Shown: positions 1-64,000 of the stretch, one piece after another
Position numbering within the stretch: position 1 is the stretch's first letter
Layout: each line of letters begins with the position of its first letter
Assembly: GCA_025677835.1 (NCBI GenBank)
Contig: JAIXMR010000011.1
Location: forward strand, 77,501-141,500
Source of the DNA: Sporodiniella umbellata
Lineage: Eukaryota > Mucoromycota > Mucoromycetes > Mucorales > Rhizopodaceae
Direction: 5' to 3'
Length of the DNA: 64,000 bases
Made by a program: the position numbers and the translations under genes
The notes under the pieces: model-generated
The model's input: only the letters and a program-made list of their open reading frames with translations
Databases searched by the model: none
What the model was told of the DNA's origin: nothing

Positions 1-2173
1 GAACTTTCCACCGCACAGACAGTGCAACGGCTCGAGACCCGTATTTTGGCCCTCGAAACCGAACAACTCAACTTGATTACCGAGCGAGACCAGTCGGCCT
101 ATGACGTCTCTGCCCTCCGCAAAGAAAAATCCCTGATCGAACGCCACGTGTGTGAGCTAGGCCACCAGCTGGCCGAGGCCATGGCTGCCGCGCAAGCCGG
201 AGAAGAGCGCCTGTTGGAAAAATCGCGCGCGTTACAGACGGCAAGCCAGCATTACTTTCAGCCCGGACTGGACGGGGCTTCCGAACACCAGATGCAGCTG
301 GAGCTTGAAGAAGTCCACCAAAAGATGAGTTCCTTGCGTGATGCTGCCAACGCCAAAGACATCTTTCTCAACGCCCTATCCGAACAGGTCGAAGTGCATC
401 GAAACGCGGCAGAAGAAAAAGAACGCGAGATTCGTCGCGTCAAGACCGAGGCCGAGCGTCAGAACCGTGATCGGGAACGGATCGAAGAAGAACTCAAAGC
501 AGCCGAGGCCAAATGGTTGGCCCATCAAAACTGCCCTTTGCAGGACTCCCTTCAACATGAATACGCCTCGCTCAAAGAAACGCATCAGGCCGAATGCGTA
601 CGTTCTCAAAACTACCAAGAAAGAATTCGCGCGCTTCAGGAAATGATCGATGAACTCAAACGCGCCGGGATGGAAAGTATCGAACTTTACGAAAGTTCGG
701 TTGAAAAACATCGTGTCGATCGCGAGAAACTCGACCTGGAACTCTCCGATACCCATCGTAAGCTCACTCGGCTTGAAACCGAACGCGACGACCTGCGTAA
801 GGCCGGCCGTGAAGCGATCGAGACTTTCGAAACTACCATCGCCGATATGAAGGCTGAACGCGAACAGCTCGTTCAAGACCAGAACGCAAAACGGGAGGCG
901 CTGCAGCTCACCATCGACAGCCTCAAAAAAGAAATAGAACAGCTCATGAACAACGCCGCCACAGAAGAGCTGAAAGAGGTCTGGGAAAAAGAACGTAACC
1001 GGCTGACAGAACAGGTCCAGGCAAGTACAGAGGCATACGAAAAACAAATACGCGACTATGTCCAGCTACAGAAAGAAGCAGACCTCGCTAAGGAGCAGGT
1101 CAAGGACATTGAAAGAATCACCAAAGACAAGTCCCGGCTGGAAGAGCAGTTGGTTCGCTTCCAGTCAGATTACGACCAACAGCTGGCCTCGCGAACAAAG
1201 TATCTGGAAGAAGTGCGCTCGGCAGTCGAAAGCCAAAAAAAAGCAGAAGCCGAGCTGCGTCGTATGACAGAACAAAAGGAAAAACTCGAAAGAGATCTGC
1301 AAGATCAAGCCTTGAGCCATGTACCGGGCCCGGTCGATATCGAAAAATATCAATGGGAAGTAGAGACCTTTCGAAGCGAAATCGAGAAACTCAAGGCTCA
1401 GAACGCGATGCTGCTCAAACAGAAAGAACAGGCCGAAATGGCCCATCCTGGCGCAGCCCATTATCAGAAACGTATCGATACTCTCAAGACAGAGAACAAG
1501 CAGCTTCTAGAAAAACAGCTCAAGATTCAAACCGCCCAAAAAAGGACAGAAGAGACATGCCTTAGACTCACAGACGAAATTGGAAAATTACGCCAGGAAG
1601 AAGAGCGCAAACCCACCCTGGTTCAACTCGAAGGCCTCGGCACAGACCAAAAAGTACACGAATTGGCCAACCTTTTACACCTCACACAGCAAAAACTCGA
1701 GCAGCTAAACCTAACCCATACCGTCGAGCTAAGAAAGCTCAGGGAAAAAGAAACAAGTGAAGAAAAAGACTATAACCGACATGTGGCTTCCTTGAATAGG
1801 GACATATCAGAGCTTGAAAGTCTGATCGAGTCCAAGATATTCAAAGAAGAAGAGCTGGAAGAAGCCTTGGACAAGGAGCGAAAGCTCTCTAGGTTACTGC
1901 AGGGGGAGCTGCAAGATCTCAAGGACGATATGGAAAATCAAAGCACACTACAGAAAAAAACTGAAAACCACGCTTATTGCGACATTTGCGAAATATACGG
2001 ACACGACCTCTCCAGCTGTAGTAAAGTAGTCTCCGTACAAGAATCGGAACAATCGGAACATCTTCTTCCAGAAGAGCCCCTGGCACTTGATCTGACCGAG
2101 ACCGCACATCCGTCTGAACTACCTGTAAGTACACTCTGTTTCTTTACATCTCCCATAGACTCACCCTATCTAG
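1..2173 (+). CDS. CLIP-170-type microtubule plus-end protein, C-terminal part
   Basis: The frame is open from the first base, so the N-terminus (expected to hold CAP-Gly domains) lies outside the window. About 640 residues are almost unbroken coiled coil, rich in E, K, Q and L in heptad spacing. They are followed, near residues 658-672, by a zinc knuckle CDICEIYGHDLSSC (CxxCxxxGHxxxxC), the type found at the C-terminus of CLIP-170 and related Bik1/Tip1 proteins, where it contacts dynein/Lis1 partners. Known family role: tracking growing microtubule ends. A small intron is likely at 2125-2158 (GTAAGT...CATAG), giving a last exon 2159-2173 ending THPI-stop; reading through instead stops at 2181. 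The family call rests on coiled coil plus knuckle, because the CAP-Gly part is not visible. Other coiled-coil proteins with a CCHC knuckle are possible but less likely. Confidence 0.75.
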
Positions 2174-2181
2174 AAATCTAA

Positions 2182-2229
2182 TGAGCATCATCTTCATTCC
2201 ATTGACAATGGTCAAAGTCAAAACGAATC

Positions 2230-2272
<43 letters not shown>

Positions 2273-2799
2273 TCTTTGTATATTCCTTCTTTTATTTTTA
2301 TTTTTTTTTTTATTTTATTTTCTTGTATACTTTTTAAACCGCCTTTCTATCCTCCCTAAAAAAAAAAAAAAAAAGCCATACAAACACCTACACCCATCGA
2401 ACGTATATACATTTACGTGTATATACAGTATATCCTCTTTTCTTTTCTTTTTGTTTCTGTTCTGCTTTCTGTATATCCAAAAACTGTTTCTTTTCGTAAA
2501 TCAAAAATAAAAATGTTAAATAGAACAACGTACCTCCTTTTCCTTGATTTCCATATTTCGGAAAAAAAAAAGCGTTTCGAAAAAGGCTATCTTCAATACA
2601 ATAACAGTAACAACTGAGACAATAAGCATTGGATTAAAATGGATATATAATTTTTTTTTTTTTTTTTTGCAAGCTAATGAACAGAAGAAAGGAAAAATAA
2701 AACTAGTTTGTATATAAAAGAAGTTCGCTTATTTTTTTTTTATTTTTTCTCTTTTCTTACGTTTTGTTTCTAAATACTTTATCGTCTTTGAACTTTACA
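2182..2799. other. AT-rich spacer with poly-A/poly-T runs
   Basis: This stretch between two plus-strand genes is dominated by homopolymers: A runs near 2235-2269 and 2360-2375, and T runs near 2300-2312, 2651-2669 and 2732-2741. No supported gene or RNA was seen. It should hold the 3' end of the CLIP-like gene and the promoter of the next gene. Confidence 0.6.
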
Positions 2800-4725
2800 A
2801 TGTGCGATCTGACCCAGCCTGCAATTCTTGAAGCTTATAAGAATGTCACACATCATAGAAGTATAGATTGGTGCGTTGTATAGATAAGAAATGCTGTTGC
2901 TTATCAGAGCTAACGGTAGATTTGATAGGCTATTGCTTGGATACAACAACACTCGAGATATTCTTTCTTTGTATGCAACTGGACAAGGAGGATTAGAGTA
3001 AGACTTATGAACCAAGTTGCTCTTTTATTCATCAAATAATAATAATAATAATAACAATAGAAAATTTCGCCAGCAGCTAAAGGAAGAAATCATGTTTGGC
3101 TTCATTCGACTTGAAAATACCTTTGTCTTGATCAATTGGATTCCTAGAAAACTAAGGCAAATTCAGCTTTTTTTTTTAAAAAAAAAAAAAAAGGATTTGT
3201 ACTGATACTTCTTACAGTGGCATACGTAAAGCAAGAGCCTTGGTTCATAGTCGATCGATTGCCGCACTCTTAAAACTTCATCACGTTCGACATACAGCTA
3301 CAGGTATAGAATCTCTCAGTGATGAGAATATCCAAGCCCTTCTCTATCCGGAAGAAAGCCCAGATCAGAAGAGTGTGTATGTACACAGCAACGCCAACTC
3401 GCCTAGGGTGCCTAGAAAGGCAACCCAACCGATCTTTCCTGTAGAAATTTCCGAATCCGTCAAGGACTCGCACAACCTATTGAAAAAGGAACTGGAAGAG
3501 TTTATGGCAGTGAAGTTGCCAGTCAAGGGTATGAGTGAAAAAAACCGCCTAAAGCCAGAAACACACATGAGATCGCAGTATGCCAACAAGTCTATCTCAC
3601 CCTATATGCCGGTTCTCGATCAATCGGATGAGCTACTGGATGGATCTTTTATTGCAAACGAACTATCAGATGCTTCTACCACAGTCACTTCTGTTGCGCC
3701 TTCTGTGGCTTCCTCAGTAGAACCATCGCCTGTTTCCTCTGAAGCCAGTTCTGTCGTTAGCTCCAGCCTTCCCTCGCCTGCGCTTTCTGCAGCCTCATCG
3801 CCTGAATGGACAGATACACCCTCTACTGCTTCTTCCGTAGTGCCCCGTTTTGAACTGGACGAAAAGCCTTCGATGGGCCTAGAGAGGAGCACTTCTATGA
3901 ACAAAGAGTCGTCTCTCGAATCTTCAATTGAGTCTTTTATCGAATCCTTGACCGAGTCTCTGTCCCAAGCCTCACTCGATCAGCTGATCAAGCCTTCTGT
4001 AGAGAGACACTCGAAACCTTTAGAGAGATCGACAGAACAACCCAAGCACCCGAAAAAAACACAGCCAGCGTCTGTGGCGTGGGCGAGAGAAAAGAAGTCC
4101 CATCAACCCAACCGTCGGTCTGCTCAGCAGTTTATCAAACAGGCCGTGGAAGAGACCATTCGACAGCCCATGGAAGAATTGAGTGCTATCGAAGAACTGT
4201 GTCCTATTGACACCCCCTTGGTGCAACCCAAACTCGAGACGCAGTGTGTACAAGTACGGTCCCCTCCAAGATCTTCTAAACTTTTAGGCAAAAAAGTCAA
4301 CCGGTTACCTCCTCCTAAACCTATCATCGAACTCCCGTTGGAACAACATCGAACGACTCCTTTGGATATCTCGTTGACTGAACCTGGTGCTCTATCAGGC
4401 TTTGTGTCTATTCAGACGATCGGTTCACCTGTAAGTGATCCCTCCTCCCCGCCTTTATCTATTTAAGAACAACGGTACTTATTTTCTATAGTTCTGGAAA
4501 CGTCGTTATTTTATTATCCGAGAAAAAAACTTGACATTCTTTCGTGACGAGTTGAGTCGAACTGCACTTCAAACCATCGACCTAAGCCGTTCCAAACCTC
4601 TGGTTTCGGAACAAGTGGTTCCCAATTCATTCATGTTACAAACCGAAAACCTTGGTAAATTTCATCTTTACGCAGACGACAAAAAGGGAATGCATCAGAT
4701 ATTGGACGCGATCGAGATTGCTTAG
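2800..4725 (+). CDS. ADF-H (cofilin-type) plus PH domain protein
   Basis: I read five exons: 2800-2870, 2929-2997, 3061-3156, 3218-4430 and 4492-4725, giving 560 residues with all phases consistent. Exons 1-4 start with an ADF-H/drebrin-like actin-binding domain (about residues 1-115). It is recognisable from W-L-L-L-G-Y after the first splice, the block SLYATGQGGLE, FGFIRLEN and INWIP, and the helix SGIRKARALVHSRS. A Ser/Pro/Glu-rich linker of about 340 residues follows. The C-terminus is a PH domain (about 470-560), with FWKRRYFIIREKNLTFF and the closing helix KKGMHQILDAIEIA. Inference: an actin-linked protein that is also held at phosphoinositide membranes. Abp1-like proteins have ADF-H with SH3 domains; none is present here. 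Intron 3 (3157-3217) uses a GC donor. The gene converges on the NIPA gene, with 118 bp between stops. Confidence 0.8.
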
Positions 4726-4794
4726 ACATAAATAGATAGAATAACATGCATCGTAATAATAATGATAATAATAATAAGGATAGTCATGCTGATA

Positions 4795-4820
4795 ATATAT
4801 ATATATATATATATATATAT
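4795..4820. repeat. (AT)n microsatellite
   Basis: A run of alternating A and T about 26 bp long lies in the 118-bp gap between the convergent ADF-H/PH and NIPA genes. It probably falls in both 3' untranslated regions. Confidence 0.9.
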
Positions 4821-4843
4821 TGAATAATAAAATGCTTATTTTT

Positions 4844-6490
4844 CTAATTGTATTCCTCGTCATGGTGTATCAAGCTCTGTTGATCGTTGCCTTGCTTGAG
4901 CTTCAACTTGAAGGTACTGACCGGGTCCAAATCGTCCTGTGCTCTATGCCCTGAAGACGATGGTAATGAAGGACCTAGAAAGAACAGATGAGTTAAGGCC
5001 CTGTTGGCTTGTCTTACTTGAAGTGGGAGAATGAGTCAAGGGTTCCATGGGCATGGTATTTGAGCGTGGCTGACGGTGGCTTTCTTTTTTCTTTGAGAGC
5101 CGTAGCGATCTTCGGGTAGTACTGGCATAGCGACTGATACCAGAAAAAGGAGCAGGGAAAAGATCAGCAGCACCGGGCTGATGATTCTCGTTGTCCTGCG
5201 TCTTGTTTTCAAACATCTGTAACAGAGAAGGCTCTTCCATCAACAGTTTTTCCTCGTCGGGTTTGGCCGTTTCTTCAGGCGCAGGTTCGAGTTCGCTACT
5301 CTTCGAATGATGCAAAAGAGCCACGCCCGAACAAATACAGACAAACCCAAACACACAAGTGACAATGTCAACGGGTGACGTGTCAAAACCACGGTAGAGT
5401 ACAACGGAACTAATGATGGTGAGCGTGGTAAAGATCACATAGTACGTAGGTGTGACGAGAGCGGTATTGAAGAGGTTCAGCGCCTTGTTCAAGTACACAA
5501 TCTCGACTAATAATGTGACGACGACGATGACCAAGACAAGGTAGATAAACCAGTGTGTGAACTGATTCTGGTCTTTGTGCGCAATAGAGTGAACGATAGC
5601 CGAACCGAATCCCTGGGTAAAGACTACCGAGATGGAGCCAATCAAGGAGCAAATACCAATATAAACCAGCATGTTGCGTTTGCCCCATCTCGGTCCACAG
5701 TAAAAGACCAAAACGAGCGAAATCGAAACAGCCAGACCAGCATAGACCAAGAAACCTGTTTACAGACTGGTTTAATCCCTATTAGAAAAAAAAAAAAAAA
5801 AAAAAAAACGACCTTACCAGGAGCAAGCACGGCCCATTTAAAGGTCTCAATCGTTGTGTCCGCTTGGCTCTCTTCCGGTGCATGTAACACAATGAAAATA
5901 GCACCCAGGATGCATTGCAGACAGCCGATTTTTCCTTGAAAGCTCAGCTTTTCCTTCAAAAAGATGGAAGAAAGTACCGTACTGATTACGACACTCAACG
6001 CACCCAAAGGTGTCACTACAATAGCAGGTGCAAAGGCATAGGCGACGAAATTACATAATTCACCCACAATCACTATAATAAAGTCGTTTTTTTTTTTTTT
6101 ATCAGAACCATAACATAAAAAATAAAAAAAGCCTTACTGAGAATCATGCCTGACCACCACATTGCTGATTTCAAATAAGAGTAGCCTTCCCCTGCTATAC
6201 CACCTTTTTGATAGATGCGTTAGGTTCTATTACATGTCTGTTTTTATTTACTTGAATCATTGATAGATTGAATCAGTCCTTTCTTTTTAAAGACAAAGCT
6301 ACTTCCAATAAATAAACCTTGGATATCAAAAAGTCAAAAAAAAAAAAAAAAAAAATAAAAAAAAAATTTAGGCGTTGAAGGATGATTTACCACTGCAAAT
6401 AGCCAAAGTGACACCAATGCCTTTATACAGTCCAGTGGGATCTCCTGCAGTGTTTCCAAAAGGATTCGATGTTGTGTTGGTTGAACTCAT
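4844..6490 (-). CDS. NIPA-family magnesium transporter
   Basis: Six exons read on the minus strand: 6391-6490, 6252-6317, 6138-6203, 5818-6072, 5018-5755 and 4844-4974 (451 residues). The core matches the NIPA (nonimprinted in Prader-Willi/Angelman) family. Motifs include GIGVTLAICSG, SSFVFKKKGL, GEGYSYLKSAMWWSGM, GELCNFVAYAFAPAIVVTPL, LGALSVVISTVLSSIFLKE, and later LVTPTYYVIFTTLTIISS. About nine membrane segments are visible. The last 130 or so residues form a polar tail rich in S, E and K, presumably cytosolic. Family role: Mg2+ transport across endosomal or plasma membranes; the substrate has not been tested here. The start at 6490 is the first ATG and sits just before the conserved N-terminal helix. 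Introns are 43-73 nt long and several contain T-rich tracts. Confidence 0.88.
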
Positions 6491-6685
6491 TTTTTTTTTA
6501 AAGAAAAATAACGTTTTGTTCTTTTCTCTGTTTATTATTATCTCTCTCAGCCCCACAGAAAAGAAAATAAAAGACAAAAGAAAAAAAAAAAAAAAAAAAA
6601 AAAAAAAGCGCTTAAAAACAGCGTAGACAAAAATAGGCAGCCGGACTACCAAAAGAAAACACAGACAATATGTGTGTCACCAGGC

Positions 6686-7418
6686 TTAAAGTGAATCATG
6701 TTTTGCTTCCCAAGTATCTGAGAAGGGAGAATAGATCGAAGAAGGACGACTTTTGAAAGAATCCATTGTGCCCTGAGAGTGGCGAGGATGCTGAAAAGCA
6801 GAAAGACTGTATTGATCTGTTTCTGATCCCGTCTCGAACGGGCTAGGGCATCGATGGCTGCGACGGCCTGAAAAGTTGGGTGGGTAAAGAGCAGGTGGCT
6901 ATATCACAATAAAAAAAAAGAAAAAGAAATGTAAGCTTTGGTTTTGATAGACAACTGCATACCACATAGGCTTCTTTGTCGACTGGATCCTGCCTTCGAC
7001 TTGAATGGGATAAACTCGTACGACTGGTTTCTTGTTCAGATGGACAGTAGCTAAACACGCCTTGCTCTTTCTTTCGCTGCCTTCTTTTACAGAGATAGAA
7101 AATACAAAGGCTGGACACAAGCATCAGAACCACAGTGCATCCAAGAGTGATATAGACCAGACAGAGTGTGGGCAGCGGGCTCTGTCTTTCGGATTGAAAC
7201 GAAGGCAAGACTAAGGTAGGCCCCAACAGAGCGGGCGTTGTAAGGGTAACAGTCAAAAACGAAGGCAAGGAAAGGTGAGAACTGGGCAAAGAAGTTGTAC
7301 GGCTAGCAGTAAAAAAGACAGAGGCGTTTTTTGACCGCTTTTTTGTTTTGTGAGAGATAGGCCGAGAGGATAATGCACCATGACTTTTGGAATACGGTTT
7401 CGAACTATGCGTTATCAT
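6686..7418 (-). CDS. single-pass membrane protein, Ser/Thr-rich, unknown function
   Basis: Two exons, 6963-7418 and 6686-6898, joined by a 64-nt intron in phase 0 (222 residues). The first 70 residues are rich in S, T and K and include no N-terminal signal peptide. A single strong membrane segment follows (about residues 82-112, LPTLCLVYITLGCTVVLMLV and onward), then a basic stop-transfer patch CKRRQRKKEQG. The tail is polar and rich in S, P and Y. The layout resembles fungal single-span surface sensors (Mid2-like), but no family motif is recognisable, so the function is unknown. It is divergent from the PAM2-motif gene and shares its 526-bp promoter region. If intron retention occurred, the protein would instead end within the intron-derived sequence. 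Confidence 0.65.
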
Positions 7419-7899
7419 CCGGAAGTTAAAGAAGAAGAAAAGGATAAAACAGAAAAGGAAAAAGAAAAAATACAGGCTTTAATGGATTGAATAGTAAAGA
7501 ACATGGAACTCTGAAAAAAAAAAAAAAAAAAAGCAAGCAAGCAAAAGAAAGTCTATGTTATGAATACAAGTCGTCAGCATAAACCATTCAATTCACACTC
7601 AACAATGAAATTGCCTATCAATTTTTACAAGCGCGCTGACAACCCTTGAAGATCCCCCCAACTAGCATCCGTCTGCTCAAAGCGAAACAATAGGCGCTTG
7701 AAGGTTTTGAGCAGCCAAAACACTGGTATTCAGGAGAGAACAAAAGAAAAAAGGAAACAAAGAATGTAAGACTAATTTACTTGTACATAGACTAGCGCCT
7801 TCTTTTATTGTTAAAAGAGAGGGAAAGAATAGATTGCTTTTTTTAATTTTATTGTTTTTTGTGATTGTTTTTATTTTGCTGTTGCTCTTTTTTTTTTTT

Positions 7900-7934
<35 letters not shown>

Positions 7935-7944
7935 AGCCTATATC
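7419..7944. promoter_or_regulatory. shared divergent promoter region
   Basis: This 526-bp stretch separates the start codons of the minus-strand membrane protein and the plus-strand PAM2-motif protein. It therefore should contain both promoters. It has an A18 run near 7514-7531 and a T-rich block from about 7889 to 7930, immediately upstream of the plus-strand ATG. No clear TATA element was assigned. Confidence 0.55.
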
Positions 7945-8997
7945 ATGAACAGGAACACTTTGAAAAACGACTTTTGGGAAAATAGCGTTAACAATAAAGG
8001 CAGCACTGCCGTTTTGACGAACACAGCCAATTATACTGAGGACTCAAGTAAGCGTAAAGGGTCTTTTCAAAGTGTCCTAGACACTGACAACTCAGTGATC
8101 AGCTTTCATTCGCTAGCGATTTCCAGTTCTGAACCAGACAAGAACAGTGCAATTGAAATTAGCTGTACACTAGCAGACTTGGTGAATGAGAGCCCCAATT
8201 CTATCTTTTCAACTGTTCTGAACGAATCAGGTCCTGAAAAACAAGTAAGACAGTTCCATAAAACCCCTGAAAGCGCGTCTATCGATAGTTTCTTTGAATT
8301 ACCTAAACTTTCAACAAAGATCACCATCCGCCCACCTGATTTACTAGACATCGAGTCACCTAAGCCTCGTTTGTTTGCACCTCCATCACCTCATTCGGAT
8401 CTGATTCGATTTGATTCTCCCAACTCTGACTTGATCCAATTCGATTCCCCACGTTCTGATTCAGCTCTGTCCGATCCACAGCATTCTTTGGCTCGTCAAG
8501 AGCTAACCCCACTCTGCTTTGATGCAACCGAATTTTTACCCACTCCATCTTCACCTACCACCACCACCACCACCACCACCACCACCACCACCCAGTTTTC
8601 GGCCAATGCAGCTGTCTTTACACCCAACCCTCACTTCACAGCCAGTCGACTCTCACTCGATGCGCCTATCTTTACGCCTGGGCAGATCCGACTCTCGATG
8701 CCAACCTCCCAAAATTCGCCCAAAGCAACAGCAGCTCGTCAGCAGCTCTCAGTCAACGCCACTGAGTTTAAGTCTGAGCTGAGTTCTTCCAAGAGCCCTG
8801 AGACACCCCTTTCCTCTACTTTTCGTTGTGATGTTTCCCCTTTAAAAAAGAAGAAAGAAGAAAGACCAGCGTCTGTTACGTTTCAGTTCAGCAAAGCTCT
8901 TGGAGCTCATGAATTCAAGCCCACTGCTACTATTGAGCAGCCCATGGGAACTTTTCACAGGGGACTTTTTATACCCACTGTCAATCATTTTTAATAA
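7945..8997 (+). CDS. disordered protein with repeated PAM2-like motifs
   Basis: An uninterrupted frame of 349 residues, rich in S, T, P and N and predicted by composition to be disordered. The middle has short repeats of the type S-D-L-I-x-F-D-S-P (residues about 148-170) and a Thr12 tract encoded by (ACC)n. The rest contains five segments fitting, or nearly fitting, the PAM2 pattern L-x-x-x-A-x-E/V/I-F-x-P: LCFDATEFLP, FSANAAVFTP, LSLDAPIFTP, LSVNATEFKS and KALGAHEFKP. PAM2 motifs bind the MLLE domain of poly(A)-binding protein and of the endosomal mRNA-transport protein Rrm4 in Ustilago. Inference: a multivalent MLLE ligand involved in mRNA handling. No folded domain is seen. The start at 7945 is the first ATG after the T-rich leader. 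Confidence 0.7.
8557..8593 (+). repeat. (ACC)n trinucleotide repeat encoding poly-Thr
   Basis: Twelve consecutive ACC codons inside the PAM2-motif gene encode a Thr tract between its first and second PAM2-like motifs. The repeat keeps the frame and is likely length-polymorphic. Confidence 0.9.
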
Positions 8998-9685
8998 AAC
9001 GTGAAATAAACAAACCCTTGACCTTTATCAAATCTCTCTACGCGTGCCAAACTCAAAACAGAGCCCTAAGCTTACTCTATCGTTTGAGCTCACACGCGTT
9101 TTCTACCTCTACAACCGAGCCGGACAATCGATCTGTGTGGCTTTCCCCCCCCCCTTCATGGATTGTTGACAGCTCCTTTTGAACAGTGAATGAAGCCGTT
9201 GTTTTCACTCCGCTTAGGCCATCCTCCGTCGCTTTGGCTCTAAATTCGTCAGTTTAATAAGGCATGTGGCTGTTATCCAAGAACCGCTTATTTGACTGTT
9301 ACAAAATATATAAAATGAGTGTTGGCTCTCTCATCTGGGTTTTGTCTCCTATTTTTTTTTTTTTTTTTTTTTTCATTTTTTATTTTCTTTTTTTTTTTTT
9401 TTTTTTACTTGCATCTCCAAGCACAGCTTTCATTCATCCTGAGGGAGAAAACAACCACAGCTGCCACCACCAGGGAATAAAAGGGAAAAGAAAGCATTTC
9501 CTTTCCATTTCTTTTTTTCTTTTTCTTTTCATTGACAACAAATCTCATCACTCTCCTTTTTTCTATTTATTCTATTTAATTTTCTGAAATATTTTAGTTT
9601 TCTTTTCTCTCTCTTTTTTTTTTTTTTTTTTTTTTTTCCGTTGAAAAGAAAGACTTCAACAACCCAACATTGTACATAGTTTTGC
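8998..9685. other. spacer with poly-T runs
   Basis: Intergenic sequence between two plus-strand genes. It holds a C10 run near 9145-9154 and several T runs (about 9352-9373, 9388-9406 and 9617-9637). No gene or RNA was recognised. The T/CT-rich block just before 9686 probably belongs to the promoter or leader of the DYRK gene. Confidence 0.55.
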
Positions 9686-12600
9686 ATGTCCTCATCGACC
9701 CTTTCCCATCTCAACATTAGCGACCATTGGCTTCATATGAAAAAGAATCATGATTTAAAAGTAAAAAACGACAGTCCAGGATACGTCAAAACCAGCCAAG
9801 ATCCAGCTCCGCTTTGGAACGATACAAAACGAATGAGCGTTCAGAAAAGAAGACAGAGCACCGCTACAGAATACAGCCAATTGGCGGATAAGTTTCGCAA
9901 TAATTTGGCCAAAGGAAAAGAGCAAGAATTAGCTAAGCTCACGAAAACCCAAGCATTACCGCCAGCAGGCAAGGGACTGAAAGCCGATGTGCTACGTTCG
10001 CAACGCAAATCGATTGCGGCCGTCAGCCAAGACGGTCTTCCGACCAAGACAGAGTGGCTGTCCAAACGAAAATCGCTTGCCCCACCGGTCGTGTCGCCGA
10101 AAGCCGATTGGGCGCTGAAACGCAAATCGTTTGCGGTGCATCCCAAACCGGCCAAGGGGCGTGTGTCGCCCAAAGCCGAGCCATTACCCAAACGCAAATC
10201 TGCCGTACCGCAAGAGATCCGTAGCGGGCAGCCTAGCCAACGTAAATCGATGGTATCTGCAGTGAGTGTGTGCCGACGACCATCGACCGTGTCTCTCTCA
10301 CCCCCGATTCGCCAGGACTCACCCCGCCGGACGCTGACGGCGACCGCCTCCCCTACGCCGTCCGAGAAAGGGTTACAACGCAAATCGTGGCTGTCCGCCT
10401 CGCCCAGCCCTAGCGATCGAGGCGTCCGCAAAACGCCAGGGTCCACACCGGACAAAGGCGGGCTGCTGTCCAAACGTCGCTCGTTGGCACCGTCGGCGGA
10501 CAACGTCCAGCCCAGACCGCAAGCGTCGTATTCACGCCCATCAGTCCTGTGTGAATCGCCCAAGAGCCTTGGACGAAAATCCAGCGTGCCTTCTGACGCG
10601 CTCCTCCAGAAACGAAAGTCGGTAGCGGAAGGGGTCCCTAAACGTAAATCGCATGTGCCACGCGAACGGACGGTCTCGAACCCAGCGGACTCGCCACGAC
10701 GCCATTCGGTGGCGGTCTCGAGTGAAGAGAAACAACGACGGGCGGTGACGAGCCGTAACAGCAACGCGTCCGAAAAGAAGGGATTGCTACAACGACGTAT
10801 GTCAAGAACCGAGAATCTCAAGGAAGGTCTGCCTACCTCGCCACATATGGCAGAAAAGGTAAGCCAACGACGCAAGAGTATTTCGACGCGCGATACGGTT
10901 CCTGAGCGAAAACCACGTCAACGGCGTACGGTAAATGGTTCTTGTTTCTCTCTATTCGCATCGATCCCCACTGACCGTTTTAGGATAGACCTTACCAAGC
11001 CATCTAACCCACGTCCCACGCGCGGTGGCAGCGTCCGTTCAACTACCACCGATGAAGGTCGAACCCTTAGCGCTCCAACTTCCCAAACAACAGCGCAGCA
11101 CACGTCTGAACGCGGCGCACAAGAATACACCGCACTCACCTTCCTCTTCTTCCAGTGGCGAACAGGGGCGTAAGGCGGATCGATCGTTGAAACGCTCGAG
11201 TTATCCTGTGATGCCGACACTCCAGCCAGTGACACCGCCACTGAAACCACCGGTGGCAGAGAGTAGTGAATCGACCGAAGTATTGGGTAAGGGCAAAAGA
11301 CAAGGTGTGAGGCAGACCACTGACAGGTGGATGTAGGTCGCCATCCGCGTATGGTGACGCTCTTTGAGAAATTGGAGGCGCTTGTGGCGGAACATACGGT
11401 GGAAGAACCCAAACAGCGACGTAGCCGACCTCAGGGCATCAAGGATGCGTTAAGTTTATGGGACAAGGAAATGGAGCAAGTGTTGAGTCCATTCACGATG
11501 GGCAAGCGACCGGAGGCGGTACTACGGAGCGGTGAAGGCAGCCGTTTGAGCGTGTACGAGCAGAGTGAGATCTGTGAGTATGCGGCCATCTACTTTACAG
11601 GTACAGCACAAGCCAAGAAGCATGAGGCGATGCGGGACGAGCCAAAGCTCAACTACGGCTACGACGACGAGCAAGGCAACTACAAGACGGTGATGGGGGA
11701 TCACCTTGGGTATCGTTACGAAGTACTGGAAGAGCTGGGGCAGGGGTCGTTTGGGCAGGTGGTAAAATGCCTAGACCATAAGCTGAACAGCCTTGTGGCG
11801 GTTAAGCTGATCCGGAACAAGAAACGAGTGTATGCACAGGCCAAGACGGAAGTCAAGATTCTGAGTGATCTCGTAGCGTGGGACCCTGAAGATACACATC
11901 ATAACGTAAAGATGACGGATCATTTTGTGTTCCGGCAACATCTCTGTATTGTATGCGAGTGCCTGTCGATGAACCTATACGAGTTTATCAAAGTCAACCA
12001 TTTCCAGGGCTTTCATCTACCGTTGATCAAAAGGTAAGTGATGGGAGGCAAGTGGAACAGGCTCACTGACCAAGCCAGATTTACGATGCAGCTGTTACGG
12101 TCGTTGTCCTTACTGGCTGAGCATGGATGGATTCACTGCGATCTAAAACCAGAGGTAAAAGAAAGGGGCCTTCGAGCGCCGGCCTAACCTCCCCTATCCT
12201 AGAACATTCTACTCAAACATCCAAACAAGAGTACGATCAAGGTCATTGACTTTGGCAGCAGTTGCCCAGAAAACGAACGGGTGTATACCTACATCCAAAG
12301 CCGCTTCTACCGCGCACCCGAGATCATCTTTGGGCTGGCGTATACCAAAGCGATCGATATGTGGAGTATCGGATGCATCCTAGCGGAACTCTACACCGGC
12401 GTCCCGCTCTTCCCGGGCAAAAACGAACAGGACCAGTTGTGTTGCATGATGGAAGTCTTGGGCGTACCTGATCTGGCCATGATTGAATCGAGCGAGCGAC
12501 GTCATCTCTTCTTTGGTAAGCCCCCCCCCCTCCCTAACACTTACTTGCTGACATCTTTAGATCGACGCGGTGAGCCCAGAACAGGCCACAACAAACGACG

Positions 12601-12751
12601 CCGTCCCGGAGGAAAATCTCTGAGCCAAGCGCTTCGTTGCCATGACACTCTCTTTCTCGACTTTATCCGCCATTGTCTTTGCTGGAATCCACATCAACGC
12701 CTTACCCCTCAGAAAGCCCTCCAACATGATTGGATCTTACAGAAAAGCTAG
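9686..12751 (+). CDS. class II DYRK / Pom1-like protein kinase with basic Ser repeats
   Basis: Six exons: 9686-10930, 10989-11286, 11337-12033, 12079-12154, 12203-12515 and 12561-12751 (939 residues, all phases agree). Residues about 105-415 carry at least 13 short repeats of the form K/Q-R-K/R-S. A DYRK homology (NAPA/DH) region follows, with LSVYEQSEICEYAAIYFTG and NYGYDDEQGNYKTVMGDH. The kinase domain (about 640-937) shows GQGSFGQVVK, AVKLIRNKKR, the DYRK-type HCDLKPEN, DFGSS, the activation-loop YIQSRFYRAPE and the C-lobe GKSLSQALRC. The second Tyr of the Y-x-Y loop, autophosphorylated in DYRKs, is present. Family roles are polarity and cell-size control (Pom1). The repeats look like sites for basophilic kinases or membrane/microtubule binding; this is inference. 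Intron 1 ends at a duplicated acceptor, TTTAGGATAG; only the second AG keeps the frame open. Confidence 0.92.
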
Positions 12752-12904
12752 AAAAGCTTTGCCATATACCTTTTGTACTCTCAAAAAAAAAAAAAAAAAA
12801 AAAAAAATCTTTGATGTCATTTCTATTCGCTGCGGCATTTTAAATCTTTTTCTTTTTCCTTAGCCATGCGTTTGAATGCTTTTATTTTCGCTATTAATTT
12901 TTTT

Positions 12905-12916
<12 letters not shown>

Positions 12917-12936
<20 letters not shown>

Positions 12937-12951
12937 AATTATTATTATTAT
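12917..12951. repeat. (ATT)n microsatellite
   Basis: About eleven ATT-type units, with one interruption, downstream of the DYRK gene. Confidence 0.85.
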
Positions 12952-13174
12952 TTTATTTTTCGTTTTTAAACTATTTTTATGGATTTTTCCTTTTTTTTTT
13001 TTTTTTTTTTAACCGGAACGCATCTTATTGGTGTAAGTTTTATTTATTTTTACTCTTTTTTTTTTTTTTGGGGGGACGCACAGACAATAAATCACGGGAA
13101 CCTCGAGTAACACACAATGGTTTTTCTTTGCTTTTACCTTTTCCGCTTTTCCCGATCCTTTTTTTTTTTTATAT

Positions 13175-13175
<1 letters not shown>

Positions 13176-13210
<35 letters not shown>
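13176..13210. repeat. (GA)n microsatellite
   Basis: A run of about 17 GA units upstream of the Zn2Cys6 gene. Confidence 0.88.
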
Positions 13211-13212
<2 letters not shown>

Positions 13213-13392
13213 CCCCCTTGTAATCATTTGCCCTGAAAGGAGAGAGAAAAAAAAAAAAAAAAAAAAAAAACGCAGCCACTTGGAACTTATTTAAGGAGCC
13301 GGTTTATTTTTCTCTCTCTTTTTATTTTTTGAATTTTTTCTTTTTTTCCTTTTTTTTTTTTTTTCTTTTCTTTTTCTCTCTTCCCGTCGTAA

Positions 13393-14298
13393 ATGCCACC
13401 TTCCAAAATCACCGAGGGCGATAGTTTGATCAGAGAGTGCGAGCCGTGCAAACGACGAAAAAGAAGCTGTAACGGGCAGAAGCCATGTGTAGGCTGTATG
13501 GAGGGAGGGCTAGAGTGTGTGTATAGTGTTGTATCCGAGCATCCTAGAGGCGTGTTTGGTACAAACGCCGCACGTCGATTGAGTTCCGGCTCAGCTTGCG
13601 AAACGTGCCGACGACGAAAGACAAAGTGCGACGGGGGTAATCCGTGTGGGTTTTGTGCCAGCAGCGGGGTGGACTGCATTAACGGGTCGATCGAGCGAAA
13701 GAAGCGGGCCAACGTCACTGGCGGCGAGAATGAAGCGATGGAGCGTATCGAGGACCGGCTGAGAAGGATCGAACGACTGATGACTGCCTTCACACCAAGT
13801 CCGCTATCAAAGAACTGTACGACGCAAACCTATTACCGAAAGATGTCCTCGCCGTTACTCTCGGCCCAGAAACAGGCAAGGCCCCCTCGCCACCACTCCA
13901 TACACGGCACTTCCTCTACCGAACCCAAACGTAACCCTTGTCTTGCCCATTCTTTCTTGTTTTCTCACCCGTTCTCTTAGATTCCCCGCCGCTCTCGCCC
14001 AGACAAAACATGTTTCTCTCGCCCTCTTCCTCTTCCAGCACAGCCACCAGCACCACCCCGTCACCGCATATGCAATCCTCCCTTTCTACACCCACATCCT
14101 CCAACACAGCATCATGGCATCACTCCACGCCTATCCCAAGCCTGATGGGTAAACATCCTTTCTCTCCACTTATCTTCTACTTACCCCTCCCTTCTCTTTA
14201 TAGATCAACTCTCAAAACTTACCTTTGTCTCTACGATGGACTACAATGCAGTGCAGTATCCCATCTACCCAATCCCATCGCCCTCCTCTAAACCTTAA
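13393..14298 (+). CDS. protein with two tandem Zn2Cys6 clusters (probable transcription factor)
   Basis: Three exons, 13393-13930, 13981-14148 and 14204-14298 (266 residues). Two complete fungal binuclear zinc clusters are present: C16-x2-C19-x6-C26-x5-C32-x2-C35-x6-C42 and C69-x2-C72-x6-C79-x5-C85-x2-C88-x6-C95. Both have the usual basic stretch after the second Cys (KRRKRS and RRRKTK). A short amphipathic helix (about 112-130, EAMERIEDRLRRIERLM) could be the dimerising coiled coil. The rest is S/T/P-rich and ends in a short Tyr/Pro segment. No fungal_trans middle domain is visible, so the protein is short for the class. Expected role: nuclear DNA binding. Two adjacent clusters are unusual, because most family members have one. 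Target genes cannot be inferred. Confidence 0.85.
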
Positions 14299-14411
14299 TC
14301 CTCCCTATATCCCCCTCCCCCTTTTTTTTTTGTTTTTTTTTTTTGGTTTTGGGTCTTCTCCTTTTTCTTATATATACAATAAACGGATGTAAACAAAACA
14401 ACTTTTTTTAA

Positions 14412-15360
14412 TTAAAACAGTTTGCTCCAGATCACCAATACAATCAGTGCTACCAATACTAGGATGATTGCTGCCGTAATCAATTTGTTGGTAGCCATCC
14501 TACATACACACACCCTCTTTCAGTTCTCATCTCTTTTTCTCTTATTGCTTACCGTCTTGCCATTCCCTTTAACGTCTTGCTTGCCTTGTCAATGTGAGAA
14601 TCCGCTTCCGCAAGCTATAAAGACCGTCAGATTCAGTTGGGGGGGGGTGTCTTTTTACTTACCGTATCCCGGGCTCGTACCAGCGTCTCACGTTGACCTT
14701 TCAGCGTACTTAGAATGTTGATGCCGATCCCTTCCGTCTCCAGTGCCAGCCGGTGGCTATCTTCCAAACGACGGCTCGATTGCCCTAGCCGGTCTGTGCC
14801 ACTCAACAACCGCTGGCGTTGGTCCAAAGTCGATGCATCGTAATCGCTCTGAAGATCATCACCGCTTCCAATGCCGCCCAAAAGTTCTTCTCGGTCAGTA
14901 CTCTTGGGTACAATCGCTGTCGTCCGTCTCTGTTCCGCCTGTCAGTGCTTTTTTTTTTTTTTTTTTTTTTTGGTTTTTGGATTGCCTCTTACCAGATCTC
15001 GCTTCAGCTTCTCCGCCTCTGACTTGTATAGCCTCAACTTGGCTTGCAAACGCGTACGTGACGGCGTCGGGATGTTTAAAATCTCCATTTCCATCTGTCC
15101 CAGCTAATAGAAAACGTCAGTACAGTTTTCTTTTACTTTTTGACTTACAATCTCTTCGCTTTCATCCAGTTCTCTTTCAACCGCTCGCATCGTCGCCTTT
15201 CTTTCTTCTGCTCTCACAAACCCCTCAATAACTCTCTCCCTATACTCTCTTACACCCTACCTCCTTTTTGCTGAGGAATACATCGTTCGATCTTTTCCTT
15301 CACTGAATCACTCAGCTGGTTGAACTCTTGCTCGTAATTACTAAACAATTCACTCCCCAT
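14412..15360 (-). CDS. VTI1: Vti1-type SNARE
   Basis: Six exons on the minus strand: 15261-15360, 15149-15207, 14993-15103, 14663-14938, 14553-14614 and 14412-14499 (231 residues, consistent phases). The N-terminal part fits the Vti1 three-helix domain: SNYEQEFNQLSDSVKEKI, then GEERKATMRAVERELDESEE, then IPTPSRTRLQAKLRLYKSE. The SNARE motif follows (about 140-205), with DRLGQSSRRLEDSHRLALET, a Q-type central layer and GINILSTLKGQRETL. It ends in a tail-anchor membrane helix, ITAAIILVLVALIVLVIW, near the C-terminus. Vti1 is a Qb-SNARE in Golgi-to-endosome and vacuole fusion. The gene converges on the Zn2Cys6 gene with 113 bp between stop codons. Confidence 0.9.
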
Positions 15361-15551
15361 CTTTGAATGCAACAAGAAAAATAAAAGAAATGGGGAATTC
15401 CCTCTTGTTTTTTTTTTTTTTTTTCCTTTTTTTTCCTTTTCTCTTTCTCCGATAGCTCACGTGTCAACCTCTTTTTTTTTTTTTTTTTTTTTTTTTGCCT
15501 TTTTTTTTTTTTTTTTTTTTTTTTCTTCTTTTTTATATATTCAATTTCAAA

Positions 15552-17955
15552 ATGTCTGTGGATGCTGTGCAGGTCCAAAGCTTGTTTCTTGTTTTTATAA
15601 GGAATAAAAAGAGATTAACACAAACCCCTCTTTGCTTTTTTTCAACTCTTTTTTTGTTTTTTTGTTTTTTTTTTTTTTGGGAAAGGGAATTCAACTTTCT
15701 CTAGATTGACAGTGCAAAGGAATTAGAACACGAGTTTACACAGATGCTTGTCTGTTTTCGTGACAAAGAAACCGAACTGAATTGGGAATCCAGAGAAAAG
15801 GCCTTGGGTCGACTTCGAGGTCTCCTTCGAGGTAATGCGCCGGAAGTCTATTTGGAAAGTCTTGTTCAAGGTCTCCGACAGATGACGGATGGGATTGTGA
15901 AAGCAGTAAGCAGTCGTTTCTCAGTATCTTTGTTGATGTAGGCTTAGGTAGAGAGTTTACGAACTCAGTTAGCGATCAAGGCACTTTCGTTGGTGGCCGA
16001 TATCGCTCAATATATAGGAAAACATCTGGACAGTTACATGTTGGATCAACTGTTGCTGTGCTTGATGCGCTGTGCGGGCGTGACCAAAAAGATGGTTTCC
16101 TCCGCCTCGTTTCAGACCACGCACACCTTTTTGAAACACGCCCTGTTCTATCCGAAATTCGTTCCAATGCTTACCCTAGCCATGGCTGAAAAGAACGTTC
16201 AGGTCAGGCTCTTTACCGTACACTACGCCAGGACACTTCTCCACACTTACGCTCCTCGCGATGCCGTCAGGGCCGTCATGGATCGAAGTCACGCCACGGA
16301 CGGGATCGAAGCCATCCTGCTCAAGGGTCTCAACGATCCTTCACCCGGTGTAAAGGAAGTCAGTCGAGAGGCTTTTTGGATCTTTTGTGAGCATTGGCAG
16401 CTACGAGGCGAGAGGTAAGTTCCCCTCCCCCTCTTTGTCGGTCTTTGACCTTGTCTTTTCTAGCGTGCTGAAACAGCTACCGGCGGTGGTACAGAAACAG
16501 CTGGAGAAATCCAAACATCCGCTCAAAAAACCCGATCCCCCCTCGCGTTCCACCGAGAAAAAAGGCTCGCCCACACGAAAAACACGCGTGCCTCTCACAA
16601 AGAAAAAGTCCGTCATGGGCCTCAATAAACCCAAGTCTCTTTGGCGTCTGTTGATCAGTGACGATCTCAATACGCGTGCGGAAGGATTCACTGGACTGGC
16701 CAACCTACTCGACCGTCCCTACACCCCTCATCCCGAGCCAGTCTCGCTTGAGAACGGCGACCGTCCGGTAGAGCCTGAAGCGCTCAAGGCGTTGCTGTTG
16801 CAGTCCCTTCAAGCACCAGCCATGGCCAACCTGATGGCTACCGAAACGGTAGTGACCGGTGTCTGTCTCAAGCTATTGACGCTGGAAGAATACTTGCCTG
16901 GCCTGATCCTCGCTCAGAACCACACCGCCCTGGCCCTGGCCCAACCCTTTCTTGTCCAGGCCCACCCTGAGCTTATCCCCACCTTGCTCCATCAGGTCGT
17001 GCTCTATAGCCGTCTGCCCTCCCTACCTCAAGCCTATCCAGACCATCGACCGAAACTCACCCACGCCTTTCTCATCTGGCTCAACGCCTTGGTCGATCAT
17101 CCCTGGTTTAAATCCGACCGCCATCTCAGTCACGCCTTGACACTTCTCTTACCTCTCGTCTCCATCGCCCACACCCTCTGGCAACCCGACCTCTATCGGC
17201 TCCTCCAACAACTTCGCCTACTTCAACCCACCCTCTTGGATACCGCCGTCAGCCAGGATCCCTCGCTCTGTCGCGCCCTCGGCATCTCCCCAGCCGTCGT
17301 GGTGGTGGTCGATGAACCGCCCGAGACCTGCCGTCCGGTTCGGGTGCCAGTCAGCATCGCTTCCTCGCCCCAAAGCAGTCCTGCATTGGGCCCCACCCGC
17401 CAGTCAACCCCCACGCTCTCCGTCAGCGAGCCCGACCCGCACCACTACCCCAGCCCGGACCACGTCGATTTCTTTCGGCCGGCCAAAGTCCATGCCCCCT
17501 GCGCGGTCTTTCAAGCCAACCGGCGTACACCACCTCAGACAGGATTGTCTGTGCGCAAAGACAAGGCGGTGTTACTGTACGCCTTAATCGATCAGCTCAA
17601 GGCCAAAGAACAGATCCATCCCACATTTCATAAACTCACCCGGCTCTTGAGGGATACGCCCATCCGACGTCGATGGGATCAAGGCGGGAGTGAAGAGACC
17701 GGAAGTGACACCTGGGCAGGTGCATTGGCTGATGGTGGGAACTTTGTAGAACTCGTCCAGACTTTATTACCCTACCTCCAGTCCCCTATCGAACCCTGGA
17801 CTTTGCCCGCACTCGAATGCACCTGTCAAATGGCTATCGCTCAATCCGGTCTACTCAAGTTTTTTGAAAGAAAATCAAATCGTTACGGCAGCACGTTAGA
17901 ATCACAACTGATCGAACGTCTTTTAGAACTAAGGTCTCATACTCAACCTTCCGTA

Positions 17956-18000
<45 letters not shown>

Positions 18001-18583
18001 CCCTTGGAAAATAACCTTTCCCTCTCTCTCCCCCCCCCTTTTTTTTTTTCAAGATCTCCATGGCGGCTGAAGATGCATTGGAAGCCGTCCTGAACGCGCT
18101 TTCCACACCCACTGCATTCGAAGTAGTGATGGCTTTCATTATCTATCGTTCCATTCTTCAGCCTTATCAAGACCCAATGCTTCTCCAAAGCAAATACCAT
18201 CCTTTGGGCTCTGCATTTATTTATGCAGCCAAGTTGGTAAAAGAATTGAACGATCTATTCTATATCGAAGAATGGTTAAACAAGGGTGCAGTCAATTCCT
18301 TTTTTAAAGTAAGAAATCGCAAACACACATCTTTTTTTCACTCTGATTTTTTTTTTTTTTTTTTCCCTCCTAAAAATAGGGCATCAACAGTACTTTGATC
18401 TATGTTAGAAAAGCTTGTGTGGAAGCCATCGTGGCCTTTCATGGGGTGATGAAAGACGATATCTATCTCTGCTTGACCGATTTAAGGGACGACCAATCTA
18501 ATCTGGTCAGGCACTATGCAGCCAAATCCTTAAAAAAGAAAGCCAGCGCTCGAAATATGAGAGAAACACACCCGTTTCTATAA
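15552..18583 (+). CDS. CLASP / Stu1-family TOG-domain microtubule protein
   Basis: Six exons: 15552-15572, 15705-15905, 15948-16414, 16464-17952, 18054-18308 and 18380-18583 (878 residues). The N-terminal third matches the CLASP_N TOG array: DKETELNWESREKALGRLRG, KALSLVADIAQYIGKHLDSY, CLMRCAGVTKKMVSSASFQT, and the helix pair ending EVSREAFWIFCEHW. A basic Ser/Pro linker follows (KKPDPPSRSTEKKGSPTRKT), then a helical middle. The last exons give a second TOG-like segment, ending YVRKACVEAIVAFHGVMKDD. CLASPs stabilise and rescue microtubules. The first exon is only seven codons and its donor (GTCCAA) is weak, so the start is less certain; an internal ATG at 15744 is the alternative. Intron 4 carries an uninterrupted run of 42 T. 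Confidence 0.88.
17959..18000 (+). repeat. T42 homopolymer inside an intron
   Basis: Forty-two consecutive T bases sit directly after the donor GTAAGC of CLASP intron 4. The intron is only 101 nt long in total. Length is probably variable between isolates and error-prone in sequencing. Confidence 0.9.
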
Positions 18584-18933
18584 TACATAAAAACCCTATA
18601 CCCTCAAACAAACGATTGGTCCGTTTATAAAATGTATGCACACAGACGTTGCGTGTTTGTTTTTTTTTTTTTTTTTTTTTTTTTTGGGGCTTACAAATAT
18701 TTATGTCAAAAAGAGAGCTATTTCTTCCATTCATGAAATCGAGTAGGACAGTGTAGCCCTTTTGTTGGTTATAAAAGGTTAAATACACTTTTTGTGTAAA
18801 GAAAAGAAAGAAACGCCTTTCTCGGCATAGAAAAAAAGAACCTTTTTTTTTTTTTTTTTTCAGAGATATCAAACTTGAGTGGCAAGAAAGTTTAATAAGA
18901 CTTTTTATGGAATTTTTTATTTTTTTATTTTTC

Positions 18934-18966
<33 letters not shown>

Positions 18967-19299
18967 CTTATTATTATTGTTTATTTAGGCTTGTTCCGGC
19001 TAGGACAGAATCTTGTTCAGAGTGAAAAAAAAGGGGAAGAATTTAGAGCCAAACGATAACAAAAAGCTTTTTTTCAATTCAGGTCTTTTTGGCCCAAACA
19101 AATGTGCGACGCTCATGGGACAGAGCACGGATAAAAGAGAAAAAGAAACAGAAAAAAAAACAAACAAAAACAAAAACAAATCTTTATTTAGGTGTCACAC
19201 ACACACACACACACACTAGCAAAAGCCTTAAAGAACTGTTTACATGACGACACGAGTGCTTTAATTAAAAAAAATAAAATAAACAAAAACAGAGACCGC

Positions 19300-19337
<38 letters not shown>

Positions 19338-19491
19338 TTTATTTATTTAATAAATCTTTCTTTCTTATCCGTGCTCTATCTTTTGACATATTTTTACACT
19401 TGTACACACACACACACACACACACACCTATCTATCTATCTATTCATACAGAAAAAAAAAGACAGCCAAAGTAAAGAAAAAGAATCAAATT
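18584..19491. other. spacer of poly-T, ATT and CA repeats
   Basis: About 0.9 kb between CLASP and the TEA-domain gene. It is built largely from T runs (about 18660-18685, 18844-18860 and 19303-19334), an ATT-type repeat (18942-18977) and CA repeats. No supported gene. The last 50 bases should hold the leader of the TEA gene. Confidence 0.6.
19404..19445. repeat. compound (CA)n-(CTAT)n microsatellite
   Basis: About twelve CA units followed by about four CTAT units, 50 bp upstream of the TEA-domain gene start. A second CA repeat lies at 19196-19216. Confidence 0.88.
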
Positions 19492-20925
19492 ATGCTCGCC
19501 TGTCCCCAGAATCTTTTTTTCCGTAACGATGTTCCATTGGAAAACAAACAACCAATCAAAGCCAACCACTTGCCATCCAATACAACATGCAGCTTTAGAG
19601 AAAGAGAAGAACAAGTGTGGCCTTTGGATGTAGAAGAAGCGTTTACAGAAGGTAAACCAACATAGTAACCATCATAACAAAAGCTTATACCGATTGAATA
19701 GCGCTTGAAACGATCCCTAAATTGGGCCGAAGGAAGATCCTAGTGAACGGCAAACCATGTGGAAGAAATGAACTGATTTCTGATTTTATCTATCAAAAAA
19801 CAGGCAAAGTCCGTACTCGAAAACAAGTCTCTTCGCATATTCAAGTACTCAAGAATACACGTAAAAACGATTTTCATTGTAAGTCACTCCTCCCTATAAA
19901 AATAATCGAGTGATCTAACGAGACCGATAGTTATGCGACTGTTGACAGATTCTATCGAAACACCCGAAGATATGTTACCCACGCCCTATGAGCCCTGCGA
20001 AAAGCAACCGCCTGTGTTCCCTAGCCATTTTAACTCGAGAGAATCCTTTTCTTCAGATGATTCCTCTACTTACTCTTACTATTCCGAAGAATACCTACTG
20101 GACAACCTTCAACGAAAAGGGCTATCAACCGAAACCCTCTTCAAAGAGCTCTGTGATCCACTCCAGACGGTCTATGCTGGCGATCTGGTCCCATTTGACC
20201 CCTTGTTAAGCACAGACCCTTTGTTTGATCCGCTGGCTATCATGCACCAGCCGACGGATATGATACTCGAACAAGACATGCTCTCGGTCCCTTTCTTTAG
20301 CGATACCCCTTTCTGGCCAAGCTATCTATGCCTCTACCTCGAATACACCCTGCCGTACGATCCCTGCAACATGCTGACCTATAACCTGGCCCAGATGCCT
20401 CATTGTTTTCCAGACTCCTTAACCACCCTCAGCCTGGACAAGACCCTCCGAAAGAAATGCCCGCCTCTGGCCTCGCTCACGCTGGATCCCAACAGCGTAC
20501 TCCTAGCCAAGGTCAACCTAGACCTGAGTCTGGAAGTAGCCGAGTTTAGTTTCAACAATACTTCTTTTTTTGAAACAAGCAGCCGAAAGACAATCGAGTG
20601 CACCACCACCATCTACTCTTTTGGTAACGTTGTGCTCGAATCCAAAGAGTCACAGCAGTCTCTGTGGCTCAACAAAGGAAAATACATGTACAACTTTGTG
20701 TTTGTCAACCAGTTCTTTGATGCTTTTGTCAAAGGCCTTCTATCCTTGCAGTCTTGGGAAGAAGTCGATATTGCCATCAGCAATCTCTGTATCGTTCAGA
20801 CTTTTGAAGACCTTGAAACCAAGATCACCTGCCCTGATCAATCCAAACCTTCCCTGCTGATGGTCTATGAATTTGAAAGGGGTCATGCCACTATCGATGT
20901 AGCTCGTTTGGAGATCAACCCTTAA
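19492..20925 (+). CDS. TEA/ATTS-domain transcription factor (TEAD/Tec1/AbaA family)
   Basis: Three exons, 19492-19651, 19702-19878 and 19931-20925 (443 residues). The TEA DNA-binding domain occupies about residues 40-105 and is close to canonical: [37 protein letters not shown], and the DNA-recognition helix [15 protein letters not shown]. The remainder starts acidic and Ser-rich. It ends in a region (about 255-443) resembling the YAP-binding half of animal TEADs. Similarities include a [20 protein letters not shown] segment (TEAD: YM-NFI-KL), SNLCIVQTF (TEAD: ENFTILQVV) and a C-terminal [10 protein letters not shown] strand (TEAD: VFEVS-ERG). Fungal relatives AbaA and Tec1 control conidiation and filamentation. 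The start is the first ATG, after a purine-rich leader. The TEA domain call is strong; the C-terminal similarity is by eye. Confidence 0.93.
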
Positions 20926-20944
20926 ACACACACATACACACACA

Positions 20945-20945
<1 letters not shown>

Positions 20946-20979
<34 letters not shown>

Positions 20980-20987
20980 TATATATA

Positions 20988-21051
<64 letters not shown>

Positions 21052-21064
21052 TTCTCTCTCTCTC
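20946..21064. repeat. long interrupted (TC)n microsatellite
   Basis: About 120 bp of TC repeats starting 20 bp after the TEA gene stop codon, preceded by a CA block (20925-20945). It is interrupted by a short TGTATATATA segment and single TTTC steps. On the minus strand it reads as a GA purine tract. Confidence 0.92.
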
Positions 21065-22849
21065 ATTTATTATTTATTATAACGATTATTACTCTCATCA
21101 TTAAAGAAAAAAAATAAAGTATTCCCTCCTCCTCACTTTTATTGCCTTCAAGTTATTTAATTCATTCAATCATGCAGGTGAAAAATAAATAGTTTCTCAA
21201 AACATCTATTAATGTCTGTGTAGATTCAGAGTAAATTAAACTAAAATAGCTTCTTCTTTTTATCCTATTCTCTTCTTAAAAAAAAAAAAAAAACACGGGT
21301 CGAGGATTGAAAAACTGACTGGAAACTTCTTTACAAGTACGCCAAATGCTATTTGGATCGTTTGTGGTTCAAATAGAAGAGAAAGCTATATAAAAAAAAA
21401 AAAAAAAAAAAACAATTACTTTATCAATCTATACCTTGGCTTCCTATTCGTATTTATCTTCAAACAGTAGCCTTATCACTGAATACTCTACATTTGATTC
21501 CATAAAGTCAATTGGTATTCTTTTTTACAACTCTTTTTGTTCTTTGTGAAAAGCAATACCTACTCAGCGTTGTAAGCCTAAAAACACGCTACAACATACT
21601 TTGAAAACATCGAGGCTTTGAAGGATACTACAGCCAAAAAAAAAAAAACACACACACACACGAATTGAAAGATAATGCTGATGATAATATCCATATTGAA
21701 TTAATAAAACATGCAACTGTTATATTCTTGCATTGGTCCCTCCGTTCAGTAACAAGCTGTTGGTAAAAAAAAAAAAAAAAAAAATAGTCTCTATAAATTG
21801 CTAAAATTTAAAAAGACTGAAAAAATCGAAAGGAAGCTCACTATGAACTATCTTGAACCTCACCCGTAGTTTACGATCCGGAAAACAACAAACACCCAGT
21901 ACAAAAAAAAAATCATTTAGCTTTGACTTTGTGTAGGCTAAACAGAGGAAGAAAACCCAATCATCATCAAATGATTGTTTCAAAATGAAAGATGAAATGA
22001 AAAGCTAGCCATGCTATTTTCGTATATTCATACCGCTTTGTTGTCAATTAAAACCAGAAAATGCTCCTATATCTAGGCTATACTATAGGATCAACATAGT
22101 AAAATACTCTTTTATTTTATATACTAGCCCACTCAATAACCGATCAGTCAGCTCATCTTCTAATCACAACACACCAACAGGAATAGTACCATCAATAATA
22201 ACATTTTTTTTTTACTCATGATACAACTGCGACTATAATATTCATCAACTCAAAATCAAAAGTATGGAAACATAGCACTCACAGACAAGTAAAACGGCAA
22301 GTAGTTGGATTTCGCCTTTATCATGTTTATGCTAGACTAACTGGCTCGATTACATTACCAACGTAATCGTTTGATAGGGTAGGCAATTTAACTACCAGTA
22401 ACTTTCTATAAAACTGCATTGGTCAATGAGTGTGAAAGAGATTTCAGTAGCGATCCAATAAAATTTACATAAACAACAAAATGAATTTAACCAATGGTAT
22501 CTCAAAAAAAAAAAAGGCTTTTCAATCCCGACCAATGATTTTCAAGTGGTAGTGAAAGCACTGTATAGATCCCCCAAAGTGGACATTGAAACCATTGTTT
22601 CACCCACCCATTTTAAAGTTTAAGATCTTGTTCATTGTACACCGAGCCACGCTATACGCGTTTTCACTGTGGTCTTGGGCCAGACGTTTGGTTCCCTCTT
22701 TTTTTTTTTTTTTTTTTTTGCGGATTTTCAATCTCAGCACTTCCTTTGCTATACAAGATGCTTGTCTAGTTTTTCCCTTTCTTTTTCTTTCTCTGGTATT
22801 TTGAGGGAAATACCTCTTTATTTTTGTATACAACCATGTAATCATGTTT

Positions 22850-22882
<33 letters not shown>

Positions 22883-25800
22883 GCAGGTGGTTGTAGTTGT
22901 GCAAACTACTTTAAAAAACCTGTATTTTTTTTTGGCGTCATTTCTTATTTAGTCTCTCACCAATGGTCTAAATATGCATACTTTTGGGGTCCAAAATTAT
23001 AATAAAAAAGATTCTTTTTTTTATCTTATAATAAACAAACAAATAAACAGTTTCGTTGTATACACTTTTTAAAGATTAAAAAGAAAACTCGTGCTTATTC
23101 TTTCTGGAATTGTCTTTTTCAAAAAAAAAAAAAAAAAAAAAAAAAGCTTCTATAATTCAAACAGTTTTTTCTATACGTATTGGACTCTCCTAAAAGAAAA
23201 AAGAAAAAATCTACTATCGTGTTTGTGTTCAGGACAAACTCAGAAAGTTCTTTACCACAAGAAAAATGAATGATTGTAAGCGTGTAACCCTCCTTGCTGT
23301 CGTGTTCATCAATAATTCCCCCTTTTTTTTAAAAAAAATATTTTGTGGGCTCCAGAGTGAGCGGCATTCAGGTAACAGGTAAACGATTAAAAAAAGAACA
23401 GAGAGAGAGAGAGAGAGAGAGAGAGTACAAGGTTCCCTTTATTTATTGTTGGTGCAACGCCTGGTTCAAGATTTTAGATGAAAAAGATTGCTACTATTAT
23501 TTTCTTGTTTATTTATTTCGTACTTTTCAAAAAATAAAATAGTAAACAAGGCTTGTTCAGTCTGCCATGATCTGTGTGCTCAGCTTATCCTCCCCGCCTC
23601 TTTTTCAATTACAGCACGCTTCTTGTAAGCTGTATGAAGAGTGGCTAAAGATCCACCAAGGTTACATTTTTGTTTTATCTGATGTCATTAAACAAGAGTT
23701 TGTAGCAAAAGATCTTCTTATTTTTTTTTTTTTTGTCACGTTCAAAGTTAGTGTATACAAACAGATCATCAAACACAAGTTATTACGTCAAAGGGCGGAT
23801 CACTACAAAAACAGATTATTTCTTAGAGTCCCATCCCGTCGGTTCTCGTCTTTGTGCATTAGTTAAGAGTGATTCTCTGTTTCCCTACGAGAGTCCAGTA
23901 CAATCGAAAATCGTTCTTTGTTCTTTTTTTGTGTTCACTCTACCTTTAAAGATAGACGTAGGCATGCTCCAAAAAAAGAAATTGTCTAGACATACGCTCT
24001 GCTTGATGGAATTCATGTGGACGCAGTAATATCCGGGTTTAGATGAGGAAAACTCGTAGTAAAAAGAGTGGGACCAATTGATCCAAAGTGGCCCTTTTGA
24101 TATATACAATATACAGGTAATATCTTTGAGCGTAGCCAAGATTGGATTTGACCCCAATAAAATCTGATAGCATCGATTTTCTTATTCAACAGGGTCACTT
24201 TAGTTATCGGAAACAATTCAATAAAGCCGATTAATAAGGCTCCTTAACATTTTAAAAATAATATTTTGGATAAATCAAGGAGAGAGAAGCTAACATGTCG
24301 AATGGTACTCTCTTTTTTTTTAAAAAAAAAAAATATGTATAGAAAAATAAAGAGACGATAAGCAATACTGTATTCGGTATCCTTCTTTGTTTCTATCGAC
24401 TATACAACATCTATTGCTTTAAAGCAACGAAAGAAAAAAACGGTGTTTCTTTGTATGGAGAATTTCATAAAACAAAAATAAAGAAAGGAGGTATTCTTTA
24501 TAATTAGTTTAATAATAGAAATGTCAAAAAAAAACAAAAAACAAAAAAAAAAAACAAAGCATAAATATTGTTTTTTAATCTTATAAGTTCTATTAGTACT
24601 CTTGACAAGCTAGTATGTTTAAAGGCTTTTATATATTAAATGCATATTCTTAAAATAAAAAAAAAAGGAGAAACTGACATGTTCAAGACTTCAAAAACCC
24701 TAACTAAATAAAATACCTGCATTAAACAATAAAAAAAAAAAAACGATATTAAGCAGTAAAATCAAAAACTTCGGATTAGTTAGAGTCATTTAAGCATCAA
24801 AACAGCCTACCTATAAAGCACATTTTTTCTCTCGAGCATTTTATTAGAAAGACTAAAGTTCAAAAGGAATATACAACCCAGATATCACTAAGGCTCTCTT
24901 TGAGTTATGTACTGGAATAAATTACTTCAGACAAACGCGGTATCTCTTCCCTCTCACGTATTTGATTATTTCTAAAAACAACTCAATGAAATAAAGTACA
25001 ATTTCTTTGTAATTGTCCTGGTAAACTATTCCTTAGATCATATTTACGACAGTGGTCATGTAGTTATATGATTTATTGGTAGAGTCATTCGATAACTATT
25101 CTCTTGGATTCTTCACTAAATATTAAAGACGGATAGCATTCTATCTCACAACCAAAGAAAAGTTATCTGTTTGTCTTTTTTTTCAATTGGTTAATCATAA
25201 CATAGATCTATTTATGAAAGAACTAAGAGTCTGATTACTGACAGTAAGTAAAGTCTTATTGAAACTATCTGTGTATATTCCATAGGATATGGTTGAACAA
25301 GTCTTTGCTGTTCTTTTTTTTTTTTTTTGGTGTCTCCTTGATAAAATGGAAAGTTCCAAACCGCACATTTTAACGAATGACGCTTAGTACTCGTGTTCAT
25401 TGAAAGACGTTTTTGTAATGAACATAGCTGAAGATAGTGTCTAGCTTTTGTTTTTTTTAAAAAAAAACAAGTACTGCTTTAGAGAAAGAGAGTTATCGTA
25501 GTTCCAAAAAAATAAATCAAGAGGGGCTTGACCTCCTTAAAATAGTTTAGGAACTTCTTTCTACTAAGAATATACTGTTCCAATGGTCATACTGTTACCG
25601 TTCAACAAAACCTTACTACATTAGTTGATATCCGGGCTGTGTTGCTTCAACTTCAACTTTTTAGAATGCGGCAAAAAGAAACGACAGAGTCCAAAGGGCT
25701 GCTTTGAAAGAAGCAACTGGCTTATTAGAAGTTTTCTCTTGTTTAATCTATAAAACCTGAGAATTCTGTTACAATTTTTCGGAAACAAAAGACTGAAAAA

Positions 25801-27384
25801 AAAAAATGTCATTTACTTTTGTATATAGAAACACTACCCTTTTCACCTATTAATTCCGCGCAACATCATCTCTATATACAAGTCTGATCATAAGAGTTGT
25901 ATTTTTTACAAGTCCAAAAGTCGTAATTTCAAAATTGATATTCCACCGCCCAACACTTTTTTTTAGATTTTGAGGAAGGGTTTGTTTTCTGCATCAGACC
26001 GTGCAAAATTATGCAGGTCATTTTAAGGAACCAATCCCCAGCCGTCAGTAATGATGCATATAGATAAGTCTGTACAAAGACTGTATTATGCATATGTCAA
26101 AAGCTTTAGTGTTTTTTTTATTGGAAATGTTTTTGAACGCGTACATCTCTTTTAGGTGTTGTCTTTATAAGAATATACAGTCTGAGAGTTGAAAAAAGAA
26201 AAACAAAAAAAGCACTCATACCTTAAGCTTCCCATCTGGCTTTCATGTGCCAACGCGTATTTGAGTTATTACAAACCTCATCTTATCACTTGCTTGACCC
26301 AAAAACTAAGGCCAATGCGTTTAATTAATAAATGAAAAAAAAATGATTTCTTATCCGTGCTTTTTTATTTTGCTTGTTAATTGTCCTGTTTGCTTTTAAC
26401 TTGAAAGTTTTTTCTTAAAAATAAAATAAAAAGTACACAACATAACAGGTCTACACTTCGGAGGTGAGCAAAAGTGGAAAAAGGGGTAAAGGAGAGCCAG
26501 TGTTCAGTCAACTGTAACTAACGTGCAATATTTTTGGTTTGCGTCTAGTCCTTACAAAGTCATACGGTGCTACAGATCTTTTGGCCAATGACTTGTCGGG
26601 GAAGGATTTTTTTTTTTTTGTCGTTGCACACAGTGGGTGAGGGATCTCAAGGGCCACTCATTCTGGGCAACAAAAAAGAAAAAGTAAACTTTGCACATGT
26701 TCAAGTGGGATCACAAAAATAAAAAAATTACTTTTTTTGTAAAAAAAATAATAATTTATTAGCGCTATTTTTGGAGTAGATTATTGATTTTGACGTATCC
26801 AGACTTTTACTGTTATTAAAAACAGAAAAACATAACCAATACTTTACTAGACTGAATTGAACGATAAGAATAAAGACTGAATATCAACCTTGCATTGATA
26901 TTAAAAACTTTTTTTGTGAGCGATTTATGACTACATCTAATATACAAAAGACAATGACTTACTTTTGGGTTTTGAATACTCCAACAAAAGAGCCTATACG
27001 TTGTTTGAGCAACAGTGGGGCAGATTGATCATAGTTAAAAATAAACAAGGTACAAATGTGTACTACGAACGTTTACAAAACTTTGAGTACGAACGCCTTC
27101 TACTACTATAATTTTTTTTTATTTCAGTGGGATAAAAGCACATTTACAATAAGACATATTGTGTTCAATGGGTGCTTTTTGGGCTAGCCTTTATTTTTAT
27201 TTTATTCTTTTTGGCAAGCATGATTGTATTACTATTGTACAAAGAACACGCGTTCCGATTTTGTTCTATTCCATAACCGTAAGGAGAAAGAAATAAAACT
27301 CACAGACGGTAAGAAACAGGGAGAGAGGGCTGTATGCACACAGAGAGAAAGAGTGAGTGACAGCCACAACTGGAAACAAACTTC
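21065..27384. other. 6.3-kb AT-rich gene-poor region
   Basis: I see no supported gene, tRNA or intact transposon here. Frames are short and broken by homopolymers (for example A16-A20 near 21278 and 21391, T20+ near 22700 and 22853, A20+ near 23120). Two short stretches (23567-23866 and 23733-24029) stay open for about 100 codons but show no family motif and no convincing splice structure. Composition differs sharply from the GC-richer coding DNA to the left. It may be decayed repeat sequence, but no ancestor was recognised. Confidence 0.55.
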
Positions 27385-27393
27385 ATATAAATA
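27385..27393 (+). promoter_or_regulatory. TATA box of secreted-protein gene 1
   Basis: The sequence ATATAAATA lies 70 bp upstream of the ATG at 27455. It is followed by CTACGCTTCTTTTTTAAAAA, closely similar to the arrangement in front of the paralogue at 29715. Confidence 0.7.
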
Positions 27394-27454
27394 GAGGGCA
27401 TTTCTACGCTTCTTTTTTAAAAATCATTCAAACAGTAAATCAATCTTCTTAACA

Positions 27455-28180
27455 ATGAAGTTTCACTTAGCCTCTATCTTCTTCTTCTTCATGGCCATGG
27501 TCATTTCCAACTCTGCCTCTCCCATTGCTGAAAGGGACCTCGCAGCTCCTAGTCTTGTTCACTTGGCCGAGCGCCATGTCACCTATCCTTGCAAGCCTGA
27601 TGATACTTTGGTTGTTGACATCTTGGCTGCTATCAAGGCTCACTTGAAAGTTAAGGTCTTTGCTCAAATCACTGCCAACTTCTGCGAAAAGCTCCAAGCT
27701 AACTTGGAGGTCAAGGCCAAGATCCTCGGTGGTATCATCAGCATTGGTGAACTTCAAATCAAGGCTATTCAATCTGCTGTTATCAAGAACCTCAAAGTTC
27801 GTTTGGATGCTGATCTCGAAGCTGATGTCGATGCTAAAGTTTACGTTCCCATCAAGGCTGATATCAAGGCATTGCTCGGCTCTACCCCTCTTACTAAGGA
27901 AGAACTCCTCAAGATTTTGGTTGATATTGAATTGAAGGTCCAAGCTCTCGTCAAGGTTGAACTCCCCAAGATTGGTGTTGACTTGAAGGCCAAGGTCAAG
28001 GAAGAAATCGATATCTCTATCAAGAAGGCTGAAGTTAACATTCCTCTCATCGCTAAGGTTGATATCAACGCCAAGATCGATGAAGCTGCTACTCTTGACG
28101 CTTGTGTCAAGGTTGCCATCGAAGCTTGCGTTGCTCTCGATGCCAAGGCTGAAGCCCTTCTTATCTTGCAAGGCTTGTAA
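27455..28180 (+). CDS. small secreted protein, Lys/Ala/Val-rich, paralogue 1
   Basis: An intronless frame of 241 residues. It opens with a signal peptide (MKFHLASIFFFFMAMVISNS, cleavage likely after NSA), then a segment HLAERHVTYPCK that may include a processing site. The mature part has alternating charged and hydrophobic residues (for example KAHLKVKVFAQITANFCEKL, SIKKAEVNIPLIAKVDINAK). This suggests amphipathic strands or helices rather than a coiled coil. Four Cys follow the signal peptide; the FCEK cysteine and one near the C-terminus are shared with the paralogue at 29715. Codon choice is strongly biased (AAG, GTC, CTC, GCT), as in highly expressed fungal genes. No known domain recognised; function unknown. 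Extracellular or wall location is inferred from the signal peptide. Confidence 0.8.
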   Translation: MKFHLASIFFFFMAMVISNSASPIAERDLAAPSLVHLAERHVTYPCKPDDTLVVDILAAIKAHLKVKVFAQITANFCEKLQANLEVKAKILGGIISIGELQIKAIQSAVIKNLKVRLDADLEADVDAKVYVPIKADIKALLGSTPLTKEELLKILVDIELKVQALVKVELPKIGVDLKAKVKEEIDISIKKAEVNIPLIAKVDINAKIDEAATLDACVKVAIEACVALDAKAEALLILQGL

Positions 28181-29638
28181 ACAGCTCATAGTAGCTTCTT
28201 TTACACCCTCTACTTATTTGTATTTTTATCTTTGTATTTTAAGATAATTCACAGTTTTCGTTTTTTAGTTCTTAATAAAACGACTTATTTATCCTATAAA
28301 AACATTTTGCCTTTTGGGTTTCTCGCTTGATTGCGCTATAAGTATATACATTGAATACCAAAAATCGACTACAATACTATTTGTTCAGGTACCAATCAGC
28401 AACAATAAACTGTGCACTCACTAATAATAATTTTAGACAGAGCCAAATACCACAGAGCCTTCAACATGTCACCTTCTTTTTTGGGCCCCAAAAAGAGTGT
28501 GTAATTATGACTAACTATAACTTTTCACATGGATATTGACAGTAATTTATCACATTGCATTTTGTGACTAGTGGTTTTCTTTACATAAATACGCACACGT
28601 AAACATATCAACCCTAGGTTCGCGGTTTAATCCAATGTATAAGGCTAATTCACATCTTATATTCTTTTTCTAAAAAAAAAACAGTTATAGTTTACTGTGC
28701 TACTGAGCTAGTCCTAGATAATTTTTTTTAAGCTTTAAATGGATGTTATAGAACAGCAGGCTGGGATATCTAGTTTCGTGAAACACAATCTAAAAAACAG
28801 CTACAAGCTTTAATAAGGAACGAAAGAGATAAACAGTAGGCTGTCAGACTTTGTGCCTGCTTTTTTTTTTAGTGTTAATTTTTGACACAATCAATATATA
28901 TGCTTTTCGTCTCTTTAAGGTTTCCGGTTAAAAGCTAGATTACTAGAAGCGTTTATAAATGAGAAACCGAACAAGATAAAAGCAAAACAGACCAAGCAAT
29001 GACTTACTATGGTTGGTTTTTCTGTAAATTTGTGTGGGACAAGCGAGATACGGTATGTCTCACTGAAGGTAACTCATTTATTATTATGTTTCTTTTTATA
29101 AAACAAAATATCGTGCGTTGTGCATAATCTTCCCAATGCCTGGTTTAGTTCCGCCGAGTATAATTGCTGCACTATAAAGATGGTATTTAGATTGTCTTAA
29201 TGTTTTAGCTGTCTTTTCTGAATAGTCAACAGCCTGGTTTTTTTGTTGTTATTATGAGAATAATAAAAAGAGTGAGCCCAAAAATAATAGGAGCTTCAAA
29301 AAAAAAAAATAAGAATTTAGAAGTTCAGATGTAGTTACACTATACAAACCCCTTAAAAAATAATAAAACTAAAGTCCTCCAGCTTGTTGATCTTTTGTTA
29401 CTTCTATACAGCGCCAATCTATAGCTAAGTGGAGATTTAAATGTTCCAAGCACTTAATATCTAGATTTTAATTTCAGCACCTACCATGGTAGTATAATTG
29501 CAACGAGTTTTTTGCTTCTTAAAAGGTAAAAAAAAAAAAAAAAAAAAAGGCCGTTAAATGTTCAGTATGACAGGAACGATAAAAAAACCTACCCATTTAA
29601 TTCAGGTCACTGGAAATTTTTCACATGCTGCTCAAAGA
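28181..29638. other. AT-rich spacer between the secreted-protein paralogues
   Basis: About 1.4 kb with no supported gene. A likely poly(A) signal AATAAA lies near 28275, downstream of paralogue 1. An A20 run lies at about 29528-29548. Confidence 0.55.
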
Positions 29639-29647
29639 CTATAAATA
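29639..29647 (+). promoter_or_regulatory. TATA box of secreted-protein gene 2
   Basis: The sequence CTATAAATA lies 76 bp upstream of the ATG at 29715. It is followed by CTACGCGTTTTTCAGCG and TTTCTTTTTTAA. The same element order and spacing occur before paralogue 1. Confidence 0.7.
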
Positions 29648-29714
29648 CTACGCGTTTTTCAGCGTTTCTTTTTTAATCAATTAGTCAAAATCCTCAATTG
29701 CTTTGTTTTAAAGA

Positions 29715-30413
29715 ATGAAGTTCCAATTTGCCACTCTTTTACTCTTAGCTGTTTCATTCTTTAGCAATGTCTTTGCCACTTCCTCTCATTTAGTCGACTT
29801 AGCTGCTCGCCACACCAAATACCCTGTCAAAGCTACCCCTGGCCTCTATGCCAACATCATGGCTGAAATTGAAGCTCAAGTTTACGCCAAGGTCTTTGCC
29901 CAAGTCTCTGCCAACTTCTGTGAAAAGGTCTCTGCTCACTTAGACGTAAAGGCCAGCTTGCTCGGTGGTGCCATTACTGCTGATCTCGGTGTCAGTGCCG
30001 TTCAAAAATTAGCTGTAAAGAAATTGAAGATTGATATCGAAGCTGAATTGAAGGCCAAGGCTAAGGTTCAAGTTTTCGCCAAGATTGAAGCCTACCTTAA
30101 GAAGCAATGCGGTTCCAAGAAGCTCACTGAAAAGCAACTCTTGAAAATTTTGATCAGTGTTGAAGCCAAGCTCAAGGAAACCCTCAAGGTTGAACTCCCC
30201 AAGATCTGTGCCAACTTGAAGCTTGCTTCCAAGGCTGAAGTCAACATTGTTCTCAAGAAGCTTGCTATCGATATCCCTCACATTGTCCACATCAACGTCA
30301 ATGCTGATTTTGATGCTAAGGCTGCTATCAAGGCCTCCGTCTCTGTTGGTCTTAAGGCTTGTGTCAAATTGAACGCTACTCAAATGGCCAAGCTCACTCT
30401 CAAAGCTATCTAA
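29715..30413 (+). CDS. small secreted protein, Lys/Ala/Val-rich, paralogue 2
   Basis: An intronless frame of 232 residues, clearly related to the gene at 27455 over its whole length. Shared blocks are the signal peptide start MKF, L-A-x-R-H-x-x-Y-P, VFAQVSANFCEK, a GG-I/A-I step, L-T-x-x-x-LLKIL, VELPKI, and a C-terminal block with one conserved Cys (KACVKL here). The signal peptide (MKFQFATLLLLAVSFFSNVF) probably ends at FAT. The mature protein is again an alternating Lys/Ala/Val/hydrophobic chain. Strong codon bias suggests high expression. The two genes are a tandem duplication in the same orientation, 1.5 kb apart, with similar promoters. No family recognised; function unknown. Confidence 0.8.
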   Translation: MKFQFATLLLLAVSFFSNVFATSSHLVDLAARHTKYPVKATPGLYANIMAEIEAQVYAKVFAQVSANFCEKVSAHLDVKASLLGGAITADLGVSAVQKLAVKKLKIDIEAELKAKAKVQVFAKIEAYLKKQCGSKKLTEKQLLKILISVEAKLKETLKVELPKICANLKLASKAEVNIVLKKLAIDIPHIVHINVNADFDAKAAIKASVSVGLKACVKLNATQMAKLTLKAI

Positions 30414-32359
30414 AGAGTCCCCTGTTTTTGTAGAACCACAGCTTTTCTTTTTTTTTTTTTACGAAAGCTTAATTTTCCATAATCAATAAACCTACTTCTA
30501 TTTTAATCTCTAAAAACTTTAGTACTTTTTTTGCTACTGCCTCTTTTTCTTTCGAATTTCTCCCTGCATCTTTCAATAAGAAGACGCAGATATGTTCTCA
30601 TACCCAAACGCAATTCTTTGTTCCTTTCGCAATGAAACGAAAACTGCTTATTCAGCCATTGCTAGAATACGGATTTTAATTTCTTGGGTAACACAAAAAG
30701 ATGATCGCTTAGGGTGGCTGATTCCTTATTTGGTCTTTATTTCAATTACTAACATGTCGCTTTGCATCTTTTTTAATTCTTTGGTGTTCCAAACACCCGA
30801 ATATTAATTAATTAATAACCACAAAGTCGATCTGTGTTCCAGTCTATAAAAAACCACAGTAAAAGTATCGCAACTATAGCATCGTCGATACTTTAAAATA
30901 TATTAGCATTTTGTTATTTTTGAAAGGTTTTTGGCCTCTTCTTTTTTAAGAGCCAATTTATAAAAATAGTTTTCGGTAATCAACACCAATAATAGTCAAT
31001 GGTATGAATTGACTTTGCTATCCTGCTTTACAAATATATATATAAAAATCCACAATTTCGGTCAAATGTCTGATTTGCCTTTTAAAAACTATTTGAGTAT
31101 AAAAATCAGCCAGGCTCTTGTTCCACACTATGTATTTAATGTTTTTGGATAAAAAGATGCATATTATTTATTTGTTCGAATTTTGTGGTTGGGTTTTTGA
31201 GTGTTTAGGCATTTTGATAAATAATACTCCCTATCTCTCTATAAATGCTTTACAGAAAGTAGTCTTTAGTTTCCAACACGCTTCGTAGAAGAAAAAGTCA
31301 AAAGGAATTCAAGTACTATACAATCAATTAAGTACACAACAGATGTTCAAAATAGAAACCCAAGTAATGGACTTACGTCTAAACAAAAAAAAAGAACATC
31401 AATAGTAAAGAAAAGGGTCTGTAGATACCGTCCTGCTGTAAAAGTTAAATTTTCTATTCTAAAAAGATTTTTCTAATAGCAGTTAATGGTATTCAGCTGA
31501 TCAAAACAGTCTTTGATTAATAGCAAATATTAAAACAGATTTAGTCATACTATTTTTTTTTTTTAAAAAAAAAAAGCAATTCAAGCATTTTAGACTCTTA
31601 AGCATTTACTTTCGTTCGCTTTGTTTTGAAACTCTAGAAAAAAGCCATTATATAAGAATCAACTATAGTCAAAATGCAATAACAGGAAGAGGCTAAAAGC
31701 GAATATATGCCGAGAATTACAGGGACAGACCAAAATGGTCACCTATTCCACTTAGGACACCCTAGGACAAATGCTTAGGCTGAGGTCTAATTTTTACGTA
31801 CCAAAATGAGTATACAAAGCTGTCAATTGGGGTTGTTTTTTTTTCTTTAATGTGCTTATCATTTAACTAAAAACCTCGAAAAACGAAAGCTTCTACCAGT
31901 CTATTATTGTTTGTGGCCTAGTTTGAGATTTTCCTTATAAAGTTGAAAAGACTTCACTGACATTTCCTATTCATATTAGAAAAACTGTTTTAGTGTTGAG
32001 AAAAGGCAGTGTTTTTAATCAATCCGATATTGTTTGCTATAAACAATACAAATAAATCTAAAAATATATGAATTGTGAATGTCTTTTGGCTACTTGGGTA
32101 AGTTTTTTTCGTTTAGTTTTTTTGTCCTATATATAGTTCCTCAAGAAGCTAAAAGGCCAAAGGCTAACCATTGATGAGAAACTAAGAAAACAAAGCCAAA
32201 CACAAAAGCATAAAAATTCCAAAAAATAAAAAATAAAAAATAAAAATAAAAGCAAAAACGAAATGATTTTGTAAATGCGCGAACAAGCAATGTCTTTGAT
32301 TTTCGATTGTTTGCCTTGCTTACAAACCACGTACTGAGTTTGAAATAGTTTGAGAAGAG
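30414..32359. other. AT-rich spacer
   Basis: Almost 2 kb with no supported gene. A 71-codon frame at 30592-30807 has one hydrophobic stretch but no family motif and was not called. An AATAAA near 30485 probably serves the upstream secreted-protein gene. Confidence 0.5.
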
Positions 32360-32367
32360 TATAAAAA
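32360..32367 (+). promoter_or_regulatory. TATA box of the MAPEG gene
   Basis: TATAAAAA lies 71 bp upstream of the ATG at 32431, the same distance as in the two secreted-protein genes. Confidence 0.65.
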
Positions 32368-32430
32368 GTGCGTTTTTGTTGTTTTTTGTTTACTTGTAAT
32401 TTTTTTTTTTTCAAAATTCGTCGCTATATA

Positions 32431-32871
32431 ATGGGTTATCTTGTTGTTCCTCAAGAATACGGTTATGTTCTTGGTGTAGTTGGTCTTAGTGCACTTCAAT
32501 TAGCTATGCTTACTTATAAAGTTGGCAGAGCCCGCAAAGCTGCTAAGATTCCCTATCCTTATGTGTATGCTGAGAAATCTGAAGCTGAAAAAGACTCTGT
32601 AAAAAATATCTTCAATTGCACCCAACGTGCCCATCAAAACACTTTGGAGCTCTTCCCCATTTTTAGCACTTTGTCATTGATCGGAGGTCTCAAGTACCCT
32701 ATCGTTTCTGCAGCTGCTGGTATCGTATATATATTGGGGCGCGCTGTATACGCTAGTAACTACTCTACTGGAAACCCTGATAAACGCACTCGCGGTGGTT
32801 TCGCTATAGCAGGATTGGTTACTGTTCTTGGTACATTCTCTCTTACCGTTTACGATCTTATCATGAATTAA
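32431..32871 (+). CDS. MAPEG protein, microsomal glutathione S-transferase 3-like
   Basis: An intronless frame of 146 residues starting at the ATG after the T-rich leader. The match to the MGST3 branch of MAPEG is clear: an N-terminal helix YGYVLGVVGLSALQLAMLTY, a polar loop, the signature FNCTQRAHQNTLE (the membrane-enzyme active-site helix of the family), then PIFSTLSLIGGLKYP, VYILGRAVYASNYSTGNPDKR and a final membrane helix. Four membrane segments are expected, with location in the endoplasmic reticulum or outer mitochondrial membrane. Family activity: glutathione transferase and lipid hydroperoxide peroxidase. Length fits the usual 140-155 residues. No unusual features apart from lacking introns. 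Confidence 0.93.
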   Translation: MGYLVVPQEYGYVLGVVGLSALQLAMLTYKVGRARKAAKIPYPYVYAEKSEAEKDSVKNIFNCTQRAHQNTLELFPIFSTLSLIGGLKYPIVSAAAGIVYILGRAVYASNYSTGNPDKRTRGGFAIAGLVTVLGTFSLTVYDLIMN

Positions 32872-33557
32872 TAATAAAGCCTATATTTTCAACATTACTT
32901 TTTTTTGTCTTCATTTATCTATTTTGGACTAACGTACAGCGTTTTCAAAATCGATGTTGCGTTTTATAACACAAACTATACAAAATATACGACTGTACTT
33001 TTTAAAAAAAAGAGCCATTATGTCTATATCTATATTCAGCGTCTTCTCTCTTAAATTCTTTTTTGTTCAGTGTTCAACTGTAAAGCTGTCAAACCGCAAA
33101 GTGTAGTAATACATGTTTACTCTGTTTTCTAAAGTGCCACAAGATGAGCGCACTACTACTATTACCATATTAGGTAACTCTAAGCTGTCGTCAGCCATCA
33201 CTACCTTGTATAGCATTAAACGTGTTTCAGCGAATCACCGGCTGACAAAAGTTTTCGTCGTCGTCACCCTTTTGTTCCTTTTATAGCAAAGTCACCTTTT
33301 TCTATTTTTGTCAGTGAAGAGCAAAAATAGGATTATTTTTTAAAGGAAATCACTGCCAACACATTTAATTTGCGCATCCTTGCTTATTTGCTTTCTTCTG
33401 CAAGCCAGTGGACAGTTTAACCTAAGGCAATTACTGCTGCAATTTACTGATATAATGGGAATTGTAGGATAACCTTTGCAGAGTAAGTGGAAATGAATTG
33501 CAGATTGAAAGTGAGTTAACTATGAGGCGATTGGAGATTATGATTGTCCCAGTTTAT
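32872..33557. other. AT-rich spacer, left flank of transposase
   Basis: About 0.7 kb. I looked here and in the right flank for terminal inverted repeats of the transposase and did not find a convincing pair by eye. Otherwise no features are supported. Confidence 0.5.
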
Positions 33558-34667
33558 TTATTTAAACTCAAAGGATTTCTTTTCCAAGCATTTTGACCAA
33601 AAGGAAAGTGAATGTTCAATCCAACTTTTGCAGTCTTGACCAGCAATTCTTCTAGAACACCAAATAAGCCGCTCACTAAGCTTATTTTCCAGTTTCACTG
33701 ATGAAACATCTGTATTGAGACCATGCTCCAGTTGGCCCCAAAATCCTTCCACAGGACTCAAAAAAAATGAGTGGGGAGGTAAAAAGAGTAACTTATGATC
33801 AAAATATTCTACACATTTTTCCAATTCTTTGTATTTAAGAATTAGACTGTAGTCAAATAACAAGTACTTGTGCGGTAGACGTTTGGTAACTATAGTATGG
33901 ACGACTTGATCTACAAATTCTTGGAGGTCGGTTTTTTCTTGTGCTAGGTCCTTCTCAGCTTTGCGCATAGAAATATTTATAACTCCGTTGGACGATATAG
34001 CTGCAATGATAGTCGCATTTGGCCCTGATGCGTTAGTTGTTGTTCGACAGGGCCTATCTAGACCGGGCCATGCCTTTATACGCTTAACAGATCGACTGAA
34101 TTTTGTCTCACTAATGAAAGCAACTTCAGAAAAGAAATCGATTTTCTCTTTGACCCAAGCTGAAACAAATTCATGACGAAGCCGGATTGTGTCTTTATCG
34201 TTTAAATTATTATATAGCTGAGACTGAGTTCGTTTATAGCGCAGGTGTAAACGATTTCTCATATACGAGCGAAGCGATCTTGCAGTAACTGATATACCTT
34301 GGAATTCTTCGGACAAGCTCATGATAGCCTCGCTGCATCCTAACAAAGGGTTTTTTTCCATCAAGTTGAAGATATAAGCAATATGCTTATCCTCAAGTAT
34401 AGTTTCTGGCTGCTTTCTTAAAAATGAACAGAAGGTGTCCTCTTGGCCTGCCTCAGATAGTTCATTCCACTTGTTTACATTTTTAAATGCAGTATTTTCA
34501 GAAATTTTAAGTTTTCGAGCACCCTCTCTAATGGTGAGAGAGGGCATTTCAATAAGTAAATCAATCAGTTGTGCCGATCTGATGTCACACCTAAAGACAG
34601 TTTTGCAAAGTAATTCCTGAACATTTGCTTCTTCTTTTTTCATGAGATTTTGGAAGGTATGCTCCAT
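33558..34667 (-). mobile_element. IS630/Tc1-mariner-type transposase gene, probably inactive or co-opted
   Basis: A single intact frame of 369 residues. The N-terminus has a homeodomain-like helix-turn-helix (about residues 32-66, MPSLTIREGARKLKISENTA). The C-terminal part follows the DDE_3 pattern of Tc1/IS630 enzymes. The second catalytic Asp is in LLFDYSLI (family: DNA-x-x-H) and the catalytic Glu in FLPPHSFFLSPVEGFWGQL. The position of the first Asp, normally in F-x-D-E-t-x-F, reads FISETKFS, so Asp appears replaced by Ser. The frame has no stops or shifts, which is unusual for a dead element and leaves room for recent loss or a retained non-transposition role. No terminal inverted repeats or target duplication were identified. 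The surroundings are AT-rich and gene-poor. Confidence 0.8.
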
Positions 34668-35683
34668 CTTTTTCTTTTTTACAATTCCTTAATCAAACTT
34701 AAAACTACATCCCAGACTTGCAACGTATCTCAAAGTCGGTGGTTCAACTATATTGTTGAAACACAGTTTTCGTTTTGACACATTATGTTTGGGCCTCTTT
34801 TTCTATTTCTTGATTTTGTTCCTGGCAGCTTGCGGTATTTTCAAGACACTCATAGATATTCATAGACTGTCTTTCAGCAATAAGTTTGTCTGAGATTGTA
34901 AATTCAAACTATAACCTATGGTTATAGAAATGGCCATTAAATTTGCTTTTTAAATCGTCTTTCAAACATGCTGTAAACTAACCTAGTAATACCCTGATTA
35001 CTTGGTGAAACGCTTTGAAATAGCCGCTTTAATTAGGTATGGCTTGTGCCCAAGCCAGTTAGGTAGTGTAAGAGTGACCTGCTAAAAAAAAAAAAACGAG
35101 CTCTAGCTTATATCAATCTATTGACAGCGTAGTTTCGCTTTCTATTGTATATTAAACCTGTTATCAGTGAATTTCTGACAAAATTTTTTTTGAATGAACG
35201 GGAGTTAATTGCTCTTATTATCCAATATCACTATATAAATTTGAAATGAATAGACACCCCTCATGCAAGTAGTGACATTGTATTTTACTATTGAAACCTC
35301 AATTTCAAATAAATCCCTACAGCTATAAAAAAGAAAGATTTTTTTTTAGTTAGAGTTGCTGAAATTCATTTCTTGTCGTTGTCGAAACAGAATCAAATAG
35401 TGATACATCTTATAAATCGCGCTGCTGGAAGGGAGTGGAGTAAAAAAAAGAGAAGAGTACTCAAAATAAATCGTTTTTTTAGCCTTTGATAAGAAGGGCA
35501 AAAATTTCCAAACCTCTTTGGATTCATCATACAAACAGAATCGACGCAAAGCGAGCGTTTTGACCGTCCGAAAATTTGAAAGGTAATAGAGTTTCTATAT
35601 AAACTTCGGACTTTATACAATAAACCTAAGATATCATCCCTGTCTTATGCCTTTTTTTTCTTTTTTTTAACTGTATTTTCTAA
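34668..35683. other. AT-rich spacer, right flank of transposase
   Basis: About 1 kb with no supported gene. It should contain the promoters of the transposase (minus) and the TPR protein gene (plus). A small palindrome AACTATAACCTATGGTTATAG lies near 34907-34926. Confidence 0.5.
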
Positions 35684-36805
35684 ATGTCACTTTTAAAATT
35701 TTCAGGATTACTCGGGAAAGGAAACTCATTGAAAAAAAACTCAAGTTTGTCTTTTTGTCAAAGAAACATGTTCACAAAAAGTCTTCAGCGATCTGATCCC
35801 AAACCAAACTTTTCAACTAGTCCGTACAACGATGCGGTTCAGCGTATAAAGTCGCAAGCCAAGCTCGCAGGAAAAATCACGGGCTATACTGTGCTTTCAG
35901 TAAGCGCTGCCTTGGGCATTATCTGGCAAATGTCTCATTGGTACATTGAGTACCGAATGGAATCTACACCTGTTGAATTGGGATACAAGGGTCGTAACTT
36001 GCTTCATGGTGCTTATTATCGCGAATCCATTGCGCCCGACTATGAAATTGCCACTGTTTACATTAGAGAAGTTCTGAGAGTTGCCCTTGAAGAGCAAAAC
36101 TTAGCAGAAAACTCAGATGTGGTAATCGATTTGCGATTGAGATTAGCTCAAGATGAAGACAAGTCAGGAAATCTTTTGGAAGCAATCACCGAGTCAACTA
36201 GAGCATGGAAACTACTGCTAGAGAAGGAAGTCAATAAAAAAGCTATTGGAGCCGCAAAGCATATTGGAGATCTGTATATGAGGATTGGAGATCTTGAACA
36301 CGCAGAAGAATATCTTGCATGGGCACTTCATGCATCTCAGAAGGCAGATAAGGGTGGTATGCTTGACTTGAAGATAAAACTTTCGCTAGCAAACTTGTAT
36401 GCCATACAGCGCAACTTTTTATTGGCACAACCCCTTTTGTCGCAAGTATTGCAATCTTTGCCAGAGTCAGAGATATGCTTAAAAGCTATTGTACAAAATC
36501 AAATCTCAGAAATTAAGTATGGGTTAAAGAAAACTGAGGAATCTATGGGATGGGCGCAGGCGGCTTTGAATACTTGCTCTAAGGATACAGGCAATCAAGA
36601 TTGTCTTGAATGTGGTGCTGTTGTATCAAACAACTTGGGAACCATATTTGAAGCAAAGGGCGAGTTTGAACAAGCAGTTGCGTACTATACCCAGGCTGTC
36701 AATTACTCTTCAAATATTGATGATAGCGTGGCCCGTCAAAAGTATATTCTTAACTCAGAAAGAGTACAAGATATACTTGCAAAAAAAGAGTTGGAAGGAA
36801 AATAG
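35684..36805 (+). CDS. mitochondrial TPR protein, Mgr3-like
   Basis: An intronless frame of 373 residues. The first 60 residues are basic and hydroxylated with few acids, fitting a mitochondrial presequence. A single membrane segment follows (about 66-86, GYTVLSVSAALGIIWQMSHW). The rest is helical with TPR-like repeats: LRLRLAQDEDKSGNLLEAIT, KHIGDLYMRIGDLEHAEEYL, LANLYAIQRNFLLAQPLLSQ and NNLGTIFEAKGEFEQAVAYY. A single membrane anchor followed by TPRs matches yeast Mgr3, an adaptor of the inner-membrane i-AAA protease that delivers substrates to Yme1; animal TTC19 has a similar layout. Assignment to Mgr3 rests on architecture and general similarity, so it is moderate. An alternative start at the internal Met29 would shorten the presequence. 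Confidence 0.65.
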   Translation: MSLLKFSGLLGKGNSLKKNSSLSFCQRNMFTKSLQRSDPKPNFSTSPYNDAVQRIKSQAKLAGKITGYTVLSVSAALGIIWQMSHWYIEYRMESTPVELGYKGRNLLHGAYYRESIAPDYEIATVYIREVLRVALEEQNLAENSDVVIDLRLRLAQDEDKSGNLLEAITESTRAWKLLLEKEVNKKAIGAAKHIGDLYMRIGDLEHAEEYLAWALHASQKADKGGMLDLKIKLSLANLYAIQRNFLLAQPLLSQVLQSLPESEICLKAIVQNQISEIKYGLKKTEESMGWAQAALNTCSKDTGNQDCLECGAVVSNNLGTIFEAKGEFEQAVAYYTQAVNYSSNIDDSVARQKYILNSERVQDILAKKELEGK

Positions 36806-37093
36806 AGCACAAATTTTTATATACACATAAAAAAGAAAACATAAGATACTCACAAATACAAGAGTATGTAAATAATAAAACAAAACGTATAAAAACTTTT
36901 TCAAAAAGAAAAAAAGAGTGGATCTGTAATGATATATACAAAAGATGAAATGGTTAGAGCGTCAAGAAGGGAAAGTATGTGCTTGTAAGCTGTGCGTATG
37001 TGTGAGCATGTGTGAATATGTGCGAAAGTATGAATATGCCTGGTTCGTTGATACTAATTAAAAAAGAAAGAAAGAAAGGGAAATATTTTACAT

Positions 37094-40000
37094 CTAGCGA
37101 AACGAGACATATTGTTGCTCTGTATTGTTGATTATTTCGTCGATCTTTGATACGATGTGCTAAAAATGAGAGGGTTTGTTAGCTTGCCATTGAAAGACAC
37201 TTGATTTAGCTTACGGATCGCAGTCCACGCACAGTCTCAAGTGGATTACTTTGGTGAGGTTGGTGTCTCATTTGCTGCTGAGACTGAATCATGTTGTCTA
37301 ACACGCTATTCAGCTCATCTTTAAGCTGATATATTTTCTCGATGCCTACATTGGCAGACATACTATCCGGATAAGGCGTATGGTGATAGCTTTGAGATGA
37401 CTGAGGCTGAGAATAGAAAGACGTAGGGATGCTGCCTCTTTTGTTGAAATGACTTGTTCTTTCGCCATAACGTTGTTCATGCGCAAACCTATCGTCAAAG
37501 GAGTCTGGACGACGTAAAGATATCTCGTTTATTTTTTCTTCCACATAGCTCAAAACACTGCTGGCACTGTTGCTGCTACTGATGGAGTTGTACATATGAT
37601 GGCTATCCGCATTTGACAACAAGAATGCAGGGTCGCTCGAGCTATATGCAGCACTACTGAAGGTACTGTTGTGACTAACACTGCCCCCAGTCGACGGTCT
37701 TGACAGCGGTTCAGGCGATGGGGTATGCAAAATTCTCGAGTCCATACTGTTGCACTTTTGGTGATTTCTTTGAATGTGGTAAGGCAATGGACGACGCAAA
37801 GAATGATCTTGATGATGGCTTGGATTGTATAGGAAGTCATCTTCTCGTGTATTTATGGAACTATAGGAATCAGACGATTGTGTCTCGTTATAGGCAAACA
37901 TGTCGGATGTACTGCGGCTCAAGTTCTCTAGGTGCCTATAATAAGGCTGTGTATCTGCCTCGGAATAGCAGTTCCTTGTAACACTATCGAGTGTGTTTGC
38001 ATAGTTGACAGGTGTGACAGGAGGGGTATTGTATTGATGAACTTCACGAAACATGCGTTCATTATTACTATTTTTTGCAGCTACTTCAAGAATGGGATCT
38101 GAAACACATGCCGTTGTCGACGGATCTATCGACAGTTCGTGGGACTGGTTGCCAATGGTAGAGATTGAGCTTCTCGAGGGGGATGTAGAACGAGATCTAG
38201 CACCAAATAGTCGACCCATACTCATATTACTTGCTGCTCTAGTTAGAGATCTTGATCTAGAGCGTGTTCTAGCTCGTTCTCGCATCAAGCCATCGTGGAT
38301 ACAAGAGTAGGTTTCGGTAGCTCGAAGTTTTCTTTCGTAAAAAAAGCCTTTTTTTTTGTTATTTTTTTTTCAAGTGAGTCTATTTTTGTTCATTTGTTTC
38401 AATTTAAACTTACAGTTATTCCACAGTGTTTTTATAAAATCAAGTGACCTTCCATCCGAACGAATATCATCATTAATAAGCAACTCAGTTTCAACATCTC
38501 GACTATCGCGAATAGGTGTTAGGCTGATTTTCGAGTAAATCTTTTGCCTGAATCCACCGTTTTCTCTTTTAACAAGAATAACAACCCACACGTCTTTGAC
38601 TGGCAGACTTTTCAAGTCGATCTTTTCGTTTTCAATGTATACAACTAGAATATTATTCTTTTGTTTTGTGAGTCCTCATCACTTTTTTTCTTTTTTTTGT
38701 TGCTGTAAAGTTACCCTGTATACTGATTTTTTGTAAGAATCAATGTCGTATATTCGGGCGAAAGTGGGGATGTTAAAGTTGTTATTGCAGTATAACTCTG
38801 ATTTTTCTAGGCGTAGTTTTTAATAAAATGACAGAAAAATCAGCTGTTTTTTCTACTTACCCAAATTTGCTGTGGCGACTTGCATTTGACAGAGTTTTAT
38901 CAGCTCCTGTTTCTTTTCGATAAAACTTTCAATAGGAGATTGAGAGTTTTGAGCAGGGACAAGAGAATAAAGACGATCACTCTTCCTAAAGTAGCTATCA
39001 GCGTCATTCTCTGGCGCGTTAGGATCTCTTTCTGGTAGAGTAGCTCTCAAAAAGAAAGTCTCTGGTCTATCTAGAAGGCATGAAAAACAACAGAGTTAGT
39101 TCGGACCGACGTTTTATTGAGTGTAACCATGACACATGTTTGTTGTGTAACGTATTTGTTTTCCTTACCTTTTAGTCCATTAAACAATTCAACAGACCAG
39201 ATATTGGCCCAACCTTTGAATTCAAAGGGCTGGTCGTTAGTTTTCTTTGCTTTTTCTTCGATATTTTCGCAATAAGCGTGTCCTTGTAAAGAATAACTTT
39301 TGCGTTTTACAATGACTAACTTGTCTGAAAAGACCAAAATCGTTACTGGCCTTTGTGCTTTGCCTGATGATACTAAAAGTTCAGTAGCATCAAAATGGCC
39401 CAGCAGTTGACGTTTACCAACAAAAGTAGCCTATAATAACATGTTTAGCAATTTTTTAATATTACAGGTTGCTATGGTTACTGGAGCATTTTTGATTAAA
39501 GTGTAAAGCGGTAATAGAGGCGACTCAGAACCATACTGCATCTGATTGATATTTTTTGCTTTTTCTGAAGCCAGCTTTAGAAAATGAGTATCTGGATCTT
39601 GAGGCTCCAGTGAATTTAGTATGTCTAACAAGACAACGAGCGATATTAACAAAATAAGGCCTATAGAACTATATGCTATAAAAGCTGAACGTACCTGCCA
39701 AAAGCAAAGTGTATCTTGGCATACGTTGAACAGGAAGAATGAGCAAATCATTGATTCTGCGATTTTCTTCAAGTTTGGTGTTTATAATAAAATTTGAATA
39801 TGGGCGATTGCTCTTTGTCTTTTGCTGATGTGCCTTTAAGGAATCCTCTTTACTAAGAAAATAAGTTTTGTAGGGATCAAAAGTATCAATCTATAATTAA
39901 ACAATAAGCATATGGTTGTTATTACATCAATATAAATAAATATATACATGTCTTGCGCAAATCTGTCCAAACGACTCTGCAGATTGTCCAGACTGATATG

Positions 40001-40788
40001 TTTGCAAAGAATTTAAGAACTCTTTATTCAAATACAAAATGTCTTCAATGTTTAAAAAAATACGATTGAAGGTGTATTTGTCTAAAATAGGAGTTCTTTG
40101 TTGGTTGATTGATTCTCTCAGCGGCTTCATAATTTTAGTCACCAATTCTTGTAGCGAATTCACATAAGATGCTTCAGTTTTGATAAATTCCTGAATTATA
40201 TTGGTTGCCGACGGGCTACTCTGCGCATGAGATAGTTGCTATTTACTTGATTATTATAGATTTGAAAAAGAAAGAGAGGGCTGAGTAGGGATTTACCTGA
40301 GATGTTCTGTGTAAATTAGATGGGTTTTGAAGACTCATACTATCCTCCTCTTTGGTTTCAGTTATATACTTTTTGCCAAAAAAACGTTTAAACTGTTCTA
40401 TTCTAGTTTGTTCGGCTACCATATGTTATTTTCTTGTTAATTAATCTGAGGGAGCTTACGATCATTTCTGTTGTTGTTGGGTACAAGAACGTCAATATTC
40501 TGACTCTATATACAATATAGGTTACAAAAACAAATAATTTCCCTTTTTGGCTGTGTTTTTTTTTTCTTACAAGAGGGCGTTTTGTGCTATTCAAAATCTG
40601 TTTTCCAATTTCTCTGCAATGGTCTGAAATGTTGATATCTTTCAAAATAGGAATATGTCTCTCTTTATGTGTGTTGCAGATGTATTGGAAAGGCGTTTCT
40701 CTTACAATATCGGCGAAGATCTGTTGAAAGAAAAAATTTCATTGGTCAATACTGATTTTACGATGCCGTGTACCTTATTTCCTTCCAT
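37094..40788 (-). CDS. Rho guanine nucleotide exchange factor (DH-PH)
   Basis: Thirteen exons on the minus strand: 40774-40788, 40571-40720, 40460-40505, 40297-40415, 39948-40238, 39695-39890, 39482-39624, 39169-39430, 38861-39070, 38715-38797, 38414-38657, 37215-38347 and 37094-37159 (985 residues). The DH domain (about 117-300) shows EFIKTEASYVNSLQELVTKI, FNRIFLNIEDILYLNKEFL and the hallmark LLILPVQRMPRYTLLLADIL. A PH-like region follows: ATFVGKRQLLGHFDATELL, RPVTILVFSDKLVIVKRKSY and GWANIWSVELFNGLKG. The C-terminal 360 residues start with an R/S-rich patch (RARTRSRSRSLTR) and are otherwise Ser/Tyr/His-rich and disordered, closing with a short helix VSKIDEIINN. Role: activating a Rho-type GTPase in polarity and wall growth. 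The five-codon first exon is the least certain part. No CNH domain is seen. Confidence 0.85.
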
Positions 40789-41920
40789 GGTGTTTATAAT
40801 AAAATGAAAAGTGACACAGTTTGGATGAAGCAATTAGTCAAATAATGTGAATCTTAAAAAAAAGGGGGCAAAAAAAAAGAAAGAAAAAAGAAAGAGAGAG
40901 AAAGAAAGGGAAAAAGAAGCAACATTGTCTATCCCGATGATGTTTATGAAAGAAAGCAGTACAAGGAGACAGTAAGGTGACACGAAAATATCTCCCGAAG
41001 CATTTCGTTCTGCCTCACTTTTTGATACTATCATCATGAAATGATATGTATCACCAGCATGGTTTATTATACACTCTAGAATGCCTGTTTATAACGTATA
41101 CAATAGCATAGCCGCAAATCGCTGTATTATGAAACATTTGTGTTCACAGTTTCCTTTTTTGAATGCGTAATCAGCACTTTACGTGCATTAAGGGCTAACT
41201 AGCTGAAAAAAAAACCTATGTATTTCTACTGATACAAAAGTTTTCATTGGCCTTTTTCCTTTTCTTTCATAATACAAAAGAAATAAAAAATAGAGACTCG
41301 TTACAACAAATGTGTATTGCTTTTTTTGTTTACCATTTCTTATAAAGGTAGTCAAAGGGGGAAAATGACATCAAGCAGCCACATTTTACCTAAGGCTAAT
41401 GCGTTCTTCTCCGAGAGAAAAAGACACACCCGTTACACTAGTTGCTCACACCATATGTCTTCGGCTCACTCCGCAGAGGTTTTATTTTATTTTATTCTTT
41501 TCAGCAAAGAAAAAAAAATCTGTCGTCATACGGAGGTACCATACAATATAAAGAAAGCTTTTCTTAGAAGGTATCTATATATATACAAAATCTTAAATCT
41601 ACTTATAAAATAAAGCTAAACACAACTCTTATTTTATCAATAAGACTAGGGAAAAAAGTAAATACCTGTAGATATCTAGAACCAAGCTGTTGTATTATCT
41701 TTCTCAACAGTAAGAATCAATCTTGTTGATAGTTTTTGCTTTTCTTCTTTGTATAAAGATAGCTGTATACTATTGAAGGGCAGAAAATGTAAAGGGAGTG
41801 TCTCTCACAGCACTATTAGTGCGTTTATGTAAGTGCTTTGATACAAAAGGAGTAGCGCTGTCAAGTGCCTTCTTATGGTACTTGCGTATTTTGGTGTACC
41901 ATAGTTTGATACTACCGTAT

Positions 41921-41954
<34 letters not shown>

Positions 41955-42182
41955 CTTCTGATTGTATTTAGCAAGTTTATATTGCAGTTTTTTAAAGCAT
42001 TATATTTGTATTTTAATGTAAAACTACACTTTGAGAAGGAAAAGACACAGTTACACATAGAAGGTCTCTTTGACACTTGCATTACAGTAAATATACAAGC
42101 ACATATTAATGTGAAAGACACCTACAGCTGCTGAGGTAGTGCATCGAATGGTAAAATAAAAAAAAAATGTTTATTTAATGAG
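40789..42182. other. AT-rich spacer
   Basis: About 1.4 kb between the RhoGEF start and the Prp31 stop. It holds a G/A-rich block near 40858-40918 and a T29 run near 41923-41951. A frame at 41317-41613 lacks any family signal and was not called. Confidence 0.5.
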
Positions 42183-43802
42183 TTATTTTCTTATGATAGA
42201 GAAGGCACCATCGCCAAAGTACTTTTCGTCATTCTTCTTTTCTTTAGACTGCTCTAAAATGGCAGTGGGATCGACCAGCTCCATACTTTGTGCTGGCGTA
42301 AATGCAAGTGATGATGCTAAACCTGAAGTAGCTGTACCAGACATACGGTTTGAGTAAGACTTGAGTTTTGGTGCTTTGATTTTATTCCTTTGATCAGAGA
42401 CAGAGGCTCTGATTTTTCCTATTTGCTTCGCTGCCATTCCTAAGCCTTCAGTTTCATCACCATAACCTACTTCTTCTTCTGCTTCACCAAAAGCCATACG
42501 ATTACGTGCGGCTCTCAATTCTGTCATCGCATAGGCTTCTTTTTGTCTTCTAACGCGCTTTCCGCCTCTTCTTTTTTTGGGACCCTCATCAGGAACAGGT
42601 AAAGCCTTGGTGTTCTTTGATGGTAGCGGTTCTTGTAGCTTTTCTAACTTCAAATCGATATCGTCTCTTATTTTTCTTCCTTCATCTCCTGAAGGTGATT
42701 TATGGCTTGAGTCTATACGTGCTGCTAACGCAGCTTTTCCAGCAATAATTTTAACTGCCTTTCTGCGTAGGTCTTGAGGTACAGAGTTGACTAGCTCAGA
42801 GTAATAGATATAACCAGCGTGCTTCTCCATATGTGCTGACGAAAATCCAATATTGGTTTTTTTATTGTTGCCAAGTACTTGAACGTTACAAGCTGGTATT
42901 TTACAAAATGCCACTAGGCCACCAGCTGCTGTTAGTAACTTGGCTGCAGTGGATGTGCCTACAACGTGAGACAGATTGGGAGCAATGACTGACATTCTAG
43001 ATTCTACATAACTCATAATTTTTTTTCGTGCTGAATCTAAATCAGATACCATGTCACAGGCTTCTTCTGTAGATTTCCATTCCTCTTCTGTCAGTGGACG
43101 GCCACTTGTAGTAGATCCAGTTACAGTGATGACCATTACTGTAGCTGAGGGCAAAATAGGTCGAAGATCTATCTTTGTGATGTCCATTTCATTACCAATC
43201 GTTTTAACGGTACGTGCATATTCAAGTGGATTGTGAACTAGCGTCTCGAGCTCAGGGAATTTGGGCGCATAGTGATCGCGAATGAACTGGACGATGTCAT
43301 TCAAACAGAGTTTTATTGATATATATACGTGTCTTTTTTTTTTTTTTTTTTTTTCAATCATTTACCTTGTGAACAATCTGTATTTCGTTGTCGATCTCAG
43401 CTGTTATACTATTAGATTGAACCATAAGTGTGTATTCTTCATCCTCTTCGGTGGGCCCAATAACATTTGCAGCAGAACGATTGAGTTCTTTGAAATAGTC
43501 GATTTTCTGAAAAAAGCGTCAACTCAAATCTTTACACCTTTGTTTTTTCTTTTACTTCTTTATTAATAGCCCTTTACCTTAAGAACGTCTTGAGTTTGCT
43601 TGCTATGTAGCAATTTACACATTTTTTTCAAGCTATCGGGGCTGTCTTGAATATTTTTATTGGAATCGTTGTCTAAATCCATACTTTCTTCTGTCCCAGA
43701 CTGTCTTCTAGCTTCTGCTTCTTCATCGTAATCAGATTGAACTTCTTCTTCATCAGAAGTGAAATCCAAATCCGCAGCAAGCTCGTCAGCTAATGTAGCC
43801 AT
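42183..43802 (-). CDS. PRP31: U4/U6 snRNP protein Prp31
   Basis: Three exons on the minus strand, 43578-43802, 43366-43506 and 42183-43286 (489 residues). The N-terminus MATLADELAADLDF is typical of Prp31. It is followed by an acidic stretch, the NOSIC helix (LLHSKQTQDVLKKIDYF), and FIRDHYAPKFPELETLV. The Nop domain (about 200-330) contains MSVIAPNLSHVVGTSTAAKL, LLTAAGGLVAFCKIPACNVQ, NIGFSSAHMEKHAGYIYYSE and VPQDLRRKAVKIIAGKAALA, which bind 15.5K/U4 snRNA. The C-terminus has KKRRGGKRVRRQKEAYAMTE and MAFGEAEEEVGYGDE, the conserved Prp31 C-terminal region. Prp31 bridges U4/U6 and U5 in the tri-snRNP; U4atac/U6atac particles also use it. Length is near the usual 490-500. The assignment is firm. 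Confidence 0.97.
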
Positions 43803-45248
43803 ACTAAACTAGTCCTCTAAAAAAAACGGTAGCAAAGAAAAAAAAAGCATTTTTTTAATCAGCATCCGTCGGAGCGAATTCTCAGCCAGTAACCTCTTGA
43901 AAAACCAGTTGAATAGGCCACAGTCTCAGAAATATGTTAGTTTGGCTATGTATAGCTAGTTATAAAAGCGCTTGTAGGAAAAAAATAATCTGTCATGTAT
44001 TAAAGCAACCTTTGACTTTTAGATCAGTGGGATACATGTAACTAGCCTCTTTTTGTGTCAAACTTTAACATGTAAGGTAAAAACGTATTGAAGGAAAAAA
44101 AACTCCATAACGCTGCTAGCGCAAGAAGTTTGAACTTGTAAAAAAAGAGAACAACGAATAACAATTTTGAATGTCGAAAATATAACTACCAATTATTTAC
44201 TGCTTAATTCCTTCTGTGCATTTCTTTTTTTAAAAAAAGCATTCATAACTTTCTTTTTCTGAAGATATATAAAAGTTCTTATTACTAATATTGGTTTTGC
44301 CTCTACATTGCACAAGCTGCATGCAACATTTTTAAACCCGGTGAGTATTCTCATGTATTAACAAAGATCGTCAATAGATGCACCACAATAGCTTTTGTAA
44401 ATGACCAAAATTTATCCATAGTGATGCTATTTATGCATTGCGATACTATTGTTTAGGTAAAAGTCGTTATTGTGAGACTAGTACGTACGGACGCATGACT
44501 TGAGGCTAATGTTTTAGGTTATCATTTTACATTAAACGCTAACTTGACCCAAGCTACAGGATCTATCATACCAGGGCTGTAAACATGTGCTGATAATAAA
44601 GACTCATCAGCAATTGATTTGGCTTGAGGCAAACTGTTTTTAATAATTCTATTACAACACAAGTACTGTATGTATAAGCATACTTTGTCAGTTTAAACAC
44701 TATTGTCCTATACTTACAACTGCTGCGTAGCTTTAAAAAAGAAAAAAACTACACAACGCTTTAGCTATGTATGCCTTTCAATGCGATGTTGTTTTGTAAA
44801 AATATCTTTTTACTTCTTTTTGTGATCGCAGCCTCTTCTGCAAAAACAAAACACAGTATGGTCAATCACTACTGTCCATGGTAACTGTGTTCATCGTAAA
44901 CCTCTAGAGATTTTCAAATCACTCTCATGTTCTTTTCTTGAACTTACACAGCTATTGATATAATACGCTAAAAATATACCACTCTACACAGCGTTTTCTC
45001 GCTCAATCAACTCATGCGGCCATATCGACGATTTTGTAGAGACAGTAGTTACGACTGAGTTTATGATAATGTCATCTCATATGGCGAAAACCAGTTTCTC
45101 AGTAAGATAAAACAAACTCAGATCAGAACAAAGGGTTGTTACACACAGTTAAACAAAGAAATGTCACAGTAATCAATAAACTGTCACATAAGCTTTTAAA
45201 AGAGCTCCTTTTCAATTCTCTCTCTTCAGACATCTTCTTTATTCTTGG
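43803..45248. other. AT-rich spacer with divergent promoters
   Basis: About 1.4 kb between the start codons of Prp31 (minus) and the reductase-like gene (plus). No frame or RNA feature could be supported. Confidence 0.5.
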
Positions 45249-46013
45249 ATGGGACTATTTTATATACCTACGTGGTCTACACTAAACATATCTGCTTTTT
45301 TCTTTGGCTCAATAATCTCATTATGCGCTTTATCAAGTTATAAGTCACCTTACTCAAAGTTTGGCAGTCGTGTAAAGCTTGATACTATTCCTAGTCGTCA
45401 AGCGATGTTGGCTCTATACTTTCCTAGTTTTCTTGTTTGTTTGTTTTTTCAATGGCCAGTACTCAGTCTAAACCGCTTCGATCTTATTCATCTTTTGACC
45501 ACTTTTCATTTTTTCAAGCGTCTATTTGAGGTGATTTTTGTCCATATTTACAAAAGTAAAACCAACCCCTCAACTACGTTCATTATTATGTCTACCTATA
45601 CACTCACTACTCTGCTCGACTTGAAAGTTGCTCGAAATTTGCCTGTTAGCAACTATTCAAAGTTATGGGCTTTGGCAGGAACTAGTTGCTACTTTGTTGG
45701 TGAACTAATGAATGGTTATCATCATTATTTGCTAAGAAGACTTCGTGTTCCTAAATCGGCAGATTATCGATTACCACGTGGTGGACTTTTTAAGTGGATG
45801 GTTGCTCCTCATTATCAGTTTGAACAGTTGAGCTACTTGGGCCTCCTATTGATTAGTCAAAACATTGTATCTCTATCATTGAAATTCTTTCCATTTATCT
45901 ATTTAACTTTCAGAGCAAGACAAACTAAAATATGGTACAAAGAACATTTAGAAGCTGAAAAAGATAGAAAAGAAGTAGAAAACAAAGCATACATGATCCC
46001 ATTTTTACTCTAA
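45249..46013 (+). CDS. steroid 5-alpha-reductase-family membrane enzyme
   Basis: An intronless frame of 254 residues with five to six membrane segments. Signature blocks of the 3-oxo-5-alpha-steroid 4-dehydrogenase family are visible: HFFKRLFEVIFVHIYKS in the middle, and towards the C-terminus RLPRGGLFKWMVAPHYQFEQ followed by a membrane helix (family pattern G-G-L-F-x-x-x-x-x-P-H-Y-x-x-E). The family reduces double bonds next to an oxo group using NADPH and includes steroid reductases, polyprenol reductase and Tsc13-type enoyl-CoA reductases. The closing tyrosine/lysine-rich tail (KIWYKEHLEAEKDRKEVENK) is unlike a Tsc13 ending. The substrate is therefore left open. Location is expected to be the endoplasmic reticulum. 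Confidence 0.82.
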   Translation: MGLFYIPTWSTLNISAFFFGSIISLCALSSYKSPYSKFGSRVKLDTIPSRQAMLALYFPSFLVCLFFQWPVLSLNRFDLIHLLTTFHFFKRLFEVIFVHIYKSKTNPSTTFIIMSTYTLTTLLDLKVARNLPVSNYSKLWALAGTSCYFVGELMNGYHHYLLRRLRVPKSADYRLPRGGLFKWMVAPHYQFEQLSYLGLLLISQNIVSLSLKFFPFIYLTFRARQTKIWYKEHLEAEKDRKEVENKAYMIPFLL

Positions 46014-49000
46014 ATAGTAATAATAGTACATAAATAAAAGTTAATAATCACTATTTTTGAGGAGACATCCGCCTTCTTAAGCTACTAAAAATTAAGCTTT
46101 GTCACATAAAAAGAAACAAAAGCTATTATAGGACCGTTGGCTAACCCTGTTTTATAGCTTTTGCAGCATATAAATACCATCTGATTGTATGGATCAAGCC
46201 CTTCCGTAAATAAAACACCTCACATCTTTTTTTTTGTTACAAAGTCTCGTGTATGAGTAAGGCGCTTTCTCAGGGGCATATACACCCTAGCTTCTTCATA
46301 AAGAAGTTTCGATCGGCTAATATAGTACACCCGCATTATGCTATAGTCACTAATTGGAATGCTTGCTGCCCCTGTATCTTTTCGTTGTCTGGTATCATTT
46401 TAGCCTTTTTTTGATGATATACACATAAAACACAGTAATTTCAGCACTATCTTCTCCAAAAAATTCCGTTGTCTATTGTTGATTTGGTAACTTCAAAATA
46501 ATTTGTTTAGTATATAAATATCTAAAATATGTAGTTTCTCTTTATTTGTCTAAAAAAAAGGGTCAATAATGTAGGCATACAATGTATACACGTTTAACAA
46601 TAGACAGTCCTAAACCGCTTTATATATAAAAACCGTACGACATAACATGTCTACACAGTGGCGTTCTATTCACACTCAAAAATTGGCTATTCTCAATATA
46701 TGTTTGTAATTAAGAGGTAGACAAAGCCTCCCTTTTATACTTTGCATTTTAAAATGCTTGTACCCTTAAGCCAATTAAAGAGCCTTTTTATTTTAGTGAT
46801 GCACAAACATGTGTAAGCCAAACCAGTACGATTTACTCTAAGGACTTAAAATTTATGGTAAACAAGCTATACCTAAATTGCCACAACTCTTTTTTTTTTG
46901 GAAGAGATTGTAACTAATCGAAAAAAAAATAAGCAAAGCCTACATGTTCTTGAAGCATTTTCTTCTTTTATTCTGTTGTATTTTTTTGTCTTGCCCTGCT
47001 AGTTTTAATAACATATATACATAACCAAACTTCAGTTATAATGTATCAGATTAAAGCTTTTAGGATTCCGGCATCGTCTTTGTCTGAAAGGAAGAAAATG
47101 GTTGTTTTAGCTGCATGTTTGCATTACAATATTTGAGGGTTTTAGTTGATTGCGGTCAAACAAAAGATTATTCCTTAACTTTTTCTTTAGTTGATAACGA
47201 AGCCCCAAGAGTTATATGAAGACAATCGTACTTTTTAATGCCAAATTTAAAAGTTGCATGCGTACGTTTAAAGACAAAGGTAAAGGTAAAACTCTCATCA
47301 AAATATTAGATGTATGTATGTTTGTATGTATAAAAATCAAAACCCAAGTTCTTGCGAATTTTTTTTCAGTATTTGTCAACACAGCAAACAATTGGGTATA
47401 TAGTTTCCTTTTTGACCGAGTGATATACAAGAGCAAAAAGAAAAAAGACTCGGTTATTCTTTTTTATTACAGTACATTAGCGCTTTTATATACAGTTTTG
47501 GTATTTGCGCTTTGTTTAATACTTGCAGAACTAAAGTTTTTGTTGAACAAGTGCTGTTCTGAGTAGTATTAAGAGAGAAACATCCCTGAACCAATCAATT
47601 TTGCTTTAAATTTACAACAAAAATTACTTGTTCCTGGCGCTTGAGAAAATGGATTTAAATATATATTACTAATGGGTAGTCGCTTAAAGTTTCAAGTCAG
47701 TACATTACCGAATTACCTGTAGTTCAATATCTTTTTTTCACTATGAAGCTTGATTACAATTAATATGGATTGGGCAACAGCTTTGTCAGGTCAGATAGGA
47801 ACGTCACTGAATACACGATTCCTGTGTGTTAATCATATACTAAGTATCTTTTAATCTGTAACAGTTTATTTGTTCAGTCCCTACAGTTTTTGGAGCCGCT
47901 TTTTTTTTGCTTAAAGGTTTCAGTATATATTCCACTTTTATCTACTCATATTTTTACTTGACTTCTATAATTCTCATCTAAAAGCAACAAACATCTCACG
48001 TATAAATCCACGTGTCACTGCATGCTGTGTTTTCACTACTGCTTGTGATAGATCGGTAAAACCTACTGAAATAGGTAAATAGAGAATTTCACACTTGGTG
48101 TAATGAGTGGAATCGCTATCAACGGTTGCGCAGTTGCCTCCAGGAATGCCCAAGAGCGAGGCGGCCATCAGTTTAATAGTAAATTAATTCTTAGTCACGA
48201 CTTTGCTAATTTAATCTATACCTGGTATATAGTCACACGATAATTTGTATTGTAACAGCTCTTCTGGTACTAGAAAAAAATGAAGGTATTATTGGTAGTT
48301 TTTGACTTAGGTTTTCGTACTGTATATGCCATACTCATCATCATGTCATTCTGAAAAAAGAACTCACCAGGCAAAACCGCGTTTTCTTTTCAATTTTAAA
48401 CAACCTCTAAGCTAAGACGATGTTAACAATGTCGCAATTTTCATTTTACTTGTATTTTTTGACCTATGGATTAGACATTTTTCATTTATACATCGCTTGC
48501 AGAAGCTTACTAATAGTCGACAGAGGTTATGGAAAATATCTTTCGGAAAGATGGTATCGCATCAACGCAAAACGGCTATAATATAAAAAGCAGGACACTA
48601 TTTTCTTGGATCGTGTGATGCTCTTCTAAAAACATGCGACACATATTTTTTTAAAAGTGCGATAGTTTGGTTTTTTCTTTCTTGCGGCATCGTTTGGACA
48701 AAAGGTGTATGTAACTAAATAACCTATACACCTTGCAGAAAACACTACGGTGTAGGATGAAGAATACTCCCAAATATCTTTCAAAATTAGGTGAGCAGTA
48801 CAACTCAGTATTATTTATAAAAATTAAAACATTTCCGCCGTATTTATAGTGCCAGAGATGGAACCATTTCTACAATAAAAAAAGACAAATAAACCATAAA
48901 CCACTACTAATTAAAGTGAGGTTAAGTTTCGGCTTAGGTTTCATCACCGCTTTCGAGATTTGGTTAAATTTTCAATCTAAAAATATAAAACAGTACTATC

Positions 49001-49355
49001 TTATGTATATGGAATCGTATATAGTTTATAAAAGCAGTAAGTTTTCACAGCACTTAAAAAATTTGAATATAGTTTTAGAAGTTAGAGCGCAAACAAAAAA
49101 ACGCTTTTTTTATAAACATATTTGTAGGGATGTTGAAATATACACTACAGGTAGACGCATAAATAAATAATAATAAAAAACTAAGAGAAGAGGAATTTAC
49201 TAGTCTACATGCATAAGTATTAAAAAAAAAAAAGGCGCTTAATATAGAAGGGGTATTAGTAGCGTTTATTCATACAGGGTCGTATATCAGCAGACGCAAT
49301 CTATAAAACCTAAAATAAAAGCAAAGAAGTTTTTTTTTTTCACTTCTTTCCAATC
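46014..49355. other. 3.3-kb AT-rich gene-poor region
   Basis: No gene with a recognisable product was found. A few stretches look weakly coding (minus 47974-48168; plus 48421-48582; plus 47216-47566), but none has a family motif or a complete splice structure. TATA-like A/T blocks are common and not informative. Confidence 0.5.
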
Positions 49356-50869
49356 ATGTTTCCATTCACACCAGACCGATCCCTTCCACTAAGTCCCGCA
49401 CTGTTGCCTGTAACTGTTATACCAGCCAATGCGACAAACCGCCATTTACATTCAAACGACAATCCTTTTGCTGTGGACACGGTCGAACTTACAAACTTAC
49501 TGAATAATGTAAAAAATAATCAATGCTGTGGCTCTCACTCTCCGCAGACTTCAGCATCTATATCGGGTGAGTCAATAGATAGCGACGGCTCCGAACAATC
49601 AAACAAATTGCCCTCTCAGTTCGTATTCAAAAAGCCGTTTTATAACGAGTATTACCATCAAACACATTTTCATCACCCATCGGCACCCTGTAAAGACTCA
49701 GCTTGGTCAGATCTTGTGAAGCTGTTTGTAACAGAAAGCTATAATACAAACGATTTATTTGGAAACCAGTTTAAACAAAACATTCAAAATCGCTATGGAA
49801 AATGGGGTAAGTGAGGCATTTCTGCTTTCTTCAAGGAGTCATAATACTTTTGAGTGATTTTTTTTTAATTTTTTTTTTTTTGTTCCAATTTTCTTTAGGT
49901 CGTTTTATTGGTAAAGGGGCAGGCGGGTCAGTCCGATTGATACAAAGAAACAATACTTATTATGCCGCCAAACAATTTCGCAAACGACGTACAAGTGAAA
50001 CAGAGAAAGACTATATAAAGAAATTGACAGCTGAATTTTGCATCGGTTCTACCTTACACCATCCTAATATAATTCAAACATTGGATATGGTACAGCAAGG
50101 CGATCAATTGTATGAAATCATGGAGTATGCACCCAACGATTTGTTTAATATTGTGATGAGTGGAATGATGTCTAAAGAAGAGATAGCTTGCTGCTGGAAA
50201 CAGCTACTTAACGGGCTTTCTTATCTGCATTCAATGGGAATTGCTCATAGAGATCTCAAGTTAGATAACGTTGTTTTGGATCATCTAGGGATTCTTAAAA
50301 TCATTGATTTTGGTTGCTCCACTGTATTCAAATACCCTTTTGATTCAAACATTATTATGACGCAAGGTAAGATCTAAGGTAGATATCCCCAAGCTGACCT
50401 TTATGTTTTAGGTGTTTTTGGTTCTGATCCATATATATCTCCAGAGCAATTCACTCAGACAGCTTATGACCCAAAACTATCTGATGTTTGGTCATGTGGA
50501 ATTATTTTTGTATGTATGTCTATCCGCCGCTTTCCCTGGCGTGTACCTCGTCTGTCAGACCCAGCCTATAAGTCTTTCGTAACCAATGAAAACCAGCAAA
50601 AATACAGACTGCTCAATCTGCTACCTAAGGGTGCTCGATCGGTGATGGCCAGTATACTTGAGGCAAAACCAAGTTACCGCTATTCACTGGAAACTATACT
50701 CAAAGATAACTGGGTCAGAAGCATTGATATTTGCTCTATAGAAGAGCCTGGAGCCTGCCATGTTCACCATGTCTCTGTTATGAATAACCAAAGAGGTAAT
50801 CTGGTCGCTGTCACTCCCGAACCTCCAGGCTTGTTTGCAGAGAAAAGAAAAACTCCAGTGTGTAAATAG
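49356..50869 (+). CDS. HAL4/SAT4-type Ser/Thr protein kinase
   Basis: Three exons, 49356-49806, 49899-50366 and 50412-50869 (458 residues). The first 145 residues are low-complexity and Ser/Asn/His-rich. The kinase domain (about 150-420) begins [17 protein letters not shown] with the VAIK-type Lys in [11 protein letters not shown]. It continues with [37 protein letters not shown] and [11 protein letters not shown], then a Hal-type [20 protein letters not shown] and a closing [20 protein letters not shown]. The G-A-G-G-S-V-R loop, Y-A-A-K and R-R-F-P-W features place it in the fungal Hal4/Hal5/Npr1 branch, which regulates potassium and nutrient transporters at the plasma membrane. All catalytic residues are present, so it should be active. 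Confidence 0.9.
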
Positions 50870-51377
50870 TAGTCAAAGTTGTATCCTATTATAATAAAAG
50901 TTTTCCGTTAAATGCATTCCAACCAAAAAAAAAAAAAATCGGAATAATGTGAACAGTGGCAAAACTAAAGAATATTTGTGCTCTAATTTCAAGTTTTTCT
51001 GGAAACGCTCATGTTACTTTTTCAATCTATTCTTAGTAGTTGTAACGCAATACATTTAAGGATATTAGTGATCGTCTTTCATACTATAATAAGTTATCAA
51101 CAGAAAAATAAGTAGCGTCGGATGATATATAGTTTTTTTTTTTATTTTATAAAAAACACAAAAAAGTAGCTTTCAAGCCTAAGCAATGCTTAGGACTTAG
51201 CTTTCTTTTTTCGTTTTGGCCGAGATTTTTGTATGTCTGATAAACTGGGCTAAAAATAATTAAAGCACACTAATATGATTGGATACTCTTATAAGTACAC
51301 ACATGGTTGCTTTTTAAAGTCAAAAATATAATAGAGCGGAAAAAGAAGACGTGTTTCATCTTTTCCTTCGTAATAAA
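50870..51377. other. spacer between kinase and tropomyosin genes
   Basis: About 0.5 kb, AT-rich; AATAAAA near 50891 may be the kinase poly(A) signal. No further feature supported. Confidence 0.5.
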
Positions 51378-51895
51378 ATGGAAAAATTCAGAGAAGTAAA
51401 GCTCGTTAATACAAACCTAAAAAAGGCGGCTTGGCTCCCTTCCTCAGGCTTCTCCTTGTGTATTTACAATCGCTTCATTTCTTTTTTAGAAACTCAACGA
51501 ACTTCGTAAGCAAACGGAAGACTCTAAAGCCCTTGGTGAAGAGTACCAGGCCAGAATTAAGCAACTCGAACAAGAAAACACCAGTAAGGATCATGAGCTT
51601 ACCTCTTTTCGAAATCGTGGAAATGTATTGGAAAGCAAATTAGAAAAATCAGAAAAGAACTTAGAGGATGCCTTAACAAAGTAAGTCAAAAACCTTCCTC
51701 TCGAATTCAAGAATTAATTTTATTTTGTAAAGATCCCAAGATTGTGAAAAGAGAGCTGAAGACGCAGAACGTAGAGTTCATAGCCTCGAACAGCAATTAA
51801 ACGAAAAGGAGGAAAAGTATGAAAAACTAGTGGAACAATACAACAAAACAAAAAATGATTTGGAAGAGCTGACTCGTTCGTTTGAAGAGCTCTAA
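51378..51895 (+). CDS. tropomyosin, short form
   Basis: Three exons, 51378-51395, 51490-51680 and 51733-51895 (123 residues, phases 0 and 2). The start MEKFREKLNELRKQTEDSKA is the fungal tropomyosin N-terminus. The whole chain is one heptad coiled coil: ARIKQLEQENTSKDHELTSF, VLESKLEKSEKNLEDALTK, CEKRAEDAERRVHSLEQQLN and KYEKLVEQYNKTKNDLEELT, ending RSFEEL, close to the usual RSMEGL-type end. Tropomyosin polymerises head to tail along actin cables and supports formins and myosin V. Fungal forms usually have 161 or 199 residues (four or five actin subunits); this one is about 38 residues shorter than the 161-residue type. The very short first exon is common in this family. It converges on the Tvp18-like gene, 103 bp between stops. 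Confidence 0.9.
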
Positions 51896-51998
51896 CAATA
51901 AAGCAGAAAGAGAGGATATAACAATAACAAAAGCAGTACATGCATATATTTTTTTATATTTATGGATTTGAAAAAACAATAACTTTTTCTATACAACG

Positions 51999-52680
51999 TT
52001 ATCTACTCCTGTTCCACCCAAAATCTTTGTACTTGCGTGAGGCTGGTTTTTCACGGCAGCAATTACTAGAAATGGTTTTAGACCTCAAACGTAATCTACA
52101 CACTTGTTCATAGTTACCATAGCATATAAATGTAAGTAGTAAAGTAACGGCTGGTATATTCAAAAGTGTAGATTTGATAGTGTTTGATAAAAACATGACA
52201 ATAGAGAGACTGCATACGGGGTAAGATTCTCAATTTTTTCTATTATGAAAGAGAATACTTACACGATATATAATGCTCCACGGTAGTAGGAGTTCTCAAA
52301 GTTTGCAATGAATGCGTCGCTATTCATGTGTTGAGTTTTGTATTTTTAGCTGTTTTTTTTCTCTTACAATCTTGGACTTGTTGGGCAAAATCGTGTACAT
52401 AAAGGTACTTCCGCGAAAAATAGTATAAATGCAAAAATCCATCCAATAATAGCGAATGGAATATTGTCAAGCAAGCATACTGCGCCGAGTGCAATTAAAA
52501 CTTTTGAAAGATAGTCGTCAGATTTTAACATGTATGTGTTGACTGTAGTATTTACGAATAATAGACGCAACTCCTAGCCTAAGAAACATTAGGTTTTCTT
52601 TTCTCTCTGACTTTTTTTTTTTTTTACCACTGTGCATATAAAGAAAAGTTACGAGACCTGACTTCGTCCAATATGCTCAT
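51999..52680 (-). CDS. Tvp18-like Golgi membrane protein
   Basis: Four exons on the minus strand: 52653-52680, 52368-52542, 52263-52319 and 51999-52209 (156 residues; the family is about 165). Membrane segments are ALGAVCLLDNIPFAIIGWIF, AFILFFAEVPLCTRFCPTS, YYRGALYIVLSIVMFLSNT and NIPAVTLLLTFICYGNY. The block F-A-E-V-P-L-C-x-x-F-C-P-T-S, followed by a short F-x-x-N-F-x-x-x-x-Y-R-x-x-L-Y, matches the Tvp18 pattern of E-I-P-F-L-L-K-I-C-P. Tvp18 belongs to the Tvp proteins of late Golgi Tlg2 vesicles; its role is not well defined. The first exon (MSILDEVRS) and its 110-nt intron are inferred from frame and family fit; a start at 52531 is the conservative alternative. Confidence 0.72.
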
Positions 52681-54224
52681 TGTTTCTTAAAAGAAAGGAT
52701 GGGAGAGAGAAAAATAGAAGAAAATTAATAAAAAGAAAGGGGAAAGTTTAAAAAAGAAAGCATTAATGTATTTCTCAATTCTCTACAGCCAATCAGCAGC
52801 GCGTTTTGTTGTATATCAATTGCCGACTCCCTACGCTTTGCTCAAAAAGGTTTGCTGACTTTACAGACTTGTTGTTTTTTATTTAGCTTTAGTAGTCTTC
52901 TATTGGTTCAAAGCTGTGCTGGGAAGTGCGTGTGTACTGATGCTTAGGTTTTGTAATCTACTTTAAGAGATAGTGAGAGCAGGCCAACTCACTTTAAAAA
53001 ATAAGAACTGTACCTCCTCGCGCTTCAAAAATTGGAATTTGCACAAAGACCTTTGGCTGCAACAAAAAGAAACATGAAATGCATTCAAATCAAAAACACC
53101 AGAATGAAGACTGCTGTGTAACTGTTAGTTTAACAAAAGGTTCTGTTATTTTGAGCTGACAAACAAGGAGGTTTATTTAAGTATGGACATCATCTACTTT
53201 TTAACTTTAAATAGTGGGGTAGCAGAAAGCCTTTCATCATCGCTACATTCTATCTGTAGTATAAGCACCCTCGAAATTCGGCTTTTGGCTATTCAAAGTG
53301 CCCATACTAAAAAGTCATGTTAAACAGTTAAAGAAAAAAAAAAACGAAAGAATTGGATACTGCGAATGAAAGAAACTCAATTTTTCTTTTGGAAGTTCAA
53401 AAAAATTCATTACTCTTATTTATCCTTAAAAGAAATACTTGCTATTACTTTTTAAGCGTTCTGTTTTTGTTTCTCGGGGAATGTCTATTTTATTGCTTTT
53501 CTTTTTACAGTTTCTAGAACGGTTAGTGTCTCATCAGCAGTCCGTTGTATTTGTTAGAGGCTTTTTATTTGCAGGGTTTTTTTTTTTTTTTTTTTTTTGA
53601 AGATTTGAATATCTAGCTATCCCTTTATCGTTCAAATAAAAGCGGCCAGATAGAATTAAAGTTTGCTATTACTCACAGACAGTTGGATAGATGTGTTTGT
53701 ATACAAATCCCTCGAAACGCAGTTCATTCCCCTTGGTGGGTTCTCAATCAAGGAAAAGAGGGGAGTTATATTTTCATTTTTATTGTATATACATCACAAA
53801 AAAGGCAAACCAGGCATGATTTTTGCGATTACTAGCACATTTTCTGAGACCTCTTCGACATTATTTGTAATTGTATTTTTATTACATTACATATATTTTA
53901 CAAAAATGGAAAACAAAGCGTGGTATTTAAAGCTGCTATCACATTTTTCAGGTCCTCTTTCCTAACAATTACATTGTTTGGAATGCAAACCTTTTTAATA
54001 AAGAAGAAATCATAGTGTATTTGGCTCTTCTACTCATGAGTTGAACTTATTTGTGGTTTGGTCTCAAGCTTTTTTGTTTACCAGTGGTCCAATTTTTCTC
54101 GGACTTTGATTGAAATTAGTCTTTAGAAACAATTTTATACACCAGCAACATTATTTTATTTTTTAATTTTATATCCAAAAAAAAAGAGTGACATATACCA
54201 GTGGAGCCCTTAAACTTTACTTTA
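52681..54224. other. AT-rich spacer with divergent promoters
   Basis: About 1.5 kb between the Tvp18-like (minus) and Num1-like (plus) start codons. It has T runs near 52612-52625 and 53577-53598. No supported gene; an open stretch at 53663-53965 shows no protein signal. Confidence 0.5.
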
Positions 54225-57200
54225 ATGAGCACGCCTCCCCCCAGACATTCCTTATCTTTACCTACAACAACATCTGAAAATAATGAGCGAGTCTTCCCAA
54301 CACCGTCCCCGTCATCCACAACCTTTCGACATTCACCGTATCATAATAGACAACCTATGGAGCAGCGAGAATTAGAGCAACAACTCGCAGACAAAAAGAA
54401 ACAGCTGCAAGAATCAACTAGCGGAATAGGAAGAAATGTTTTGGTTCGGCAAATAGACTTACTTGAAGAGAAAATAAAAGAGCTTCAGACACAAAAAAAC
54501 GATGTTCCAGTCCAAACTCGTCTAACTAGTGAAAAACTAAAAGGCTTTGAAAGAGACTTGGCTGACTATAGAAAGCCGCCTAGTTTACGTAATAAAAAAG
54601 AGGTTTGTGTGTTTGTGTTTGTTTAGTTCAAAACAAGAAATAAATGTATAAAGAAAAAGGCTGATCAAATTGCTTCTCCTTAAACACTCAACTAGCAGCA
54701 ACGAACATCAATGACAACTGGCCTAGATCTTTTACCTAGTCCGACCGCTTCTTCTTTATTACCGCCTCAGCATGATTCGACGAGCCTTTTGCCTTCAGCT
54801 CCACCCTTAACGGGATCAACACCCACTAAGCGCCGATCTAAGGTGCCCAACACAGACCGCAGAAATCCAGATATTGAATTTGCAACTGAAATTGGTCAAG
54901 GGCTGTTGTTAGAAGTGAGGAAAATGCAAGCATTGCTGCAAGACAAAGAAGAGCAACTCCGAACTCTAGAGATCCAAAAAGCAGACCTGGAAAGAGCTGC
55001 CGAGGCAATGGCAAAACAAATGCGACAAAGAGAAGAGAATGAAGGTATGTTGCTTTCAATTCAATAAAATCAATGGCGTTTGATAAGCTTTTTTTTATAT
55101 AGAAAAGTTGAAAGAGGAAACTTGGAATCTTGAATTGGCTAAACAAGAACTGACTGTCAGTGTAACAGAACTACAGCAAAACTTAAACAAGGCCAATGTA
55201 GAGCAAACTAAACTTGCAAAACAAGCTGACGAACTTAGAACTGAAATTGAACAGTTGCGAGCAAGTGAAGAGAAGCTGCACAACAAAGTCGAGAGTATGA
55301 AAAGTCGTCATGAACAAGATATGTCTTCAATGCGTCATCATGCATCTACTTTACAAAAAGAGAAGTTAGATCAGGCAAAACAAATAGAAAATCTTACTTC
55401 TGAACTTGCTATTGTTAAAGCTCAAACCCGTATCAGTAAACCCTCAGTACCTGAAGCCCAGCCCAGTACGCGCTCTGATCAGCTAAGTCCCAATGATGAA
55501 GGGGCCTCAATATCCAAAGATAATACACTACCGAGCTCTCTACGGCCACCATCGCCTGTTCAACTTCCCGTACGTAATCCAGCAATGGAGGTCGAAACAT
55601 TGAAGTCGTCTTTGGCACATGCTCATCGAATGGTCTCCACCTTGCGATCAAATCTACATAAAGAAAAAGCAGAAAAGTTTGAATTCAAAAAACTGCTAGC
55701 TGAATCTCAAGAAACGATTGAGAATATGGAAAACGATCCACGGCTGTGGATTGACGCTAGATCTGGGCCCAGAGAGCACCCTAAACGCTCATTGAAAACA
55801 CCTAAGAGAAGAGGAAAGAAGACAGAGTCCTCCTCAAAACGCACAAAGCCTAGTAACACGTCTTTGCCTCTCGTTGAATTCGCCGATTTAACAGACTCCA
55901 GCTCGTTTACGTCTGACATAGGCGAAGACGATAACGAAGAAACGGTCAGCTCTCCAATTGAGATTGAGCATATGGGATTTACTTCTCTATCATCCGAACT
56001 CTCTCAGGGACGCGCTTTTCAAAGACATGTAGGAATTGACGTGGAGGTTAACACAGACCCTGTCCGTATTGAACAAGCGACACAGCATTTTGGCGAAAGC
56101 CCAAATGAAGCAGCTCAATTGGACGACTCCGCTCAAAACTCTTTAAAACAGACTTTGGGTGGTGCTGTTGCTGGAGCTGCTGGAGCTGCTGCTGTTGCCG
56201 CTTCTTTAAAAAAAGAAGAATCCGAAGTTTCTACGCAGACAGATTTGCCCAAAGATGAAAAGGAAACTTCCACACAGACCGACGCCACTTTAACTGTAAC
56301 GTTCTCAACCCAAACAGAGAGCCTTGACCTTGCCGTTCATACGTCAATTCAAACTGAGGCTAAGCCTGAAGGTGTAGAAAACTTTGCACAAACAGCTACG
56401 AAATCTTTTACGGATGTCTCTGCCCAAACAGACCTCAACGTGCAGGGTGTTGAGACTTCAGTGCAAACAGAATCTAAGGAGCCACAAAATAATTTAAAAA
56501 ATGAAGCTGTTGGATCTGTTGGATCTGAAGCTGTTGCTGCTTCTATCTTGGCAGACAAACTGACAGGAAACACTTTTACATCTTCGATGGTTGATAGTTC
56601 TGTACAGACAGTTAACAGGAATGAGACATCCAAGCCTTTGGATATGAGTCCCCATAGATCAGGCCCTGGCGAAAACTCAAACTTTCCCTTGCAAGAAAAC
56701 GGCAACCATGCCAACTCATTTATTACAAGTAGCAAGTTTACAGAAAGAGAAAATGAGCTTACAAATCAACGCCCTGTACAAAGCGACGATAAAGAAGTTC
56801 AAACGCGGCTCGTCGAAACAAAAGATGCGCAAATACAGTGCGATGCTGAGATTACTAAGGATTCTTCTGTTTTACCAGCCCCTCTTCTAGGTGCTTCTAA
56901 ATTATTGGAAAAAAGCGAGAGTGAGATCTTTAGTACTCCTGCTTCTGAAATTGAACCGTCCTTACTCCCAGATAAAAAAAGTTCAGCATTTGCCACAAAA
57001 GTTCAGAAAAAATCAAACGGCGTAGAAAACCCTACTAACGTAGGTGAAATGCAAAGCAATGAGTCTGCTGAAATCGGTCTTAAACCTATATCAAGCAAAC
57101 CCTTAAGCATCTCGTCTTTAGAGAAGCTGGCTGGGATCAAATCCAACATCGAAGACGACAGCGAGAAGAAGGTGTTTAGCAAAAAAGAGACTGATGCATT

Positions 57201-58514
57201 GATTACCACAGCTATTAGCATTGCACTTGCTAGGGCCAGAAAGAATCCTGAAGAGTTAAAGTCTAATAGGGATTCTGCAATGGTCAATAGCTCTGAGAAT
57301 ATATGTCAAAGCAGAGCCAAAGAGGAAAACAACGATTTTGGTAGCGTTGTAGTACATATTCCTCAGGACCAAGCTCTTGATATACAAGCAGAGAAAGTCG
57401 TGTCTTCTAAATTGATTGATGGCCCCTCTTCCGCTTTTGAGCAGAAACCAGAGAGCTCGGACAATATAGAAAACGCTATCCCTGAGCGTCCTACCAGCCC
57501 TCCACCTTCATCCTTATTATCTAGGGCCCTATCCCCTAAGAGAATGAGCAAAGGGAAAATGTCAGAACTAGAAGCTGATCATCAACGCTCATTGAATCGA
57601 ACACCTGTGAGTATGTCTAGCATGTCTACAGCTAATACACACGACCAACTTCACTCCGCAACTTCTTCACACCTCGAAAATCGCAGTATTGGTGCCACTG
57701 ACCCTCAAATGATCAGCTTAATAACCAAGACAATGATTGGAGATTGGCTGTGGAAAAATACTCGAAAAACAGTTGGTGGAGGCATCTCAGGTCATATGCA
57801 TCAACGCTACTTCTGGATCCATCCCTACTCCCGTACACTATATTGGTCAAATAAGTCGCCTGGACTAGACGGAAGACATGCAAAGGCTAAAAGTGGTAAA
57901 AAAAAACATAAATCGTTGATAATTTGTTTAACCCATTTTTCATTTTAGCACTGATTGAGAATATTACTGTAGTACCTAACAAATCCTCAAAAATCGAAAG
58001 GCTACCTGACGTCAGCCTGTTGATTCAAACCACCCACCGCCAACTTATGTTGACTGCACCCAATATGGAGCAGCATGACAACTGGCTTGAGGTATATTCA
58101 AAGAATAGACAATTTATATCAGTGAGCATAGTTGCTTACATTTTCTTTTTCTTTTCTTTTTTTTTTTTTTTTGCATAGGCTATATCTCATTTGGTTTCAC
58201 GTAATACTGAATCTAATGTTCAGTCGTCTAACTCAAGAAACACGAACACGAGATCCACAGTAAGCAGTACAGGTAATTCATTGCTACAAAAGGCTAGTCT
58301 CCGTCGACTCCATGACAAGTTCTATCAGCCTTCTGTGAGTACGACGTCTGCCACTCATCGAACAGAATCTACAAACCATGACCATGAAGATGATCCTTTA
58401 GAGGATGTTCGTATGTGTTGCGATGGCAAACACCATGTTTCAAAACTAGAAAAAGCGCATAAACATCGCCGACAGTATCGCAAGCATTCAAGCCATATAC
58501 CACATAATCGTTAA
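54225..58514 (+). CDS. Num1/Mcp5/ApsA-type cortical dynein anchor
   Basis: Five exons: 54225-54602, 54696-55044, 55103-57895, 57949-58091 and 58179-58514 (1332 residues). Residues about 45-120 and 215-345 are coiled coils (LEQQLADKKKQLQES, LEIQKADLERAAEAMAKQMR). A long acidic/Ser-rich region follows. Between about residues 615 and 820 lie ten short S-x-Q-T motifs. A Num1-type PH domain begins near residue 1110: SLITKTMIGDWLWKNTRKTV, HQRYFWIHPYSRTLYWSNKS, and, after a splice, ALIENITVVPNKSSKIERLP and LLIQTTHRQLMLTAPNMEQH. The C-terminal tail is basic and His-rich (KLEKAHKHRRQYRKHS). Known role of Num1, Mcp5 and ApsA: holding dynein and mitochondria at the cell cortex for nuclear positioning, with the PH domain binding PI(4,5)P2. 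Intron 1 ends at a TAGCAG tandem acceptor, giving one or two Gln at the junction. Confidence 0.9.
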
Positions 58515-59046
58515 TTTATTTTGATGTATACTCTCTTTATAGAACAAACAACAACTTTCTGTTTTTCTCTCAATACCAACATATTTTTGTAATACTTATA
58601 CAATTCCCTATTAAAAAAAAACGCTGATTTTTTTTCAGTTCAGAAACTAATGGTGTTGATTAATTTCTGTCGAAAATCTATCAAAGATTTTGAAACATAA
58701 TACAAAAGGCACCTTTTATTTTACGAAAGCTTTCTGAGTTGAGCAAAATATAGGAACTGATGCTAGCTAGGATTTTTTCGAGCTGCTATGAAGTTAGAGC
58801 ACTAGCTTTACTCTTATATTTAACTTAGGCTACATTACATTGAAGAGGTACCGTTTATAAAGTTTCTTCATGCCCCGATGTTGGGATTTTCGCACCGTTT
58901 CAATCTTTCATTACAAAGCCTTTTTTGTCGAGTGATTAAACTAGTAATACAGTCTATAGGAGAAACACTATTGTTTGTTGTTATATGCGTAAAGAGTTAC
59001 TTAGAATAACAAAAAAAAAAAAAGATACTGACAGCGGACATTAGAT
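58515..59046. other. AT-rich spacer
   Basis: About 0.5 kb between two plus-strand genes. No supported gene; it should contain the Num1-like 3' end and the USP-like promoter. Confidence 0.5.
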
Positions 59047-62000
59047 ATGCGGTGTATCTACACATTGCAGGAAAGTGTCAAGGAAAGCTTTTCTTTTTTT
59101 TTTTTGCAAAAAGAAATGGAAGAAGCAATAAGCCAGTTGGAAGTTTTAGTAAGAATAACTAATAAAAAACTAGATATAAAAGATATAATGAAAGAACAAA
59201 AACTTTTAGGGCATTACCAGAACTCAAGCCAAAAAGGCCTTAGCTGTAAGATGACTACACTTTTTAAGAAAAAACATAATGTGTAATGTCAGCTTCAATA
59301 GAGATACAACAATGATGTTTCACGTGCGGCTGATTTCATATTCTCTGGAAACTACATTAGCGATGGTGAAGAGAATGAGATTGAGCCTACTGAAGATCCA
59401 GTAAATGCATAGTTCTATTACATGCTAGAATTGACTTTTTCTTAGAACCAACAAAGTGAAGCTCTGGCCCAAAGCCTTAGCCTTGAAGAGCAGCACAAAC
59501 CTATTGAGTCGACAGTCTGTAAGTTTCAAAAGCAATGGAGTGAATTGTAATTGTTTTTTTGATTCAGCAAACCAACCTACAACTACCAACCCTTCTGATA
59601 TGAGTCTTGTCGTGTACAAAGATTCAAAAGAAGCTTTCGACCAACAGGTGCCTGAAAAAAACGACAACGTAAAGGACTCAATCAGCAATTTCTCACTGAC
59701 TTGGTGGAAAAATCCAGAAAATCCATCCGAAAGAAAGGCCATCGATTATATGTAACAAAAAAAGAAAGAATAGAGAAGACCTTTACTGAAAAAAAATCTG
59801 AAAAATGTAGACCTATTGGGCTAAGGCCTCCTGCATATAGTTTCAACTATGCACCTATTGTTGTTCAAGCGTTGTTTCATATTACTTATTTTCAATTTGC
59901 TGTCGCATCGTTTCAGCCTACACCCCCTAATTGGGGACAACCCGCCAACTATTGGAAAGGAAAAGGGGAGCATGTTCCTGGCTACATTACAATAAAAAAG
60001 CCAAGGCAACCAAAAGAACAAAACGAAAAGAGATTGGAGGGCTACAACGATATCGACGAAACCTTTATTCAGGAAGACCTTGCCGAGGACTCGCAGGAGG
60101 AAGACGTCGAAGTAAAAGCAATACCCAAGTGCTTACAAGCCATCGGTGAATTACAAAAGATTTTTGCGTTTTTGGGCAATACAAAGAGAGCCTACGGAAG
60201 TGTTGCAGACTTTACAAAAGCTTTGAATACAAAATCGAACTTGTGGGATGAAGACGATATTTATTTTGAATGTAATTTACTTTATTTTCGACAAAAAGTG
60301 TTGACTGGAGAATGAGTTACTGAATCGAGTTATATTTAGCTTTTTTGGATTTATTAATTAACCCTATTGTTGGATGTGATGAGTTTTCAGCTACGTCTTT
60401 ACCTTTGGAACAGAAGCTTAAAAGGTAAGATATATGTTTCTATTTGACATATTAAAACGATTCCAAAAGCATGTTTACAATGAACGCAAAAATTGAATGT
60501 GGCGACAAGTGTGAGGAAGAGGAACTCTACTACCTTATATCCTTTTTATACGAATACACATATTACACTGACATTCTACACATCCTTTTGTTTTTTCCTT
60601 AACTTTTCGCTCGCTAGTACAACATTAACCCAGAAAGTGGCTCCACTTCTTTTTACGACAGCCTTGACCCTCTTGTATTTGAGAGCTACGACTCAGAAAT
60701 CGATGCTGAGTACCCATATAAATTTACAAGCTTTGAAAAGATATCACCTTTGGTTTTTATTGTACTGGAAAATAGATACAAAGTAGATTACGAGTATAGG
60801 ATTGATAAGACCATCTATATGGATAGATACATGCATGAGAATAAAGACAAAGTAATAGATGGATTTTTAAAAATGCAATCCTACAGAGCGGACATAAACA
60901 CTGCCCAAAAAAAGATTGAAGACCTTAAAGAAAAACACCATGGCTACAGTAAAGGTGACTTGTTGAATGAAACTTTAATGTATTTTCGAGGCAAGGAAGG
61001 AAGTGACAAGGAAACCGACCTACTGCTTTCTGTCATAGAAGATATCCAGCAAAATATATCTGATAGTCTTCAAAAACATGAGTCTTTGATGAAAGCACAG
61101 AAGAAAGAAATATATAGTGTGTTTGATAGAGACGATATGAAAATTAAACCCTATACTCTACGTGCAACGTTTCATCATGATGGAAAAAGCGGGACTGGCC
61201 ATTACTGGGCTTACATTTGGGTGGAAGAAGTAGGGGGAAATCTATTGGATGTGTCATCAGAAGGAGGGTGGTTTAAGTTTTGCGACGCTCAGGTGACCCC
61301 TGCTAAGGAGGAAGATCTATTCAATGACCCTATACCGCCCTTTTCTTTGATGTATATAGATGAGTCACTTCCAAAATTTACAAAGGCTCAAATATACAAA
61401 CAGCTTCCTGAGGAACTAAAGGTAATGTATACTGTCATGTAGAAAATGCGCTAAAAGACATTTGTGTTTAGGAATTTGTCCGGAAGGACAACGAGATGTT
61501 TGAACAAGAACTACACAGCTATAGCCAGCCATTCAGTACATCTTATCCTGTGTATGACGAACAATGGACCACAGAAAAAACAGAAGAGTACCAAATAGAA
61601 CAAGCGACCTTTGATGATTCAAATTCAACTGGGACTGCTGTTGGACAAGCCAACACAGAGGCTGAGACTCCTAAGTTTATGGGAAATGGCTATACTAAGC
61701 TCAAAGAGCAAGCCAACAGAAAAATTTTAGATGTTTCAAGCTATAGCTGCGACGACTACAGAATATTAATGAGGTAATGTTATATTTCCTTCTGTGTACG
61801 CTTCTATTCTAACTCGTATGCAGTTTTGAAGTATTCTTAGCTAAAACACAAAACCAACAAGGACTTGAGCATCTTTACTTACTATACCTAAGTGTAGGTT
61901 GTATTACATAATAGCATACAATATAAACCGATATTTTGATAGGGTCCTGACGAAAACGGAAATCAAACTGTAAACGAAATGGGATCTAGATACGACGAAT

Positions 62001-62699
62001 ATTTGAAATTCGCTTGGGACCAATACCAATATTTGCAAAATCTTGGTCAAAAAGTATCACGAGCGCTGTGTCACTTTGTCAGAAGAGAACACCAGCTTGC
62101 TTTGAGAGCTTTTCTCGAAGTAAAAAGAACTGAAGTATCTTGGAAGACTCAAATAATGCTCAATTTGGATCTACATGCCTATTCCAGTATAGACGTCATT
62201 TCTTTTAGACCTTTATGTGAGCTCTATGGGAAAAAATGCTTGGAGGTTGGTTTAAACTAACGCAAATGTGTTTTGTTCACTAAGTACTTTCTTGATCATT
62301 GTATAGATACTAAATAGGCAGGCATTCAATAAAGCTTTAAACATATCTTACAGGTCTAGAGGGCTGGAAGATGCCCTCCGTATAGCTCATCAGGCACACG
62401 CAATGATTGGCCCTGACGCTATTTCAACTGATGATACATATGCCTCTATGCGAGAGTTATGGCTGAGCTTTGGTGAACAAGGAAACAACGACAAATTAAC
62501 AAGCATCCAAACTGATCTACTAAATACGCTTGTTATGACTTATCTTGAAGGTCAAAGTGGGCAAAGTGTGGACCCTATGGATAAAACTGAAGTTCCTAAC
62601 GCTGATATTGATGAGAAGCCAGAAGAAATGTCTCCGTGGATGTACTATAAACAGATTTGTGAGGAGGCAAAGGAAGCCTTGAGTAAGGTCGAACTGTAA
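59047..62699 (+). CDS. USP25/28/Ubp2-like ubiquitin protease homologue lacking the catalytic Cys
   Basis: Twelve exons: 59047-59148, 59302-59400, 59446-59518, 59568-59751, 59811-60271, 60340-60424, 60470-60536, 60621-61421 (or from 60618), 61472-61773, 61824-61893, 61943-62245 and 62307-62699 (about 979 residues). The N-terminus is UBA-like (MEEAISQLEVLRYNNDVSRA) and then has a UIM (SEALAQSLSLEEQ). The catalytic domain starts PIGLR, but the Cys box reads PPAYSFNYAPIVVQALFHI where N-T-C-Y-x-N-S is expected. The His box is intact: RATFHHDGKSGTGHYWAYIW, then GGWFKFCDAQVT with the Asp. An insert of about 130 residues of charged helix (MQSYRADINTAQKKIEDLKE onward) precedes the His box, as in USP25/28. 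The 60537 intron has minor-spliceosome signals. The start is uncertain; an in-frame 39-nt intron at 59075-59113 is possible. Confidence 0.8.
60537..60620 (+). other. U12-type (minor spliceosome) AT-AC intron
   Basis: The 5' end is ATATCCTTTTT, the consensus of U12-type introns. A perfect branch-site match TTCCTTAACT lies at 60595-60604. The intron can end at TAC (60620, AT-AC) or three bases earlier at TAG (60617, AT-AG); both keep phase 0. No GT donor in exon 7 gives an in-phase junction with a well-supported following exon. Some 60 other introns read in this window all have GT (once GC) donors. Confidence 0.82.
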
Positions 62700-62972
62700 A
62701 ATAAACTGTCATTTATAAGTGTTAACACGATAAATCAAAAAAAAAACTCAGCCAGTCCGTTTGCTGTCAAAAAAGGACTAAACAAAATACTACAGTTTTA
62801 TTGATAGGCAAGCTACTTTTCAGTTTGAATACTTTTCTTAACTAAGGTAGGTTTTGAGATGTTTAGAAGGGGGTAGAGCTTGTCTCGCTCTTCTTTTACA
62901 ATTTCTAAAGATTGGGTCCTACTCAGAATGTTAAAACATATCGAAGTAAATCCTGTTTCTTTTAAAAAAAAA
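62700..62972. other. short spacer between convergent genes
   Basis: It holds the 3' regions of the USP-like and cofactor D genes. No other feature seen. Confidence 0.5.
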
Positions 62973-64000
62973 TTACCAGTCTGTTCTAGTTACTAGCTCC
63001 ATAGCCTCTAAGAAGTCGTCGTCTGAAATAGAGAGCTGAGAGAACAGCTGATCAGATACCTCAACACGAACCTAAAGAAAAAGGTCAACAATAAGCATAT
63101 GTTTTTATGTGCTTTTACTCTAGGGAATGAGTGGTTGAGGTAAGTAAGAAGCTGCTGCATTGCCTTTGTTTTGACTTGTGCATCGTCCAAGAAAGCCAAG
63201 CCAATATAGCTAATATTCAGTTACAAAATGTGCTTATAGGCTGTGATTTGACTTACATTCTGACAGAGGACAGTAGCTTTTTTATATTTCTAGACTTAAA
63301 TAGCTCTTTTTTTGTTTGAAAGTAGAGCTTCGTGTGTCTAAAAGAAAATTCAGATTTTGATCAATACATATGCGTTTCTAGCTGCCTCAGGAAACTTACA
63401 ACTTTTCGTCAGCAATATTTGACAGTGTTCCAGATTCATACAAGAGCCCAACCACATCTAATAATGGTATGGTCACACGGTCTTGTTTTTCGTATGCTGT
63501 AAATATTTGAATAAAAGTTCCAAAAAGTATGTCTAGAGAATAGTCCTTATCGTCTTCCACAGATAGATTATCCATGTATTCTATTAAACAACTGCTAGAA
63601 TGTCGAACCTACATTTATGGACGATTTATTGCAATTCAATCAGGAAATTGATGAGACTACATATATTTATATAGCAAAATATACAGATACGTTACCAAAG
63701 ATTCGGTTAGTCCTCCAGCACTAGTTATCAGGCCGGTCAAGAGTTCGAATCTATAAGCAGGGATTCTTAGAAGTGACACAATGACTGGGTATACTTCAGA
63801 CGGATCTGACCAATTCAAAGCCCTATAGATATGTTTAGTTAAAAAAAAAACATAGATTTGCGTATTAGCATTTACTCAGGAATAGAGTTTGCCAATTCTG
63901 TTTTGGCTGGTATGTTGAGGTCTTCATCCAAAGATATCAAGCTGTATAAAACTTTGCCAGCGCACGATCTCACTTTATCGATTCGCTCCACACTTTGCTT
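62973..64000 (-). CDS. tubulin-specific chaperone D (cofactor D), C-terminal part
   Basis: The six last exons are visible on the minus strand: 63876 to beyond 64000, 63696-63822, 63400-63608, 63257-63337, 63119-63209 and 62973-63071, all in phase. The 5' part lies outside the window. Conserved cofactor D features are KQSVERIDKVRSCAGKVLYS, the block VIVSLLRIPAYRFELLTGLI followed by TSAGGLTESL, then DRVTIPLLDVVGLLYESGTL, and a C-terminal end QQLLTYLNHSFPRVRVEVSD finishing TRTDW. Family role: folding and recycling of tubulin dimers with cofactors C and E, binding beta-tubulin (S. pombe Alp1, yeast Cin1). Introns are 47-87 nt. The gene converges with the USP-like gene, 273 bp apart. Confidence 0.9.

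Follow-up and report, generated by a model that had tools for sequence, protein, structure and literature searches.

The Ubp2/USP28-like gene and its intron

The window considered here, a stretch of 64,000 nucleotides from one contig of Sporodiniella umbellata, a mould of the Mucorales and the family Rhizopodaceae, carries on its forward strand the main part of a Ubp2/USP25/28-like gene (59796..62699), for which eight exons were modelled, the 5' exons lying further upstream. The spliced product matches the Pfam UCH family (4.3e-09), retrieves the proteins P0001-P0030 in a protein search, vertebrate USP28 among them, and corresponds to the S. umbellata protein BY458DRAFT_502232 (100% identity over 62% of the query). 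The catalytic Cys box, in the N-terminal part of the gene (59796-60271), reads GLRPPAYSFNYAP, without the Cys of the USP28 motif NIGNTCW, and the window gene is in this respect unlike an active USP/UCH deubiquitinase; the same Cys is missing in all eight Mucorales relatives that cover the box, and the His box is kept. The predicted protein looks like a conserved inactive deubiquitinase, and on this reading of its residues we file the gene as Ubp2/USP28-like and not as an active protease.

Within this gene, the coding exon at 60470..60536 ends in EEEELYYL in phase 0, YYL being common to the Mucorales homologues, and the coding exon at 60621..61421 contains the His box of the UCH fold (HHDGKSGTGHYWAY). 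The 84 nt that separate them (60537..60620, forward strand) are almost certainly a U12-type (minor) AT-AC intron. The 5' splice site, ATATCCTTTTT (60537..60547), includes an exact ATATCCTT of the pattern RTATCCTT, with C at both +5 and +6, and its CCTTTTT is complementary to the AAAAAGG of the U11 5' end, as read directly from the two sequences. The branch site, TTCCTTAACT (60595..60604), contains TTCCTTAAC, an exact instance of TTCCTTRAY whose TCCTT pairs with AAGGA of the U12 gene; 17 nt lie between this motif and the exon, the usual distance of U12-type branch sites to the 3' end being about 10-20 nt. The 3' splice site is TAC (60618..60620), and the unspliced reading frame meets a TAA inside the branch site. 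A preliminary description of the locus had placed the AT start and the exact branch site at these same positions, where the sequence is as it described, and its proposal of a U12-type AT-AC intron is borne out by the motifs, by the junction that homology favours and by the minor snRNA genes of the genome.

Choice of the splice junction

Every open GT-AG, GC-AG, AT-AC and AT-AG pair of splice sites around the intron (n = 87) was tried, the joined protein of each was scored against eight homologues and the pairs were ranked by mean score. The junction 60536/60621 is spanned by 11 of the 23 Mucorales-type relatives, and the eight homologues were taken from these eleven (five named Mucorales proteins and three others); the Rhizopus models were left out of the scoring because their annotation breaks at the junction. 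The AT-AC pair 60537-60620 preserves the protein frame and ranks first (mean 167.8), as it also did in a narrower first run of 33 open pairs.

The likeliest alternative is that the same U12-type intron ends at AG 60617 (AT-AG), either always or side by side with the AC end, which would add one Tyr to the protein. A TAG does end there in frame, 3 nt upstream of the TAC end at 60620, and among the 12 introns of this kind accepted across the genome (see below) an AG lies within range in ten, in step with the chosen AC in three, so that the AC ends of the set (TAC in 10/12, CAC in 2/12) are partly a choice. The AG end, however, has a mean score of 156.8 and falls below the AC end for each of the eight homologues, because no gap is needed to align the Mucor-type YYL-TISLDKTMNSF with the YYL-NINPESGSTSF of the AC end; AC also beats AG for 8/8 homologues in a CLASRP-like gene (L016), and for two of the 12 introns (L021 and L032) there is no AG within range. 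We therefore regard an AG end as improbable and place the start of the next exon most likely at 60621 rather than 60618, between which the preliminary description had left the choice.

It is more improbable still that the cell uses a U2-type GT-AG intron whose boundaries lie elsewhere and that the U12 motifs are coincidental. The public Rhizopus models P0001, P0003 and P0004 do drop residues around the junction, as if other sites were used, but the best of the nine open GT-AG pairs reaches only rank 21 of 87 (139.6 vs 167.8) and brings in extra residues without counterpart. Not one exact motif pair arose when the window was randomised 60 times by a first-order Markov model, and 60537-60620 is the only exact pair in the window itself; with up to one mismatch per motif, the window has four matches, this intron included, vs a randomised mean of 1.2.

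Annotation of the gene around this AT-AC intron is uneven among relatives. The public Sporodiniella model (P0002) begins with MYFRGKEG, well downstream of the intron, and eight models from other genera (P0010-P0015, P0019 and P0021), one of them a Mucor, likewise start downstream, so that the annotation break may have a cause other than the intron; other Mucor proteins cross the junction unbroken. Introns of this kind may spoil gene models built on GT-AG rules, for which the evidence here is mixed. Separately, the Mucor-like ORFs P0017, P0018, P0020, P0022 and P0023 run through the junction 60536/60621, an indication, if these five are plain ORFs, that the intron is missing there. The history of the intron may be one of gain in Rhizopodaceae or of loss in Mucor.

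AT-AC introns across the genome

Genome-wide, the strict pattern ATATCCTT-N22-52-CCTTRAC was found at 13 places vs 2 for the reversed pattern, and its GT version at 3 places vs 1; RTATCCTT-N53-83-TCCTTRAC added 4 places (three AT, one GT) vs 1 reversed. Flanking reading frames were judged by eye, and on this criterion 12 of the 16 AT-type places and none of the four GT-type places were accepted as introns, with homology across the junction in 9 of the 12 (seven by Pfam, UBP2 and CLASRP). Places not retained are C118, C140, C176 and C190 for the AT type, the last (G000:C190:16964-17039, L076) being a further ATATCCTT...TCCTTAAC pair whose flanks show no convincing reading frame, and C121, C123 (two places) and C175 for the GT type.

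Besides the window intron (C13), the accepted introns lie in genes of varied function. Pfam domains span 7 of the 10 junctions submitted: DNAPKcs_CC3 in a DNA-PKcs-like gene (C8), LSM12_LSM in LSM12 (C50; 29.9 bits, just over the cut-off), PEP5_VPS11_N in VPS11 (C133), IBN_N in a gene with an importin-beta N-terminal domain (C163), which we take to be IPO9/Kap114-like, Prefoldin in a prefoldin gene (C165), presumably PFDN5-like, DCP2 in DCP2 (C180) and RNB in an RNB-domain gene (C188) that we assume to be DIS3-like. The other three junctions submitted, C101, C126 and the AG-end version of C177, gave no Pfam match. For C177 (L016), the CLASRP-like intron, the reading frame is backed by homology, the AC end scoring above the AG end for all eight homologues; C101, C126 and C168 were accepted from open reading frames only. 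A PDB search with the L016 product returned three insignificant hits (best E 1.1). Among the CLASRP-like ORFs of relatives, P0041, P0043, P0044, P0045 and P0046 include several that start at or beside the junction, as if an intron of unspecified type sat there, and P0036-P0040 cross it.

All 12 introns are identical from +1 to +10 (ATATCCTTTT) and in TCCTTAAC, an identity that the search builds in within its own motifs and that at +9 and +10, both T, it does not; their lengths are 70-92. With about a dozen such introns in the genome, the window intron is not the lone fossil that the preliminary description had thought possible; the same text had counted a single U12 intron, which is right for exact matches in the window and too few for the genome.

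Minor-spliceosome RNAs and proteins

The genome contains one locus each for U11 (69.6 bits) and U6atac (63.7 bits), both above the Rfam cut-offs, and one U12 candidate which, at 43.1 bits, is below its cut-off of 53. This candidate is short (117 aligned nt vs 151 model positions), its 5' part is well matched and a Sm-like AAUUUUUU is present. The expected recognition sequences are found in the alignments: AAAAAGGGC at the U11 5' end, GAAAGGAGAGAA in U6atac and AAUGAGUAAGGA, together with AAUUUUUU, in U12. When folding was compared with shuffled sequences, U11 had a z of -2.74, and U12 (0.18) and U6atac (-1.08) folded hardly better than their shuffles.

U4atac was not found in the genome, the best hit (L014) having 21.8 bits (E 1.66) and lying antisense to coding sequence. 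This hit has a stretch seemingly complementary to U6atac but was rejected, as its opposite strand holds an 84-codon open frame that resembles a conserved protein, presumably an aldo-keto reductase, and as the U4atac search also gave hits in 11 of the 14 prokaryotic genomes used as controls. Of the four snRNAs that the preliminary description had proposed to look for, three are accordingly present, U12 below cut-off, and U4atac was not detected. Its proposed search for the 48K protein yielded a single zinc-finger hit (L057) of 18 bits vs a cut-off of 21.1, with no convincing gene around it, and the CENATAC profile had no match in the genome, a test that was silent in the controls too; both tests are weak because the genes were searched exon by exon.

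The U11, U12 and U6atac genes support, at the level of the genome sequence, the earlier proposal that this lineage keeps the minor spliceosome and, with it, minor splicing. They also bear on the idea that the AT-AC intron is removed by the major (U2) spliceosome, which we consider very unlikely: U2-type AT-AC introns do exist, as reported for sodium channel genes, with a G at +5 (PMC2831892), whereas in the window intron both +5 and +6 are C and the U12 branch site is complete, in a genome with minor snRNA genes.

As a U12-type intron, 60537-60620 would be expected to follow the course that is established for minor splicing. The U11 5' end would pair with the CCTTTTT of the 5' splice site, GUAAGGA of U12 would pair with TCCTTAAC with the branch A bulged, U6atac (GAAAGGAGA) would then replace U11, and the intron would be removed at the TAC ending at 60620, joining ELYYL to NINPESG. 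We infer that the snRNA genes are transcribed, that splicing takes place in this way and that a U4atac and minor-specific proteins are present.

Apparent co-variation of U12 and the branch sites

The Sporodiniella U12 reads GUAAGGAUAA and the Rfam consensus GUAAGGAAAA, that is, GGAUA here vs GGAAA in the family. The base that pairs with the changed U12 position is the one before UCCUUAAC. This base is A in 8 of the 12 accepted introns and is preceded by T in all eight, their branch sites reading TATCCTTAAC; the window intron is not among them, having T at the co-varying position. The chance of TA in 8/12 is 1e-7 to 3e-5, and that of A alone 0.0009 to 0.006, for a pattern noticed before being tested and against four backgrounds from the window, two of which rest on fewer than 40 sites. 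In duplex energy, UAUCCUUAAC favours this U12 (-8.9 kcal/mol vs -6.5 for the consensus) and UUUCCUUAAC favours the consensus (-8.3 kcal/mol vs -6.5 for this U12).

The change in U12 and the TATCCTTAAC branch sites would together restore pairing, an apparent co-variation in which the branch sites may have shifted from TTTCCTTAAC to TATCCTTAAC with a lengthening of their pairing with U12. Such a change on both sides is a naturally occurring compensatory pair with which the rules of U12 pairing could be tested.

A possible set of AT-AC introns only

All 12 accepted minor introns read as AT-AC. With the looser RTATCYT...TCCTTRAY, 52 places were found vs 33 for a reversed control, ten of them accepted introns; 17 of the 52 start with G (C197, a copy of C16, being collapsed) and none of these was accepted. 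If the true share of AT-AC were 8/18, as read from PMC2846911 for Phycomyces, 12/12 would have a chance of about 6e-5, and at the Blastocystis share of 77% (PMC10639083) about 0.04, both values being plain arithmetic that assumes GT-AG minor introns to match the motifs equally strictly. GT-AG minor introns may match them less strictly, so that degenerate ones were perhaps missed. We tentatively suggest, giving it a little less than an even chance, that minor splicing has been pared down here to AT-AC introns only and that U12 and the introns changed together. The likeliest course would be that GT-AG minor introns were preferentially turned into U2-type introns or lost in the lineage. The GT-AG subtype is reported to be the one preferentially converted (74 GT-AG vs 5 AT-AC converted clusters; PMC2831892), and a purely AT-AC-looking set is what such a bias would leave: an AT-AC-only state would be its natural end, GT-AG introns having been converted or lost and the less readily converting AT-AC introns remaining.

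Comparison with other lineages

That Mucorales retain minor splicing has already been published (PMC2846911, PMC4133162), so retention itself is not new, and the window adds a genuine U12-type AT-AC intron from a lineage known to have kept this machinery. The interesting part of the result is the genome-wide AT-AC-only set together with the change in U12 and the branch sites; in the open PMC literature we found nothing on Sporodiniella introns, an AT-AC-only set or U12/branch-site co-variation. The case also suggests that genes dedicated to the RNAs of minor splicing can be maintained in a genome where very few introns need them.

Rhizopus oryzae and Phycomyces blakesleeanus, also Mucoralean, have U12-type introns including AT-AC ones and minor snRNAs (PMC2846911), but the sets predicted there by two scoring methods are mixed (1 AT-AC and 2-3 GT-AG in Rhizopus, 8-9 AT-AC and 8-12 GT-AG in Phycomyces), whereas in Sporodiniella 12/12 accepted introns read as AT-AC by exact patterns, which are stricter than that scoring. 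The short Sporodiniella U12 agrees with reports of a shortened U12 in basal fungi, Lichtheimia among them; in Lichtheimia corymbifera, as in Sporodiniella, U12 is short and no U4atac was detected, and there stem III of U12 is atrophied and the second half of U6atac divergent (PMC4133162). Rhizophagus irregularis, another fungus with minor introns, has all four minor snRNAs reported and 205 introns of animal- and plant-like consensus (PMC10639083), in contrast to about 12 in Sporodiniella with A before TCCTTAAC in 8/12.

Outside the fungi, the stramenopile Blastocystis has a strong AT-AC bias (196/253) that is not exclusive, and its minor introns number in the hundreds, half of them in phase 0, with a median length of 39 bp vs 70-92 in Sporodiniella (PMC10639083). 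A literature search for minor introns in the human counterparts of these genes gave nothing useful; the LSM12 minor intron of Drosophila and human is GT-AG (PMC2831892). Of the 12 Sporodiniella introns, five are in phase 0 and the other seven in phase 1, with phase 2 absent, counts that deviate somewhat from the order 1 > 2 > 0 reported for minor introns (PMC10639083).
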